From the NCBI GenBank assembly GCA_016931415.1, contig JAFGEW010000111.1:1-55760 (forward strand): a DNA stretch of 55,760 nt. The letters run 5' to 3'. The notes below the pieces were generated by a model, which saw only the letters and a program-made list of their open reading frames with translations, was not told the DNA's origin and did not search any database. The stretch comes from Verrucomicrobiota bacterium (GTDB lineage: Bacteria > Auribacterota > JABMQX01 > JAFGEW01). A program made the translations under genes and the position numbers. Below, piece by piece: positions 1-55,760 of this stretch (position 1 is the first letter of the stretch; every line of letters begins with the position of its first letter).

Positions 1-966
1 AACACGTCGCTGTTGGGCACGGCGTTCACGGTGACGATCGACGCGCGCGAGGGCGCCTCGACGGGCATCTCGGCCCACGACCGGGCGTTGACGATCCGCC
101 GCTTCACGGATTCCGAGGCGCGGGCCGAGGACTTCGCGCGACCGGGCCACATCCAGCCGATCCGCGCGGTGCCGGGCGGCGTGCTCAAGCGAGCGGGACA
201 TACAGAGGCCGTGGTGGACCTCGCGCGGCTCAGCGGGCTGTTCCCGGCGGGCGTGCTCTGCGAGATCATGCACGAGGACGGCTCGATGGCGCGCATGCCC
301 GATCTGCTCAAGATGGCCGAGCAGTTCGGGCTCAAGCTGCTCACGATCGAGTCGCTGATCGAGTACCGGCGCCGGCGCGAGAAGCTCGTCAAGAAGATTA
401 CAGAGACCGACCTGCCAACCAAGCACGGTCACTTCCAGTTGCACTTGTACGAGAGCGCGCTGGACGACATGGACTACGTGGCGCTCGTCATGGGCGACGT
501 GACCAAGTGCGAGAGCGCGCTGGTGCGGATCCATTCGAAGTGTCTCACGGGAGACGTGTTCGGGTCGCTGCGGTGCGACTGCGGGCCGCAGCTCGAGGAA
601 GCGATGCGGTTGATCGCCAAGGAAGGCTGTGGCGTGCTGCTCTACATCCATCAGGAGGGGCGCGGCATCGGGCTGGCGAACAAGCTGCGGGCGTACGCGT
701 TGCAGGAGAAGGGGCTCGATACGGTCGAGGCGAACGTGGCGCTTGGATTCAGGCCGGATATCCGGGATTATGGGATCGGAGCGCAGGTGCTCTATGACCT
801 CGGCGTGCGCAAGGTGCGGCTGCTGACGAACAACCCGAGCAAGTACATCGGGCTGCACGGCTACGGACTCGAGGAGGTCGAGCGCATCCCGCTGCAGATC
901 GAGGCGAACAAGCACAACGAGAAGTACCTTGAGACGAAGAAGCAGAAGCTGGGGCATTTGTTGTGA
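1..966 (+). CDS. ribBA: Bifunctional DHBP synthase / GTP cyclohydrolase II (5' truncated by window edge)
   Basis: Makes two riboflavin precursors: the RibB part converts ribulose 5-phosphate to 3,4-dihydroxy-2-butanone 4-phosphate, and the RibA part opens GTP to the diaminopyrimidine precursor. The frame is open from base 1 and starts mid-domain ([15 protein letters not shown]), so roughly the first 80 residues of RibB lie upstream of the window; the Met codon at 13 is internal. 321 residues are visible. The RibA half shows the zinc-cysteine segment [15 protein letters not shown] around residue 180 and the GTP-binding [19 protein letters not shown] around residue 217. It ends 18 bases before ribH, the next riboflavin enzyme, so the two are almost certainly co-transcribed. 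Family assignment is secure; the true start is not visible. Confidence 0.96.
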
Positions 967-984
967 ACCGTGGAGGGTGCGGGT

Positions 985-1449
985 ATGGCGAAGGAGACGG
1001 CCGGTCAGCTCATCAGCAAGGGGAAGCGGTACGCGCTCGTCGTGAGCCGCTTCAATGAGTTCATCACGTCGAAGCTGCTCGGGGGGGCGATCGATTGCCT
1101 CAAGCGGCACGGCGCGACGGACGAGGAGGTCGACGTCGTGTGGGTGCCGGGCTCGTTCGAGATTCCGGCTGTGTGCAAGCGGGTGGCCGAAGGCGGCAAG
1201 GCGGACGCGGTGATCGCGCTGGGCGCGGTGATTCGCGGGGCGACGCCGCATTTCGACTACATTGCCAACGAGGTGGCCAAAGGCGTGGCGCAGGTGGCGA
1301 TGGCGAGCGCGGTGCCGGTGGTGTTCGGCGTGCTGACGACGGATACGATCGAGCAAGCCGTCGAGCGCGCGGGCACCAAGGCCGGCAACAAGGGCGCCGA
1401 CGCCGCGGCGACGGCCATCGAGCTGGTCGACCTGTACGCGAAGCTCTAG
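985..1449 (+). CDS. ribH: 6,7-dimethyl-8-ribityllumazine synthase
   Basis: Condenses DHBP with 5-amino-6-ribitylaminouracil to give lumazine, the penultimate step of riboflavin synthesis; the family forms pentamers or icosahedral capsids. 154 residues, normal family length. Visible hallmarks are [15 protein letters not shown] near the N-terminus, the substrate loop WVPGSFEIP near residue 53, the [20 protein letters not shown] segment (phosphate/active-site His) near residues 76-95, and [11 protein letters not shown]. The ATG at 985 is preferred over the in-frame GTG at 970 because a GGAGG motif at 972-976 sits 8 bases before it. It follows ribBA in an apparent two-gene riboflavin operon. A GC-rich inverted repeat lies just downstream. 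Confidence 0.96.
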
Positions 1450-1462
1450 TCGCGCACGGGGG

Positions 1463-1481
1463 CACGGGCGTCTCGCCCGTG
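1463..1481. repeat. Perfect 8-bp inverted repeat 3' of ribH
   Basis: CACGGGCG-TCT-CGCCCGTG forms a hairpin with an 8-bp stem and 3-base loop 13 bases after the ribH stop. No T-run follows, so it is not a classical intrinsic terminator. A further near-complement of its left arm (GATGCCCGTGCC, 1543-1554, 11 of 12 bases) occurs 60 bases downstream, so the spacer can also fold as a larger structure. It looks like one member of a dispersed intergenic palindrome family; a role in transcript ending or 3' protection is inference. Confidence 0.5.
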
Positions 1482-1563
1482 ATCGGCGGAGGCGAGGCGT
1501 GCTGCCGGACGAGCACAGGCCGCACCCGCGCCAGACAAGCAGGATGCCCGTGCCACGAAGCGG

Positions 1564-1591
1564 TTTACTGACGGGCGACATCTGCTATAAT
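1564..1591 (+). promoter_or_regulatory. Putative sigma-70 promoter for the aspartate dehydrogenase gene
   Basis: TTTACT (1564-1569), a 16-base spacer and a consensus TATAAT (1586-1591) stand 35 bases before the ATG at 1626. The -10 matches 6/6 and the -35 4/6. It marks a transcription break between the riboflavin genes and the following gene. Confidence 0.6.
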
Positions 1592-1625
1592 CCGTGCGTA
1601 GTGTGGAGAGACAATCGAGGGCCAC

Positions 1626-2444
1626 ATGCAGGACTTGGTGACAATCGGCATCGTCGGGTGCGGTTACCGCGGCAGCGAGATCGCCGCAACGATCGGCAAG
1701 CGTTTCCAGACGCGGGCGCAGATCGTGGGCGTGTACGACGTCGATTTCGAGCGGGCGGGTTCGCTCGCGTCGTATCTCGGGCCGCATGTGCGGGTGTTTT
1801 CCACGGTGGAGGACCTGCTCGACAGGGTGCGGCTGGTTGTCGAGATGGCGGGCGACGAGGCGGTGGCGCCATTGGTGTCGCGGGCACTGCGCATGGGGCG
1901 CGATGTGCTGGTCACCAGCGTTGCCGGCCTCCTCGATCATCCCGAGATTCTTGAACAGGCGGAGGCGAGCTACGGGCATGTGCTTATTCCCTCGGGCATG
2001 CTGGCAGGGGTCGATGCGCTCAAGGCGTGCCGGGAGGGGGCGATCAAGTCGATCGTGCTCACGTCGAGACTCCCTCGCAGTGTGTTGGCCGACGCTCCGT
2101 ATGTGAGGAAGCACGACGTCGATATCGATTCGGGTACGGAGGACCGCGTGATCTTCGAGGGCGCCGGTGTCGAGGCGTGCCGGGGGTTCCCGGTGATCGC
2201 CGACGCCGTGATGACACTGGCGCTCGCGGGGTCGGGGCTTGCCGACACGAAGGTCAGAGTCGTCGTAACGCGGCGCTACGAGGCGCCGAGCCACGAGCTC
2301 GAGGTGCGCGGCGAGTTCGGGCGGGTCATCACGCGCACGGAGAACGTGCAGTTCCCGTCGTACCCGAAGCTGATGCGCCTGGCGGTGCAGTCGACGGTGG
2401 CCAAGCTGCATCAGTACCTCGAAGCGATCAATGTGGGAACGTGA
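1626..2444 (+). CDS. nadX: L-aspartate dehydrogenase-like protein (DUF108/NadX family)
   Basis: Probably oxidises L-aspartate to iminoaspartate with NAD(P)+, feeding quinolinate and NAD synthesis in place of NadB. 272 residues, typical length. The N-terminal Rossmann motif is IGIVGCGYRGSEIA (residues 7-20), with an acidic residue closing the second strand (VGVYDVDF). The family signature IPSGMLAGVDALK lies near residue 121. In the C-terminal half FPVIADAVMTLALAG matches the FPkNVNVAATLALAG motif, and SHELEVRGEFG keeps the conserved His of the HEI motif. GAGG at 1617-1620 precedes the ATG. No nadA or nadC is in the window, so the pathway link rests on family knowledge; another amino-acid dehydrogenase activity in this superfamily is possible. 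Confidence 0.8.
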   Translation: MQDLVTIGIVGCGYRGSEIAATIGKRFQTRAQIVGVYDVDFERAGSLASYLGPHVRVFSTVEDLLDRVRLVVEMAGDEAVAPLVSRALRMGRDVLVTSVAGLLDHPEILEQAEASYGHVLIPSGMLAGVDALKACREGAIKSIVLTSRLPRSVLADAPYVRKHDVDIDSGTEDRVIFEGAGVEACRGFPVIADAVMTLALAGSGLADTKVRVVVTRRYEAPSHELEVRGEFGRVITRTENVQFPSYPKLMRLAVQSTVAKLHQYLEAINVGT

Positions 2445-2482
2445 GACCGCCTCCGACGATTGGCGGCGACGCGCGGGAATCC

Positions 2483-3193
2483 ATGCCTGAGCTCTCAGTC
2501 GTTATCCCAGTGTATAATGAGATACAGAATCTCGAGCCGCTTTGGGTCGAGCTGCGCGAGGTGCTCGAAGGGCTGGGCCGGCCCTACGAGGTGATCTTCG
2601 TCAACGACGGGAGCACGGACGGCAGCGAGGAAGTCATCAAGCGGCTCGCCTCGAAGCATGGCGCAGTGCGGTACGTGTCGTTTGAGCGCAACTGCGGCCA
2701 GACGGCGGCGTTCGACGCGGGGTTCAAGGCGGCGCGGGGTGATATCGTCGTCACGATGGACGCTGACCTGCAGAACGACCCACACGACATCCCGGCGCTG
2801 CTCGAGCTGATCGGCGACTATGACCTCGTGATCGGGTGGCGCCATAGCCGCCGCGACAGCGCGTTCAAGCGCTTCCAGGCGCGGTTTGCGCGACGCTACC
2901 GGCAGAAGCGGCTCGGCGACCGGTTCCACGACGTGGGCTGCTCGCTCAAGGCCTCGAGGCGCGAGTGCCTTGCGGGGCTTACGCTCTACGAGGGCATGCA
3001 CCGCTTTCTGCCGTTGCTGTTCGAGTGGGAGGGCTGGCGGGTCGCCGAGGTGAAGGTCAACCATCGGCCGCGCACGACAGGCAGGACCAAGTACACATTC
3101 TTTCGCAGGACGCGTGAAGCGCGCGCCGACCTGTGCGCCGTGATGTGGATGAGGAGACGGCGCCTCAACTACCGGATCAAGGAAGAGGGATGA
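2483..3193 (+). CDS. GT2 family glycosyltransferase (dolichol/undecaprenyl-phosphate sugar transferase type)
   Basis: A GT-A fold transferase that likely moves a sugar from a nucleotide donor to a polyprenyl phosphate on the inner face of the cytoplasmic membrane. 236 residues. It starts ELSVVIPVYNEIQNL, then FVNDGSTDGSEE near residue 36, and the metal-binding DADLQNDP near residue 95. The C-terminal EGMHRFLPLLFEWEGWRVAEV and GRTKY segments are typical of the DPM1/ArnC/GtrB group. Unlike ArnC or GtrB it lacks C-terminal transmembrane helices and ends in a basic stretch. Its TGA overlaps the ATG of the next gene (ATGA), a LAB_N membrane protein that could supply the anchor. The reading frame is open further upstream (from 2027), but that part overlaps nadX; ATG 2483 is where homology begins. 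Confidence 0.85.
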   Translation: MPELSVVIPVYNEIQNLEPLWVELREVLEGLGRPYEVIFVNDGSTDGSEEVIKRLASKHGAVRYVSFERNCGQTAAFDAGFKAARGDIVVTMDADLQNDPHDIPALLELIGDYDLVIGWRHSRRDSAFKRFQARFARRYRQKRLGDRFHDVGCSLKASRRECLAGLTLYEGMHRFLPLLFEWEGWRVAEVKVNHRPRTTGRTKYTFFRRTREARADLCAVMWMRRRRLNYRIKEEG

Positions 3194-3609
3194 GCGTGGT
3201 CGATCTGCTTGTGGCGCTGACGACAGGCGAGCTGCTCAGGAAGCTCGTGCCGACGTGGTGGGACGTTGTGGGCTACATCGGTCAGATGCTGTTCTTCTCG
3301 CGGTTCCTTTTCCAGTGGCTTGCCTCGGAACGGCGTGGGCACAGCTACATTCCGGTGTATTTCTGGTGGCTGAGCATCAGCGGCGCCGTGATCACGGTGG
3401 TCTACTTGTTGTGGAAGAAGGACCCGCCCATCCCGATCCTGCTTGGCCAAGCCGTCGGGCTCATGGCCTACTCGCGTAACCTCCTGCTGATCCGAAAACA
3501 CCGGCGCATCATGGAAGCGGCGAGAGTCGAACCGGGCGACGCGCTCTATGCGCACCCGGATGCGGCGGAACCTCAGGACGGCGCGCCCCGGCCCGACGGC
3601 GAGGCCTGA
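3190..3609 (+). CDS. LAB_N domain membrane protein (lipid-A-disaccharide synthase N-terminal domain-like)
   Basis: A small inner-membrane protein of 139 residues with the LAB_N signature: WDVVGYIGQMLFFSRFLFQW (about residues 18-37), then SYIPVYFWWLSISGAVI and LLWKKDPPIPILLGQAVGLMAYSRNLLL. Three hydrophobic helices are followed by a polar, Pro/Asp-rich tail. In some bacteria this domain is fused to LpxB; here it is free-standing and translationally coupled to the GT2 gene through an ATGA overlap. That pairing suggests the two work together on a lipid-linked sugar at the envelope. The biochemical function of free LAB_N proteins is not settled, so the role is inference from context. Confidence 0.85.
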   Translation: MSVVDLLVALTTGELLRKLVPTWWDVVGYIGQMLFFSRFLFQWLASERRGHSYIPVYFWWLSISGAVITVVYLLWKKDPPIPILLGQAVGLMAYSRNLLLIRKHRRIMEAARVEPGDALYAHPDAAEPQDGAPRPDGEA

Positions 3610-3663
3610 GACTCTGACCCTGTGTGAGGCGTCGTCTCCCTGCAGGAGCTTCCTCGCGTACAC

Positions 3664-6600
3664 CTACCCTTCTGTGGGCGGATCTTCATCGACGGATGGA
3701 CCCTCAGCCGTTTTCCTGCTCCGGCCGAAGAGACGGCCAAGCGCGCTATTGATGGCCGACTCGACGGTCTGCTCGAGGGCGGCGAGTCGTTTCTTGGTCC
3801 AGACGCTCAGGTCGTCGAGAATGATGTAGGTGGCCGGGATGTAGATCACGGTGAAGAACGTCGAGATGAAGAGGCCGCCGATCACCGTGATCGCCATCGC
3901 CTGGTAAAGCTCGGAGCCGGAGCCCAAGCCAAGTGCGAGCGGCGCCATGCCGCCCATGGTCGTGAGCGTGGTCATCACGATCGGCCGGAGACGCACCTGG
4001 GTGGCAAGCACAACAGCCTCGCGGCGTTCGTGGCCGCGGTGGCGCAGCGTGTTGATGAAGTCGACGAGCACGATGGCGTTGTTCACGACGATCCCGGCGA
4101 GCATGATGATGCCGAGCATGACCATGAGGCTGATCGGGAGGCCGGTCACCAGCAGCGCAAGCGCTACGCCGACGAAACAGAGCGGGATTGTCTGGATGAT
4201 GATGAGCGGATCAACGAGCGATTCGAACTGGGCGACGAGAATCATGTAGACGATGGCAATCGAGATGATCAGCGCGAACTGCAGCTGGCCCATCGCTTCC
4301 TGCCGGTCCTCTTCCTCGCCGCCGATCTGGAACGAGTAGCCTTCGGGCAGGCCTTCTCTTTCCACTACATCAGTGATCCCTTTGGTTACCTCGGAGAGCA
4401 CGGCGCCCTCGGCGACGTCGGCGGTAACCCTGGCGACGCGCTCACGGTCCTGGCGCTGGAGCTCGACGGCGCCGCGGCCCTCGCTCACATCGGCGACTTG
4501 GTCGATGGTCGTGGTCGTGTTGGCGGCCGGCAGCGGGATGAGCAGGTCGTTCAGCTCATCGAGGGTCAGGCTCTGGGCGTTGGCAAGCTTGAGGCGCACG
4601 TCGTACTCGTCGTCCTGCTCACGGTACGAGGTGACGACCTTGCCGGTCTGGTAGGTGTTGAGCGTCTTGGCGATGAAGTCGTTGGTCAGGCCGAGCGTGC
4701 TGATGGCCATGTGATCCGGATCGAGATGGACCTCGCGACGGCCGGCCTTGAGCTGGCTCTCAACGTTCACGGCGCCTTCGACGGGCTGAGCGAGCACGGC
4801 GACGCGGTCGGCCACGCCGCGCAGCGACGCTTCGGCGACGTTCGTCGGGCCGCGGACAAGGATCTCGACGTCGGCGCTGCCTCCGCCGCCGCGGTGGCCG
4901 ACTTCGCCGACCATGACTGTGGCGCCGGGGATGACGTTGACGAGTCTGCGCAACGCCTGGCGAACCTCGAAGGTGGAGACTGCACGGTCCTTGGTCATGG
5001 TGACGTCGAACGAGGCCGATTGCGGATTGACCGTCGTGCTGTAGTGCTCGAGCGAAGGGACATTGTCCCTGATGATCTGCTCGATCTCGCGCGCGGCCCG
5101 CTCGGTGGCCTCGAGGGAGGCGTCGACGGGCATCTGGACGTTCACGGTGAACTCGCCGCGGTCGAACTCGGGGAAAAAGACCAAGCCGCGCGTTGCGAGC
5201 ACCACGCCGGCGAGCAACAGAAGGCCGAGGACGACAACCACGGCGACGGTGCGCCAGTGCAGGACATGGTCCACGACCGCCTGGAGCCGCCGCATGAACG
5301 GGTTCTCAGCGACGCCCTCGGGGTTCGCGATGAGATCGATGACCTTGCCCGTGCGCGGGCGAAGCAGCTTGGAGCAGGCCATCGGCACGAAGGTGAGCGC
5401 GACGATGAGCGAGCAGGCAAGCGCGAAGGCGACGGTGAGCGCGAGGTCATCAAAAATCTGGCTCGGCACGCCGGTGACGAAGAACAAGACGGGGACGAAG
5501 ACGGCCATCGTGGTGTAGGTGCTCGCCGAGATGGCGGAGCCGATCTCGGTGGCGCCCTCGCGCGCGCCCTGCTCGGGGCTGCGCGTGATCCCGATCCGGC
5601 GCGTGATGTTCTCGAGCATGACGACCGAGTTGTCCACGAGCATGCCGATGCCAAGGGCGAGGCCGCCCAGGCTGAGCAGGTTGAGCGTCAGATCGGCTGT
5701 CTTGATAAGCGTGAACGTGGCGATGACGGCGGTCGGGATGGCGATGCCGGCGATGATGACCGAACGCAGGTCGCGCAGGAACAGGAGCAGAATGAGCATG
5801 GCGATGACGGCGCCCATTGTGGCATTGCTCTTGACCATCTGGATCGACTCGCGCAGGAAGTCGGTGAAGTCGAGCGAGACGGCAAAATCGTAGCCGGGGA
5901 ACCTGGTCCGGAGGGCGTCGAGCCGGGGGTAGATCGCGTCGGCGATCGCAGCCGAGTTGGCCCCCGATTCCTTATTGACGTCGACAAGGATCGCGTCGGT
6001 GCCGTTGAACCGGGCGTAGCTGCGTGCTTCTTTGTAGGTATCCTCGACGGTGGCGATGTCGCGCAGGTAGACGGGCTTGCCATTGACGCGCTTGACCTCG
6101 ATGCCGTTCATCTGGTCGACGCTCGTGAACTTGCCGAGGAAGCGGGTGGAGATCTCGGTGCGCGCCTCGTCGAGCCGGCCGCCGGGCTGCTCGACGTTGG
6201 CCCAGTCGAGGGCGTTCTCGACGTCCGTGAGAGTGACCCCCTTGGCCTTGAGCTTGTACATGTCGACGCTGACGAGCACCTCGCGCTCGCGGCCACCTGA
6301 AACCGACGCGAGCGCCACGCCGCTGATACGCTCGATCTCGGGGGTGACCTCATCCTCGACGAACTTGCGCGTCTGGTATGCCACGTCGTTGCGGAATTGC
6401 GGGTCGGCGTCGTGGCGATCGCGCTCGCCGGACGTGAGCTTCCTGGTCACGGCGAACTGGAGCACGCCCTCCGACGACATCATGTCGAACTTGAACACGA
6501 TCGGGTCGTCGGCGCCGTCAGGGAAGGTGCTCTTCACCCGGTCGACCTTCTCCCGCACGTCGATCGCCTTGGTGTCGAGGTCAATGCCCCAGTCGAATTC

Positions 6601-6879
6601 GACGACGACGAAGCTGGTGCCCTCACGCGAGTAGCTCGTGAGCTTCTTGACGTCGGTGAGGGAGGCAAGCGCATCCTCGATCTTCGTGGTGATGCCCTTC
6701 TCGACATCGCCGGGGGCGGCGCCCGGGTAGGGGACCTGAACGGTGACGAGCGGGAAGTCGATCTCGGGGAACAGGTCGATGGGCAGCCCCCGCAAGGAGA
6801 CGATGCCGATGAAGATCAGCGCGACGATGATCATCATGGTTGCCAGCGGGCGTGTGATCGAGAACTGCGATATTTTCAT
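3664..6879 (-). CDS. RND family efflux transporter, inner-membrane pump (AcrB/HAE1 type)
   Basis: The proton-driven inner-membrane subunit of a tripartite exporter. 1071 residues, normal for the family, with two repeats of one helix, a large periplasmic loop and five helices. It begins MKISQFSITRPLATMMIIVALI (TM1). TM4 carries GIGMLVDNSVVMLENITRR near residue 415: the first Asp of the AcrB D407/D408 pair is kept, the second is Asn. TM10 has AGIVVNNAIVLVDFIN near residue 930, with Asn where AcrB has the relay Lys940. Such substitutions are seen in other HAE1 subgroups. It is third in a minus-strand marR-adaptor-pump operon, 33 bases after the adaptor. No TolC-like gene is present. The substrate cannot be read from the sequence. 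Confidence 0.95.
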   Translation of the reverse strand: MKISQFSITRPLATMMIIVALIFIGIVSLRGLPIDLFPEIDFPLVTVQVPYPGAAPGDVEKGITTKIEDALASLTDVKKLTSYSREGTSFVVVEFDWGIDLDTKAIDVREKVDRVKSTFPDGADDPIVFKFDMMSSEGVLQFAVTRKLTSGERDRHDADPQFRNDVAYQTRKFVEDEVTPEIERISGVALASVSGGREREVLVSVDMYKLKAKGVTLTDVENALDWANVEQPGGRLDEARTEISTRFLGKFTSVDQMNGIEVKRVNGKPVYLRDIATVEDTYKEARSYARFNGTDAILVDVNKESGANSAAIADAIYPRLDALRTRFPGYDFAVSLDFTDFLRESIQMVKSNATMGAVIAMLILLLFLRDLRSVIIAGIAIPTAVIATFTLIKTADLTLNLLSLGGLALGIGMLVDNSVVMLENITRRIGITRSPEQGAREGATEIGSAISASTYTTMAVFVPVLFFVTGVPSQIFDDLALTVAFALACSLIVALTFVPMACSKLLRPRTGKVIDLIANPEGVAENPFMRRLQAVVDHVLHWRTVAVVVVLGLLLLAGVVLATRGLVFFPEFDRGEFTVNVQMPVDASLEATERAAREIEQIIRDNVPSLEHYSTTVNPQSASFDVTMTKDRAVSTFEVRQALRRLVNVIPGATVMVGEVGHRGGGGSADVEILVRGPTNVAEASLRGVADRVAVLAQPVEGAVNVESQLKAGRREVHLDPDHMAISTLGLTNDFIAKTLNTYQTGKVVTSYREQDDEYDVRLKLANAQSLTLDELNDLLIPLPAANTTTTIDQVADVSEGRGAVELQRQDRERVARVTADVAEGAVLSEVTKGITDVVEREGLPEGYSFQIGGEEEDRQEAMGQLQFALIISIAIVYMILVAQFESLVDPLIIIQTIPLCFVGVALALLVTGLPISLMVMLGIIMLAGIVVNNAIVLVDFINTLRHRGHERREAVVLATQVRLRPIVMTTLTTMGGMAPLALGLGSGSELYQAMAITVIGGLFISTFFTVIYIPATYIILDDLSVWTKKRLAALEQTVESAINSALGRLFGRSRKTAEGPSVDEDPPTEG

Positions 6880-6912
6880 GGCGCGGCTCGCGGTTGTGTG
6901 CGCTGGGTGTTG

Positions 6913-8091
6913 TTACGGCTGCGCTTGGGGCGCCGTGCCGGACTCGACGGCCTGGACCGTGTCGCCGTCCTCGATGTTCTCAACGCCTTCGATGACGATC
7001 TTCGTCCCCGGCGCGAGCGTGCCGCCCAGCACCTCGATCGAGTCGCCGGTGCTGAGCCCGAGCTCGACGCCGTGCCTGACGGCCTTGTCGCCCTCGACGA
7101 GGAAGACGTAGCGGAACTTGCCGTCCTGCTTGACGGACGACCTGGGTACGACGGTCACGTCGTGGCGAGTCTCGATTGGGATGGTGACGACGGCGAACAT
7201 GCCGCCCTTGAGGCGGTGGCCGGTGTTGTCGACGGCGAGGCGGGCGAGGAAATTGCGGCTCGCCGGATCGCCGGCCGGGCTGATGGCGATGATGGTGCCG
7301 AGGAACTCCTCCCCGGGATAGGCGAGAACGGTGAAGGGCGCCGCGCTGCCGAGCTTGACGTCGCTGAGGCGGCCCTCGCCGATCTCGACATCGACCCACA
7401 TCCGGTCGAGGTTGACAACGCGGGCGAGCTTCTGTCCGATGGAAACATACTCGCCGGTGTCGAAGGCGACCTCGGCCACCAGCGCCTCGTCGAGCGGCGA
7501 GCGCACGGCGGTCTTGGCCAGATCGCTCTGGGCGATGGCGACGGCCAGGGTGGCTTCCTCGACGCGGGCGTTATAGAGGGCCACTTGGGCGTCGGCTTCC
7601 TCCTTGTTGGTAACCAGCTCGTCCCAGGCGTTGTCCGAGATGATCTTCTGCTCGTGGAGGGGCCGTTTCCGCTCGATCTCATCGGCGAGCCGCTTCTGTC
7701 GGGCCGTGAACTGGTCAAGGCCGGCCTTGGCGACGTTGAGCGAAGCCCGGGCCTGACTGAGGCGGCGCTCGTAGTCGGCCGGGTCGATCAGAGCGATCAG
7801 GTTCTTCGTCTGCCTGCCGGGCTCGATGCCGGACTCGACATAGAGCCGCTGGCCCTCGATGACGTGCTTGGCCGTGACGCGGCCACCAACCTCGGCGCTG
7901 ACCCACACGTCCTGCGCGGCCAGCAGGGTGCCGGGCGCGGTGAGCGTGCGCGCGATGTCACCCGTGCCGACGAGGCCGACGACGACGGGCTTGGGCAGCG
8001 TCTCGCGCTCCTGCTTGTCCTTCTTGCCTGGGCAGGCGGCCCCCGACAGGACGAGGGCAGAGAGTACACCTATCACGAGCAACCGGTTCAC
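6913..8091 (-). CDS. RND efflux periplasmic adaptor (membrane fusion protein), lipoprotein
   Basis: Bridges the RND pump to an outer-membrane channel. 392 residues. The N-terminus is a lipoprotein signal (hydrophobic stretch ending LSGAAC, lipidation Cys20). Then follow a lipoyl half-motif (GTLLAAQDVWVSAEVGGRVTAKHV, about residues 57-80), an alpha-helical hairpin (about 110-175, RQKRLADEIERKRPLHEQ), the returning lipoyl half (KTAVRSPLDEALVAEVAFDTGEYV) and beta-barrel and membrane-proximal domains. It lies 16 bases after marR and 33 before the pump gene. The lipid anchor should hold it to the inner-membrane outer leaflet, as in AcrA. Confidence 0.93.
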   Translation of the reverse strand: MNRLLVIGVLSALVLSGAACPGKKDKQERETLPKPVVVGLVGTGDIARTLTAPGTLLAAQDVWVSAEVGGRVTAKHVIEGQRLYVESGIEPGRQTKNLIALIDPADYERRLSQARASLNVAKAGLDQFTARQKRLADEIERKRPLHEQKIISDNAWDELVTNKEEADAQVALYNARVEEATLAVAIAQSDLAKTAVRSPLDEALVAEVAFDTGEYVSIGQKLARVVNLDRMWVDVEIGEGRLSDVKLGSAAPFTVLAYPGEEFLGTIIAISPAGDPASRNFLARLAVDNTGHRLKGGMFAVVTIPIETRHDVTVVPRSSVKQDGKFRYVFLVEGDKAVRHGVELGLSTGDSIEVLGGTLAPGTKIVIEGVENIEDGDTVQAVESGTAPQAQP

Positions 8092-8107
8092 AGACGGCGT
8101 CTCCTGG

Positions 8108-8596
8108 CTACTTGGCGCCTTGCGATTCGGCGCGCATTGCCTCGAGCTTCGTCGAGAAGAGCTTCTCCATCTCGCGATAGAGCTCGAGCCAGTGTTGCCG
8201 CATCTCGGGCGAGATATTGTCGAGGGTATACTGAATCAGCTCGTTCCGGACACCGAACAGGCGCTGCACCGCCTCGATGCCGCGGGGCGTCGCCCGGACG
8301 AGCACTTGACGTCGGTCCTCCTTGCTGCGTGATCGCAGCGCGAGCCTTTCTGCTTCGAGCTTGTCGACGATCGACGTCACGGCCGCCGTGCTGACCTGAA
8401 GTCGCTCGGCCAGCGCGCTCATGGTCAGCGGCTCGCCATCCTGGAGCACGCGCAGTGCGTTGCCCTGGTTGTGCGAGAGGTCCGACCGATTCATCTGCTC
8501 GGCGGTCGCGCGCAGCCACATGGCCGACATCCGGTCAGCAATCTCGAGCAGTTCCTTCTTGAGCGCTTCCTTCTGATCCGTGTCGTGCCCGGTCAT
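8108..8596 (-). CDS. MarR family transcriptional regulator
   Basis: A 162-residue winged-helix regulator, probably a repressor of its own operon with the RND adaptor and pump. The domain shows the expected order: N-terminal dimerisation helix, NQGNALRVLQDGEPLTMSALAERLQVSTAAVTSIVDKLE (helix-turn-helix, about residues 43-81), then the wing RSRSKEDRRQVLVRATPRG with the DRR motif, and C-terminal dimerisation helices. The ATG at 8596 heads the operon. Upstream lies an AT-rich stretch with direct and inverted repeats (8631-8681) suited to autoregulation. The ligand is unknown. Confidence 0.92.
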   Translation of the reverse strand: MTGHDTDQKEALKKELLEIADRMSAMWLRATAEQMNRSDLSHNQGNALRVLQDGEPLTMSALAERLQVSTAAVTSIVDKLEAERLALRSRSKEDRRQVLVRATPRGIEAVQRLFGVRNELIQYTLDNISPEMRQHWLELYREMEKLFSTKLEAMRAESQGAK

Positions 8597-8630
8597 CTAC
8601 AAGTCCCTGATGTCTGCCGTTATGAAAGAC

Positions 8631-8681
8631 TGCAATATCTAAGCCAGCTTGACAATTAACAGGTTGAAATATCTCTGTCAA
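8631..8681. promoter_or_regulatory. Candidate MarR operator/promoter: direct and inverted repeats
   Basis: TGCAATATCT (8631-8640) and TGAAATATCT (8665-8674) are direct repeats 34 bases apart, about three helical turns. TTGACA (8649-8654) and TGTCAA (8676-8681) form an inverted pair around the second copy. Read on the minus strand, the TTGACA complementary to 8676-8681 is a consensus -35 aimed at marR, though its -10 is weak. The cluster sits 35-85 bases before the marR start, a usual place for MarR autorepression. Confidence 0.45.
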
Positions 8682-8939
8682 GTGTGAAAACGGGATTGCG
8701 CCCGCAGTGGTTCCATACCGATTGGCTCCGGGTGAGAAGCGCGACCGCGCGCCTGCACCGGTTCTTTGGCAGGACCATTACCGTCTGGTCTCGGCGAGCG
8801 GCAGGGCCCCGCGGCGGCTCCAGGCCTTTCCCCAGAATAATCGTTTGGGATGCTGCAAGTCGTTGAGGGGGCGTCGTCGGGGCATCTAGCAACTGCGATG
8901 GCGGTCTTCTTCTGGGGAATCTCTTTGCGGCGGTTCCTG

Positions 8940-8969
8940 TTGACCCGTCGCCGCTCCGGCCGCTATACG
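8940..8969 (+). promoter_or_regulatory. Putative sigma-70 promoter upstream of the spermidine-synthase-like gene
   Basis: TTGACC (8940-8945), 18-base spacer, TATACG (8964-8969). Transcription would start near 8976, leaving a leader of about 30 bases before the ATG at 9006. This supports that start over the earlier in-frame ATG codons at 8850 and 8898. Confidence 0.5.
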
Positions 8970-9005
8970 TACACGTTTGGCGACGACGACGCGAGGGCTG
9001 TGCCG

Positions 9006-10565
9006 ATGAGAAGGTCGTTTCTGTTTGCGACGTGTTTTCTGATGGGGTTTGCCATCCTGGGGCTTGAGCTGCTCGGGTTCCGGATCTACGGCCCTCAGTA
9101 CGGCTACTCGAGCTACGTGGCTGGCACGCTCATCGGCGTGATCCTGGCGGCGCTGTCGTTCGGTTACTACATCGGCGGGGCGCTGGCGGACCGGTATCCG
9201 CGTCCGGGGGTGCTGTTCCGGCTGCTGACGATCGCCGGGTTGCTGCTCGTCGGGTTCTGCTTCGTCTACAAGCCCGTGCTCGAGTGGTTCATGGCCAGTG
9301 CCGGGTTCATCCCTGGACTCGTGGTTGTCACGGTCCTGCTCTATGGGCCGATCATGGTTCTTCTGAGCGTGACCTCGCCGTTCATCATCCGACTCGTCGT
9401 CGAGGAGGACCGCGTTGGCACGGCGGCGGGTTCGATCTACGCGCTCTCGACGATCGGCAGCATCCTCGGGTCGTTTCTGACGCCATTCGTGCTCGTGCCG
9501 GGGATCGGGTCGCACATGACGCTTGTGGTGATGACGGCCATTGTGCTCGCCGTCGGCGTGGCGGGGCTGGTGGGGCTCCGGCCGGTGTGGGGGCTGGCGT
9601 TGCTGGCGCTGGGGCTGACGCCGTTGTCGTTCCCGAAGGCCGAGCAGGGCGTCCTGCTCCGCGTCGAGAGTCCATACAGCGATCTTCAGGTGCGGAAGCT
9701 CGATCCCGGCGGCTACGTGCTCGCCGTCAATCGCTGGGCGTACTACTCGCGCGACGTCACCGGGGCGCAAGGGATGCGGACGTACAGCTACTACGACTAC
9801 TTCCTGCTCGGGCCGGTACTCGTGCCGCGGGTCGAGGAGATGGCCGTGCTCGGGATGGCGGCGGGGACGTCGATCAAGCAGATACAAGCCTATTACCCAT
9901 GGATACACATCGACGCGGTGGAGATCGATCCGTGGGTCGTGCGGTTGGCCAAGACGAAGTATTTCGGGCTCGAGGAGAGCGAGACGCTGGCGATCCACAC
10001 GCAGGATGCGCGGCCCTTCATGCGCGCGGCAGAGAAGCAGTACGACTTCGTCGAGATCGACATGTACCAGGGTGGTCCGTTCATTCCGTTCTACGTCACG
10101 ACGGTGGAGTTCTTCCGGCTCGTTGGCGAACGGATGAGCGACGACGGGCTGGCGATGGCCAACGTCCTCGCGCTCTCGCACGACAGAGATCGCCCGACGA
10201 CCGAAGGGCAGTTGCTTGTCTGGTGCGTCGTGAAGTCGTTTCAGGAGACAGGTCAATTCCCGAGCGTTTACGTGCTTGCACATCATTCGAATTTCCTCAT
10301 TTTCGCATTTAAGAAAGAGACGCCGATCGGAGAGGTGAGGCGGCGGCTTGCGGCGGTTGCGACCAACGAAGCGCTCCGCGAGCGGCTCGGTGCAGAGAAG
10401 GTTGGCACCCTCACATCCGTCGCGGGCCTGGCGGGTGCGATCACGGTCCCGGAGCGCTTCCCGGGCGCGCACGCGTTCTATGATGATAATGCCGATGTCG
10501 AGCGGATCACCTTTGACATGGTTCGCCGCTACACCGAGCAGAAACGGCTCGAGGGGCGGAAGTAG
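9006..10565 (+). CDS. Membrane protein with C-terminal spermidine-synthase-like domain
   Basis: 519 residues from the chosen start. The first 240 or so hold about seven transmembrane helices (FLFATCFLMGFAILGLELLG, YVAGTLIGVILAALSFGYYIGGALADR, GSIYALSTIGSILGSFLTPF). The C-terminal half is a Rossmann methyltransferase-like/spermidine synthase fold with VDAVEIDPWVVRLAKTKYF and QYDFVEIDMYQGGPFIPFYVTTVEFF. The usual nucleotide-loop GGGDG is replaced by LGMAAGTS, and the catalytic-gate Asp of true spermidine synthases is not apparent, so polyamine synthesis is doubtful. It belongs to the poorly understood fused MFS/spermidine-synthase group. The next gene, a prenyl synthase, starts 2 bases after its stop. 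A longer N-terminus from 8850 cannot be fully excluded. Confidence 0.75.
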   Translation: MRRSFLFATCFLMGFAILGLELLGFRIYGPQYGYSSYVAGTLIGVILAALSFGYYIGGALADRYPRPGVLFRLLTIAGLLLVGFCFVYKPVLEWFMASAGFIPGLVVVTVLLYGPIMVLLSVTSPFIIRLVVEEDRVGTAAGSIYALSTIGSILGSFLTPFVLVPGIGSHMTLVVMTAIVLAVGVAGLVGLRPVWGLALLALGLTPLSFPKAEQGVLLRVESPYSDLQVRKLDPGGYVLAVNRWAYYSRDVTGAQGMRTYSYYDYFLLGPVLVPRVEEMAVLGMAAGTSIKQIQAYYPWIHIDAVEIDPWVVRLAKTKYFGLEESETLAIHTQDARPFMRAAEKQYDFVEIDMYQGGPFIPFYVTTVEFFRLVGERMSDDGLAMANVLALSHDRDRPTTEGQLLVWCVVKSFQETGQFPSVYVLAHHSNFLIFAFKKETPIGEVRRRLAAVATNEALRERLGAEKVGTLTSVAGLAGAITVPERFPGAHAFYDDNADVERITFDMVRRYTEQKRLEGRK

Positions 10566-10567
10566 TC

Positions 10568-11455
10568 ATGGACGCGGTGTTGGACGCGAAGCTGAGCAAC
10601 GTGCGCCGACTCGTCGAGGCGGCGATCGAGCGGCTGTTGCCGTCGGGGCCCGAGACGCCCGACGTGCTCGTGCGCGGGATGCGCTACGCGGTTGTGCCGG
10701 GCGGCAAGCGGCTGCGGCCGGTGCTCTGTCTGTTGGCGTGCGAGGCGTGCGGCGGCGAGTCGGAGAAGGCGCTCGCGTGCGCGTGTGCGCTCGAGTTTGT
10801 CCATGCGTTTTCGCTCGTGCACGACGACCTGCCGGCGATGGACGACGACGACCTGCGGCGCGGCCGCCCGACTCTGCACAAGGTGATCGGCGAAGGGCAG
10901 GCGATCCTTGCCGGCGACGCGTTGCTGACGCTCGCCTTCGACGTGATCGTCAATGATGAGCGCTTGAGCGACGCACAGCAGGCGGCCGCTGTGCGCGAGC
11001 TGGCGTGGGCGGGCGGGCACGCGGCGCTTGCCGGCGGGCAGGCGCTCGACCTCGAAGCCGAGGGCAAGCGCATCAGCGCCGAAGATCTCGATCGCATCCA
11101 CGCGGGCAAAACGGCGGCCCTCATCACGGCGTCGGTCGTCATGGGCGGCATCGCTGCCGGCGCGATGCCCAAGGAACTCGATGCGTTGCGCGCCTATGGA
11201 CGGAACCTCGGGCTGGCGTTCCAGATCATTGACGACGTGCTCGACGTCGTGGGCGACGAGGCGAAGCTCGGCAAGCACGTCGGCGCCGACGCGGAACACG
11301 ACAAGGCGACCGCCGTGGCTGTCTACGGCCTCGACGAGGCGCGCCGCCGCGCCGCCGATCACGTTCAGAGCGCGCGCGAGGCGCTCCAACCGCTCGGCGA
11401 GCGCGGCGCGCTGCTCGCGGCTGTCGCGGCCGGCATGCTCGAACGCGACCGGTGA
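10568..11455 (+). CDS. ispA: Polyprenyl diphosphate synthase (farnesyl/geranylgeranyl diphosphate synthase)
   Basis: Condenses isopentenyl diphosphate with allylic diphosphates to make C15 or C20 prenyl diphosphate for quinones and undecaprenyl carriers. 295 residues, typical for IspA. The substrate-binding Lys/Arg motif is PGGKRLRPVLCLL (about residues 45-57). The first aspartate-rich motif is DDLPAMDDDDLRRGRPT near residue 85 and the second is FQIIDDVLDVVGD near residue 218. The long first motif (DDxxxxD) is characteristic of bacterial type II FPP synthases. GGAAG lies just before the ATG. It follows the preceding gene with a 2-base gap. Chain length cannot be stated with certainty. Confidence 0.93.
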   Translation: MDAVLDAKLSNVRRLVEAAIERLLPSGPETPDVLVRGMRYAVVPGGKRLRPVLCLLACEACGGESEKALACACALEFVHAFSLVHDDLPAMDDDDLRRGRPTLHKVIGEGQAILAGDALLTLAFDVIVNDERLSDAQQAAAVRELAWAGGHAALAGGQALDLEAEGKRISAEDLDRIHAGKTAALITASVVMGGIAAGAMPKELDALRAYGRNLGLAFQIIDDVLDVVGDEAKLGKHVGADAEHDKATAVAVYGLDEARRRAADHVQSAREALQPLGERGALLAAVAAGMLERDR

Positions 11456-11462
11456 GTACACG

Positions 11463-11491
11463 TTGATTCTTGCTCGGACCGCTGCTATCCT
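11463..11491 (+). promoter_or_regulatory. Putative promoter for the DUF4412-like gene
   Basis: TTGATT (11463-11468), 17-base spacer, TATCCT (11486-11491); each box matches 4/6. It stands 52 bases before the ATG at 11544, and GGGAGGG at 11527-11533 provides the ribosome site. Confidence 0.4.
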
Positions 11492-11543
11492 TATTGCAGT
11501 TGACTGACGCGGCCACACGAGGCGCTGGGAGGGACACAGGCAC

Positions 11544-12350
11544 ATGGGTAAGGTCGTTTTGGTGCTCTGGATCGCCGTGGTTCTGTTCGCCGGGTTCTGG
11601 TTCGGCTACTACCAGGAGGGGGCGAACAGGGACATCACGCTGGAGTACGTGATCAAGGACACGAAAGGCAAACAGGTTCCCGTTGATCTGTCGGCCACGG
11701 TCCACATCTCGGGTGACAAGCTCGCCGTCTTCTTCGAGGTGGATGCGACGAATTTTCGGGGCGGCGGCGTGCAGCTGAAGGCTAAGAAGATGAAGGGGCG
11801 GATCGCATTTGACTTTGGGAAGCATGAGGTTTTCTTCTTCGACGATACCCATAAGAAGTACAAGAACGTGTCCCTCGAGCTGGTTGACACGGCCGACTGC
11901 GGCACGCGGCCCGAATTTGTGCTGGCAGGCGATTCCGCCAAACGCACTCCGGGCGGCCGCGAGGTGCTGGGTTTTCGATGCCACGCAGTCTCCGAGAAAG
12001 GTGCGCCCGTCGAGTCGTGGTATACGTATGAGCTTGCGTACGGTCGCGACATCACCCGGCTCTTCAACAAGTTTCAGCGTGTCAAGCTACCTGGTCTCAG
12101 TGACGACGAGAACAAGAAGAGGATGATCGCGACATCACCCTCCTACTTCCCGATGCCCCTGTCTGTTGCGTCGGACAAAGCCGATTCGACCCGGTCGCTT
12201 GACGTGGTGTCGATCAGACGCGATACGATCTCCAAGGACGTGTGGAAGGACGCGTTCGACGTGCCGAGCGGGTATGACAAGGACGACAATCTTGAGCAGT
12301 TGCCGACGGCCATGCTCCTGATGGTTCTAATCTCTCTGTCCGGGGCATGA
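11544..12350 (+). CDS. Uncharacterised membrane-anchored protein, weakly DUF4412-like
   Basis: 268 residues, not confidently recognised. Residues 4-22 form one hydrophobic helix (VVLVLWIAVVLFAGFWFGY), either an uncleaved signal or an N-terminal anchor; the rest is polar and probably periplasmic. The middle is beta-rich, with lysine-rich segments (QLKAKKMKGRIAFDFGKHEVFFFDDTHKKY). A stretch around residues 130-175 (GGREVLGFRCHAV...WYTYEL...ITRLFNKF) recalls DUF4412-type proteins, in which a Cys-containing turn precedes a strand. The C-terminus ends in a second hydrophobic patch (AMLLMVLISLSGA). It has its own promoter and precedes the nucleoside phosphorylase gene by 19 bases. Function unknown. 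Confidence 0.6.
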   Translation: MGKVVLVLWIAVVLFAGFWFGYYQEGANRDITLEYVIKDTKGKQVPVDLSATVHISGDKLAVFFEVDATNFRGGGVQLKAKKMKGRIAFDFGKHEVFFFDDTHKKYKNVSLELVDTADCGTRPEFVLAGDSAKRTPGGREVLGFRCHAVSEKGAPVESWYTYELAYGRDITRLFNKFQRVKLPGLSDDENKKRMIATSPSYFPMPLSVASDKADSTRSLDVVSIRRDTISKDVWKDAFDVPSGYDKDDNLEQLPTAMLLMVLISLSGA

Positions 12351-12369
12351 CGTGATCCCAAGGAGCTGA

Positions 12370-13263
12370 ATGAAGAGTCCGGACTGCAGGTTCGCCACTA
12401 TCGGGGGGACGCAGGCGTATACGCTGCTGCGCGAGCACAAGATCGTGGGCGAGCGGCTCGGGCCGGCCAAGACGCCGTACGGGCCGAGCGAGGCGCTCTA
12501 CCTCATCGAGAACGGCGATACACGGTTCCTCTTTCTCTCGCGGCACGGTGAGGAGCGCTACAGTGTTACGGCGCCGTTCATCAACTACCGGGCGAACGTC
12601 TACGCGCTCAAGGACCGGGGCGTCGAGTGGGTGCTTGGCTGGAGCGGGCCGGGCATCATCAACCGGCTCTATCAGATCGGCGATCTGGCGATTGCCGACG
12701 ACGTGATGGACGAGACGCATGGCCGGCCCAACACGTTCTTCGAGGGCAAGGGCTGGGGGTTCATCCGTCAGAACCCGGTGTTCTGCCCGCAATTGACGAC
12801 GATCCTTCACGAATCGATGATGGGCCTCGGCATCAAGCACATTGTGGGCGGCACGTACGTGTGTTCGAGCGGGCCGCGGCTCGAGACGCCGGCCGAGATC
12901 CACAAGTACCGGATGCTCGACGGCGATTTTGTCGGCATGACGCTGGCGCCCGAGTGCTTTCTGGCACGCGAGCTCGAGATGAGCTACGCCGCGATCTGCT
13001 ATCTGACCAACCTGGCCGAGGGCATCCGCGAACGCGAGTACGTGCCCGGCGAGCTGTTTGAAGGGCTGCTTACGCCCGACGAGAGCGAGCGCGTCGAAAA
13101 CGCCGTGGACAAGCTGCCGCAGATTGTTGTGGAGGTGGCGCGGCGCCTCGAGGGTGTCGCTCGCAGTTCGCCGTGCGCGCGGGCGATGGAGCGCTACCGC
13201 CGCGCCGGGATCCTGCCGGAGGACTGGCATGAGTGGATCTCGGTCCCTGCTGCTGCGGGCTGA
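12370..13263 (+). CDS. MTAP/PNP family nucleoside phosphorylase, probably 6-oxopurine type (methylthioinosine phosphorylase-like)
   Basis: Splits a purine nucleoside with phosphate to give free base and ribose-1-phosphate. 297 residues. Family motifs: FLSRHGEERYSVTAPFINYRANVYAL (about residues 55-80), GGTYVCSSGPRLETPAEI (160-177) and GMTLAPECFLARELEMSYA (189-207). Human MTAP uses two Asp residues (TDYD) to bind the 6-amino group of adenine; here the same place reads TNLA, with Asn214 and Ala216, the pattern reported for methylthioinosine phosphorylase of Pseudomonas. That predicts an inosine-type rather than adenosine-type substrate. The gene overlaps by 35 bases an MTA/SAH deaminase, which would make exactly such a substrate. 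AAGGAG precedes the ATG. Guanosine/inosine phosphorylase is the alternative. Confidence 0.85.
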   Translation: MKSPDCRFATIGGTQAYTLLREHKIVGERLGPAKTPYGPSEALYLIENGDTRFLFLSRHGEERYSVTAPFINYRANVYALKDRGVEWVLGWSGPGIINRLYQIGDLAIADDVMDETHGRPNTFFEGKGWGFIRQNPVFCPQLTTILHESMMGLGIKHIVGGTYVCSSGPRLETPAEIHKYRMLDGDFVGMTLAPECFLARELEMSYAAICYLTNLAEGIREREYVPGELFEGLLTPDESERVENAVDKLPQIVVEVARRLEGVARSSPCARAMERYRRAGILPEDWHEWISVPAAAG

Positions 13264-14449
13264 CCGCGCCCTCACCCTCGATGAGACGGCGTCGTGCGTT
13301 GTCGATGGCGCGGCGGTGCTCGTCGAGGGCGACACGATCCAGGCCGTCGGCCGGGCCGATGGGATCGAGGCGCCCGGCGCCGATGTGGTCAATCTTTCCG
13401 GCATGACGCTGCTGCCGGGCCTCCTCAACGCGCACTGCCATCTTGATTACACCGCTCTGCGCGGCCGATTGCGGACCGGCGATCCGTTTCTGTCGTGGAT
13501 CCTGTCGATCATCGCGGCCAAGCGGCGCATGCGCGTGGGCGACTATGAGGCGTCGGTGCGCGCGGGGCTCGACGAGGCGTTACGCTCCGGCACGACGACG
13601 GTGTTCGACGTCTCGTGCCGCTCCGGGCGGTATGCCGTTACTCGCGTGGCGCCGGAGACGCCGGTGCGCGTCGCCTTCTTCGGCGAAGTGCTGGGGCTGA
13701 ATCCGCTCACGGGTGGACGGCGGATGCGGCACTTCCGGCGTGCGTACGATATGGCGTGCTGCGAGCCGTTTGTCGGGCGCGGGATCTCACCTCATGCGGT
13801 GTATTCGCTGTCGCGCCGGCTGCTGAAACTCATCGGGCGTGAGCTCGGGCGCCGGGCGATGCCGATGACAGTCCACCTGCTCGAAAGCCGCGACGAGCCC
13901 CGCCTCAGGCCGTGGTGCGACCCCAAGGACGCGGTGCGCATCCTCGACGGGCGCGGACTGCTCGACACGTCGGTGCTCGCCGTACACGTAAACTGCCCCA
14001 GCGACGATGATGTGGACGTGCTCGCGCAACGCGGCGTATCGGTCGTGCATTGCCCGGGCAGCCACCGGTTCTTCGGCCACGCAGCATTTCCCGCCGAGCG
14101 GCTGCGCGAGGCGGGTGTGCCCATTTGCCTGGGCACGGATAGCCTTGCGAGCAACGAGCGGCTCGACATGCTCCGCGAGGTTCGCCTGTTTATCGTTGCG
14201 CATCCGGCGTTCTCGGCCGGCGAGGCGCTGCGCATGGCGACGACGGTGCCGGCGCGGTTCCTGGGGCTCGACGGGCGCCTGGGCGTGCTGAAAGCTGGGG
14301 CACTGGCAGACATAGTCGCCGTGCCGACGGGCGAAGCGACGGGCCGGCCTTGTCCTGTTGACGAGGCGTGTGCTAGCGTCGTGCGCCACGTGGGCGACAC
14401 GCCGTGGGTGATGATCGGCGGCCGGGTCGTGCGAGGTGCCGGACTGTAG
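13229..14449 (+). CDS. Amidohydrolase, MTA/SAH deaminase family
   Basis: A metal-dependent deaminase of the chlorohydrolase/guanine-deaminase branch of the amidohydrolase superfamily; relatives convert 5'-methylthioadenosine and S-adenosylhomocysteine to the inosine forms. 406 residues. Metal ligands are visible: NAHCHLDY near residue 70 (HxH), MTVHLLES near 214, VHCPGSHRFF near 273 and LGTDSLASN near 305. The amino-terminal composite beta domain starts at once (LLLRADRALTLDE) and the C-terminus returns to it (GVLKAGALADIVAVP). ATG 13229 is chosen because GGAGG at 13218-13222 lies 6 bases before it; the open frame further upstream is inside the phosphorylase gene. Overlap with that gene argues for coupled translation. 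Confidence 0.85.
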   Translation: MSGSRSLLLRADRALTLDETASCVVDGAAVLVEGDTIQAVGRADGIEAPGADVVNLSGMTLLPGLLNAHCHLDYTALRGRLRTGDPFLSWILSIIAAKRRMRVGDYEASVRAGLDEALRSGTTTVFDVSCRSGRYAVTRVAPETPVRVAFFGEVLGLNPLTGGRRMRHFRRAYDMACCEPFVGRGISPHAVYSLSRRLLKLIGRELGRRAMPMTVHLLESRDEPRLRPWCDPKDAVRILDGRGLLDTSVLAVHVNCPSDDDVDVLAQRGVSVVHCPGSHRFFGHAAFPAERLREAGVPICLGTDSLASNERLDMLREVRLFIVAHPAFSAGEALRMATTVPARFLGLDGRLGVLKAGALADIVAVPTGEATGRPCPVDEACASVVRHVGDTPWVMIGGRVVRGAGL

Positions 14450-14455
14450 CCAGCC

Positions 14456-15421
14456 ATGGATAAGTACTTGCAGCAGTTGACGGTCGAGCGCGCTGAGCGG
14501 CGCATCGCGCTGCGCTCGCCGGCCAAGATCAACCTGTTCCTCGAGCCGCTCGCCAAGCGGCCCGACGGCTACCACGAGATCGTCACCGTGATGCAGGCAA
14601 TCGACCTGTGCGACGAGGTGGCGATTGAGTTGACGGACGACGGGATCGAACTCGAGTGCGACTATCCGGACGTCCCGAGCGGGCCGGAGAACCTTGCGTG
14701 GCGCGCTGCCGAGGCGTTTACCGCGGCCGCGCACGTCGAGCCGGGGGCGAGGATCCGGCTGACGAAACGCATTCCGCCGGGCGGCGGGCTGGGCGGCGGG
14801 AGCAGCAACGCGGCCGTCGTGCTCCTTGGCCTCAACGAGCTGACCGGGCGGCCGTTCTCGCCCACGAGACTCGCCGAGATCGCGGCCACGCTCGGCTCGG
14901 ACGTGCCGTTCTTCGTGTACGGCGGCACGGCCCTGTGCACGGGTCGTGGAGAACTGGTGGAACCCCTTGAGGCGGCGCCGGAGTTCTGGGTCGTACTTGT
15001 AACGCCTGCATTTTCCGTCGCCACAGCCGAGGCTTACAAAAGGTTCACTTTTGTATTGACACACCAACACTCGCCGGATAGAATACTAGCGTCTGTAAAG
15101 GAGTCTGATCTGCGATCGTTGCTGGGCAGCCTGCATAACGGGCTCGCTAAGGTTGTACTGTCTGCATGGCCATCATTGAGGGCGCTCTGGAAGGAGGTGG
15201 TTGACGCAGGCTTGCCACACCCTCAACTGTCGGGAAGCGGTTCGACTCTGTATGGAGTCTGCTGCACTGAGGCGGAGGCAGCCAGGGTTTCGGCGCGGTT
15301 GCGCGGGCGGCTGCCGAGCGAGGTTTCCGTTGCAGTGGCGAGGAACCGCCTTGCATCAGCCAAGGAGGACTACAATGCAGATCACCGAAGTCAGAATCAG
15401 TCTGAAGGAGGTGGGCAATAG
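14456..15421 (+). CDS. ispE: 4-diphosphocytidyl-2-C-methyl-D-erythritol kinase
   Basis: Phosphorylates CDP-ME in the non-mevalonate isoprenoid pathway. 321 residues; a GHMP kinase with the three usual motifs: SPAKINLFLEPLAKRPDGYHEI (residues 22-43), the ATP-binding glycine-rich PPGGGLGGGSSNAAVVLLGLN (about 108-128) and the C-terminal LSGSGSTLYGV (about 260-270). The 3' part contains an AT-richer patch that looks like a full promoter (15056-15084). The last 47 bases overlap spoVG. Upstream it follows the deaminase by 6 bases. Adjacency of ispE and spoVG matches gene order in Firmicutes. Confidence 0.95.
   Translation: MDKYLQQLTVERAERRIALRSPAKINLFLEPLAKRPDGYHEIVTVMQAIDLCDEVAIELTDDGIELECDYPDVPSGPENLAWRAAEAFTAAAHVEPGARIRLTKRIPPGGGLGGGSSNAAVVLLGLNELTGRPFSPTRLAEIAATLGSDVPFFVYGGTALCTGRGELVEPLEAAPEFWVVLVTPAFSVATAEAYKRFTFVLTHQHSPDRILASVKESDLRSLLGSLHNGLAKVVLSAWPSLRALWKEVVDAGLPHPQLSGSGSTLYGVCCTEAEAARVSARLRGRLPSEVSVAVARNRLASAKEDYNADHRSQNQSEGGGQ
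15056..15084 (+). promoter_or_regulatory. Strong sigma-70-like promoter inside ispE, upstream of spoVG
   Basis: TTGACA (15056-15061, 6/6), exactly 17 bases, TAGAAT (15079-15084, 5/6), set in a locally AT-rich stretch of an otherwise GC-rich gene. It points at spoVG, whose ATG is 290 bases further on, and would give spoVG transcription independent of the ispE operon. Confidence 0.6.
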
Positions 15422-15776
15422 GAAACTGAAGGCCTTTGCCACGGTCACCTTCGACGACGATTTTGTGGTGCGTGACATCAAGATTATCGAGGGAAGGCAA
15501 GGGCTCTTCGTGGCGATGCCGAGCGCGAGGGTGATGGAAAACTGCCCCACGTGCGGCCGCAAGAACCCGGTTCGCAGCTCGTATTGCAGCGAGTGCGGCG
15601 CGAAGCTCCCCGTCGCGCCGCAAGTAAGCGATCCAGAGGAGCGCCGCGAGGAACATCGCGACATCTGCCACCCGGTCCGACCGGAGTTCCGGCAGTACGT
15701 CGAGTCGCAGGTCATCAGTGCCTACATGCAGAAAGTGGGCACCGGCGCGGCCCATTTCGGGCGGAGTTCGATGTAG
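15375..15776 (+). CDS. spoVG: SpoVG family regulator with an inserted zinc ribbon
   Basis: SpoVG proteins are small site-specific DNA/RNA-binding regulators. 133 residues, against about 85-100 for the simple form. The core is plain: MQITEVRISLKEVGNRKLKAF...VVRDIKIIEGRQGLFVAMPS (1-50), then HRDICHPVRPEFRQYVESQVISAYMQ (94-119), matching FRDIAHPI...R. Between them residues 51-93 replace the short RKTPDGEF loop with a zinc ribbon, Cys57-Cys60 and Cys71-Cys74 (CX2C-X10-CX2C), plus an acidic linker. AAGGAGG at 15362-15368 is 6 bases before the ATG and fixes the start. The gene overlaps ispE by 47 bases. The insertion suggests a metal-stabilised or extra nucleic-acid-binding module. Confidence 0.9.
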   Translation: MQITEVRISLKEVGNRKLKAFATVTFDDDFVVRDIKIIEGRQGLFVAMPSARVMENCPTCGRKNPVRSSYCSECGAKLPVAPQVSDPEERREEHRDICHPVRPEFRQYVESQVISAYMQKVGTGAAHFGRSSM

Positions 15777-15828
15777 GTTCTCCCGGCAGCGGGATGTGGC
15801 TTGCGGACCGCCGATCTTCGCCGTCTTT

Positions 15829-15853
15829 CCCTGCACGCCGGCGGCGTGCAGGG
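15829..15853 (+). terminator. Strong GC hairpin after spoVG (terminator-like, no T-run)
   Basis: CCCTGCACGCC-GGC-GGCGTGCAGGG is an 11-bp perfect stem with a 3-base loop, 52 bases after the spoVG stop and just before a new promoter. The position suits an end of the spoVG transcript, but no U-tract follows, so an intrinsic terminator of the usual type is not proven. Confidence 0.45.
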
Positions 15854-15879
15854 CCCAGTGGCCTCCGGGCCGATTTCTG

Positions 15880-15908
15880 TTGACACCCTGCCTTTGTGAT
15901 CCTATAGA
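15880..15908 (+). promoter_or_regulatory. Sigma-70-like promoter for the tRNA-Gln/prs transcript
   Basis: TTGACA (15880-15885, 6/6), 17-base spacer, TATAGA (15903-15908, 4/6). It lies after the spoVG hairpin and 125 bases before tRNA-Gln. The intervening leader contains several short hairpins. Confidence 0.6.
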
Positions 15909-16033
15909 AAACAGTTCCCTTCTCGGAGAGGGCCCTTGCGTAGCGAGGGTGCCCTTGGGGCACAAGGGTGCCTTCCGCGGAGGCCCACTGTGGTGGAGTC
16001 CCATGCCTCGGCGCGGGGCGAGAAGTACGCGAC

Positions 16034-16107
16034 TGGGGCGTCGCCAAGTGGTAAGGCTCGAGACTTTGGATCTCGCACCGGAGGTTCGAATCCTCCCGCC
16101 CCAGCCA
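16034..16107 (+). tRNA. tRNA-Gln (anticodon TTG), CCA encoded
   Basis: A full cloverleaf can be drawn: acceptor TGGGGCG (16034-16040) with CGCCCCA (16097-16103), D stem GCC/GGC, anticodon stem CGAGA/TCTCG with loop CTTTGGA (16064-16070) and anticodon TTG at 16066-16068, 4-base variable loop, T arm GGAGG-TTCGAAT-CCTCC. The discriminator is G16104 and CCA is encoded at 16105-16107. The first base pair U-A is typical of glutamine tRNAs. It lies 42 bases before prs and probably shares its transcript. Confidence 0.97.
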
Positions 16108-16149
16108 GCCGGTCGAGCGGGCTGAGGGCGTCCAGGGCGTTTCGGAGCG

Positions 16150-17094
16150 ATGCACAGGGAAATCAAGCTTTTCACGGGGACGTCGAATCGTGCGTTGGCC
16201 GAGCTGATCAGCCGGCGGATCAACGTGCCGTTGGGCGCAGTGGAGATTTCGCGTTTCGCCGACGGTGAGGTGTTCGTCCGCATCGCGGAGAACGTGCGCG
16301 GTTGGGACGTGTTTCTGGTTCAGTCCACGGTGCCGGACCCGAACGAGACCTTGATGGAGCTGCTCGTGATGATCGACGCGTTCCGGCGCGCGTCGGCCGA
16401 GCGGATCACGGCGGTGATCCCGTGTTACGGCTACGCGCGTCAGGATCGCAAGGACCAGCCGCGGGTGCCGATCACGGCGAAGCTGGTGGCGAACCTGATC
16501 GTGGCGGCGGGCGCGAACCGGGTGCTCACCGTGGACCTGCATGCGGGTCAGATCCAGGGTTTCTTCGACATCCCGCTCGACAACCTGTATGCGTTCCCGG
16601 TGTTCAGCGAGTACATTCGGGCCTTGGATCTCAAGGACCCGGTGATCGTATCGCCCGACGTGGGCGGCATCAAGCTCGCCGCGTCGTATTCGAACACGAT
16701 GAAGCTGCCGGTGGCCGCGGTGGACAAGCGCCGGCTGAGCGACACAGAGGTCGAAGCAACGGGTATTATCGGCAATGTGCGGGACCGCGACGTGATCCTG
16801 GTCGATGACCTGGTGACCACAGCCGGCTCGCTGACCGAGGCGGCTCGGATGGTCAAGGAATTTGGCGCGCGCCACGTGTATGCGTGTGTCACGCACGGCA
16901 TCCTGGTTGGGCCGGCGATGAGCCGGCTCGAGGCGTCGCCGATCGAGCGGCTGGTGATCACTGATACGGTGCGATCCAACGGGTGCGAGAAGCGGTCGGA
17001 GTTCCAGGTCGAGCGGCTGACCGTGTCGGACCTGCTGGGGCAGGCGATCATTCGCATCCACCGCAATGAGTCGGTGAGTTCGTTGTTCTATTAG
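16150..17094 (+). CDS. prs: Ribose-phosphate pyrophosphokinase (PRPP synthetase)
   Basis: Makes PRPP from ribose 5-phosphate and ATP for nucleotide, His, Trp and NAD synthesis. 314 residues, the class I length. Motifs: KLFTGTSNRALAELI at the N-terminus, ISRFADGEVFVRIAENVRG, the flexible-loop YARQDRKDQPRVPITAKLVAN (about 95-115), DLHAGQIQGFF (about 129-139), SPDVGGIKLAA and the PRPP loop VILVDDLVTTAGSLTEAA (about 215-232). The metal/phosphate sites look intact. A GGAG lies unusually close (2 bases) to the ATG, but the N-terminal homology fits this start. It is followed 14 bases later by the L25/Ctc gene, as in Bacillus. Confidence 0.96.
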   Translation: MHREIKLFTGTSNRALAELISRRINVPLGAVEISRFADGEVFVRIAENVRGWDVFLVQSTVPDPNETLMELLVMIDAFRRASAERITAVIPCYGYARQDRKDQPRVPITAKLVANLIVAAGANRVLTVDLHAGQIQGFFDIPLDNLYAFPVFSEYIRALDLKDPVIVSPDVGGIKLAASYSNTMKLPVAAVDKRRLSDTEVEATGIIGNVRDRDVILVDDLVTTAGSLTEAARMVKEFGARHVYACVTHGILVGPAMSRLEASPIERLVITDTVRSNGCEKRSEFQVERLTVSDLLGQAIIRIHRNESVSSLFY

Positions 17095-17108
17095 GAGACG
17101 AGGCGTTT

Positions 17109-17822
17109 ATGGCGGAAGTGAGTTTGAAGGCCGAGCGGCGCGAGGCGCTGGGCAGGAAACAGGTCAAGAAGCTGCGACGCTTGGGCAAGGTGCCGGGCGT
17201 GGTGTACGGCCGTCGCATCGAGGCGGCGATCCCGATCACGCTCGACGCGCGCGAGGTGTACCACCTCACGCATGGGTCGCACGGCGGGTCGCTCGAGAGC
17301 ATTGTGATCAGCCTCGAGATCGAGGCCGAAGGCAAGACGAGCAAGCACCCGACGCTGATCAAGGAACTGCAGATGGACGCGATTCAGGGCACGGTGCTTC
17401 ACATCGACCTGAACGAGATCTCGCTCACCGAGAAGATTCACACGCGCGTGCCCGTGTTCCCCAAGGGCGAGTGCAAGGGCGAGAAGATGGGCGGCATTCT
17501 CGAGCAGGTCTTCCGCGAGATCGAGATCGCCTGTCTGCCGGGCGACCTGCCCGAGGAGATCATCGTTGACGTGTCCGATCTCGGGCCGCACGATTCGATC
17601 AAGGTGGGCGATCTCAACATGGGGGACCGGGTCGAGGTTCTGACGGACAAGAACCAGCCGGTGTTCACCGTGATCGTGCCGCGCCTGGTGGCCGCGGAGG
17701 CCGAGGAGGCCGTGGCGGGGCCGGTGGCCGGCGAGGGGACCGAGGAGCCGGAGGTCATCGGCGAGAAGAAGGGCGAGCAAGAGGCCGAGGCGCCCGAGGG
17801 GGGAGCGAAGAAGAAGAAGTAG
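17109..17822 (+). CDS. rplY: 50S ribosomal protein L25 / general stress protein Ctc (TL5 type)
   Basis: Binds 5S rRNA in the large subunit. 237 residues: an N-terminal L25 domain (residues 1-95: RREALGRKQVKKLRRLGKVPGVVYG, then KHPTLIKELQMDAIQGTVLHIDL) and the Ctc/TL5 C-terminal beta domain (about 96-195: VFPKGECKGEKMGGILEQVFREIEIACLPGDLPEEI). It ends in a low-complexity Glu/Gly/Lys tail (EGTEEPEVIGEKKG...KKKK) that is variable in the family. It sits between prs and pth, the classic prs-ctc-pth order. Confidence 0.95.
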   Translation: MAEVSLKAERREALGRKQVKKLRRLGKVPGVVYGRRIEAAIPITLDAREVYHLTHGSHGGSLESIVISLEIEAEGKTSKHPTLIKELQMDAIQGTVLHIDLNEISLTEKIHTRVPVFPKGECKGEKMGGILEQVFREIEIACLPGDLPEEIIVDVSDLGPHDSIKVGDLNMGDRVEVLTDKNQPVFTVIVPRLVAAEAEEAVAGPVAGEGTEEPEVIGEKKGEQEAEAPEGGAKKKK

Positions 17823-17855
17823 CGGCCCTGATCCAAGCGGGCGCCGGAGAGAGCT

Positions 17856-18503
17856 GTGCGCGGCGAGGCAACGGTCGTATTCGGGCTTGGCAACCCGGGC
17901 TGGCGTTACCGGCGGACGCGGCACAATGTGGGCTTTGGCGTCGTCGAGGAGATGGCGCGGCGCCACAGGGCGCGGTGGCGGCGGCTGCACCCCGCGGGCT
18001 GCGGGGTGTGGCTGGCGCGGATGCAGTGCGCGGGGCGGCCGGTGCTGCTCGTCGAGCCGCAGACGTATATGAACCGGAGCGGGTTGGCCGTGCGTGCGCT
18101 CATGGCGGCGGGGGCCAACGTGGCCGGTTTTGACATAGACATCGACGATCTCCTGGTGGTGGTCGACGATGTGGACCTCCCCCTGGGGCGGCTGCGAGTG
18201 CGGCGTGGGGGGAGTGATGGCGGTCACAATGGGCTGCGGTCCATTGTGGAAACAGTCGCCACAACCGAGTTCGCCCGGATACGCGTCGGCGTGGGCGGGT
18301 CTCGGGACGGCGATCTAACCGATCACGTGCTCGGGAAGTTTGGAAGGTCGGAGCGCCTGCTGGTCCGGCGCGTTGTCATTGCGGCGGCCGACGCCGTGGA
18401 GATGATCGTCGAACAGGGGCTGGGGCCGGCCATGAACGCATTCAACGGGATGGACCTGGCGGCGTCGCCTGCGGCGGGGCCGGCCCGGCCGGTGGAGGAG
18501 TAG
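17856..18503 (+). CDS. pth: Peptidyl-tRNA hydrolase
   Basis: Recycles peptidyl-tRNA released from stalled ribosomes. 215 residues. Signatures are VVFGLGNPGWRYRRTRHNVGFGVVEEM (about residues 7-33, with the conserved Asn and the catalytic His of RHNVG), PQTYMNRSGLAV (about 68-79), VVVDDVDLPLGRLRVRRGGSDGGHNGLRSI (about 101-130, catalytic Asp and GGHNGL). The GTG at 17856 is preceded by GGAGAGAG. A proline/alanine-rich tail extends past the usual end. The stop is one base before the TTG start of rpsF, so translation is likely coupled. Confidence 0.95.
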   Translation: MRGEATVVFGLGNPGWRYRRTRHNVGFGVVEEMARRHRARWRRLHPAGCGVWLARMQCAGRPVLLVEPQTYMNRSGLAVRALMAAGANVAGFDIDIDDLLVVVDDVDLPLGRLRVRRGGSDGGHNGLRSIVETVATTEFARIRVGVGGSRDGDLTDHVLGKFGRSERLLVRRVVIAAADAVEMIVEQGLGPAMNAFNGMDLAASPAAGPARPVEE

Positions 18504-18504
18504 C

Positions 18505-18996
18505 TTGAACACTTACGAGTGCATGTACATTATCCAGAGCAACCTGTCCGACGACGAACTGGACAAGGCCAACGACCGGATCGTCGAGGAGATCGAGAAG
18601 CGCGGCGGGGCGATCCTGCACCGCGAGCGGCTGGGCCGCAAGCGGCTCGCGTACCCGATCCGGCGGAGCGACGACGGGGCGTATCACCTGTTGTACTTCG
18701 AGTTGCCGCCGGGCGAAGTGAGCGGGCTGCGGTTGGCCTACAAGCTGCATCCGCGGCTGCTGCGCATGCTGATTCTGCGCAAGGAGCGCGAGGAAATCGC
18801 CAAGCTCCAAGCGCGCAGACGGCCCGGCGACGGGCCGGCCGAGGGCGAGGCGGTTGAAGCGTCGACCGACTCGGCGGGAGACGACGCAGACGGAACGGCG
18901 GAGCCGGCGGCCGACGACGAGAGCGTGCTGGAGACCGGCGACGAGGAACCGATGACGGAGTCCGACGATGAGGATGAGTCGGAGAAGCAGGAGTGA
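18505..18996 (+). CDS. rpsF: 30S ribosomal protein S6 with long acidic tail
   Basis: A small-subunit protein that pairs with S18. 163 residues; the S6 fold covers residues 1-95 (NTYECMYIIQSNLSDDELDKAN, RLGRKRLAYPIRRSDDGAYHLLYFELP). Residues 105-163 are an Asp/Glu/Ser/Ala-rich low-complexity tail (DGTAEPAADDESVLETGDEE), longer than the poly-Glu tails of many S6 proteins. The start is TTG 18505 with GGAGGAG 4-10 bases upstream, one base after the pth stop. It heads the conserved rpsF-ssb-rpsR-rplI block. Confidence 0.95.
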   Translation: MNTYECMYIIQSNLSDDELDKANDRIVEEIEKRGGAILHRERLGRKRLAYPIRRSDDGAYHLLYFELPPGEVSGLRLAYKLHPRLLRMLILRKEREEIAKLQARRRPGDGPAEGEAVEASTDSAGDDADGTAEPAADDESVLETGDEEPMTESDDEDESEKQE

Positions 18997-18999
18997 GCC

Positions 19000-19473
19000 A
19001 TGGCGAGCTTGAATAAGGTTCTCCTGATCGGCAACCTGACGAGGGATCCGGAACTCCGCTACACGCCGAGCGGCACGGCCGTGGCCGACCTCGGGCTGGC
19101 GGTCAATGAGCGCTACACCAGCCGCGAGGGCAAACAAGTCGAACGGACCGTGTTCATCGACGTGGTCGTGTGGCAGCGCCAGGCCGAGACGGCGAGCGAG
19201 TATCTCTCAAAGGGCCGGCCAATCTTCGTGGAGGGGCGGCTGCAGCTCGACGAGTGGGAGAACCAGCAGGGGGAGAAACGCACGAAGATGCGGGTCGTCG
19301 CTCAGAATATCCAATTCCTTGGCGCCCGTGGTGAAGGCGGCGGCCAGGGCGGGCAGGGCCCGCGGGGCGCACGGCCCGCGCACGCCGGGACACCGCGCGG
19401 CGATGCGCCGCCGGATGAAGAACCTCACGACGTGCCGGGACAGGACGTCGGCGAAGACGATATTCCCTTTTAG
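19000..19473 (+). CDS. ssb: Single-stranded DNA-binding protein
   Basis: Coats ssDNA during replication and repair. 157 residues: OB fold at 1-108 (LNKVLLIGNLTRDPELRYTP, then RTVFIDVVVWQRQAETASEYLSKGRPIFVEGRL), a Gly/Pro/Gln-rich disordered linker, and the acidic partner-binding tip ending EDDIPF. All three parts of a bacterial SSB are present. It begins 3 bases after rpsF with CAGGAG just upstream, the usual arrangement between S6 and S18. Confidence 0.97.
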   Translation: MASLNKVLLIGNLTRDPELRYTPSGTAVADLGLAVNERYTSREGKQVERTVFIDVVVWQRQAETASEYLSKGRPIFVEGRLQLDEWENQQGEKRTKMRVVAQNIQFLGARGEGGGQGGQGPRGARPAHAGTPRGDAPPDEEPHDVPGQDVGEDDIPF

Positions 19474-19536
19474 CGGCCTGCAGGGCCGCCGTGACGAAGA
19501 CGATCGACATCGGTTCAGCAAGGAGAAGAGACAGAC

Positions 19537-19770
19537 ATGGCAAAACGAGTAGCCCGTGGGCCGTTTCGGCGGAAGCGGTGCCGGTTCTGCGTGGATAAGG
19601 TCAAGACCATCGACTACAAGGACGTGCAGCGGCTGCGCAAGTGCGTCACCGACCGCGGCAAGCTCATCCCGCGGCGGATCTCAGCCACGTGCGCGCGCCA
19701 CCAGCGCCAGCTCACGCTGGCGGTCAAGCGGGCGCGCTACATGGCGTTGCTGCCGTTCGTGGCCGAGTAG
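19537..19770 (+). CDS. rpsR: 30S ribosomal protein S18 with four cysteines
   Basis: 77 residues with the S18 core ([44 protein letters not shown]). Cys15, Cys18, Cys36 and Cys52 form a CX2C...C...C set, as in the zinc-ribbon (C+) form of S18; many bacteria have lost these residues. An AAGGAGAAGAG precedes the ATG. It lies between ssb and rplI as in many genomes. Zinc binding is predicted from the cysteines. Confidence 0.95.
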
Positions 19771-19828
19771 GCGCGCCGGCTTGCCGCGGGCGCGTTTGGA
19801 CAAGGGCTATCCACAAAGGAATGACCTG

Positions 19829-20272
19829 ATGAATGTATTGCTGCTCAAAGACGTGACGACGCTGGGGCGCGAGGGCGACATCGTCGCTGTCGCCGCCGGG
19901 TATGCGCGCAACTACCTGATCCCGCGCGGCTGCGCGGTCGTCGCGAGCAATAAAACGATCAAGCTGCAGGAGAAAATCCGCACCGAGCGGTTGGCGCGCG
20001 AGGCCAAGGAGAAGCAGGAGTTCGTCGAGCTGGCGGAGAGACTGTCGAATGTTTCGGTGACGACGGCCGTCAAGGTAGGCGAGGACGAACAGCTCTACGG
20101 CTCGGTGAGCGTGCAGGACATTGCTGATCTGCTCAAAGAGGAAGGCTACGAGATCGACCGCAAGAAGATTATCCTCGAGCACCCGATCAAGTCGCTTGGC
20201 GTCTATGCGATCGAGATCCGCCTCCATCCCGAGGTGGCCGCGTCGATCAAGCTCTGGGTCGTCAAGGAGTAG
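19829..20272 (+). CDS. rplI: 50S ribosomal protein L9
   Basis: Extends from the large subunit and limits frameshifting. 147 residues: the N-terminal domain (MNVLLLKDVTTLGREGDIVAV, GYARNYLIPRGCAV), a long connecting helix (residues 40-75) and a C-terminal domain (YGSVSVQDIADLL...HPIKSLGVYAIEIRLHPEV). Full length. ATG 19829 has AAAGGA 8 bases upstream; the frame is also open through rpsR but homology begins here. It is separated from dnaB by 93 bases that include a small 6-bp hairpin. Confidence 0.96.
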   Translation: MNVLLLKDVTTLGREGDIVAVAAGYARNYLIPRGCAVVASNKTIKLQEKIRTERLAREAKEKQEFVELAERLSNVSVTTAVKVGEDEQLYGSVSVQDIADLLKEEGYEIDRKKIILEHPIKSLGVYAIEIRLHPEVAASIKLWVVKE

Positions 20273-20365
20273 ACATCGCCACCGGCTCGTGCTAGGAAGC
20301 AGAGTTGGTGCTCCGAGCTCGCACGCGCGATCGCGGGCTCGCGATACCGATGGAACGGGAGTTCA

Positions 20366-21796
20366 ATGACCCCTGAACCGCTTGCCCAGAACATCCGCCT
20401 CGACAAGGTGCCGCCGCACGATCTCGACGCGGAGATGGCCGCGCTGGGCTGCGCGCTGATCGACCGCGAGTCGCTCGACAAGCTCGGCGAGCACCTCCAG
20501 CCGGAGATGTTCTACCATCGGCCGCATCAGACGATCTGCCGTACGTTGCTTGACCTGTACGAACGCCGGGTGGACGTCGACTTCAACACGGTCGCCGAAC
20601 GGCTCCGGTCGCTCAACGTGCTCGATGAAGCAGGCGGGGCCGTATACCTGACCGATCTGATCGACCGGGTCTCGACTACCGCACACATCGATTCCTACAT
20701 CCGCATTGTCCGGGGCAAGTACCTGCTCCGCTCGCTCATCACAACCTCGACCGAGGTGGTCTCGCGCTGCTACACGAGCGCCGAGGACCCGGAGGACGTT
20801 CTCGACGAAGCGGAGAAGGCGATCTTCGATATTGCCGAGAAGAAGGTCGCCGAGAGCTTCCGCCAGATGAAGCCATTGGTGGCCGGCGTGGTCGACACGA
20901 TCGAGCGCCTGTGGGAAGACCAGCACTACGTAACCGGCGTCCCGAGCGGGTTCCACGATCTGGACGAACTGACGAGCGGGTTCCAGTACTCGGACATGGT
21001 AATCATCGCGGCGCGTCCCTCGATCGGGAAGACGGCGCTCGCGCTGCGCGTGGCCGAGCACTGTGCGGTGGACTGCAAGATCCCCGTGGCGATCTTCAGC
21101 CTCGAGATGTCGGCCGAGCAGCTCACGCACCGGTTGCTCTGCTCGCGGGCGCGGATGAATGCTCAGGAAGTGCGGCGCGGCATCTTCAAGAAGGACCGCT
21201 GGCCCGACATCGTCAAGTCGGCGGGCGAGCTGACCGTGGCGCCGATCTACATCAACGACACGCCGGGGCTGACGCCGCTGCAGATCCGGGCGATTGCGCG
21301 GCGGCTCAAGGCGACGCACGACATCGGGCTTGTCGTGGTCGACTACCTCCAGCTCATGAGCGGGGGAATGCGGCGGCAGGAGAACCGCCAGCAGGAGATA
21401 TCGGAGATCTCGCGGTCGCTCAAGGGGTTGGCGCGCGAGCTGCGCGTGCCGGTGATCGTCTGCAGCCAGCTCAATCGCGAAGTCGAGCAGCGTCCAGGCC
21501 GGCGGCCGCAGCTCTCGGACCTGCGCGAGTCGGGCGCTATCGAGCAAGACGCCGACGTCGTGATGCTGCTGTCGCGGCCGGAGTTCTACGATCCGAATGA
21601 TCATCCAGGCATGGCCACGATTATCCTGGCCAAGCAGCGTAACGGCCCGACGGGGGCAGTGGATCTTGCGTTTCTCAAGGAATACACGCGTTTCGAGCCG
21701 CTGGCCCAGACGCACGGTATGAGCGAGGCGGGCGAGGCGGCGCTTGAAGACGCCGGGCCGTCGGATGACGGCGTGCCGTTTGACGTGGATATCTAG
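20366..21796 (+). CDS. dnaB: Replicative DNA helicase
   Basis: Hexameric 5'-3' helicase of the replisome. 476 residues. The N-terminal collar domain covers about 10-110 (PPHDLDAEMAALGCALIDRESL). After a linker comes the RecA-like domain: GVPSGFHDLDELTSGFQYSDMVIIAARPSIGKTALAL (Walker A with Lys near residue 220), LEMSAEQL, DIGLVVVDYLQLMSGG (Walker B), VPVIVCSQLNREVEQRPGRRPQLSDLRESGAIEQDAD and the arginine finger region. No intein insertion is present, although DnaB is a common intein site. The C-terminal tail is acidic. It closes the ribosomal block and is followed by bamA after 51 bases. Confidence 0.97.
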   Translation: MTPEPLAQNIRLDKVPPHDLDAEMAALGCALIDRESLDKLGEHLQPEMFYHRPHQTICRTLLDLYERRVDVDFNTVAERLRSLNVLDEAGGAVYLTDLIDRVSTTAHIDSYIRIVRGKYLLRSLITTSTEVVSRCYTSAEDPEDVLDEAEKAIFDIAEKKVAESFRQMKPLVAGVVDTIERLWEDQHYVTGVPSGFHDLDELTSGFQYSDMVIIAARPSIGKTALALRVAEHCAVDCKIPVAIFSLEMSAEQLTHRLLCSRARMNAQEVRRGIFKKDRWPDIVKSAGELTVAPIYINDTPGLTPLQIRAIARRLKATHDIGLVVVDYLQLMSGGMRRQENRQQEISEISRSLKGLARELRVPVIVCSQLNREVEQRPGRRPQLSDLRESGAIEQDADVVMLLSRPEFYDPNDHPGMATIILAKQRNGPTGAVDLAFLKEYTRFEPLAQTHGMSEAGEAALEDAGPSDDGVPFDVDI

Positions 21797-21847
21797 GGCG
21801 GCCGCCTGCGACGGCGCCGCTGTTCTATGCGACGAGAGGAGGATGGG

Positions 21848-24187
21848 ATGCTGAAACGCGCGGCTGTGGTTCTTGTTGTCGTCTTCGCGTGCCTGTTTGG
21901 CTCGTCGGCGTGGGCTGCCGCGGACGGCGCGTCCGAGCGTCAGTCTGGAACGCCGTTCGATGGGCTGACTGTGCGCGACATCGAGTTTCAGGGCCTCCAG
22001 CGAACCCGCACGCAGCTTGTGCTCTACAAGATGAAGACACGGGTCGGGACCCCGTACTCGGCCGAGACCGTCAGTGACGACGAGCAGCGCCTGATGCAGA
22101 GCGGCTACTTCAGCTCGGTGACGGTCTCCGTGCAGCCGCTCACGGACGGAGTGCGCGTGATCTTGAGCTTCCGCGAGAAGCCGACGATCAAAGCGATCAT
22201 CTTTGAGGGCAACGAGCGTTACAAGACGGCGAGGCTCCTCAAGAAACTGACCGTGCAGCGCGGCGAGATCTTCGACGAGGTCGAGCTCGTCAAAGGGATT
22301 GCCGAGATCTACGAGCTCTACGAGAAGAAGGGCTATTACGACATCTCGGTGGTCCACCGGCCCGAGTACGACCGCGAGGCCAACGAGGTCACCGTGCTCA
22401 TCACGGTGCGCGAGGGGCGGCGGGCCATTGTGCGCGACATTCAGTTTGTCGGCGCCGAGCACGCGAAGCGGGCCACGTTGCTGCGCCTGATCAAGACGAA
22501 GCGGCGCAACGCGCTGAGCTGGCTTACGGGGCGCGGCAAACTCAAGCGCGATGTGCTCGAGGACGACCTGCTTCGGCTTTCCGGGCACTTCCGGTCCCTG
22601 GGGTTCCTCGATGTGGAGATCGAGCCGCCGGTGCAGGAGTTCATCGAGACCAAGAAGGACGCCGTGCGGCTGACCTTCACCATCAAGGAAGGGCCGCAGT
22701 ACCGAACCGGGCAGACGTCGTTCTCGGGCTTCCATTCGTTTCCCGAGGAGGCGTTGCGGGCGCAGTTGGCCCTTGCGCCGGGCGACGTGCTCGATGCCAA
22801 CAAGCTCGAGCAGGAGCGGCTCGCTGTCTCGGACTTCTACGAGCAGCGCGGTTACGTTGACGTACGCGTCGCGGGGCGGCTCTCGCCGGGAACGGGCGAG
22901 CAGGTGCTCGACGTGCACTTTGCGATCGAGGAGGGCCAGCGGATCCGCATCGGCCGGATCGAGGTGACGGGCAACTACGTCACAAAAGACAAGGTGATCC
23001 GGCGCGAGGTGAGCCTGGTGCCGGGCGATTATTACGACGGGGTGAAGCTGCGCAAGTCGCGCTCGCGGCTGATGAACCTGCGGTACTTCATGCGAGTGGA
23101 CATGCTGCTCGAGCCGACCGAGCATGACGACGTGCGAGACCTCATCATCGTCGTCGAGGAGGCGCACACAGGGCGGCTCATGGGCGGGTTGGGCTTCAGT
23201 TCGATCGACAAGCTCATGGCGACGTTCGAGATCGGCCAGTCGAATTTCGACTTGAAGAACTGGCCGTCGCTGCGCGGTGGCGGCCAGAAAGCGCAGCTCA
23301 AGGCGACCTTCGGGACGAAGCGGCGCGATATGGTGTTGAGCTTCACCGAGCCGTGGTTCTTCGATCGGAAGCTGCTGTTCGGCTTCGAGGCGTTCGCGCG
23401 TGACTACCTCACGCCGAAAGACTACGACCAGAGCACCCTGGGGTTCAGCACGAGACTGTCGAAGCCGCTGTGGCCATCGGTCAGGGGCACGGTGCGCTAC
23501 ACGCTCCAGCGGGTCGAGATCGACGCCGAGGAGGATGCCTCCGAGCTCATCCGCCGCGAGGAGGGCAAGAAGACGATCGGTAGCCTCCAGGGCGAACTCG
23601 ATCGCGACACGCGTGACAGCTACTTCCTGCCGACGCGCGGCTCCCGGATTACGCTGTCCGAGGAGGTGGCGGCCACGTGGCTGGGCGGCGACGAGGAGTT
23701 CCACAAGGAGATGCTGGCGGCAAGCTGGTACGTGTCGGTCTTCGAGGGCCACGTCGTGCGGTTGCGGGCCGAGATCGCGGGGGTCGAGGAGTTCGGCGAT
23801 TCCGAGGATGTGTCGATCTTTGAGCGTCTCTTCCTCGGCGGGCCGCGGACGATCCGCGGGTTCGACTACCAGGACGTGGGCCCCAAGGACGAGTTCGGCG
23901 AGCCGATCGGCGGCAAGTCGAGTCTGCTGCTCTCGGTCGAGTACACGTTCCCGATCGTGTCGCCCATCCGGGGGGCGGTGTTCTACGACACGGGCAACGT
24001 GTGGCCGGAGGCGTATGACTACGACGTGAGCGATCTGCGCGCGGGCACGGGCATCGGGTTGCGCATCATGATTCCAGCGTTCGGCGCGGAGTTCCCGTTC
24101 AATATCGACTACGCGTGGCCTATCGACCGCGACGAGTTCGTCGACAGCAAGCCGCGGTTCGACTTCACGTTCGGGTTTACGTTCTAG
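21848..24187 (+). CDS. bamA: Outer membrane protein assembly factor BamA
   Basis: Inserts beta-barrel proteins into the outer membrane. 779 residues. The signal peptide is MLKRAAVVLVVVFACLFGSSAWAA. Five POTRA domains follow (about 40-400; for example GLTVRDIEFQGLQRTRTQLVLY, KAIIFEGNERYKTARLLKKL, RIGRIEVTGNYVTKDKVIRREV), then the Omp85 16-strand barrel with the loop-6 motif FLGGPRTIRGFDYQDVGP (about residue 665) holding the conserved VRGF/Y-like element as IRGF. The C-terminus ends FDFTFGFTF, the aromatic signature recognised by BAM itself. AGGAGG at 21837-21842 supports ATG 21848. It starts an operon with ompH and the lipid A genes. Confidence 0.96.
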   Translation: MLKRAAVVLVVVFACLFGSSAWAAADGASERQSGTPFDGLTVRDIEFQGLQRTRTQLVLYKMKTRVGTPYSAETVSDDEQRLMQSGYFSSVTVSVQPLTDGVRVILSFREKPTIKAIIFEGNERYKTARLLKKLTVQRGEIFDEVELVKGIAEIYELYEKKGYYDISVVHRPEYDREANEVTVLITVREGRRAIVRDIQFVGAEHAKRATLLRLIKTKRRNALSWLTGRGKLKRDVLEDDLLRLSGHFRSLGFLDVEIEPPVQEFIETKKDAVRLTFTIKEGPQYRTGQTSFSGFHSFPEEALRAQLALAPGDVLDANKLEQERLAVSDFYEQRGYVDVRVAGRLSPGTGEQVLDVHFAIEEGQRIRIGRIEVTGNYVTKDKVIRREVSLVPGDYYDGVKLRKSRSRLMNLRYFMRVDMLLEPTEHDDVRDLIIVVEEAHTGRLMGGLGFSSIDKLMATFEIGQSNFDLKNWPSLRGGGQKAQLKATFGTKRRDMVLSFTEPWFFDRKLLFGFEAFARDYLTPKDYDQSTLGFSTRLSKPLWPSVRGTVRYTLQRVEIDAEEDASELIRREEGKKTIGSLQGELDRDTRDSYFLPTRGSRITLSEEVAATWLGGDEEFHKEMLAASWYVSVFEGHVVRLRAEIAGVEEFGDSEDVSIFERLFLGGPRTIRGFDYQDVGPKDEFGEPIGGKSSLLLSVEYTFPIVSPIRGAVFYDTGNVWPEAYDYDVSDLRAGTGIGLRIMIPAFGAEFPFNIDYAWPIDRDEFVDSKPRFDFTFGFTF

Positions 24188-24219
24188 AGGTGTAAGAGAC
24201 TCGCAGCAAAGGAGAGATC

Positions 24220-24843
24220 ATGAGATACGCAGTGGTGGTGTGCACAGCCGTGTTCATTGCATCCGTCGCGTCGGTGATTGCCGAGGCCGCGGATGAGGGT
24301 GGGACGCCCAATCAGCCGCTAACGATCGGGATCGTCGACGTGAAGCGCGTCGTGGAAGAGTGCGAGTACCGGGCGCTCTACAAGACCAAGATCATTGCGC
24401 TCCAGCAGCAGAAGCAGCTCGAGGGCGTTGATCTGAAGAAGGAGGTGGACGCCAAGATCAGCGATCTGCAGCGCGAGCAGTTCCTGCGCGCCGGTGAGGC
24501 CCGAGAGGAGATCCAGAAGGAGATCGAGGCCGAGGAGCAACGGTTGCGTGCCTTTGTCATGGCGGCGCAGAAGGAGATTGAAGATAAGAACCACGAATTC
24601 TCCCAGGAACTCGAGGACAAGATCAAGGCGATCGTCGAGGCGGTGGCCGAGGAGCGCGGCGTTAACCTTGTCCTGAACAGCATGGCCGTGCTCTACAAGA
24701 GCGGCGTGATCGACCTGACGGACCTTGTGCTGGAGAAGCTGAACGAAGACTACCGCACGCAACACGGTAGCCCGGAAGGCAGCGCAGGGGCCGCAGGTGG
24801 CAGCGCGACTGCGACTCCCGGCACCGAGTCCAAGGAGGACTAG
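24220..24843 (+). CDS. OmpH/Skp family periplasmic chaperone
   Basis: Holds unfolded outer-membrane proteins on their way to BamA. 207 residues with a signal peptide (cleavage likely near AEAADEG, residue 25). IGIVDVKRVVEECEYRA is the conserved beta start of the family; residues 55-140 form a long charged coiled coil (QREQFLRAGEAREEIQKEIEAEEQR...), then VVAEERGVNLVLNSMAVLYKSGVIDLTDLVLEKLNE returns to the body. A Gly/Ala/Ser/Thr-rich tail ends the protein. Its place between bamA and lpxD is the common bamA-skp-lpxD order. Confidence 0.93.
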   Translation: MRYAVVVCTAVFIASVASVIAEAADEGGTPNQPLTIGIVDVKRVVEECEYRALYKTKIIALQQQKQLEGVDLKKEVDAKISDLQREQFLRAGEAREEIQKEIEAEEQRLRAFVMAAQKEIEDKNHEFSQELEDKIKAIVEAVAEERGVNLVLNSMAVLYKSGVIDLTDLVLEKLNEDYRTQHGSPEGSAGAAGGSATATPGTESKED

Positions 24844-24850
24844 GAGCAAC

Positions 24851-25917
24851 GTGGCCGCACACACGCTGGGCGAGATTGCGGCGCGGACGGGCGGACGCCT
24901 GTTCGGCGACACCGCATGCCGGATCACCGGTGTGGCGGGGATCCGCGAGGCCGGCCCGGGCGACATCACGTTCGTGGCCAACCGCCGCTATGAGCGGGAC
25001 GTGGCGACGACGGGCGCGTCCGCGCTGATCGTGTCGGAAGAGATCAGCGTGCCCGAGGGGCGCAGCGGCATCGTGCACGCCAATCCGTCGCTCGCGTTCG
25101 CGCAGGTCGTCGAGCTGCTTTTCCCGTCGCCGGCACGTCCGGAGCCGGGCGTGCACGCGGGGGCTGTGGTTGACCCGACAGCGTCGATCGGCGCCGACGT
25201 GTCGATCGGGCCGTTCGTGGTCGTCGAGGCAGGAGCCGTTGTCGGGACGCGCACGGTGCTCGCGCCGTTCGTCTACGTGGGAGCCGAGGCGCGGGTTGGC
25301 GCCGACTGCCTGCTCTATCCGCACGTATCCGTGCGGGAGAGGTGCGTCCTCGGCGACCGCGTGATCGCGCATTGCGGCGCGGTGATCGGGTCGGACGGCT
25401 ACGGGTATGTTCAGATCGGGACGCGTCACCAGAAGATCCCCCAGACGGGCATTGTCGAGATCGGCGACGACGTCGAGATCGGCGCCAACGTGTGCATCGA
25501 CCGGGCGCGGTTCGACAGGACAATCATCGGGCGCGGGACGAAGATTGACAACCTCGTGCAGGTCGCCCACAATGTCCGTGTGGGAGAGGACTGTCTCCTT
25601 ATTGCGCAGGCAGGCATCGCGGGCAGCGCCGAAATCGGTAAGAGCGCAGTGCTCGCGGGCCAGTCGGGCGTCGCCGGCCATATCCGCATCGGCGACGGGG
25701 CGATCGTGACCGGACAGGCCGGCGCGACCAAGAACGTGCCGGCGGGCGCGGTGGTTTCGGGCATGCCGGCGCGGCCTCACGCCCAGCACCTGCGGACGTT
25801 GGCGGCCCTCGACGAGATCGAGGTGTGGATGCGCACGGTGCGCGCGCTCGAGCAGCGTGTCGCCGACCTCGAGAAGGCGCTGTATCGATCGGGCGAGACC
25901 CCGGAGTCGACGACATA

Positions 25918-25918
<1 letters not shown>
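24851..25918 (+). CDS. lpxD: UDP-3-O-acylglucosamine N-acyltransferase
   Basis: Adds the second acyl chain to UDP-3-O-acyl-glucosamine in lipid A synthesis. 355 residues: an N-terminal uridine-binding domain (ITGVAGIREAGPGDITFVANRRYERDV, residues 22-48), then a left-handed beta helix of hexapeptide repeats (about 100-300) with the catalytic His in LVQVAHNVRVGEDC, and a C-terminal helix (VRALEQRVADLEKALYR). Start GTG 24851 has AGGAG 4 bases upstream. The TAG stop overlaps the GTG start of lpxC-fabZ by one base (TAGTG). Confidence 0.96.
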
Positions 25919-27234
<1,316 letters not shown>

Positions 27235-27236
27235 CG

Positions 27237-28019
27237 ATGGCCCCCAAGACGCTTATTCATGCCACGGCCGTGATCGATCCGGCCGCCGAGCTCGATGAAG
27301 GTGTCGAGGTTGGCCCCTACGCGGTCATCGGCCCCCACGTGTGCATCGGCGCCGGCACGAAGATCTACCCGCATGCCGTCATCGATGGGCGCACGACGAT
27401 CGGGGCGCGTTGCGAGATTTTCCCCGGCGCGACGATCGGCCTGCGCTGCCAGGACCTGAAGTTCCGCGGCGAGAAGACCTCGGTGCGCATCGGCGATGAG
27501 ACGACGATCCGCGAGTGCGTCACGATCAACTCGAGCACAGGTGAGGGGAGCGCGACGGTCGTTGGGAGCAGGTGTTTGCTGATGGCCTACTGCCACGTGG
27601 CGCACAACTGCACGCTGGGTGATGATGTGATCATGGCCAACGTCGCGTCGCTCGCCGGCCACATCACAATCGAGGACAAAGCGATCCTGAGCGGCCTGGC
27701 GGGTGTGCACCAATTCGTGCGGATCGGCACGATGTCGATGACGGGCGGCGCCTCGAAGGTGAACCAGGACGTGCCGCCGTACGCGCTGAGCGACGGCAAC
27801 CCGTGCCGCGTGCGCGGCGTCAACGCCATCGGGCTCAAACGGCGCGGTGTGGTGCAGGAGACGCGTGAGGCCCTGCACCATGCGTTCAAGGTGCTGTTTT
27901 TCGACGGGCACCCGATGACCCGCGCCATCGAACTCCTCGACGCCGAGGGGCCGCACGCGCCTGAGGTCGCGCACCTCATCGAGTTCTGCCGCGCCTCCGA
28001 GCGCGGCATCGGCCACTAG
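27237..28019 (+). CDS. lpxA: Acyl-ACP--UDP-N-acetylglucosamine O-acyltransferase
   Basis: First step of lipid A synthesis. 260 residues, normal length. A left-handed beta helix of hexapeptides occupies residues 5-185 (IHATAVIDPAAELDEGVEVGPYAVIGP), with the catalytic His in LLMAYCHVAHNCTLGDDVIMAN near residue 122 and GLAGVHQFVRIGTMSMTGGASKV near residue 160. The helical C-terminal domain (LKRRGVVQETREALHHAFKVLF) follows. ATG 27237 is 2 bases after the lpxC-fabZ stop, and lpxI begins 2 bases after its own stop, so the four genes are translated from one message. Confidence 0.96.
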   Translation: MAPKTLIHATAVIDPAAELDEGVEVGPYAVIGPHVCIGAGTKIYPHAVIDGRTTIGARCEIFPGATIGLRCQDLKFRGEKTSVRIGDETTIRECVTINSSTGEGSATVVGSRCLLMAYCHVAHNCTLGDDVIMANVASLAGHITIEDKAILSGLAGVHQFVRIGTMSMTGGASKVNQDVPPYALSDGNPCRVRGVNAIGLKRRGVVQETREALHHAFKVLFFDGHPMTRAIELLDAEGPHAPEVAHLIEFCRASERGIGH

Positions 28020-28021
28020 CC

Positions 28022-28846
28022 ATGCCGACGCTGGGCCTTATCGCCGGCAACGGCCGCCTCCCGTTTCTGGTGGCCCGGGCCTACAAGGAGCAGCCCGGCC
28101 ACCGCGTTGTCGCCGTCGGGTTCAAGGGCGATACGGACCCCTCGCTCGCCGAATTCGTAGACGAGTTTGCCTGGATCGGCGTCGGCCAGCTCGGGCGGCT
28201 CATCCGGCACTTCAAGGCGGCGGGTGCCGAGGAGGCTGTCATGGCCGGGCAGATTACGCCGGCACGGCTCTTCTCCAAGATCGCTTTCGACGTGCGCGGC
28301 CTCAAGGTGTACGCCGGGCTCAAGGACCGCAAGGCGGACACGATCTTTGCCGCCGTCGCGCGTGAGCTGGACAAGGACAGCATCCGGCTCGTCGAGTCTA
28401 CGCGCTACCTCGACGAGCACCTACCGGCCGAGGGCGTGCTGACCAAGCGGCAACCGGCGCACCAGCAGCTCGAGGACGTTGCGTTCGGCGCTGGGATCGC
28501 GCGCGAGCTGGGGCGGCTCGACGTCGGCCAGGCAGTCGTGGTCAAGGACCGCGCGGTCGTGGCCGTCGAGGCGATCGAGGGCACAAACGAGACGATCGCG
28601 CGCGGCGGCCGGCTCGGGGGCGCAGGCGTCGTTGTTGTCAAGATGGCCAAGCCGGATCAGGATCTCCGCTTCGACGTGCCCGTGATCGGCCCGAAAACGA
28701 TCGAGGCAATGGTCGAGGCCAAGGCCGCGCTGATCGCCATCGAGGCCAAACGCACGTTCCTCGTCGAGGAGAAGGCGACGCTCGCCGCGGCCGACGCGGC
28801 CGGCATCTGCGTTATGGCGATCCCCGCCGAGTTCTCAACGGGGTGA
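28022..28846 (+). CDS. lpxI: UDP-2,3-diacylglucosamine pyrophosphatase LpxI (DUF1009)
   Basis: Hydrolyses UDP-2,3-diacylglucosamine to lipid X, the step done by LpxH in Escherichia coli. 274 residues. N-terminal domain: GLIAGNGRLPFLVARAY, FAWIGVGQLGRLIRHFKAAGAEEAVMAGQI. C-terminal domain: QLEDVAFGAGIARELGRLDVGQAVVVKDRAVVAVEAIEGTNETI and GGVVVVKMAKPDQDLRFDVPVIGPKTIE-type segments, with the family's conserved acidic residues visible. Last gene of the lpxD-lpxC/fabZ-lpxA-lpxI run. lpxB and lpxK are not in the window. Confidence 0.95.
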   Translation: MPTLGLIAGNGRLPFLVARAYKEQPGHRVVAVGFKGDTDPSLAEFVDEFAWIGVGQLGRLIRHFKAAGAEEAVMAGQITPARLFSKIAFDVRGLKVYAGLKDRKADTIFAAVARELDKDSIRLVESTRYLDEHLPAEGVLTKRQPAHQQLEDVAFGAGIARELGRLDVGQAVVVKDRAVVAVEAIEGTNETIARGGRLGGAGVVVVKMAKPDQDLRFDVPVIGPKTIEAMVEAKAALIAIEAKRTFLVEEKATLAAADAAGICVMAIPAEFSTG

Positions 28847-28924
28847 GTGTGGAGGCTGTTTGTCGGCTCGGCGTCGTTTCTGTTTCGTCGATTCGGTGCG
28901 CAGGGCGGGAAGGAGCGTTCGACA

Positions 28925-29326
28925 GTGGAAATCAGAGTGAGCTTCCCCGGTGGCAAGCGAGTCGACGCGGAACTGGAGGGCACGGGGTTTGTTGTCCGGA
29001 CCGACCAGGCGCGCGACAGCGGTGGTGATGGCGCCGCGCCCGAGCCGTATCAGCTCTTCCTTGCCTCGATCGCGACGTGCGCGGGTATCTATGTGCTGAG
29101 CTTCTGCCAGGAACGTGGACTTCCAGCCGACGCCGTCACACTCGTGCAGCGTCACGACTACGACGACTCGGGCAAGAAGCTTACGAAGGTCAAGATCACG
29201 CTCGACGTGGCCGCCGAGTTCCCCGAGAAGTATCGACGCGCCCTTGTCCGCGCGGTGAACCTGTGCGCCGTCAAGCGCGCTCTCGCCGACCCGCCCCAGT
29301 TCGAGGTCGAAGTCAGACACGCCTGA
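28925..29326 (+). CDS. OsmC/Ohr family protein
   Basis: Members are small thiol peroxidases against organic hydroperoxides. 133 residues from the chosen start. The first conserved Cys lies in [23 protein letters not shown] (about residues 42-64), preceding the long central helix, and the second in [15 protein letters not shown] near residue 115. GTG 28925 has AAGGAG 9 bases upstream (28910-28915). The frame is open to a GTG at 28847, which would add 26 residues of poor family fit. It lies between the lipid A run and the nickel operon and may be transcribed with the former. The exact peroxide substrate is not predictable. Confidence 0.8.
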
Positions 29327-29363
29327 TTGTGCAACGTGCCGTCCAACTAGAGTGGGAAAAGGC

Positions 29364-29401
29364 TTGCGCGGACGGTAGCACGCCGTGGATAATCGTGCTA
29401 C
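29364..29401 (+). promoter_or_regulatory. Probable nik promoter with overlapping perfect inverted repeat (operator)
   Basis: TTGCGC (29364-29369), 18 bases, GATAAT (29388-29393, 5/6) forms a plausible promoter 44 bases before the nikK start. GTAGCACG (29375-29382) and CGTGCTAC (29394-29401) are perfect 8-base inverted arms with 11 bases between, covering the spacer and flanking the -10. The 27-base span resembles the size of NikR operators, although the arm sequence differs from the Escherichia coli GTATGA/TCATAC. A metal-responsive repressor bound here would block the polymerase. Confidence 0.55.
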
Positions 29402-29436
29402 ATGTCAAGATCCAAGCAGACAGGAGGAACCAGCGA

Positions 29437-30225
29437 GTGAATACCCCACAGAGCGGACAAACCCGGATGCTCGTCCTTGCGCTTATCGTGCTCGTTGCGC
29501 TGGCCGTTCCGGCGCTGGCGCATTTCCAGATGATCGTGCCGTCGAAGGTGGTCGTTGAGCGGCCCGAGGCGGTCACGCTCGACGTGCTGTTCAACCATCC
29601 GATGGAAGGCCACGTGATGGACATGGCCAAGCCGAAGGCGTTCGGTGTGGTCATCAAAGGCGGCGAGCCGGTCAATCTGCTTGGGACGCTGCAGGAGAAG
29701 GAGGTCGGCGGGCACTCGACGTGGACGACAAGCTACCGCATTCAGCGGCCCGGCGACCACGTGTTCTTCGTTGAGCCGGAGCCGTACTGGGAGCCGGCCG
29801 AGGACTGCTACATCATTCATTGCACCAAGGTCATCGTGAACGCGATGGGTCTCGAGGAGGGCTGGGATGCCGAACTGGGGCTGAAGGCCGAGATCGTCCC
29901 GCTCGTGCGGCCGTACGGATTGTGGGCGGGCAACGTGTTCCGCGGCATCGTGAAGGTCGGCGGCGAGGCCGTGCCGTTCGCCGAGATCGAGGTTGAGTAC
30001 TACAACGAACCGGGCAAGACGCCGGTCAAGACGCCGACACCCGCGCACGTGACGCAGGTCATCAAGGCGAACGGGCAGGGCGAGTTTACCTACGCCATGC
30101 CGCGGGCGGGCTGGTGGGGCTTTGCCGCGCTGGCCGAGGCGGACTTTACGATCGACCGCGACGGCGAGGCGAAGTCCGTCGAGCTCGGCGCAGTCATGTG
30201 GGTCCACAGCGACGAGATGGAGTAG
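29437..30225 (+). CDS. nikK: NikK-like periplasmic protein (DUF4198), nickel ECF transporter accessory
   Basis: A secreted or membrane-tethered metal-binding partner of ECF nickel transporters. 262 residues. The signal sequence spans about 11-31 ([18 protein letters not shown]) and is followed directly by [12 protein letters not shown], a His near the mature N-terminus as in the family. The DUF4198 core shows [18 protein letters not shown], a likely metal-binding His/Met segment, [24 protein letters not shown], and the C-terminal [21 protein letters not shown] 29437 has AGGAGG 9 bases upstream. It is first of five genes in the order nikK-M-L-Q-O. A cobalt system is possible but DUF4198 with NikL favours nickel. 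Confidence 0.85.
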
Positions 30226-30233
30226 GCGAGCGC

Positions 30234-30857
30234 GTGCATATCGGGGATGGCATAGTCACGGCGCCCGTGCTCGCGGTGGGCACGGCGGTAGCCATGGTCG
30301 GTACGGCAGTGGGGCTGCGCACGCTGCGGGAGGAGCAGATCCCGCAGGCAGGCGTGATGGCGGCCGTGTTCTTCGTCGGGTCGCTTGTCCACGTGCCGGT
30401 GGGGCTGTCGTCGGTGCATCTAGTGCTCAACGGGCTCGCGGGTCTGCTCCTGGGGTGGGCGGCCTTTCCGGCGCTGCTCGTGGGGCTGTTTTTGCAGGCG
30501 GCGCTGTTCGGCTATGGGGGACTGACGACGCTCGGCGTGAACACGGCCGCGATGACGCTGCCGGGCGTTCTGTGTGCTCTGGCTTTCCGGCCCATGGTCC
30601 GGCGTGGTAGTGTACTCGGCAGTGCGGGCGGGTTCTGCGTGGGCGGGCTGTCGGTGCTGATGAGCGGGCTGTTCGTTGCGGCGGCGCTCGTGGCTTCGGG
30701 CGGCGTGTTCCAGGAAGCTGCGGCCGTTCTGGTCGTGGGACACATCCCGGTGATGATCATCGAGGGCGTCATCTGCGCGCTGTGCATCGGCTACCTGCGC
30801 CACGTGCGACCACAGATGCTTCCGGGTTTGAGAAGCGAGGTTTTCGATCGTGCGTAG
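30234..30857 (+). CDS. nikM: NikM/CbiM family substrate-binding membrane subunit of ECF transporter
   Basis: The S component that binds Ni2+ or Co2+. 207 residues with about six to seven hydrophobic helices. The start is GTG, giving Met-His-Ile-Gly-Asp-Gly; in this family the mature N-terminal Met-His is itself a metal ligand, so this start is favoured over longer frames. A further family segment is VHVPVGLSSVHLVLNGLAGLLLGWAAFPAL (about residues 45-75) with conserved histidines, and LFGYGGLTTLGVNTAAMTLPG. It starts 8 bases after nikK and overlaps nikL by 8 bases. Confidence 0.92.
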   Translation: MHIGDGIVTAPVLAVGTAVAMVGTAVGLRTLREEQIPQAGVMAAVFFVGSLVHVPVGLSSVHLVLNGLAGLLLGWAAFPALLVGLFLQAALFGYGGLTTLGVNTAAMTLPGVLCALAFRPMVRRGSVLGSAGGFCVGGLSVLMSGLFVAAALVASGGVFQEAAAVLVVGHIPVMIIEGVICALCIGYLRHVRPQMLPGLRSEVFDRA

Positions 30858-31512
30858 GATCATGCAACGTCTGTTCATCGGGTCAGCGCTTGTCTGCCTC
30901 TTGGCGCTTGTGCCGCGTGTGGCGGCGGCGCACAGGCTGAACGTCTTTGCCTACGTTGAAGGCAGTGACGTCGTGGTCGAGGCCTACTTCAGCGACAGCA
31001 GAGTTGCCCGGGGTGCCGTTGTCGAGGCTTACGACGCAGCCGGATCGGTTGTTGTCACAGTGGAGACGGGGGCCGATGGGACATGCCGGTTTCCCGTGCC
31101 GGACGTTGCCGGCGGGCTTCGCGTTGTTGCCTCGACGGGCGAAGGCCACCGCGGCGAGTATTCGATGACCGCGGAGGAACTCGGCGGCGCGCCGCCGTCC
31201 AGCGGCGATGCCAGCGCCGGGGTAAGCGCCGTTACGCCTGCGACCGACAGCGCTGCGGGGACACGCCCTAGCGGAGGCCGTGACTGCGACGAGATCGCCG
31301 TGCGGTTGGATCGCATTGAGGCGGCGCTGCGCAACGTGCATCGACAGCTTGCCGAGCTCCGCAGACCGCGGGCCGGACCGTCGTTCGAGCGCGTATTGGC
31401 GGGCCTGGGGTGCATCGTCGGTATGACTGGTGCCGCGATGTTCGTAGCTGCAGCGCACAAGACGAGGAGGGCCGCTCGATTCTGCAGCGGCTCGACCACA
31501 CGCGCAGGGTGA
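30850..31512 (+). CDS. nikL: NikL-like membrane protein of nickel ECF transporter
   Basis: 220 residues. A signal peptide ends in ...VPRVAAAHRLNVFAYVEGSDVVVEAYFSD; the AHRLNVFAY start of the mature chain is characteristic of NikL/CbiL-type proteins, again with a His near the N-terminus. A beta-sandwich domain (residues 27-95) is followed by a Ser/Ala/Thr linker, a helix with ALRNVHRQLAELRR, and a C-terminal transmembrane segment (LAGLGCIVGMTGAAMFVAAA, about 178-199). GTG 30850 has GAGG 9 bases upstream; ATG 30862 is the alternative. The gene overlaps nikM and is 1 base before nikQ. Confidence 0.82.
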   Translation: MRRIMQRLFIGSALVCLLALVPRVAAAHRLNVFAYVEGSDVVVEAYFSDSRVARGAVVEAYDAAGSVVVTVETGADGTCRFPVPDVAGGLRVVASTGEGHRGEYSMTAEELGGAPPSSGDASAGVSAVTPATDSAAGTRPSGGRDCDEIAVRLDRIEAALRNVHRQLAELRRPRAGPSFERVLAGLGCIVGMTGAAMFVAAAHKTRRAARFCSGSTTRAG

Positions 31513-31513
31513 A

Positions 31514-32272
31514 ATGCGGGAGCCGTGTTCTCAGGGCGATTCGATCATGCACCGGCTCGATGCACGGGCGAAGCTGGGTGCCGCCGTGATCTACGCGTTT
31601 TCCGTCGCCTTGATCGGCGACCTGCGGGCGCTCGCGTTGGCGCTCGTGTTCTCGGCGGGCCTGATCCTCGTTGCGCGCCTCGACGGTCGAGCACTCGTGC
31701 GGCGGCTCCTCGTCGTCAACGCGCTCGTCGCGTTTCTGTGGTTGTTCCTGCCGTGGTCGGTGCCGGGGCGAGTGCTCTTTGAGTGGGGCAGGCTGCGCGT
31801 GACACACGAGGGTGTGCTCTTTGCCCTGCGTGTGACGCTGCGGTGCAACGCGATCGTCGGGGCGCTCGTGCCGCTGCTCGCGACGGCGCGTCTCGTCGAG
31901 CTTTCGCATGCGCTTCGGAGCGTGCGCGTTCCGGCGAAGCTTGTCGCCGTGCTGCTTCTGTGCATCCGGTATGTGCAGGTGATTGTGGACGAGCGTTCCC
32001 GCCTGACAGACGCGATGAAAGTGCGCGGTTTCAGGCCGGGAACGAATCGTCATACGTACCGGACCTACGCGAACATGCTTGGCGCGCTGCTTGTGCGAAG
32101 CCACGACCGGGGGGAGCGCGTCTACGAGGCGATGGTGTGTCGCGGCTTCAGCGGCCGGTTCCCAACGCTGAAGGAACCGCGGCTGCGGGGCGTTGACGTG
32201 GTGGCGGTTGCGGCGGTCGTTCTGGTGACGACCATGTTGGTGGTGCTCGAATGGACGGCAATCACGCATTGA
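31514..32272 (+). CDS. nikQ: NikQ/CbiQ family ECF transporter transmembrane (T) component
   Basis: The membrane subunit coupling the ATPase to NikM. 252 residues. It opens with SQGDSIMHRLDARAKLGAAVIYAF, matching the family's GDSPLHRLDPRxKL, so ATG 31514 is preferred to 31547. Hydrophobic helices cover residues 20-130 and the end. The two coupling helices bear MKVRGFRPG (about 170) and AMVCRGFSGRFP (about 212), the Ala-Arg-Gly-type motifs that touch the ATPase. It follows nikL by 1 base and overlaps nikO by 22 bases. Confidence 0.92.
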   Translation: MREPCSQGDSIMHRLDARAKLGAAVIYAFSVALIGDLRALALALVFSAGLILVARLDGRALVRRLLVVNALVAFLWLFLPWSVPGRVLFEWGRLRVTHEGVLFALRVTLRCNAIVGALVPLLATARLVELSHALRSVRVPAKLVAVLLLCIRYVQVIVDERSRLTDAMKVRGFRPGTNRHTYRTYANMLGALLVRSHDRGERVYEAMVCRGFSGRFPTLKEPRLRGVDVVAVAAVVLVTTMLVVLEWTAITH

Positions 32273-33105
32273 TTCAGCTCGACGGCGTGCGCTTCGGCTA
32301 CCCGGGCCGGCCCGCATTGTTCGATGACCTGAACCTCGTCGTGCGCGACGGTGACCGGCTCGGCGTCGTTGGTGCGAACGGCAGCGGCAAGACGACGCTG
32401 TTCCACCTTGTCGTGGGCCTTCAGCGGCCGATCAGTGGGCACGTCCGCGCGTTCGGGTGCGAGGTGGTGCGGCGCGCCGACTACGACGCGGTACGGCGGC
32501 GCGTCGGCTTTCTATTCCAAGACTCCGACAACCAGTTGTTCTCGCCCACGGTTCGCGACGATGTGGCGTTCGGACCGCTTAACCTTGGGAAGTCGAGCGA
32601 GGATGCCGCGCGTATCGTCGCTGAGACGCTTGAGCGTCTTGGCCTGGCCGACTATGCGGACCGCATTTCGTATGATCTGTCGGGAGGCGAGAAGCGCCTC
32701 GTTGCATTGGCCACCGTCTTGGCGATGGACCCGGAGGTGCTTCTGCTCGATGAGCCGGCCAATGGGCTGGACCCAAGGGCAAGGGCTCATCTCGTTGAGC
32801 TGCTTGCCCGGATCGACGGCACGCAGGTGATCAGCTCGCACGACATGGAGTTTGTACGCGCAACGTGCCGGCGCGTCGTCGTGCTGGACACGGGCGTGCT
32901 TGTTGCGCAAGGCCCGACTGACGAGATCCTCGGCGACGCCAACCTCATGCTGCGGCACGGGCTCGAAGTGCCGTACTCGCTCGGGCTGCATGAGAAGCCG
33001 GGATACGATCACCATCACGGCGCCGGCACGAGCCACGGGCACGGCCACAGCACCGAGCACGACGCGCGGCAGCACGCGGCACTTCCGCGGGACACCATGT
33101 CGTGA
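32251..33105 (+). CDS. nikO: NikO/CbiO family ECF transporter ATPase with histidine-rich tail
   Basis: Powers nickel uptake. 284 residues. ABC motifs in order: Walker A GANGSGKTTLFH (about residues 40-51), Q-loop FLFQDSDNQLFSPTVRDDVAFGP, signature LSGGEKRLVALATVLA (about 143-158), Walker B VLLLDEPANGLDP, and H-loop VISSHDMEFV. After the fold ends, residues about 249-273 form a His-rich tail (DHHHGAGTSHGHGHSTEHD) absent from most CbiO proteins and suited to holding or sensing metal. It ends the operon and faces the secreted-protein gene tail to tail with no gap. Confidence 0.94.
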   Translation: MDGNHALIQLDGVRFGYPGRPALFDDLNLVVRDGDRLGVVGANGSGKTTLFHLVVGLQRPISGHVRAFGCEVVRRADYDAVRRRVGFLFQDSDNQLFSPTVRDDVAFGPLNLGKSSEDAARIVAETLERLGLADYADRISYDLSGGEKRLVALATVLAMDPEVLLLDEPANGLDPRARAHLVELLARIDGTQVISSHDMEFVRATCRRVVVLDTGVLVAQGPTDEILGDANLMLRHGLEVPYSLGLHEKPGYDHHHGAGTSHGHGHSTEHDARQHAALPRDTMS

Positions 33106-33954
33106 TCACTCTGCCTTGAGCGCGAAGTCCTTCACGGCCCACGTCTTTGCCCGGTCTGGGTGTCTTTCACGGATCTCGAAGGTGGTCATCTGCTCATCGT
33201 CAGTCAACCAGGGCGAGACAGGATAGATCAACTTGGACCCGTCTTCGCTTTCGTTGGTCCACGGCGCTTCATGCAGCGGCTCGTCCGACTGTGAGGTGCT
33301 GATCCAGAAGTCGAAGCGATGGCCGTCGGGGCCTCTGTCGCTTTCGACGTTGATGACCAGTCTTTCGTCCTCTTGGCCAATCGAAGCGATGTTCCAGTTC
33401 ACGCCGTCGGGGCTTGTGCCGCCGGCATCGACGGCGATCTCCTCGCCCTTGAGAAAGGCAACGCGCTTGTAGGATGAGCTGTCGTAGTACTTGATCGAGA
33501 GGCTGAGCGACTCCGTCGTCTCAGGCACCCACCAGAACACCTGGACGACGCCGATGGTGACGGACCATGATATCCCCATCTCATCGGCAAGCGGTGCCGC
33601 TTCGCACTCTTCGAGGGCGACATACTGCCCGGGTGTGACGAAATAGGCGACGCAGGGCACCAAGCCTTTCTGCGAAAGCATACCCTCGTCCTCGCCCCAC
33701 GTATAGGCGAGAGCCCCGTCGTCGTTTGTGGAGGTTGAGAACTTGCGATCAAGATCGATCCAGCCTTCGAGCATTTCGGTGCACTGCGTGACTTGATCGT
33801 CGGTGAGCTCCGGATTCCGACAAAGCATGGTATTCCCGTCGCGCACGGTGACGATGCCGTAGAGGAGGAAACTCGGCTCCTCAGCAGCCCAGAGCGGCAA
33901 GGCGATGCCGATGACGAAGGAGGCGAGAAGCAGGAACGAGATCAGGCGATACAT
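33106..33954 (-). CDS. Uncharacterised secreted protein
   Basis: 282 residues, not recognised. The N-terminus is a signal peptide (MYRLISFLLLASFVIGIALPLWAAEE, cleavage after WAA). The mature chain is acidic and probably beta-rich, with four Cys within the first half (LCRNPELTDDQVTQC, LVPCVAYF, LEECEAAP), which may form disulfides. A segment SLSIKYYDSSSYKRVAFLKGEEIAVDAGG and SDRGPDGHRFDFWIST suggest a lectin- or repeat-like fold, but nothing diagnostic. ATG 33954 is chosen for AAGGAG 7 bases upstream and the signal peptide; the frame is open upstream to 34089. It has its own promoter. Function unknown. Confidence 0.65.
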   Translation of the reverse strand: MYRLISFLLLASFVIGIALPLWAAEEPSFLLYGIVTVRDGNTMLCRNPELTDDQVTQCTEMLEGWIDLDRKFSTSTNDDGALAYTWGEDEGMLSQKGLVPCVAYFVTPGQYVALEECEAAPLADEMGISWSVTIGVVQVFWWVPETTESLSLSIKYYDSSSYKRVAFLKGEEIAVDAGGTSPDGVNWNIASIGQEDERLVINVESDRGPDGHRFDFWISTSQSDEPLHEAPWTNESEDGSKLIYPVSPWLTDDEQMTTFEIRERHPDRAKTWAVKDFALKAE

Positions 33955-34009
33955 GCGCAGACTCCTTTCCGACGGATAGAAGAACCTGTATCCTCCGATG
34001 AACCGCTCT

Positions 34010-34038
34010 TGTATATAGTCTTGTGCGGGGAAGGGCAA
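34010..34038 (-). promoter_or_regulatory. Putative promoter for the secreted-protein gene
   Basis: On the minus strand, TTGCCC (34038-34033), 17 bases, TATACA (34015-34010) lies 56 bases before the ATG at 33954. Each box matches 4/6. The position upstream of the signal-peptide start supports that start. Confidence 0.4.
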
Positions 34039-34122
34039 GTGGTTGCCACGCAGCACATATTCAACCAGGCGGCTCTGGCTGAAAACCATTGGTGGGACAG
34101 CATGACGCGAGGAGGCGAAGGG

Positions 34123-34656
34123 ATGCAGACGGTTGACAGGCAGACGGCGGTGACCTTGGCGTCGCCGTATCCTTACGTGCTTGCCACGACGGTGAGCAGC
34201 GGTGGTAAGCCAAACGCGATCGGGCTTGGCTGGTGGACGTTCGTTTCAGCCGCGCCACCGATGCTGGCGATCTCCGTCGGGCCGGGTCGCTATTCGCATG
34301 CGAACCTTGAGGAGTGCGGCGAGTTCGTGCTCTGTTTCCCGTCGGCCGGGCTTGCCAGGGCTGCGTGGATGGCGGGGAAGAAATCGGGGCGCAGCTTCGA
34401 CAAGTTCGGCCCGGGCGGGCTGGTCGCCGTTCCGTCGAAGCACGTCAAGCCGCCCATCATCGAGGGCTCGACAGCGGCGTTCGAGTGTCGTGTTGTCAAT
34501 CGCGTCACGGCGGGCGATCACACGATCTTCATCGCCGACATCCTCGAGGCGCACGGCTCGCCCGACAAAGTTGTCCATCTCTACTCGGTGCACTACACGC
34601 GCCTCGTCGGCATCGGCAGTGACGGCACGGCGGTTTTCGACCTCGCGCACGAGTGA
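34123..34656 (+). CDS. Flavin reductase-like domain protein
   Basis: 177 residues of the FMN-binding split-barrel (flavin reductase/DIM6-NTAB) family, which binds FMN and reduces flavin or acts in unknown redox steps. YPYVLATTVSSGGKPNAIGLGWWTFVSAAPPMLAISVGPGRYSHANLEECGEFVL-type elements cover residues 13-70, with the FMN-contacting SxxPP and N...I segments present, then ECRVVNRVTAGDHTIFIADILEAH near residue 125. ATG 34123 has AGGAGG 7 bases upstream, better than ATG 34102. The stop abuts the stop of addA on the other strand. Partner and substrate are not evident. Confidence 0.85.
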   Translation: MQTVDRQTAVTLASPYPYVLATTVSSGGKPNAIGLGWWTFVSAAPPMLAISVGPGRYSHANLEECGEFVLCFPSAGLARAAWMAGKKSGRSFDKFGPGGLVAVPSKHVKPPIIEGSTAAFECRVVNRVTAGDHTIFIADILEAHGSPDKVVHLYSVHYTRLVGIGSDGTAVFDLAHE

Positions 34657-37600
34657 TTACGCGTCGGGCGTTCGGCACGCCGGGCAGCGGCCGCATGGGC
34701 TGACGGTTTCGAGACGCTTAGCGAGGTTGAACGCGCAGACTTCCTCAAGCCGGTGCGCGAGGTCGGCCTCGATCTTGCGCAGGTCGGCCGGTCCATACCT
34801 CCACTCGAATGCGCGGGCGGTTTCCGGCAAGACGATCATCGTCCGCGCCGCTTCGGTCTTGAGCAGGCGTGATGCGGCCAGGGCGTAGACGCGCATCTGG
34901 AGGCCATACGCGTCGTCGAGTGAGGCTTGCTCCGCCGCCTTGGGGTCGGCAGGGGTTTTGAAATCAACGATGACGGGTGGCCGTTCCGGGATGAGCCGGT
35001 CGATCCGACCGCGTACAACGGCCCCGCCGGCGCGCAATGCGAACGGAAGCTCTTGCCAGGCGCACACGTCCAGCAGGCCGCGCGCCGCGTCGGACGCCTG
35101 GAACCGCTCGACGATGGCAAGTGCGCGGCTGGCGACTCGCGCGGCGAGGGAGTCGTCCAGCGTCTCGTGCCCGGCCGCGCGTCGAGCTGCCTCATCGAGA
35201 CTGAGTTGAGCGTTGCGTTTGTGCTGCTCAAGGAGCGCATGAACCACGATGCCGAGAATGCGCTGCTCGTCGCTGTCAGACGGAGAGTCGAAGGTGTCGT
35301 TTCCTTCGTCATTCGGAGCGAGCAGGGGCGGGGCGAGCGTGATACCCGCGACATACCTCGCGTGGTACAGGCGCGGACAGTGCTCGAAGTCACGCAATTG
35401 GGAGACAGTGACCACAGGAAAGCACGTCTGGGCGGCGATAGGCGCCAGCCACCGTGCGAGCTCATCGGGATCGCACACGGGATGCCGGGGCAGTGGCTTG
35501 GCCCTTCCGCCTTGACGCGCAGGCAAGGTGGACGGCATACGCGGTTCATACGTGCTGCGCTTCACGGAGAGGACCACGCCATCGCCGAGCGCGACTTCCA
35601 CATGTCCGTCGCTGTCGGGGAGACGGCCCTCAAGCTGGAGCGCGTCGAGGATCCACTTGCGCCAGCTTTCGCCCGCCTCACGGTTGCCGACGGCGTCCAC
35701 GAGGAACAGGTGGTCGCGCGCGCGCGTGCAGGCGACATAGAGCAGGCGTCTGTCTTCGGCGAGTTCCTTCCGAAGACGGCGGTCGGCGATCAGCTCGAAC
35801 ATCGCGCCTTTGCGTTCGTTGTCCTGCAGGGCGGCTGGAACAGCGACCGCGATGCCCAGGTCGGGGTCGATCTGGATTGATGGACCCGCCGGGCGGCGGC
35901 GCAGATTGTCTTCCAGGCCGAGGACAAAGACGACAGGGAATTCCAGTCCCTTGGCCGCGTGAATGGTCATTATCTTGACCGCGTCCTCGTCTAGCGAAGA
36001 CTCGGGCTCGGTCCCCTCGCGCGGGCGGCGGTGAATGTGCTCATGGAGCAGGTCGACAATCTCGGCGAGCGAGGTGGAGGGCCGTTGCGCTGTGCGAACG
36101 ATGCGTACGAGCTTACGCAGATTGCCGTCGGCCCCGATGGATGCGTATGTGCCCCAGGCACCCGTGTCGTCGAGAATGCGCTGAAGCAGCGCCGACGGGC
36201 GCACGCAATCCACCAGTTCGCGCCAATTCCGGACGCACTGGCACACATGCTCGAGAACGGCCGCGTCCTTTGACGACACTCCCTTGATGGAGGTGTTGCG
36301 TTCCAGAGCGTCGAGCAGCGTTCTTTCGGTACGCCGGTGCGCGATGAGGAAGAGCGCGTCATCTGACAGAGCGAAGAGGGGAGAGCGAAGCATGGCGGCG
36401 AGGCCAAGGTCGTACGAAGGATCAGCGAGGAAGCGCAGAGCCATGTAGACGTCACGCACCTCCGGCGACTGGTAGAATCCGGTTCCCTTATAAACAAGGT
36501 GAGGGAGGCCGTGCGCGCGAAGTGCGATGCGCAGCTCGGACAAGTTGCGCTTCGTCCGCAGCAATATGGCAACGTCGCCATAGCGCGCAGGCCTGATGCC
36601 TCCAGGAACGTCTGGCGCCGAATCGGGGACGAGGCAGCCGCCGTCCACGAGTTGTGCAATGCGTTGCGCGACGGTCGCAGCAGCCGGATCGAGGCCTGCT
36701 TGCCCGGCGGCTGCATCGTCGGACGGCGCAGCGATGAGGAGCTCGATGTGTGTCCGCGCTTCGTCGGCGCGATGTGCGGCCATTGGCTGGTACGTGACGT
36801 CGAACGCCTCGCCGCCCGTGAGCAGCGAGGGGAAGAGCCGGTTCGCGAAGGCAACCAAGGGCGTGCTGCTGCGGAAGTTGAGGGCAAGCCGCACAGCCTC
36901 GCTCTTGTCGCCAAGCAGGTCTTGCTCGATCCGGTCGAGGAGTCGCACGTCGGCGTTGCGGAATCCGTAGATCGACTGCTGCGGGTCGCCTACGACGAAG
37001 CAGTCGGTCGAGGCACCGCCGGCGAGCAGCTCGATGAGCCGGTATTGGAGCAGGTTGAGGTCCTGCGACTCATCAACGAGCAGGAGCCGGTAGCGCGACT
37101 GAAGCGCATCGAGTACGCCGGGACCGTTCTTGGACTCGAGCAGCGCGATCGTGTACGCCTCGAGATCATCGAAGTCGAGCACAGCACCATCGCCTTTGAG
37201 AACGGTGCAGGCGCGGTCGGCCTCAGTGACGAGGCGCCACAACGCGTGCACCAGTCGAGCCACGGTCGCGTCCTCAGCGCGGAGGGTTGCATCGCGCAGT
37301 GAGGCGATCGGCGTGAGATGCTCGGCCAAGCGTCCGGCGAGTTCACGCACATCGGCGATGTCCGCATCAGCCCATCCACCCTTCGCCCCCAGGTTGCCGT
37401 AGCGGCGGGGCTTGCCGTCCTTGGTCAGATACGCGGAGCTGAGTGCAGCGATGATGGGCAGCGGATCACCGTCGTCGTCCTCGGCGACGGTCTCGAACTC
37501 GAGGAGAGCCGTGCGAACGACGTCAAGGAGCTTGTCGTCCGGATCGGCGCACAGGCTTGCATGGGCGTCAAGCGCGTCGAGCAGGTCGGCGACCGCCCTG

Positions 37601-38247
37601 TCGTGCAAGAGCCCGGTGAGGATCGTGCTTGCCTCGCGGCGGATGATGCCGCCCCACGCCTTGATCATGTCGGGCGGCGGGAGCTCCATGATCGCTGCGG
37701 CCTCGGGCGAGAGATAGCGCCGCGCGTGCATCACGGCCTCGACGAGGCGCACGATCTCGGCGCGCGTGTAGTGCGAGAGCATGGACTCGATCGAGGGACG
37801 CACGGGGTGTCTTGTGTCCCCGACGGCCGCTGCGATTGTCTGCTCGATCGCAGCCCGCGCAAGCTGGAGCGCGCGATCCTCGTCGGCGATCTCGAAGGCG
37901 GGGTCGATACCCGCCTCGATGGCGAACTCGCGCAAGATCGCGGCGCAGAGGCTGTGAATCGTGCTGATGGGCGCTTCGACGAGGGCCTCGCGCATCTGGG
38001 CCCGCTCAGTGGGGGAGAGACCCAGCTCATCCAGACCGCGGCGAATGCGGTCGCGCATCTCGGCGGCGGCCTTGTCGGTGAAGGTGACGCCGAGAACGGC
38101 GCCGGGCTTCAGACCATCACAGAGGGCACGCCGATACCGGGCCGTGAGGACCCGCGTCTTGCCCGAGCCCGCACCGGCACGAACGGACACGCTGCCTTGG
38201 GCAGCGATGGCCTTGCGCTGTTCGGGCGTGTACGTCGAGTCGCTCAT
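34657..38247 (-). CDS. addA: AddA-type UvrD/Rep helicase with C-terminal PD-(D/E)XK nuclease
   Basis: Helicase-nuclease subunit for processing DNA double-strand ends. 1196 residues. Helicase: Q-motif TYTPEQRKAI, Walker A VRAGAGSGKTRVLTARY (about 17-33), motif II LLLVDESQDLN (about 420), GDPQQSIYGFRNAD, and IMTIHAAKGLEFPVVFVLG (about 785). Nuclease: a Cys in FEHCPRLYHARY (about 965), GRIDRLIPERPPVIVDFKT, QMRVYALA, and the C-terminal CGRCPACR cysteines, an arrangement suggesting an iron-sulfur cluster; Bacillus AddA lacks it. ATG 38247 overlaps the addB stop as ATGA, so the pair is coupled. The name reflects architecture; a more remote AddA-like family is possible. Confidence 0.88.
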   Translation of the reverse strand: MSDSTYTPEQRKAIAAQGSVSVRAGAGSGKTRVLTARYRRALCDGLKPGAVLGVTFTDKAAAEMRDRIRRGLDELGLSPTERAQMREALVEAPISTIHSLCAAILREFAIEAGIDPAFEIADEDRALQLARAAIEQTIAAAVGDTRHPVRPSIESMLSHYTRAEIVRLVEAVMHARRYLSPEAAAIMELPPPDMIKAWGGIIRREASTILTGLLHDRAVADLLDALDAHASLCADPDDKLLDVVRTALLEFETVAEDDDGDPLPIIAALSSAYLTKDGKPRRYGNLGAKGGWADADIADVRELAGRLAEHLTPIASLRDATLRAEDATVARLVHALWRLVTEADRACTVLKGDGAVLDFDDLEAYTIALLESKNGPGVLDALQSRYRLLLVDESQDLNLLQYRLIELLAGGASTDCFVVGDPQQSIYGFRNADVRLLDRIEQDLLGDKSEAVRLALNFRSSTPLVAFANRLFPSLLTGGEAFDVTYQPMAAHRADEARTHIELLIAAPSDDAAAGQAGLDPAAATVAQRIAQLVDGGCLVPDSAPDVPGGIRPARYGDVAILLRTKRNLSELRIALRAHGLPHLVYKGTGFYQSPEVRDVYMALRFLADPSYDLGLAAMLRSPLFALSDDALFLIAHRRTERTLLDALERNTSIKGVSSKDAAVLEHVCQCVRNWRELVDCVRPSALLQRILDDTGAWGTYASIGADGNLRKLVRIVRTAQRPSTSLAEIVDLLHEHIHRRPREGTEPESSLDEDAVKIMTIHAAKGLEFPVVFVLGLEDNLRRRPAGPSIQIDPDLGIAVAVPAALQDNERKGAMFELIADRRLRKELAEDRRLLYVACTRARDHLFLVDAVGNREAGESWRKWILDALQLEGRLPDSDGHVEVALGDGVVLSVKRSTYEPRMPSTLPARQGGRAKPLPRHPVCDPDELARWLAPIAAQTCFPVVTVSQLRDFEHCPRLYHARYVAGITLAPPLLAPNDEGNDTFDSPSDSDEQRILGIVVHALLEQHKRNAQLSLDEAARRAAGHETLDDSLAARVASRALAIVERFQASDAARGLLDVCAWQELPFALRAGGAVVRGRIDRLIPERPPVIVDFKTPADPKAAEQASLDDAYGLQMRVYALAASRLLKTEAARTMIVLPETARAFEWRYGPADLRKIEADLAHRLEEVCAFNLAKRLETVSPCGRCPACRTPDA

Positions 38248-41200
38248 TGGAGGTCCTGCAGCGTTCTGATTGTGATGCCCTCGTAGCGGCACAAGTGCTT
38301 GAAGTCGCACAGGCGGCAGCCGGCGACGTCGGGACCGAGCGTTGTCACAGCGAAGCGTCCGGACTCGATGCCTTCCACAGCGTGGCCAATCGCTTCGCGC
38401 TCGCGCCGAAGGAACTCGTTCAAGGCGTCGTCGTCGAGCATGAAGCTCCTCTTCCAGTTCCGCTCGACAGCCTGAGGGGCACGGTCGGAATGACCGATGA
38501 AGCCCTTCTTCGCGCAGTTGGCGGCGTCCTTGGTCAGGAAGTAGCCTGCCGCGGCGAAGTGCGGATGCTCCTGGAGAAGCTGCTGCGCAGCCAGGATGTA
38601 AATGGGCAACTGAAGGCTGGTGCCTGTCTCGATCTGACGCCGGCTTGGGAGCTGGCTGCCGGACTTGTAATCGAGCACGCAGTACGTGCTGGTCTCGTCG
38701 TTGACGTCGATGCGGTCAATGATGCCATGGAGGCGGATTGTCCGCTGGCCGGCCGTGATCGCCACAGGTTCAGTCCGTGAGTGGCGATCGAGGAGCGCGC
38801 CATGACGTTGGTGGCCGAACCCGAGCTCGAGATACCGAGGCGTGCAGGGCGCGGACGTTTGCGTGCTCGCGATCTCAACGTCGAGGAAGCGTCGAAGAAG
38901 ACCGGGCACGTCGTCACCGCTACCCGTGAGGCGCTCACGGAACTTGTCCCAGAGCAGGCCCGTGTACGGCTCGTCCCGGCACTCCTGACGCGTGACAGCC
39001 ACGAGCTGCTCAAAGGCCGCATGAAGCTCCTTCTCATCGAGAGGCGCCGTGCGGTTTTCAGCGAGGCGGCTCTCGTAGAAGGCGCGGAAGATGCGGTGCA
39101 GGAGATTGCCTTTCTCACGCGGGGCAATGTCCTCCTCAGGTTCCTCGGGCTCCGCCAGCACGAGCAGCGACTTGGCAAAGAACCGGAACGGGCAGCACAC
39201 GTAGCGCTCCAGCTCCGTCGCGCTGTACTCATGCGCGGAATCGTACGACTGGCGGACCCTCTCGCGGGCGCGGGCGGAGAGCGTGCCGGCATAGACGGAC
39301 GGCGATCCCGTTGCCCCGGCACGCAGCGACTCGACCTCGGCGGCGTGAGCGTACGCGTGCAGCGCGCGATCGCTCCCGAAGGCACCGGATCGTCGAAGCT
39401 CATCGAGAGGCGGGACATTTGTCTGTCCGCGGCCGAGAGCGGCGAACAGGCGGCGCCGCGATGCGGGCTGCGACGATGCGGGCAGCGGCTCGAGCCTGAG
39501 CGCGGTACGGATGCGTTCAAGGGCTGGCGATTCGAGGAGCGACGCCTCGCCCTCGGCCGTCGGGCGCGAGAGCACGAGCTCCTCGGTCGCGCTGGTCAGA
39601 GCGCGGTAGACGTCGAGCCAGACCTCGGCCCGCAGCCGGTCGGCGTTGGGCAACCCGAGCGCCGTGCGCACGTCTGTGGAGAGGAGGGGATCAAGACGTG
39701 GCGACGCGGGTACTTCCTTCTCGACAAGGCCCAGAACGAAAAGCACGGTGGCGCGACGCGATGCGGCGGCGCGGATATCGAGCACCTCGATGCCGTGCGG
39801 CCTGATCGGCGGCCCGATGCGTCCGGATGCGAGGGCTGTGGTGAGGATTTCGGCAAAGCCCTCGAGCGTCACGGGTGTGGGCGCCGGGACAGCGCGGTCG
39901 AGCAGCTCGGTCTCGTCCAGAATGGCGACAAGCTCCTCGAAACACCGCGTGTGCGTCGGGGTGACATGCGACACGGCATCCGCACGGTGGCAGCAGAGCT
40001 CGATCTCGAACTGCTTGATCAGACGGCGCAGCATGTTGAGGTAATCACCGAGCGTACGGGGTTGTCGCAAGGCGTCAAGGGTGTTGATGAGCTCCGGCAA
40101 GACTGGCTCGACTTGTCTGAGGCGCAGCAGTTCGCTGGTGCCGTTGTCCTCTGATGTCTCATCGTCGTCGATCTCGAATGCAGGCCCAGGAGGCGACTGC
40201 TCGAGATACGCGATGCGACGGAGGAGCCCGTCGCACCACTCACGGCTGCCGCGGAAGATGCGCATCGTGCGCGCGAGCTCGTCGACGACAGAGGCAAGTC
40301 TGTGGAAGGTGTTTCCGCGGAAGGCGATAAAAGGCGACCGCAGCAGACCGACAAGGGCGGTCCGCGAGAAGTCGCTCGCGGGAACCTGGACGAGCGAGCG
40401 GACGGCGGCGGCAACAGGTGACTCCCCGAGCAGGGCAGGTGCCGCAATCGTGCGGGGGATTCCGCAGGAGGCGAACGTCTCGTCGAGCAGCAGAGCGGTC
40501 TCGTCAAGGTCCGGGACCACAACGGCGATCTCATCCTGCGGGACACCGTTCAGCAGGTGCTGTTTCACGCTGGCAGCGACCTGTTCGATCTCCTCCTCGC
40601 GTGTGGAGGCCTCGATGAGCGTGACAGCGTGTGGAGCACCGCCCGAGGTGCCCGCGTCGGCGCCAAGGGCCAACCGCGCCACGTGCAGGAACGCGCTCGC
40701 ATGGGTGCGAGGGCTTGGAGTGCCAAGACTGGATGGCAGGGGAGGGAGGAACCGTCCAAGTGCGCCATCCCGGTCAAGAACGATGACGGTGTCCAGGGCG
40801 CTCACGAGCGCTTCGACGAGAGGGTGCTCCGCGGGGCTGAACTCGCTGAAGCCATCGAGAACGGCGGTCGTCGTGCCGGCGAGCGCCCTCGCGCGGAAGG
40901 CGGCATCGCGCAGATGCTGCGCGGCGAAGAGAACGACATCCTGCTGATCGGCCCATCCGTGTGCGGCAAGGAGATCAGTGTAGCGGCGCGCGACCTCGGC
41001 GCATTCGTGAGCCTTCGCGTCGTGTCGGGCGGCGTGCGCGAGCTCGGCGGCGCCGCGAGCGTAGCGTTTGATCTCGCGCATCATGCCGACAAGCGCCTCG
41101 ACGAGGCCGGTGAACGGTCGCGGTCTGTCGCGCATGAGAATGGGAAACTCGCCGGGGCTGCTCGAGAGAAGGCGCTCAACGAGCATGCCTGCCGCGCGCC

Positions 41201-41465
41201 AGGAGATCACGCGCGCGGGCGACCCCACGGCAAACACTTCCTGCGCGAACGCATCGAGCGTCTGGATGTGCGGCAAGCAGATGGCGTCACCGCTCTCGCA
41301 GGCGGCGAGGAGCCGCGCTTCGATGTGTGCGCGCCGCCGTGCGGTGGGGACGAGGTAGCGCAGGCCGAGCGCCTGCTCGGGATCTCGGCAGGCGGCGACG
41401 ACGCGCGCGAAGAATGGCTCGCGCGTCGAATCGCCGGGCGGACCTACGAGTAACGTCGAAGACAT
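38244..41465 (-). CDS. addB: AddB-type helicase-like/nuclease subunit with Fe-S cysteines
   Basis: Partner of the preceding helicase in end resection. 1073 residues. The N-terminal P-loop position reads LLVGPPGDSTREPFF, without the GK[ST] of a working Walker A, so ATPase activity here is doubtful. The middle keeps AddB/UvrD-like architecture (IEASTREEEIEQVAASVKQHL, VVVPDLDETALLLDE). The nuclease domain is at the C-terminus: TELERYVCCPFRFFAKSLL, IDRIDVNDETSTYCVLDYKSG, TSLQLPIYILAAQ, then CRLCDFKHLC. A first Cys far upstream plus CX2CX5C matches the [4Fe-4S] pattern of AddB. First gene of a two-gene minus-strand operon. Confidence 0.85.
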   Translation of the reverse strand: MSSTLLVGPPGDSTREPFFARVVAACRDPEQALGLRYLVPTARRRAHIEARLLAACESGDAICLPHIQTLDAFAQEVFAVGSPARVISWRAAGMLVERLLSSSPGEFPILMRDRPRPFTGLVEALVGMMREIKRYARGAAELAHAARHDAKAHECAEVARRYTDLLAAHGWADQQDVVLFAAQHLRDAAFRARALAGTTTAVLDGFSEFSPAEHPLVEALVSALDTVIVLDRDGALGRFLPPLPSSLGTPSPRTHASAFLHVARLALGADAGTSGGAPHAVTLIEASTREEEIEQVAASVKQHLLNGVPQDEIAVVVPDLDETALLLDETFASCGIPRTIAAPALLGESPVAAAVRSLVQVPASDFSRTALVGLLRSPFIAFRGNTFHRLASVVDELARTMRIFRGSREWCDGLLRRIAYLEQSPPGPAFEIDDDETSEDNGTSELLRLRQVEPVLPELINTLDALRQPRTLGDYLNMLRRLIKQFEIELCCHRADAVSHVTPTHTRCFEELVAILDETELLDRAVPAPTPVTLEGFAEILTTALASGRIGPPIRPHGIEVLDIRAAASRRATVLFVLGLVEKEVPASPRLDPLLSTDVRTALGLPNADRLRAEVWLDVYRALTSATEELVLSRPTAEGEASLLESPALERIRTALRLEPLPASSQPASRRRLFAALGRGQTNVPPLDELRRSGAFGSDRALHAYAHAAEVESLRAGATGSPSVYAGTLSARARERVRQSYDSAHEYSATELERYVCCPFRFFAKSLLVLAEPEEPEEDIAPREKGNLLHRIFRAFYESRLAENRTAPLDEKELHAAFEQLVAVTRQECRDEPYTGLLWDKFRERLTGSGDDVPGLLRRFLDVEIASTQTSAPCTPRYLELGFGHQRHGALLDRHSRTEPVAITAGQRTIRLHGIIDRIDVNDETSTYCVLDYKSGSQLPSRRQIETGTSLQLPIYILAAQQLLQEHPHFAAAGYFLTKDAANCAKKGFIGHSDRAPQAVERNWKRSFMLDDDALNEFLRREREAIGHAVEGIESGRFAVTTLGPDVAGCRLCDFKHLCRYEGITIRTLQDLQ

Positions 41466-41620
41466 GGGTGATCCCGCTTGACCTGCTGAAGACCAGCCCG
41501 ATTCTACCAGAAAGCACCCGGCAGGGCATGGCTGCGTTTGAGAAGTTGAGAATCCTGTTGAGCCGCCGCGGGCAGACGGCTATTCTGCCGCCGCGTGACG
41601 AGGAAGGGGACACGCCAAGA

Positions 41621-42445
41621 ATGACTGAGCGTCTGGGCGCAACGTCCATCGAGATCGTGCGCACGGTCGAACGCGGGCATATTCGCCACGTCCTCTTCGA
41701 CTTCGACGGGACACTCTCGCTTATCCGCGACGGGTGGCAGGACGAGATCGTGCCGCTCATGGTCGAGGTGCTCGAAGCGACCGGCACGCGCGAGACCCGC
41801 GCCGAACTCGAATCGTGCGTCACCAGTTTCGTCGATCAGCTCACCGGCAAGCAGACGATCTACCAGATGCTCCACCTCGTCGAGGAGATCAAGAAACGCG
41901 GCGGTGTACCCGGCGATCCGTTCGAGTACAAGGCCGAGTACTACCGCCGCCTCCAGCCGCGCATCGCCGCGCGCCTGGGGCAGCTCCGGGAACACACCTC
42001 CGCGCGAGAGGAACTGCTCGTACCGGGCTCGCTCGGCATGCTCGACGGATTGCGCGCGCGCGGTGTGTCGCTCTACTTGGCGAGCGGAACGGATGAGCGA
42101 TACGTCCACGACGAAGCGAGCGCCCTCGGCCTCACCGAGTACTTCGACGGGGGAATCTTCGGAGCGGTCGCTGAGTACAAGACGTTTTCGAAGGCGCTCG
42201 TGATCAAGCGCATCACCGAGGAGCACGCCCTGCGCGGGCCGGCGCTGCTGGTCGTGGGCGACGGTTCGGTCGAGATTGAGAACGGGCGCGAGGTCGGTGC
42301 GATCACGCTCGGTGTCTACACGGAAGAGCATAACCGCTATCACCTGAATGCCGACAAGCGGAGCCGTCTGCTCAACGCGGGCGCCGATCTGCTGGGGCCG
42401 GACTTCCGCGACCACGAGACGTTGCTCGGCTATCTCTTTCCTTGA
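41621..42445 (+). CDS. HAD superfamily hydrolase (phosphatase)
   Basis: 274 residues from the chosen start. HAD motif I is HVLFDFDGTLSLIRDGWQ (about residues 25-42) with the nucleophilic Asp; motif II is LYLASGTDERYVHDEA (Thr/Ser near 153); the Lys of motif III is in the segment FGAVAEYKTFSKALVIKRI; motif IV is LLVVGDGSVEIENGREVG. A helical cap sits between motifs I and II. Likely a phosphomonoesterase on a small phosphorylated sugar or nucleotide. ATG 41621 is closest to the domain; ATG 41528 would add 31 residues. Its 3' end overlaps the sugar-kinase gene tail to tail by 16 bases, which with the next gene hints at one sugar-phosphate pathway. Confidence 0.82.
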   Translation: MTERLGATSIEIVRTVERGHIRHVLFDFDGTLSLIRDGWQDEIVPLMVEVLEATGTRETRAELESCVTSFVDQLTGKQTIYQMLHLVEEIKKRGGVPGDPFEYKAEYYRRLQPRIAARLGQLREHTSAREELLVPGSLGMLDGLRARGVSLYLASGTDERYVHDEASALGLTEYFDGGIFGAVAEYKTFSKALVIKRITEEHALRGPALLVVGDGSVEIENGREVGAITLGVYTEEHNRYHLNADKRSRLLNAGADLLGPDFRDHETLLGYLFP

Positions 42446-43464
42446 TCACCCAGCTTCGCCATGAGCTCGTCGGGCGAGGCGGTACCCGTGTCTCGCAGCT
42501 TGGTGATCGTGATCGACGCGACAAGCGCACCCACCTCAGCGGCCTCGATAAGTGACGCCCCGGCACAGAGCGCCGCCGCAATGCCCGCGAGCGTGCTGTC
42601 GCCGGCGCCGACGATATCGAGCGGCCCCTCCACGGGCGGCGCGGGGACGTGGTGGCATCCGTCGGTCGTCTGGACGAAGATCCCGTATTCGCCCGCGGTC
42701 GTGAACACCGGCTTGGCGTTCCTCTCGAAAAGGCGAGCGGCACAGCGCTTCGTCTCGTCGAGATCGACATCGGTGCCCGTCCAGCCGGCGTCAAGCGCGT
42801 GTTTTGCCTCGAAACGGTTGGGTTTGATGATGACGTTGCGGAACTCGCCGATTCGCGTGCGGCTGTCAGCGAGGAAGTGGATACGAGGTTGACCGGCCGG
42901 AATCCCGTTGAGCTCTTCGAGCACGCGTGAAGAGATCACGCCGCAGTCCTTGCCGTTGTCGTGATCGTTCCAGATTGCGGCGTCGCAGTGTGGGACGAGC
43001 ATACGTGTACGCTTCAGCAACTCGTCAGCATCGCGCTGTCCAAGCGGCGCAAAGCTCTCGATGTCGAACCGCGGCCCTTCGGCCTCGATGTCGCCATAGC
43101 CGCGATGGATAGGCTTCAGGTAGACGGGCGTGAGGCGCTCGTCCGACCTGATCATTGGCGCGACGTCCGCGCCGCGCTCGTGCATCTGGTCGATCAACGT
43201 GGTGCCGAATGAGTCCTTGCCGATCACGCCGAGCGTCTGGACCGTGCCGACACCGAGCGCGCAAAGGTTGTTGACGATCGTGCCGCTCGCACCGGGCTGG
43301 TAACGCTGCTCGACCACGAAGTTGATGTGCCACGGCGTCTCGAGCGAGAGCTTCGATCGTGTGGAGTCGACAAACCAATACGCGTCCAGGTAGTAGTCTC
43401 CGACGACGAGAATGCGCGCGTTGCGCATCGCGTCGAGCAGCTCGCGGAGTCGTGTGGCGTTCAC
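42430..43464 (-). CDS. PfkB/ribokinase family sugar kinase, RfaE domain I-like
   Basis: 344 residues. It starts ARILVVGDYYLDAYWFVDSTRSKLSLETPWHINF, like RfaE/HldE domain I (heptose 7-phosphate kinase), but the next motif reads RYQPGASGTIVNNLCALG where HldE has RPGGAANVAxNIASLG. The C-terminal ATP/anion-hole signature is DIVGAGDSTLAGIAAAL (about residues 285-301) with the catalytic Asp. The acceptor is therefore uncertain: a heptose phosphate is plausible, another sugar equally possible. The GTG start overlaps the TGA of the deoxyhypusine-synthase-like gene (GTGA), so the two are coupled. Confidence 0.85.
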   Translation of the reverse strand: MNATRLRELLDAMRNARILVVGDYYLDAYWFVDSTRSKLSLETPWHINFVVEQRYQPGASGTIVNNLCALGVGTVQTLGVIGKDSFGTTLIDQMHERGADVAPMIRSDERLTPVYLKPIHRGYGDIEAEGPRFDIESFAPLGQRDADELLKRTRMLVPHCDAAIWNDHDNGKDCGVISSRVLEELNGIPAGQPRIHFLADSRTRIGEFRNVIIKPNRFEAKHALDAGWTGTDVDLDETKRCAARLFERNAKPVFTTAGEYGIFVQTTDGCHHVPAPPVEGPLDIVGAGDSTLAGIAAALCAGASLIEAAEVGALVASITITKLRDTGTASPDELMAKLGDQGKR

Positions 43465-44450
43465 GGTGTATGGTCCTTCTCGTCGAGTTCGATGAGGCGG
43501 TGGTGGAAGGCAGGGACGCTGACGGCGAAGTCGCCGCAGACATGATGGCTCGATCCGCCAAGTCGAACGGTACGGCCGAGGATCGTCTTCTTCACGCGGT
43601 CGTAGTAGTGGACGTCCTTCTCGCCGCCCTCGTCGTGCGGATCGTCGTAGCGCTTGAGGTCGAAGTTCGCCGTCGTGAAGCCGGCGATCGTCTCGCCACG
43701 CTGCGAGGCGACGTTGCGCGCCATCGAGAGTGCTTTGAGGAACACCTCGGGGCCCATGACCTGCGAGCCCATGTTGATGAGCACGCCCTGGGCGATGCGC
43801 GTGATCGTGTTCGCAAAAATGAGGAAGTCGCGGCCGGTTGCCGCGCCGATGGCGGCATAATCGGCGGCCGGGTGCTGGTCGGTGATGTCGTAGCCGATGC
43901 CTTTGTGGACCGTGATGGGCACACCGAGCCGGACGGCGGACGCGAAGAGGCTCACATCCTTGTTCGGGAACACGGCGCCAACGTCGTCGAGGATCGCGCG
44001 CCCGACGGCCTCTCCGAAGCCGAGCCCCTCGGCGACGCCCCGGCTTACCGCTTCGTTGATGCCCTGGCAGGTCTCGCGCCAGTTGCCGAAGCTGCCGTCG
44101 GCAAGCGTCTCGGCAACGTGCTCCGACGTCCCGCCGACGAGCGCCATCTCGTAGTCATGGATGGCGACCGCACCGTTGGTTGCCACGTGGGTGAGCAGGC
44201 GGCGCGCCATCAGGTCGATGAGATAGCGCGAGTTGCCCCGGCGCAGGGGGTGGGCGCCCATCATGAGCACGACCTCGCGGCCGGCGCGGCGCGCCGCGAC
44301 GACGTGCGCCGCCACCGCCTCGAGCTCGGGGTCGTGGGAACGGGGCACGGGTGCATCGAGCTCGCGCACGTCCGCCAGCAACACGCGGTTCTTGCGCTCG
44401 GAAAGCGGCCGGATACGCAGTTGGGAGCGGTCGAACTCCGGGTATGGCAT
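43461..44450 (-). CDS. Deoxyhypusine synthase-fold protein of unknown function (GSU2085-like)
   Basis: 329 residues. The protein resembles a bacterial conserved-hypothetical group, distantly related to deoxyhypusine synthase, often found beside rfaE-type kinases in sugar clusters. Visible features: VVLMMGAHPLRRGNSRYLIDLMARRLLTHVATNGAVAIHDYEMALVGGTSEHV-type segments (about residues 60-112), an NAD-type VPITVHKGIGYDI turn near 180, and a repeated Gly-rich fold with INMGSQVMGPEVFLKAL. No deoxyhypusine role is expected, since bacteria of this kind modify EF-P otherwise. ATG 44450 has AAGGAGG upstream and a matching promoter. Coupled to the sugar kinase downstream. Confidence 0.7.
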   Translation of the reverse strand: MPYPEFDRSQLRIRPLSERKNRVLLADVRELDAPVPRSHDPELEAVAAHVVAARRAGREVVLMMGAHPLRRGNSRYLIDLMARRLLTHVATNGAVAIHDYEMALVGGTSEHVAETLADGSFGNWRETCQGINEAVSRGVAEGLGFGEAVGRAILDDVGAVFPNKDVSLFASAVRLGVPITVHKGIGYDITDQHPAADYAAIGAATGRDFLIFANTITRIAQGVLINMGSQVMGPEVFLKALSMARNVASQRGETIAGFTTANFDLKRYDDPHDEGGEKDVHYYDRVKKTILGRTVRLGGSSHHVCGDFAVSVPAFHHRLIELDEKDHTP

Positions 44451-44482
44451 AGTGCGGCGGCGCCCCTCCTTCTGGCGGGCCG

Positions 44483-44512
44483 ATTCTACTGGAATCGCCG
44501 TGGCGACCGCAA
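44483..44512 (-). promoter_or_regulatory. Putative minus-strand promoter for the DHS-like/sugar-kinase pair
   Basis: On the minus strand, TTGCGG (44512-44507), 18 bases, TAGAAT (44488-44483, 5/6), 33 bases before the ATG at 44450. The -35 is weak (3/6). It is back to back with the plus-strand promoter of the aminopeptidase. Confidence 0.45.
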
Positions 44513-44525
44513 GCGCAGGTGAGCG

Positions 44526-44554
44526 TTGCCAACCGGAGAGGTGGGGCGTACAAT
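44526..44554 (+). promoter_or_regulatory. Sigma-70-like promoter for the M1 aminopeptidase
   Basis: TTGCCA (44526-44531, 5/6), exactly 17 bases, TACAAT (44549-44554, 5/6). Transcription would begin near 44561, which rules out any earlier start and fits ATG 44592 with AAAGGA at 44578-44583. Confidence 0.65.
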
Positions 44555-44591
44555 GCGCCCTTCCATACCAGGAGGAGAAAGGACCACCACT

Positions 44592-47165
44592 ATGATCGAC
44601 GACGAACTCAAACCGTTTGCCGGACCGGGCAGCACCGAGCACTTCACCCGTGCACGGTCGTTCGACGTGACACATGTCGCACTCGACCTGCGGTTCGACT
44701 TCGACCGCAAGAGCGTCAAGGGCAGCGTCGCCACGACGCTCGCGCCGATCGGCAAGGCGCTGCGCGAGGTCGAGCTCGACTGCGCCGATACGAAGGTCAG
44801 CAAGGTCATCGACGAGAAAGGCCGGACGCTCGACTGGGAGCTCGTTGACGAGACACTGACCGTTGACCTCGGCCACGCGGTCAAGGCCGGGCAGCCGACA
44901 ACTTTCACGGTGCACTTCGAATCACGTCCCAGCCGTGGGCTGTACTTTGTCGGCCCGACGAAGGAGTACCCGGACAGGCCGCGCCAGATCTGGAGCCAGG
45001 GTGCGATGGAGGACAACCACTACTGGTTCCCGTGCTACGACTCGCCCAACGAGAAGATGACACAGGACGTCGTCATGACGGTGTCGGAGGAGCTGCTCGC
45101 GATCAGCAACGGCGGGCTCGTTGAGGTCAAACACGACGCACAGCGGAAGACGAAGCGTTTCCACTGGCGCATGGAGCAGCCGCACACGACGTACTTGCTC
45201 ACGATAGTCGTCGGCGAGTTCGACGTCGTCGAAGACGCCGTGCGCGAGATCCCGGTCATCTACTACATCCCGAAGGGCAAGCGCGACGAGGCGCTGCCGT
45301 GGCTGAAGGAAACTCCGAGAATGATCGAGTTCTTCGAGAAGGCCACGGGCGTCACGTACCCCTATGCCAAGTACGGCCAGGTGATCATCGCCGAATTCAT
45401 GTGGGGCGGGATGGAGAACACAACGATCACGACCTTGACGGACACGGCGCTCGTCGATGCCCGCGCGCGTCTCGATCTCGAGATGGAGAGCCTCGTCGCT
45501 CACGAGCTCTCGCACATGTGGTACGGCGACCTCATCACGACGAAGAGCTGGGAACACACGTGGATCAACGAAGGTTTCGCGAGCTACTTCGATCCGCTTT
45601 TCTTCGAGCACTGGCGCGGCAAGGACGAATTCCAGTACCGAATGCTGGGCACGCTGAAAGGGTATCTCGGCGAGGCGTCCGGGCGATATAAGCGCCCGAT
45701 CGTTACACGGACCTTCGCCGACCCGATGGACATGTTCGACGGCCATTCGTACGCGAAGGGCGCGCTCGCCCTCCACGCGCTGCGCTACGAGCTGGGCGAC
45801 GAGCTGTTCTGGCGCGCGATCAGTCACTACTCGAACAAGCACGCGTTTCGGTCGATCGAGACGGAGGAGTTCAAGCTGGCCGTCGAGGAGGCGACCGGCG
45901 CGTCGCTCGACCGCTTCTTCGACCAGTGGCTTAAGAGCGCGGGACATCCCGAGTTCGAGGTGTCGTGGTCGTACGACAAGGCGCTCAAGCTGGTCAGCGT
46001 GCGCGTCAAGCAGACGCAGAAGACCGACAAGGGAACGCCCGTGTTCCGCACGCCGGTCGACATTCACATCACGACAGCCCGGGGCACCGAGGCGTTTCGG
46101 GTCAACGTCGAGAAGGCCGACGAGGAGCTGCATTTCCCCTGCGCGACACGGCCGAAGCTTGTCGAGTTCGACCGGGACAACTGGATCCCCAAGACCCTCA
46201 AGTTCGAGAAGAAGAAGGACGAGCTGCTCTACGAGATCGACAAGGCCGAGACGGTCATCGGCCGCATCCGGGCGTGCGAGGGACTCGGCAAGCTCGTCGG
46301 CGACGAGGAGGCGGTCGCTGCGCTCGGGAAGAAACTCAAGAGCAAGGACTACTACGGCGTGCGCATCGCGGCGGCCGAGGCGCTTGGCGCCATCGCCGAT
46401 GACGCGGCGCGCGACGCGCTCTACAGCGGCCTGAGCGACGAGAAGGCGCGCGTGCGGGGCGCGGTGGTCAAAGCCCTCGGCAAGATCAAGCAGCCGGCGG
46501 TCGCGAAGAAACTCGAGGCCGTGTTCAAGCAGGACAAGAGCTACTTCGTCGCCGCGGACTGCGTACGCGCAATCGCCAGGATCCGCGAGGAGGATGCGTT
46601 CGAGTTCCTCGTTGAGGCGCTCAAGCGCGAGTCGCATCGCGACGTGATCCGCGGCGCGGTGTTCGGTGCATGGGCGGAGCTCAAGGATACCCGCGCGTTC
46701 AAGCACCTGCGCGCGTGGGCGGAGTCGGGCAAGCCGCAGCCGGCGCGAACAGCGGCGATCGGTGCGCTTGGCAGCCTCGCGCGTGAGCTCGAGAAGAGCC
46801 GTGACCGCGACAAGGTCCGCAACGATCTTGTTGAGCTTCTACGGCACGAGAACCATCGCATTCAAGGTGCTGCAATTCATGCCTTGGGTGAGCTTCACGA
46901 CGCGTCGGTGATCGGCGCGCTGGAGAAACTCAAGGAACACTCGCCGCTGGCGGGTATCCGCGGTGCGGCGCGACGCGCGATCGAGAAGATCCGTGAGGAG
47001 TCGGGCAAGAAAGCGCCGCTTGGCAAGCTCGAGAAGGAGCTCGGAACGCTGCGTGACGAGAATAAGGACCTGAAGCGTCGCCTCGACTCGCTCGAACGCA
47101 AGCTGGGCGAGCTTCCAGGCGCCCACAAGAAGAAGACGGGGCGGAAGCGCGCGACAAGGCGCTAG
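44592..47165 (+). CDS. M1 family metallo-aminopeptidase with C-terminal HEAT-like repeats
   Basis: Removes N-terminal residues from peptides with a zinc ion. 857 residues. The beta-rich N-domain starts HVALDLRFDFDRKSVKGSV. The exopeptidase motif is WGGMENTTIT (about 272-281), the zinc motif HELSHMWYGD (about 303) with the distal Glu in WINEGFASYF (about 325), and the later Tyr in GHSYAKGALALHALR. After about residue 555, instead of the usual ERAP-like helical domain, there are repeated 30-residue alpha-alpha units (IRACEGLGKLVGDEEAVAAL, VRIAAAEALGAIADDAARDAL, VRGAVVKALGKIKQPAVAKKL), HEAT/PBS-lyase-like, then a short coiled coil and a basic tail (KKKTGRKRATRR). No signal peptide: cytoplasmic. 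Stop overlaps aceF tail to tail. Confidence 0.93.
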   Translation: MIDDELKPFAGPGSTEHFTRARSFDVTHVALDLRFDFDRKSVKGSVATTLAPIGKALREVELDCADTKVSKVIDEKGRTLDWELVDETLTVDLGHAVKAGQPTTFTVHFESRPSRGLYFVGPTKEYPDRPRQIWSQGAMEDNHYWFPCYDSPNEKMTQDVVMTVSEELLAISNGGLVEVKHDAQRKTKRFHWRMEQPHTTYLLTIVVGEFDVVEDAVREIPVIYYIPKGKRDEALPWLKETPRMIEFFEKATGVTYPYAKYGQVIIAEFMWGGMENTTITTLTDTALVDARARLDLEMESLVAHELSHMWYGDLITTKSWEHTWINEGFASYFDPLFFEHWRGKDEFQYRMLGTLKGYLGEASGRYKRPIVTRTFADPMDMFDGHSYAKGALALHALRYELGDELFWRAISHYSNKHAFRSIETEEFKLAVEEATGASLDRFFDQWLKSAGHPEFEVSWSYDKALKLVSVRVKQTQKTDKGTPVFRTPVDIHITTARGTEAFRVNVEKADEELHFPCATRPKLVEFDRDNWIPKTLKFEKKKDELLYEIDKAETVIGRIRACEGLGKLVGDEEAVAALGKKLKSKDYYGVRIAAAEALGAIADDAARDALYSGLSDEKARVRGAVVKALGKIKQPAVAKKLEAVFKQDKSYFVAADCVRAIARIREEDAFEFLVEALKRESHRDVIRGAVFGAWAELKDTRAFKHLRAWAESGKPQPARTAAIGALGSLARELEKSRDRDKVRNDLVELLRHENHRIQGAAIHALGELHDASVIGALEKLKEHSPLAGIRGAARRAIEKIREESGKKAPLGKLEKELGTLRDENKDLKRRLDSLERKLGELPGAHKKKTGRKRATRR

Positions 47166-48478
47166 CCTTCGATCGAGAGCTTGAGCGGCTGCTCGAGCGC
47201 CTCGACAATCCAGTGAAGGAACCGGGCGCCGTCGCCGCCGTCAATGACGCGGTGGTCATACGACAGCGCGAGCGGCAGGATGAGGCGCGCGACGACCTCT
47301 CCGTCGAGGAGGCGAAGCTCGTCGCGCGCACGTCCGACGCCGAGGATGGCAACCTCCGGGTAGTTGACGATCGGGCTGAAGTGCGTGCCGCCGATCCCGC
47401 CGAGGTTTGTGATCGTAAACACGCCGCCCTGGAGCTCGTCGAGGTGTGCCTTGCCCTGGCGCGTGCGGCCGGCGAGCTCCGTCAACTCGGCGGCGATCTC
47501 GATGATGCTTTTCTGATCGACGTCACGCAGCACGGGCACGAGAAGGCCGCGCTCAGTGTCGACGGCGATGCCGATGTGGCAATACTTCTTCAGGACGATC
47601 TCGTCGCTCGCCACGTCGAGCGAGGCTCTGAACTGCGGGAACGCCGACAGGGCCGACGCGGCGACCTTGGCGAGGATCGCGGTGATGGTCAGCTTGCCGC
47701 CGTGCTGCTCGACCTCGGCGGCGAAGCGCTTCCGGGACTGCTCGATCTCGGTGACGTCGGCGAGGTCGAACTGCGTCACGTGCGGCACCTGTGACCACGC
47801 GAGTGCGAGGTGCTCGGTCGTGCGACGGCGGATGTTGCTCATGGGCTGGCGTTCGATGGGGCCCCACCTGGCGAAGTCCGGCAGCGGGGGAGGTGAGGGG
47901 ACGCCACCCGGCGTCGTCGCGCCACTCTCGAGCAGCGCCCGGGCATGCGCCTTCACATCGTCGACGGTGATCCGTCCGTCCGCGCCGGCAGGGCGTACCT
48001 GCGAGACATCGACGCCGATCTCGCGCGCGAGCGTGCGGACCGACGGCGCCGCCGGCACGGCCGCCTGCGGAGTCTTCGGATGCTCGGACTCCGGCGCCCG
48101 GACCGGCTTCGGAGGCGGCGGTGCAGGTTGAGCGGTTGCCGTGGGTTTCTCTTCGACGGGAGTTGCTTGCTTGGGCGCCGCGTTCTCGGGCTTGGGGGCC
48201 GCAGCTTCCTTGGGGGCGGATGCCGTCTGCTTGGCCTGGCCGCCTTCCTCGACGGTGAGGATCACTTGGCCGACGCTGATCTCGTCCTGCTCGTGAACGA
48301 GGATCTCCTTGACGACGCCGGCGACCGACGCGGGCACCTCGACAGTCGCCTTGTCAGTCTCGAGCTCGATCACCGGCTGGTCAATGGCGACCGTGTCGCC
48401 GGCCGAGACGAGCACCTTCACCACATAGCCCTTCTCGACGTTCTCGCCAAGCTCGGGCAGCTTCATTTCGAGGGCCAT
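47162..48478 (-). CDS. aceF: Pyruvate dehydrogenase E2, dihydrolipoamide acetyltransferase
   Basis: Carries the acetyl group from E1 to CoA. 438 residues, a single-lipoyl version. Lipoyl domain at 1-80 with ELETDKATVEVP (lipoylated Lys near 44); an Ala/Pro/Lys-rich hinge (about 85-145); peripheral subunit-binding domain SVRTLAREIGVDVSQVRPAGADGRITVDDV (about 146-175); catalytic domain to the end with IGIAVDTERGLLVPVLRDVD and SYDHRVIDGGDGARF (catalytic His-Asp). The start is 20 bases after the aceE stop on the same strand. The E3 gene (lpd) is not in the window. Confidence 0.95.
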   Translation of the reverse strand: MALEMKLPELGENVEKGYVVKVLVSAGDTVAIDQPVIELETDKATVEVPASVAGVVKEILVHEQDEISVGQVILTVEEGGQAKQTASAPKEAAAPKPENAAPKQATPVEEKPTATAQPAPPPPKPVRAPESEHPKTPQAAVPAAPSVRTLAREIGVDVSQVRPAGADGRITVDDVKAHARALLESGATTPGGVPSPPPLPDFARWGPIERQPMSNIRRRTTEHLALAWSQVPHVTQFDLADVTEIEQSRKRFAAEVEQHGGKLTITAILAKVAASALSAFPQFRASLDVASDEIVLKKYCHIGIAVDTERGLLVPVLRDVDQKSIIEIAAELTELAGRTRQGKAHLDELQGGVFTITNLGGIGGTHFSPIVNYPEVAILGVGRARDELRLLDGEVVARLILPLALSYDHRVIDGGDGARFLHWIVEALEQPLKLSIEG

Positions 48479-48498
48479 AGCCGCCTCTCTTTGCTCTG

Positions 48499-51174
48499 TC
48501 AGAGCGCCATCGGGTTTGGTTTCTCGGGGTCGATGTCGAAGTCCTTGACGGCTTGCTCGACGAGGGCGGCGTCGAGCTCACCGGCGCGCGCAAGCTCAGT
48601 GAGCGCGGCAAGCGCGATATGGCGCGCGTCCACCTCGAAGAAATCGCGGAGCGCATCACGCCCGTCGCTGCGTCCGAAGCCGTCGGTGCCGAGCGCGACG
48701 ATCTTGCGCGGCATCCAGCGGCAGATCGTGTCCGGGACCGCCTTGACGTAGTCGCTCGCGCATACAAACGGGCCGGGCGCGTCGGCCAGGCACTGCGTTA
48801 CGTATGGGACGCGTGGCGCGGCCGCCGGATGGAGGCGGTTCCAACGCTCGGCGTCGAGCGCCTCGCGGTGCAGCTCCTTGTAGCTCGTCACCGACCAGAC
48901 GTCCGCAGCCACTCCGTATCTCTCGGCGAGGATCTCCTGCGCTTTGAGCGCTTCGTTCAGAATGGCACCACTGCCAAGGAGCTGCGCCTTGCGCGGCGCA
49001 TCTGGATTCGGCGCCGCGCGGAAGCGGTACATGCCGCGCAGGATGCCCTCGCGCACGCCGTCGGGCATCGCCGGCTGCGGGTAGTTCTCGTTCATCACGG
49101 TGAGGTAGTAGAAGACATCCTCACCTCGCTCGTACATGCGGCGAATGCCCTCCTGGACGATCACGGCGATCTCGTAGGCATATGCGGGATCGTAGGCGAG
49201 CAGGTTCGGCACGGTGAGCGCGAGCAAGTGGCTGTTGCCGTCCTGATGCTGAAGGCCCTCGCCCGCGAGCGTCGTTCGGCCCGCCGTGCCGCCGACGAGA
49301 AAGCCTTTCGCGCGGCTGTCACCCGCGGCCCAGATGAGGTCGCCGATTCGCTGGAAGCCGAACATCGAGTAGAAGATGAAAAACGGAATCGTCTTGATGC
49401 CGTGCGTCGAGTAGGCGGTGCCCGCGGCGAGGAAGGACGCCATCGAGCCGGCTTCGGTAATCCCCTCCTCGAGGATCTGCCCGTCGCGCGCTTCCTTGTA
49501 GTAGAGCAGGTTCTTCTTGTCCACCGGCTCGTAGAGCTGGCCGGCATGCGAGTAGATGCCGAACTGGCGGAAGAGCGCGTCCAGCCCGAACGTGCGCGCC
49601 TCGTCGGGGATGATCGGCACGATGAGCTTGCCGAGTTCGGCATGCTGCATGAGGTGCGACAGCATGCGTGCAAAGGCCATCGTGGTCGAGACGGGCCGCC
49701 CCTGCGTGCCTTCAAGGAACTCCCGGAACACCTCGTCGCTCGGCCCTTCGAGCCACGCGCTCCGCTGGACACGCTGCGGCACGAACCCGCCGAGCGCCCT
49801 GCGCCGCTCGAGCATGTACTGGATCTCGGGGCTGTCCTCGGGCGGGCGGTAGAAGGGCACGCGGGCGATCTCGTCGTCGGAAACCGGGATGCCGAACCGC
49901 GAGCGGAACTCGCGGAGCTCGTCTTCGTTGAGCTTCTTCTGTTGATGCGTGATGTTCTTGCCCTCGCCGCCTTCGCCGAGGCCGTAGCCCTTGATCGTCT
50001 TGGCCAGGATAACTGTCGGCGAGCCGGTGTGCTCGACGGCGGCCTTGTAGGCGGCGTAGACCTTCTCGGGATCGTGGCCGCCGCGGCGCATCTTCTGCAG
50101 TTGCTCGTCGGAGAGGCCCTTGACCATCTCAAGCAAGCGCGGATCGGCTCCGAAGAAATGCTCGCGAATCGAGGCCCCGTCCGACGTCGAGTACTTCTGG
50201 TACTGCCCGTCAACGACCTCGTTCATGCGCTTGACGAGCGCGCCGTCGTGGTCCTTCTCGAGCAGCGGATCCCAGTCGTTGCCCCAGATTACCTTGAGCA
50301 CGTGCCAGCCGGCGCCCCGAAACGTCGCTTCAAGCTCCTGGATAATCTTCCCGTTGCCGCGCACGGGTCCGTCGAGACGCTGGAGGTTGCAGTTGATGAC
50401 GAAAATGAGGTTGTCAAGCCGCTCGCGCGCGGCGACCGCGATCGAGCCGAGCGCCTCGGGCTCGTCGGTCTCGCCGTCGCCCACAAAGGCCCAGACCTTC
50501 TGGTCGCTCGGTTTCAGAAGCCCACGGTCTTCGAGGTAGCGAATGAAGCGCGCCTGATAGATGGCCATGATCGGCCCAAGCCCCATCGACACGGTTGGGA
50601 AGCTCCAGAACTCCGGCATGAGCCACGGGTGGGGATACGACGACAGGCCGGGCTTGTCGTGCAGCTCGTGGCGGAAGTTGTCGATCTGCTCGAGTGGGAT
50701 GCGCCCCTCGAGGAAGGCGCGCGCGTAGTTGCCCGGCGAGGCGTGGCCCTGGAAGTAGATGAGATCGCCGGGATGCTCCCTGGAGGGGGCGCGGAAGAAG
50801 TGGTTGTAGCCCACCTCGTAGAGCGTGGCCGCCGACGCGAACGTCGAGATGTGTCCGCCGATGCCCTCTTCCTCCCGGTTGGCGCGCACGACCATCGCCA
50901 TGGCGTTCCAGCGCACGAGGCTCTTGATGCGCCGCTCGATCTCGCGGTTGCCGGGGTAGGGACGCTGTGCGCTGCGCGGGATCGTGTTGATGTACGGCGT
51001 GTTCGCCGTGAACGGGATCCGCACGCCGCGGCTCTGCGCGCGAATCGACAGCTCGCCAAGCAGGTCGCACACGCGCTCAGGTCCGGTGCGTTCTAGCACC
51101 TCCTCGAGCGAGGCGATCCATTCCTGCGTCTCGACGGCCTCGCGATCCTTGCTGCGAGGTGTAGGGTCTGCCAT
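48499..51174 (-). CDS. aceE: Pyruvate dehydrogenase E1 component (homodimeric)
   Basis: Decarboxylates pyruvate with thiamine diphosphate and acetylates E2. 891 residues, the long AceE type rather than the alpha/beta pair. The N-terminus ends in NTIPRSAQRPYPGNREIERRIKSLVRWNAMAMV; the ThDP-binding motif is VWAFVGDGETDEPEALGSI (GDGE...) followed by NLIFVINCNLQRLDGPVRGNGKIIQELE; later FYSMFGFQRIGDLIW and ALTVPNLLAYDPAYAYEIAVI. ATG 51174 begins MADPTPRSKD; the frame runs a little further upstream without support. It heads an aceE-aceF operon on the minus strand. Confidence 0.96.
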   Translation of the reverse strand: MADPTPRSKDREAVETQEWIASLEEVLERTGPERVCDLLGELSIRAQSRGVRIPFTANTPYINTIPRSAQRPYPGNREIERRIKSLVRWNAMAMVVRANREEEGIGGHISTFASAATLYEVGYNHFFRAPSREHPGDLIYFQGHASPGNYARAFLEGRIPLEQIDNFRHELHDKPGLSSYPHPWLMPEFWSFPTVSMGLGPIMAIYQARFIRYLEDRGLLKPSDQKVWAFVGDGETDEPEALGSIAVAARERLDNLIFVINCNLQRLDGPVRGNGKIIQELEATFRGAGWHVLKVIWGNDWDPLLEKDHDGALVKRMNEVVDGQYQKYSTSDGASIREHFFGADPRLLEMVKGLSDEQLQKMRRGGHDPEKVYAAYKAAVEHTGSPTVILAKTIKGYGLGEGGEGKNITHQQKKLNEDELREFRSRFGIPVSDDEIARVPFYRPPEDSPEIQYMLERRRALGGFVPQRVQRSAWLEGPSDEVFREFLEGTQGRPVSTTMAFARMLSHLMQHAELGKLIVPIIPDEARTFGLDALFRQFGIYSHAGQLYEPVDKKNLLYYKEARDGQILEEGITEAGSMASFLAAGTAYSTHGIKTIPFFIFYSMFGFQRIGDLIWAAGDSRAKGFLVGGTAGRTTLAGEGLQHQDGNSHLLALTVPNLLAYDPAYAYEIAVIVQEGIRRMYERGEDVFYYLTVMNENYPQPAMPDGVREGILRGMYRFRAAPNPDAPRKAQLLGSGAILNEALKAQEILAERYGVAADVWSVTSYKELHREALDAERWNRLHPAAAPRVPYVTQCLADAPGPFVCASDYVKAVPDTICRWMPRKIVALGTDGFGRSDGRDALRDFFEVDARHIALAALTELARAGELDAALVEQAVKDFDIDPEKPNPMAL

Positions 51175-51314
51175 AGCTGCCGTCCTCGACCCGGTCCATC
51201 GTTCCGGTAGAAACAACTACTTCAGGACGGTCCGCAGTTCCCGCGCGGCCGGTGCCGCCGGCAATTATCCCCAAGTGTCGTGTGTCTCGACCGGCCGCAC
51301 AACCAGGGCGCCGA

Positions 51315-52367
51315 TCAGACCGACCGCTGCGGTTCGACGATGACCTTGAGCGCCTTGCGCTGCTCGACGAGTTCGAGGCCTGCGATCAGTTCGTCCAGAG
51401 CGATCACGTGCGTGACGAGATCGCGCACGTTGACTTGGCCCGACGCGATCAAATCGAGGGCCGTGCGGTTGTCGGCAGGCGCCGAGCCGTGCGTGCCGGT
51501 CACGAAGAACTCCCGGTAGTGGATCAGGTTGCTGTTGATCGTCACCATCGGTGCGTCCTTGGGCAGGCCGCCGAAGAAATTGACGCTGCCGCGCTTGGCG
51601 ACGAGCTCGATCGCTTCGGCCTGCGCCTGAGGTGCGCCGCAGGCGACAATGACCCGGTCAATGCCGCGCCCACCCGAGATACGTTCGACGGCGTCTTTCA
51701 ACGACTCGACGCTCGAGTCAATGTAGTGATCGGCGCCGGCGACGGGCTTGACCATGTCGAGCCGGTCGGCCGAGATGTCCGCCACCGCGACCATCGAGGC
51801 CCCGCGCGCGCGGGCGAGCTGCGCGTGCAGGCAGCCAAGCGGCCCGCTGCCGATAATGAGCACCGTGTCGCCCTCGCCCAGCCGTGAGAGATCCTGTCCG
51901 TTGATGGCGCACGCGAGCGGCTCGGCGAGCGCCGCCTCGTGGTCGCTCACGTTGGCCGGCACGGCGTTGACGCAGCCGGTGCGCACCGCCACGGGCGGCA
52001 CGGCCATGAGCTCGGCGAACGCGCCGTCGAACTGGTAGCCGATCGGTGCGAGGTTGTCGCACATGCCGAAGATGCCGCGGCGGCACGTGTCGCACTCGCC
52101 GCACGGCACGGCGGGCGCCACGGCGACGCGCTGGCCGACGGCGTAGCCGCCGACGTCGGTCCCCACCTCGATGATCTCGCCGCACAGCTCGTGGCCCGTG
52201 ATGCGCGGCGGGCGGATGTGGCGGTGGCCGTGGCGGTAGATCTTCACGTCCGTGCCGCAGATCGCGCAGGCGAGCACCTTGAGCAGCAGCCCTTCCTCGG
52301 GGCATTGCGGCTCGGCGACCTCGCGCACTTCGATCCGGCCGGGCGCTTCGTAGACGGCAGCTTTCAC
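51315..52367 (-). CDS. Zinc-dependent alcohol/polyol dehydrogenase (MDR family)
   Basis: 350 residues of the medium-chain dehydrogenase family, nearest to sorbitol/threonine/galactitol dehydrogenases. Catalytic zinc site: CAICGTDVKIYRHGH with GHELCGEIIEVG (Cys, His-Glu). Structural zinc: CGECDTCRRGIFGMCDN with four cysteines. Rossmann motif IIGSGPLGCLHAQLA (about 168-182) with Asp in VAVADISADRL pointing to NAD. The GTG start overlaps the mtlD stop (GTGA), so the two are translated together and both probably act on a sugar alcohol. The larger open frame running back to 53552 is a read-through of the mtlD region and is not real. Confidence 0.88.
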   Translation of the reverse strand: MKAAVYEAPGRIEVREVAEPQCPEEGLLLKVLACAICGTDVKIYRHGHRHIRPPRITGHELCGEIIEVGTDVGGYAVGQRVAVAPAVPCGECDTCRRGIFGMCDNLAPIGYQFDGAFAELMAVPPVAVRTGCVNAVPANVSDHEAALAEPLACAINGQDLSRLGEGDTVLIIGSGPLGCLHAQLARARGASMVAVADISADRLDMVKPVAGADHYIDSSVESLKDAVERISGGRGIDRVIVACGAPQAQAEAIELVAKRGSVNFFGGLPKDAPMVTINSNLIHYREFFVTGTHGSAPADNRTALDLIASGQVNVRDLVTHVIALDELIAGLELVEQRKALKVIVEPQRSV

Positions 52368-53533
52368 GATGTCGTTCCTTCCATAGCACGCAGGTATCTT
52401 GTTTCGATCTCGCCGGTGAGCCACTCGTCGGGCCCGAGCTTGCAGGTGTGCTCGAGCACGGCGCGCACGCCCTCCTCCGCGAGCCTCGACTGGAGCTCGC
52501 GCGCCTGCTCGTCGTCCGGATCGTCGTATCGGAGCGCGGCGACGATCCCGTCGACGACGCGTACGGGCGCGATGCCGTATTCGAGCGCGAGCCGGGCGGC
52601 GCCGACGAGGCGCCCCTCGGGACTGAGCTTGCGCAGCGGCTGCCGGGCCACGCGCTGGACCGTGTCGCCGAGCGCGCGGTTGCGGTAGCGGCCAAAGAGA
52701 TCCTCGACGTGGCGCCGCTGCTCGGAGGCGTCGAATCCGTGGCGCGCGATCAGCGCGCGGCTCGTCTCGTCGAGTCCGGCCGCGACGCGCTTGTACACGT
52801 CGCGATCCTCGGTCGCCTGCCAGATGTATGTATGACCGCGCGCGTAGCCGAAATAGGCGACCATGCAGTGGCCGGCGTTGTGCGTATATGCCTTCTGGTC
52901 CTCGAGCGCGTCGATGTTGTCCACGTAACGGAAGCCGGGTACGGCGGGGGGCTCGCCGACGAAGGCCCCCGCATCCACGGGCAGAATGCAGTACGGCTCG
53001 ACGGCGATGGCGACCGGGTCCTCGCGCCGTTGCGCCTCGGTCGGCGCCGGCACCATGCGCGAGACGACCGACGTGGCGAAGCCCGTTGCGTGGCGAAACG
53101 GCTCCCGCAGGTCCTTGGGCAGATGCTGCTCGACCAGCCCGGCGAGATGGCGGCCTGAATGAATGATGTTCTCGCACACGACGACGTTGAACGGGCCGCG
53201 GCCCGCGCGCAGGCGCTGCTCGATGCCCAGCGCCAGCAGCCCGGCGATGGCGGGCAACGCGGCGACCCCGACGGCCGTGGCCGCCACGTCGGCCTCGGCG
53301 ATCGCTTTGGCCACGGCCGCCCGATCGGTCGAGCGCACCGCGCGCACAACGGGCACATGGAACGACTCCGTCGTGTCGCTCACGATGCGGATATCGTATG
53401 CGTGCCGCGCGTTGAGAGCCGCAACCACCTCCGCGTTCAGCTCGACGAACGTGATCGCCGCCCCAGCCTCGGCGAAGAGCTGCCCGAGGAAGCCGCGGCC
53501 GATGTTGCCGGCGCCGATGATCGTTGCCTTCAT
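52364..53533 (-). CDS. mtlD: Mannitol-1-phosphate 5-dehydrogenase-like protein
   Basis: Oxidises mannitol 1-phosphate to fructose 6-phosphate with NAD, or a related polyol phosphate. 389 residues, the MtlD length. The Rossmann motif is KATIIGAGNIGRGFLGQLFAEAG at residues 2-24, with an acidic strand end (ITFVELNAEVV). NVVVCENIIHSGRHL and HATGFATSVVSRMVP follow, then YTHNAGHCMVAYFGYARGHTYIW (about 212-234) with the catalytic Lys replaced by, or just preceding, the HNxxH motif: the sequence QKAYTHNAGH retains Lys and the NxxxH pattern. First gene of a two-gene polyol operon. No PTS gene is nearby. Confidence 0.88.
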   Translation of the reverse strand: MKATIIGAGNIGRGFLGQLFAEAGAAITFVELNAEVVAALNARHAYDIRIVSDTTESFHVPVVRAVRSTDRAAVAKAIAEADVAATAVGVAALPAIAGLLALGIEQRLRAGRGPFNVVVCENIIHSGRHLAGLVEQHLPKDLREPFRHATGFATSVVSRMVPAPTEAQRREDPVAIAVEPYCILPVDAGAFVGEPPAVPGFRYVDNIDALEDQKAYTHNAGHCMVAYFGYARGHTYIWQATEDRDVYKRVAAGLDETSRALIARHGFDASEQRRHVEDLFGRYRNRALGDTVQRVARQPLRKLSPEGRLVGAARLALEYGIAPVRVVDGIVAALRYDDPDDEQARELQSRLAEEGVRAVLEHTCKLGPDEWLTGEIETRYLRAMEGTTS

Positions 53534-53561
53534 GGTCCTCCCGACGGAACAATGAGACCCT

Positions 53562-53591
53562 ATCCTAGTGCAAAACAGGCGTCAGTGTGAA
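53562..53591 (-). promoter_or_regulatory. Putative promoter for the mtlD/dehydrogenase operon
   Basis: On the minus strand, TTCACA (53591-53586, 5/6), 18 bases, TAGGAT (53567-53562, 4/6), 29 bases before the mtlD ATG at 53533. GGGAGG lies just before the start codon. Confidence 0.5.
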
Positions 53592-53602
53592 GCGCCCAAA
53601 TC

Positions 53603-53626
53603 GGCAGGCCGAGGACGACCCGCCCT
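53603..53626 (-). repeat. Inverted partial copy of the 53-base repeat core
   Basis: The stretch starting GGCAGGCCGAGGACGACCCG is the near-complement of the core at 53709-53732, with two mismatches in 24. Together they form long inverted arms about 80 bases apart flanking an ordinary spacer. Confidence 0.6.
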
Positions 53627-53710
53627 GCAACTGGGTGCTGACGCGCGCAGGTTGCCAACACAACGTACTCTCTGTATGCGAACGGCCAACAGCGCGCTGC
53701 CGCGCTGTAG

Positions 53711-53838
53711 GGCGGGTCGCCCTCGGCCCGCCGTCCGGGCAATGCAGCCGTGCATGATCCACAGGCGGGTCGCCCTCGGCCCGCCGTCCGGGCAACGCAG
53801 CCGCGCACGCTCCACAGGCGGGTCGCCCTCGGCCCGCC
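53711..53838 (+). repeat. 53-base tandem repeat, about 2.4 copies
   Basis: Copy 1 is 53711-53763, copy 2 is 53764-53816, and copy 3 is cut at 53838. Each begins GGCGGGTCGCCCTCGGCCCG and copies 1 and 2 end with TCCACA. The two complete copies differ at four positions. The core GGCGGG...CCCGCC is itself partly palindromic. The units are directly adjacent with no spacers, so this is not a CRISPR array. Confidence 0.85.
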
Positions 53839-53888
53839 GAGACGTTGCCTCGCTCTGCCGCGAAAGCTACTCCAAGTGCCCCACCAGC

Positions 53889-54147
53889 CGCCTCCGTGCC
53901 CTCCGTGCTCTCCGTGGTTCGTGCCCTCCGCCTCCTCTGCGTCTTCGCACGCGCTCCTCCCGTCCCCCGATCATCGGGTAAGGGCCACGTGCTGCGGGTG
54001 GCGCCGGTGCGCAGGGCGCGGCGGGGCCGGGAGGCCCCGCCCTACATCGGGCCGTCTCGCTCGACGTGACGCCGATGTAAGGCGACCCGCCCGTGGACCA
54101 TACGTGCCCCCTTTCCGTCCCTGTGCCCCCCCGTGCTCCCCGTGGTT
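53889..54147 (+). repeat. Two blocks of degenerate CTCCGTG direct repeats
   Basis: Block 1 (about 53889-53939) reads as successive 9-10-base units: CCTCCGTGC, CCTCCGTGC, TCTCCGTGG, then TTCGTGC, CCTCCGCC. Block 2 (about 54107-54147) repeats the theme as CCGTCCCTGTGCCC, CCCGTGCTCC, CCGTGGTTA. This pattern occurs widely between genes in several bacterial phyla and is likely a dispersed intergenic element. Confidence 0.6.
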
Positions 54148-54234
54148 AGAGTCCCCGAAGCGCCCCACCCGCCGGGTGAATGGCCCCTCGACGAGAAAGG
54201 CCTCTTATCCGGAAATTGGAGACGCGTTTGCGCA

Positions 54235-54263
54235 TTGACGCCCCGCGTCCGCGCCGCTACCAT
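54235..54263 (+). promoter_or_regulatory. Sigma-70-like promoter for the PfkB kinase
   Basis: TTGACG (54235-54240, 5/6), 17 bases, TACCAT (54258-54263, 4/6), leaving a leader of about 28 bases to the ATG at 54298. It excludes the longer frame that opens at 54133. Confidence 0.55.
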
Positions 54264-54297
54264 ACGGCCCGCGTCGGACGAGACTCTGGAGGTGACA

Positions 54298-55485
54298 ATG
54301 GCTCCACGCGCCGCAGACATCCTGGTCACAGGTCACGTGTCGCTCGATATCACGCCCTCGCTCGAGGGGTTGAGCACCGACCTCAAGCACCTGCTCGTGC
54401 CGGGCACGCTGGTCTACACCGGTCCGGCCGTCGTCTCGACAGGCGGCACGGTCACCAACGTCGGCCGCGCCTTGCACCGGCTCGGCGTCCCCGTCAAGCT
54501 CGCCGGCAAGATCGGCAACGATCCGCTCGGCCGCGTCTCGCTGTCCATCCTGAGCGAGTACGGGCTCGAGGACGGCATGATCGTCTCCGAGGGCGAGGAC
54601 ACGTCGTATTGCCTCGTTATCGCGCCGCCCGGCGTCGATCGCATGTTTCTCCATTACCCCGCGGCGAACAACACCTTCTCGGCCGACGACGCGCTCGGCG
54701 CGCTCGCCAAGCTCGATCCGCAGCCCAAGATCGTCCACTTCGGCTACCCGACCCTCATGCGGGGCATGTACCTCGACGGCGGCAAGGAGCTCGTCAAGCT
54801 GCTGAGCGGCCTGCACCGCGCCGGCGTCGTCGTCACGCTCGACGTCTCGCAGCCCGATCCCGCCAGCGAGTCGGGCCGCCAGGACTGGCGCGAGATCTTC
54901 GGCGCGGCTCTTCCGTACGTGGACCTCTTCATGCCGAACATCGAGGAGTCGCTTTTCCTGCTCGATCCGGAGCGGTTCAGGGCGATCGGCGGCGCGACGG
55001 CCGAGAGCGTCTTCAAGGCCATAGGCCCCGATGGCGTCGCCGGTGTCGCCCGGACGATCCTCGACCTCGGCGCGGGCGTCGCCGCGGTCAAGTGCGGCAG
55101 CAACGGCATCTGCGTCCGCACCGGCACGGCCGAGGTGCTGGCCCCCGTGGCCCGCAAGCTGGGCCTCGACCTGGGGTCGTGGAAAGAACGCACGCTGTGG
55201 GCCGAGGCCGTCGTTGTCGAGAAAATGGTCAACGCGACGGGCGCGGGCGACTGCGCCGTGGGCGGCTTTCTCGCCGCGATGTCCAGGGGCGAGGGCCTCG
55301 AAACGGCGGCCCGCATCGCGTCGGCCGTCGGCGCGCAGAACCTGAGCGCGCCCGACACGGTCAGCGGCGTGCGCACGTATGAAGAAACCCTCGAGCAGCT
55401 CGCCGCCTGCGCCTACAAACCGCTCGAACCTGCACCCGCCGGCTGGCGCCACCTCGCCACCCCCGGACTCTGGGAACTCGAGTAG
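54298..55485 (+). CDS. PfkB/ribokinase family carbohydrate kinase
   Basis: 395 residues. N-terminal family motif STGGTVTNVGRALHRLGVPVKLAGKIGNDPLG (about residues 41-72), with substrate-binding Gly-Gly-Thr-x-x-Asn; RMFLHYPAANNTFSADD near residue 117; the second signature NATGAGDCAVGGFLAAM (about 312-328) with the catalytic Asp. A C-terminal extension of about 35 residues, Pro-rich and ending GLWELE, follows the usual fold. The sugar substrate cannot be told. GGAGG at 54288-54292 is 5 bases before the ATG. It is divergent from the polyol dehydrogenase operon and may act on the same class of substrates. Confidence 0.9.
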   Translation: MAPRAADILVTGHVSLDITPSLEGLSTDLKHLLVPGTLVYTGPAVVSTGGTVTNVGRALHRLGVPVKLAGKIGNDPLGRVSLSILSEYGLEDGMIVSEGEDTSYCLVIAPPGVDRMFLHYPAANNTFSADDALGALAKLDPQPKIVHFGYPTLMRGMYLDGGKELVKLLSGLHRAGVVVTLDVSQPDPASESGRQDWREIFGAALPYVDLFMPNIEESLFLLDPERFRAIGGATAESVFKAIGPDGVAGVARTILDLGAGVAAVKCGSNGICVRTGTAEVLAPVARKLGLDLGSWKERTLWAEAVVVEKMVNATGAGDCAVGGFLAAMSRGEGLETAARIASAVGAQNLSAPDTVSGVRTYEETLEQLAACAYKPLEPAPAGWRHLATPGLWELE

Positions 55486-55500
55486 CCCGAAGCCCCATGC

Positions 55501-55760
55501 CGATTCGATGCAGGCTGCGCCTTCGGCCGGCTGGCATCGCTCACCGACGTGTGGGGCAAGACGATAAATATTGACACCTACAATGATTCCGGTAAGATAA
55601 CCCACTGGCGCTACCCGGGCTACTCGGCGGGCGATGAGGTGGTCTACGCCTACGACGACATCGGCCGGCTCACCACGATCACGGACAACATGCCCGCGAG
55701 CGGCTCGAAGGTCACGGCAATCGACTACGACCAGGACACGGGCGCAATGGTCAAGGTCAC
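55501..55760 (+). pseudogene. RHS/YD-repeat protein fragment without visible start (runs off the window)
   Basis: Reading in frame from 55501 gives RFDAGCAFGRLASLTDVWGK..., then YNDSGKITHWRYPGYSAG, YAYDDIGRLTTITDN and IDYDQDTGAMVKV. These are successive YD repeats as in RHS and wall-associated polymorphic-toxin shells. The frame is the same as that of the kinase and opens immediately after its TAG; there is no signal peptide, no ribosome site and no start codon before the first repeat. That points to a 5'-truncated remnant, a displaced RHS cassette, or an assembly join. It continues beyond the window, so the 3' state is unknown. Confidence 0.7.

Follow-up and report, generated by a model that had tools for sequence, protein, structure and literature searches.

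SpoVG is a common regulator of bacteria that binds DNA and RNA. The one encoded in the window, by which we mean the whole stretch of 55,760 nucleotides that was analysed, carries in one loop of its core a four-cysteine insert with the pattern and the predicted fold of a zinc ribbon, shortly after the site on which DNA binding depends in S. aureus SpoVG. Our best explanation overall, to which we give a probability of roughly 0.6, is that the gene is an orthologous, vertically inherited spoVG with an ancient ribbon insertion, and that the ribbon is a structural zinc knuckle extending the nucleic-acid surface of the protein. Ribbon SpoVG is not peculiar to this genome: it occurs across several bacterial phyla as well as in phages. 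The gene, its parts and its neighbours are as follows.

14456 to 15421, + strand: ispE, conserved upstream neighbour (gene-order comparison)
15361 to 15367, + strand: Shine-Dalgarno sequence AAGGAGG of spoVG, within the 3' end of ispE (sequence)
15375 to 15776, + strand: spoVG with zinc-ribbon insert, 133 amino acids (open reading frame with ATG start, PF04026 match)
15375 to 15524, + strand: residues 1-50, the N-terminal part of the SpoVG core, with FVAMPS at its end (phmmer to 2i9x, 2i9z and 2ia9)
15525 to 15530, + strand: Ala51-Arg52, site of the S. aureus SpoVG DNA-binding doublet K50-R51 (sequence, phmmer alignment, PMC3688583)
15543 to 15596, + strand: zinc-ribbon knuckle C57-x2-C60-x10-C71-x2-C74, residues 57-74 (sequence, Pfam, alignment, Foldseek)
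15600 to 15659, + strand: variable low-confidence linker, residues 76-95 (alignment; pLDDT 62-69 across residues 81-100)
15660 to 15773, + strand: residues 96-133, with the D-I-x-H-P motif and the helix at the C-terminus, the region of the specificity helix (phmmer, alignment, AF2, PMC3688583)
16034 to 16104, + strand: tRNA gene between spoVG and prs (Rfam RF00005, 61.2 bits)
16150 to 17094, + strand: prs, conserved downstream neighbour (gene-order comparison)

In a profile search, the protein at 15375-15776 was the sole PF04026 match in the genome, scoring 96.6 bits (cutoff 29.6) over profile positions 1-81 of 82; with the NCBIfam SpoVG equivalog model NF009749 it reached 82.7 bits, below the cutoff of 108. 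The assembly contains no 16S gene. It shares the core, the MPS sequence, the D-I-x-H-P motif and the C-terminal helix with the SpoVG family (PF04026; B. subtilis 2ia9, S. epidermidis 2i9x/2i9z), but differs from the plain members in the four-cysteine insert and in having Ala at the first position of the doublet. The loop from MPS50 to D96 is 45 residues long, versus nine in B. subtilis and Staphylococcus SpoVG. A preliminary description had put the insert at about 40 residues; the large insertion is indeed present, but its net length is ~36 amino acids, placed after the MPS-[KR][KR] strand and before the D-I-x-H-P helix. The four cysteines can be read in the sequence just as that description gave them, at 57, 60, 71 and 74 in CX2C-X10-CX2C spacing. 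The first 47 bp of spoVG are shared with the end of ispE, which also holds the spoVG ribosome-binding site, suggesting translational coupling of the two genes.

By profile, the insert falls just short of the known short ribbon families, scoring 24.8 bits with Pfam Zn_Ribbon_1 (PF13240; cutoff 25) and 23.7 with DZR (PF12773; cutoff 27.3). With the RanBP2-type family (PF00641; cutoff 27) it scored 17.7. It shares CX2C-X10-CX2C and the C-P-x-C-G...FC-x-x-CG pattern with Zn_Ribbon_1 and DZR, but differs from them in lying just below the curated cutoffs and in being embedded in another domain. An AF2 model, built from an alignment of the window protein and 16 homologues from viral contigs, had a mean pLDDT of 84.8, with residues 51-80 at 88-90. 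Foldseek matched this model to SpoVG crystal structures from an E-value of 4.5e-6 (2i9z_B at a TM-score of 0.85 by target length), and matched its insert to RanBP2/NZF-type fingers at 0.8-1.2 Å over 26-27 residues with probabilities up to 0.98, although these matches, being to short domains, have E-values near 1-4. A phage homologue, modelled from a different but overlapping alignment, yielded the same two groups. Both models show a compact zinc-finger-like unit on a normal SpoVG core, and superposition on solved zinc fingers indicates that the four cysteines should come together.

The same four-cysteine arrangement recurs well beyond the window. Within the window's phylum, 14 of 44 genomes have a SpoVG above the cutoff, and every one of the 14 has the ribbon at the same place and with the same spacing; no close relative was found whose main SpoVG lacks either the cysteines or the insert, one genome having a weak (28-bit) plain paralogue (L024) in addition to its ribbon form. 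The other 30 genomes gave no SpoVG match at an E-value of 0.001, and many of these assemblies are near-complete; families f3, f9, f10 and f16 are among those without SpoVG, and the gene has been lost from, or is absent in, whole families. A wider sample gave SpoVG in 179 of 384 genomes and ribbon forms in 15 besides the 14 above; the non-ribbon sequences inspected were plain, and the remaining listed matches were classed by their plain-length spans. In the phylum of genome G178, which is very likely Planctomycetota, an assignment made partly from the published insert discussed below, 116 of 199 genomes have a SpoVG match, and all 113 with a strong match carry the ribbon. The DNA pattern FV.MP-x7-CxxC-x10-CxxC was found in 111 of these 199 genomes, and its reversed control in none; the two strong matches that escape the pattern still have four cysteines, one reading FLAMPS and the other having CX4C. 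The pattern also occurs in 97 of 145 sampled genomes of the phylum of G327, perhaps Omnitrophota, although this name is a guess. No family is common to the samples from these two phyla, and the window's phylum is distinct from both. Searches of PLSDB plasmids and INPHARED phages returned weak matches only, and those spanning the insert site were nearly all of plain-form length.

A SpoVG insert of 32-36 amino acids has been reported as a conserved signature exclusive to Planctomycetes (Gupta et al. 2012, PMC3444138), zinc not being mentioned in that paper; the statement in the preliminary description that Planctomycete-like proteins have similar insertions was therefore right and is in print. 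Protein, length and conservation of the region all agree with ours, and the window insert is almost certainly the published one, identity of position being judged from the length and from the second phylum. The two accounts differ in distribution: with the ribbon in the window's phylum, in at least one further phylum and in phages, the restriction to Planctomycetes fails.

The ribbon is most likely to have been inserted into an ancestral gene, because the ispE-spoVG order is common to ribbon and plain loci. Of the 49 bacterial ribbon loci, 47 have ispE directly upstream on the same strand; many plain spoVG genes also follow ispE, prs and rplY are often downstream, and the ispE-spoVG-prs neighbourhood of the window is shared by many plain forms. 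With ispE adjoining in 47 of the 49, acquisition of the entire gene by horizontal transfer was judged unlikely for bacteria. On a SpoVG tree of 98 columns the ribbon distribution needs five changes, but a single ribbon clade was not rejected in an AU test (p = 0.278); from the identical position and spacing, we favour one origin with later losses.

Among 57 distinct ribbon sequences, C57, C60, C71 and C74, their spacing, and G75 are invariant. One further homologue, outside this set, L168 (G510:C217), has CX4C in its first pair (CPHRGC), so that the knuckle tolerates two extra residues. The pattern is not a chance one, because it is invariant in 57 homologues and the reversed control DNA pattern gave no match. 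Cysteine conservation and the superposition of two models on solved zinc fingers together give good support to the zinc-ribbon reading of the preliminary description, and there can be very little doubt that the knuckle binds zinc. Zinc might simply clamp the loop or a dimer and create no new contacts, as would suit the extreme conservation of the cysteines while surface positions 61-62, 65 and 72-73 vary, and also a divergent second SpoVG copy, from the phylum of G178, that retains all four cysteines although it has lost D-I-x-H-P. We consider such a purely structural role unlikely, since K/R63 (93%), N64 (96%) and R67 (77%) are conserved too, though N64 may itself be structural; position 70 is F/Y in 96% of the sequences.

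The location of the ribbon argues for contact with nucleic acid. DNA binding by S. aureus SpoVG requires both K50 and R51, the pair right after MPS, and six positions in the next helix contribute to its specificity (PMC3688583); RNA binding is reported for the Listeria protein (PMC4959528). The first ribbon cysteine is five residues after the doublet site (four residues between), and the ribbon ends before the specificity helix; because it lies between the two, it is in a position to contact nucleic acid. The proximity of the first cysteine to the doublet likewise makes the functional suggestion of the preliminary description, altered target choice or metal or redox sensitivity, plausible. In outline, a short C4 zinc ribbon would have been inserted long ago into the loop that joins the MPS-[KR][KR] strand to the D-I-x-H-P helix, where it would bind one structural Zn2+, this step being strongly indicated. 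Its basic face (K/R63, N64, R67; net charge near +4) would extend the nucleic-acid-binding surface of SpoVG and adjoin the essential K/R doublet and the specificity helix, and the protein would act as a regulator or as a nucleoid- or RNA-binding protein, as its homologues in Firmicutes and Borrelia do. For nucleic-acid contact as the main role of the knuckle, we would offer only about even odds.

Several observations count against this explanation. The knuckle shares C-x2-C-x3-N-x6-C-x2-C spacing and backbone with RanBP2-type/NZF fingers (ZRANB2, Nup153, Trabid), but it differs from the single-stranded RNA-binding members in having neither the stacking Trp nor the second Arg. At positions that we take, by spacing, to be equivalent to the RNA contacts of ZRANB2, it has P/H/A/V at 65, R at 67 and S/A at 68. 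Membership of the RNA-binding group was thus rejected on its residues, and because those that read GGU are mostly absent, no RNA motif is claimed. The E-values of the zinc-finger matches also weigh against our explanation, as does a mean knuckle net charge in phages of only +1.1; the corresponding figure is +4.0 for the window's phylum and +3.4 for the other bacteria. In addition, the basic doublet is incomplete in the window protein (Ala51-Arg52). Among plain forms 37 of 41 have both residues basic, as do 32 of the 35 ribbon forms from other bacteria; in the window's phylum the count is 6 of 14 (6/14 versus 32/35, Fisher p = 7e-4, relatedness ignored). Because the first basic residue has been lost in 8 of the 14 (the window protein, L013-L016 and L019-L021), a loss rare elsewhere, SpoVG of this phylum may not bind DNA in the way of the classic family. 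The ribbon may have taken over part of the binding in these proteins, but this is speculation.

A role in protein-protein contact fits nearly as well. The ribbon could dock SpoVG to a partner, for example RNA polymerase, the ribosome, an RNase or other SpoVG subunits, and not touch nucleic acid at all; the closest Foldseek folds include ubiquitin-binding NZFs and Ran-binding fingers, and the less basic phage copies lie near head and packaging genes. Against this, the bacterial knuckle is basic and adjoins the known DNA-contact doublet, and we regard docking alone as possible but doubtful. The phage copies comprise eight distinct proteins from ten viral contigs, several of which also encode a terminase, a portal or a Gp23 capsid protein nearby and so come from true tailed phages. 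At L121:4407-9140, L122:3019-10456, L124:6392-10453 and L145:1958-5500, no more than a few kb separate ribbon spoVG from such genes (terminase, portal or Gp23 major capsid), a neighbourhood that suggests a late or packaging-related role. PHROGs returned a partial match only, to phrog_27338 (function unknown). On the tree, most phage forms lie close to those that are probably planctomycete; L105 and L146 have long branches of unsure placement. The terminase large subunit at L121:4407-6059 has an internal Hint-domain match (PF13403, residues 135-174), possibly an intein. On the 298,603 bp viral contig of L146 (IMGVR_UViG_3300037467_003067), the divergent ribbon SpoVG is beside two small paired-CX2C proteins, at 1771-2235 and 2247-2723.

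Two CX2C pairs can in principle be oxidised or lose their zinc, and the ribbon could therefore be imagined to sense zinc or redox state and to switch the activity of SpoVG accordingly. Such C4 knuckles, however, are normally stable structural sites, and the gene context (ispE, tRNA, prs, rplY, pth) contains no pointer to metal or redox control; we find this highly improbable. To return to a zinc knuckle that extends the nucleic-acid surface, a bolder version would make the ribbon a second nucleic-acid-recognition element, defining a distinct zinc-dependent class of SpoVG in several phyla that was captured by the hosts' tailed phages for late gene control or genome packaging. We put this forward tentatively, as something we rather doubt.

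As far as the literature was searched, what is new is the identification of the insert as a zinc ribbon, its occurrence in phages and in phyla other than Planctomycetes, and its location beside the DNA-contact doublet, although coverage was incomplete and an earlier mention is possible. A published phylum marker is also corrected, in that the SpoVG insert is not confined to Planctomycetes as its description has it (PMC3444138). Work on SpoVG has been confined almost entirely to Firmicutes and Borrelia. In other phyla a large fraction of the SpoVG proteins have an invariant predicted zinc ribbon at the nucleic-acid face, and conclusions on target choice may therefore not transfer to them.
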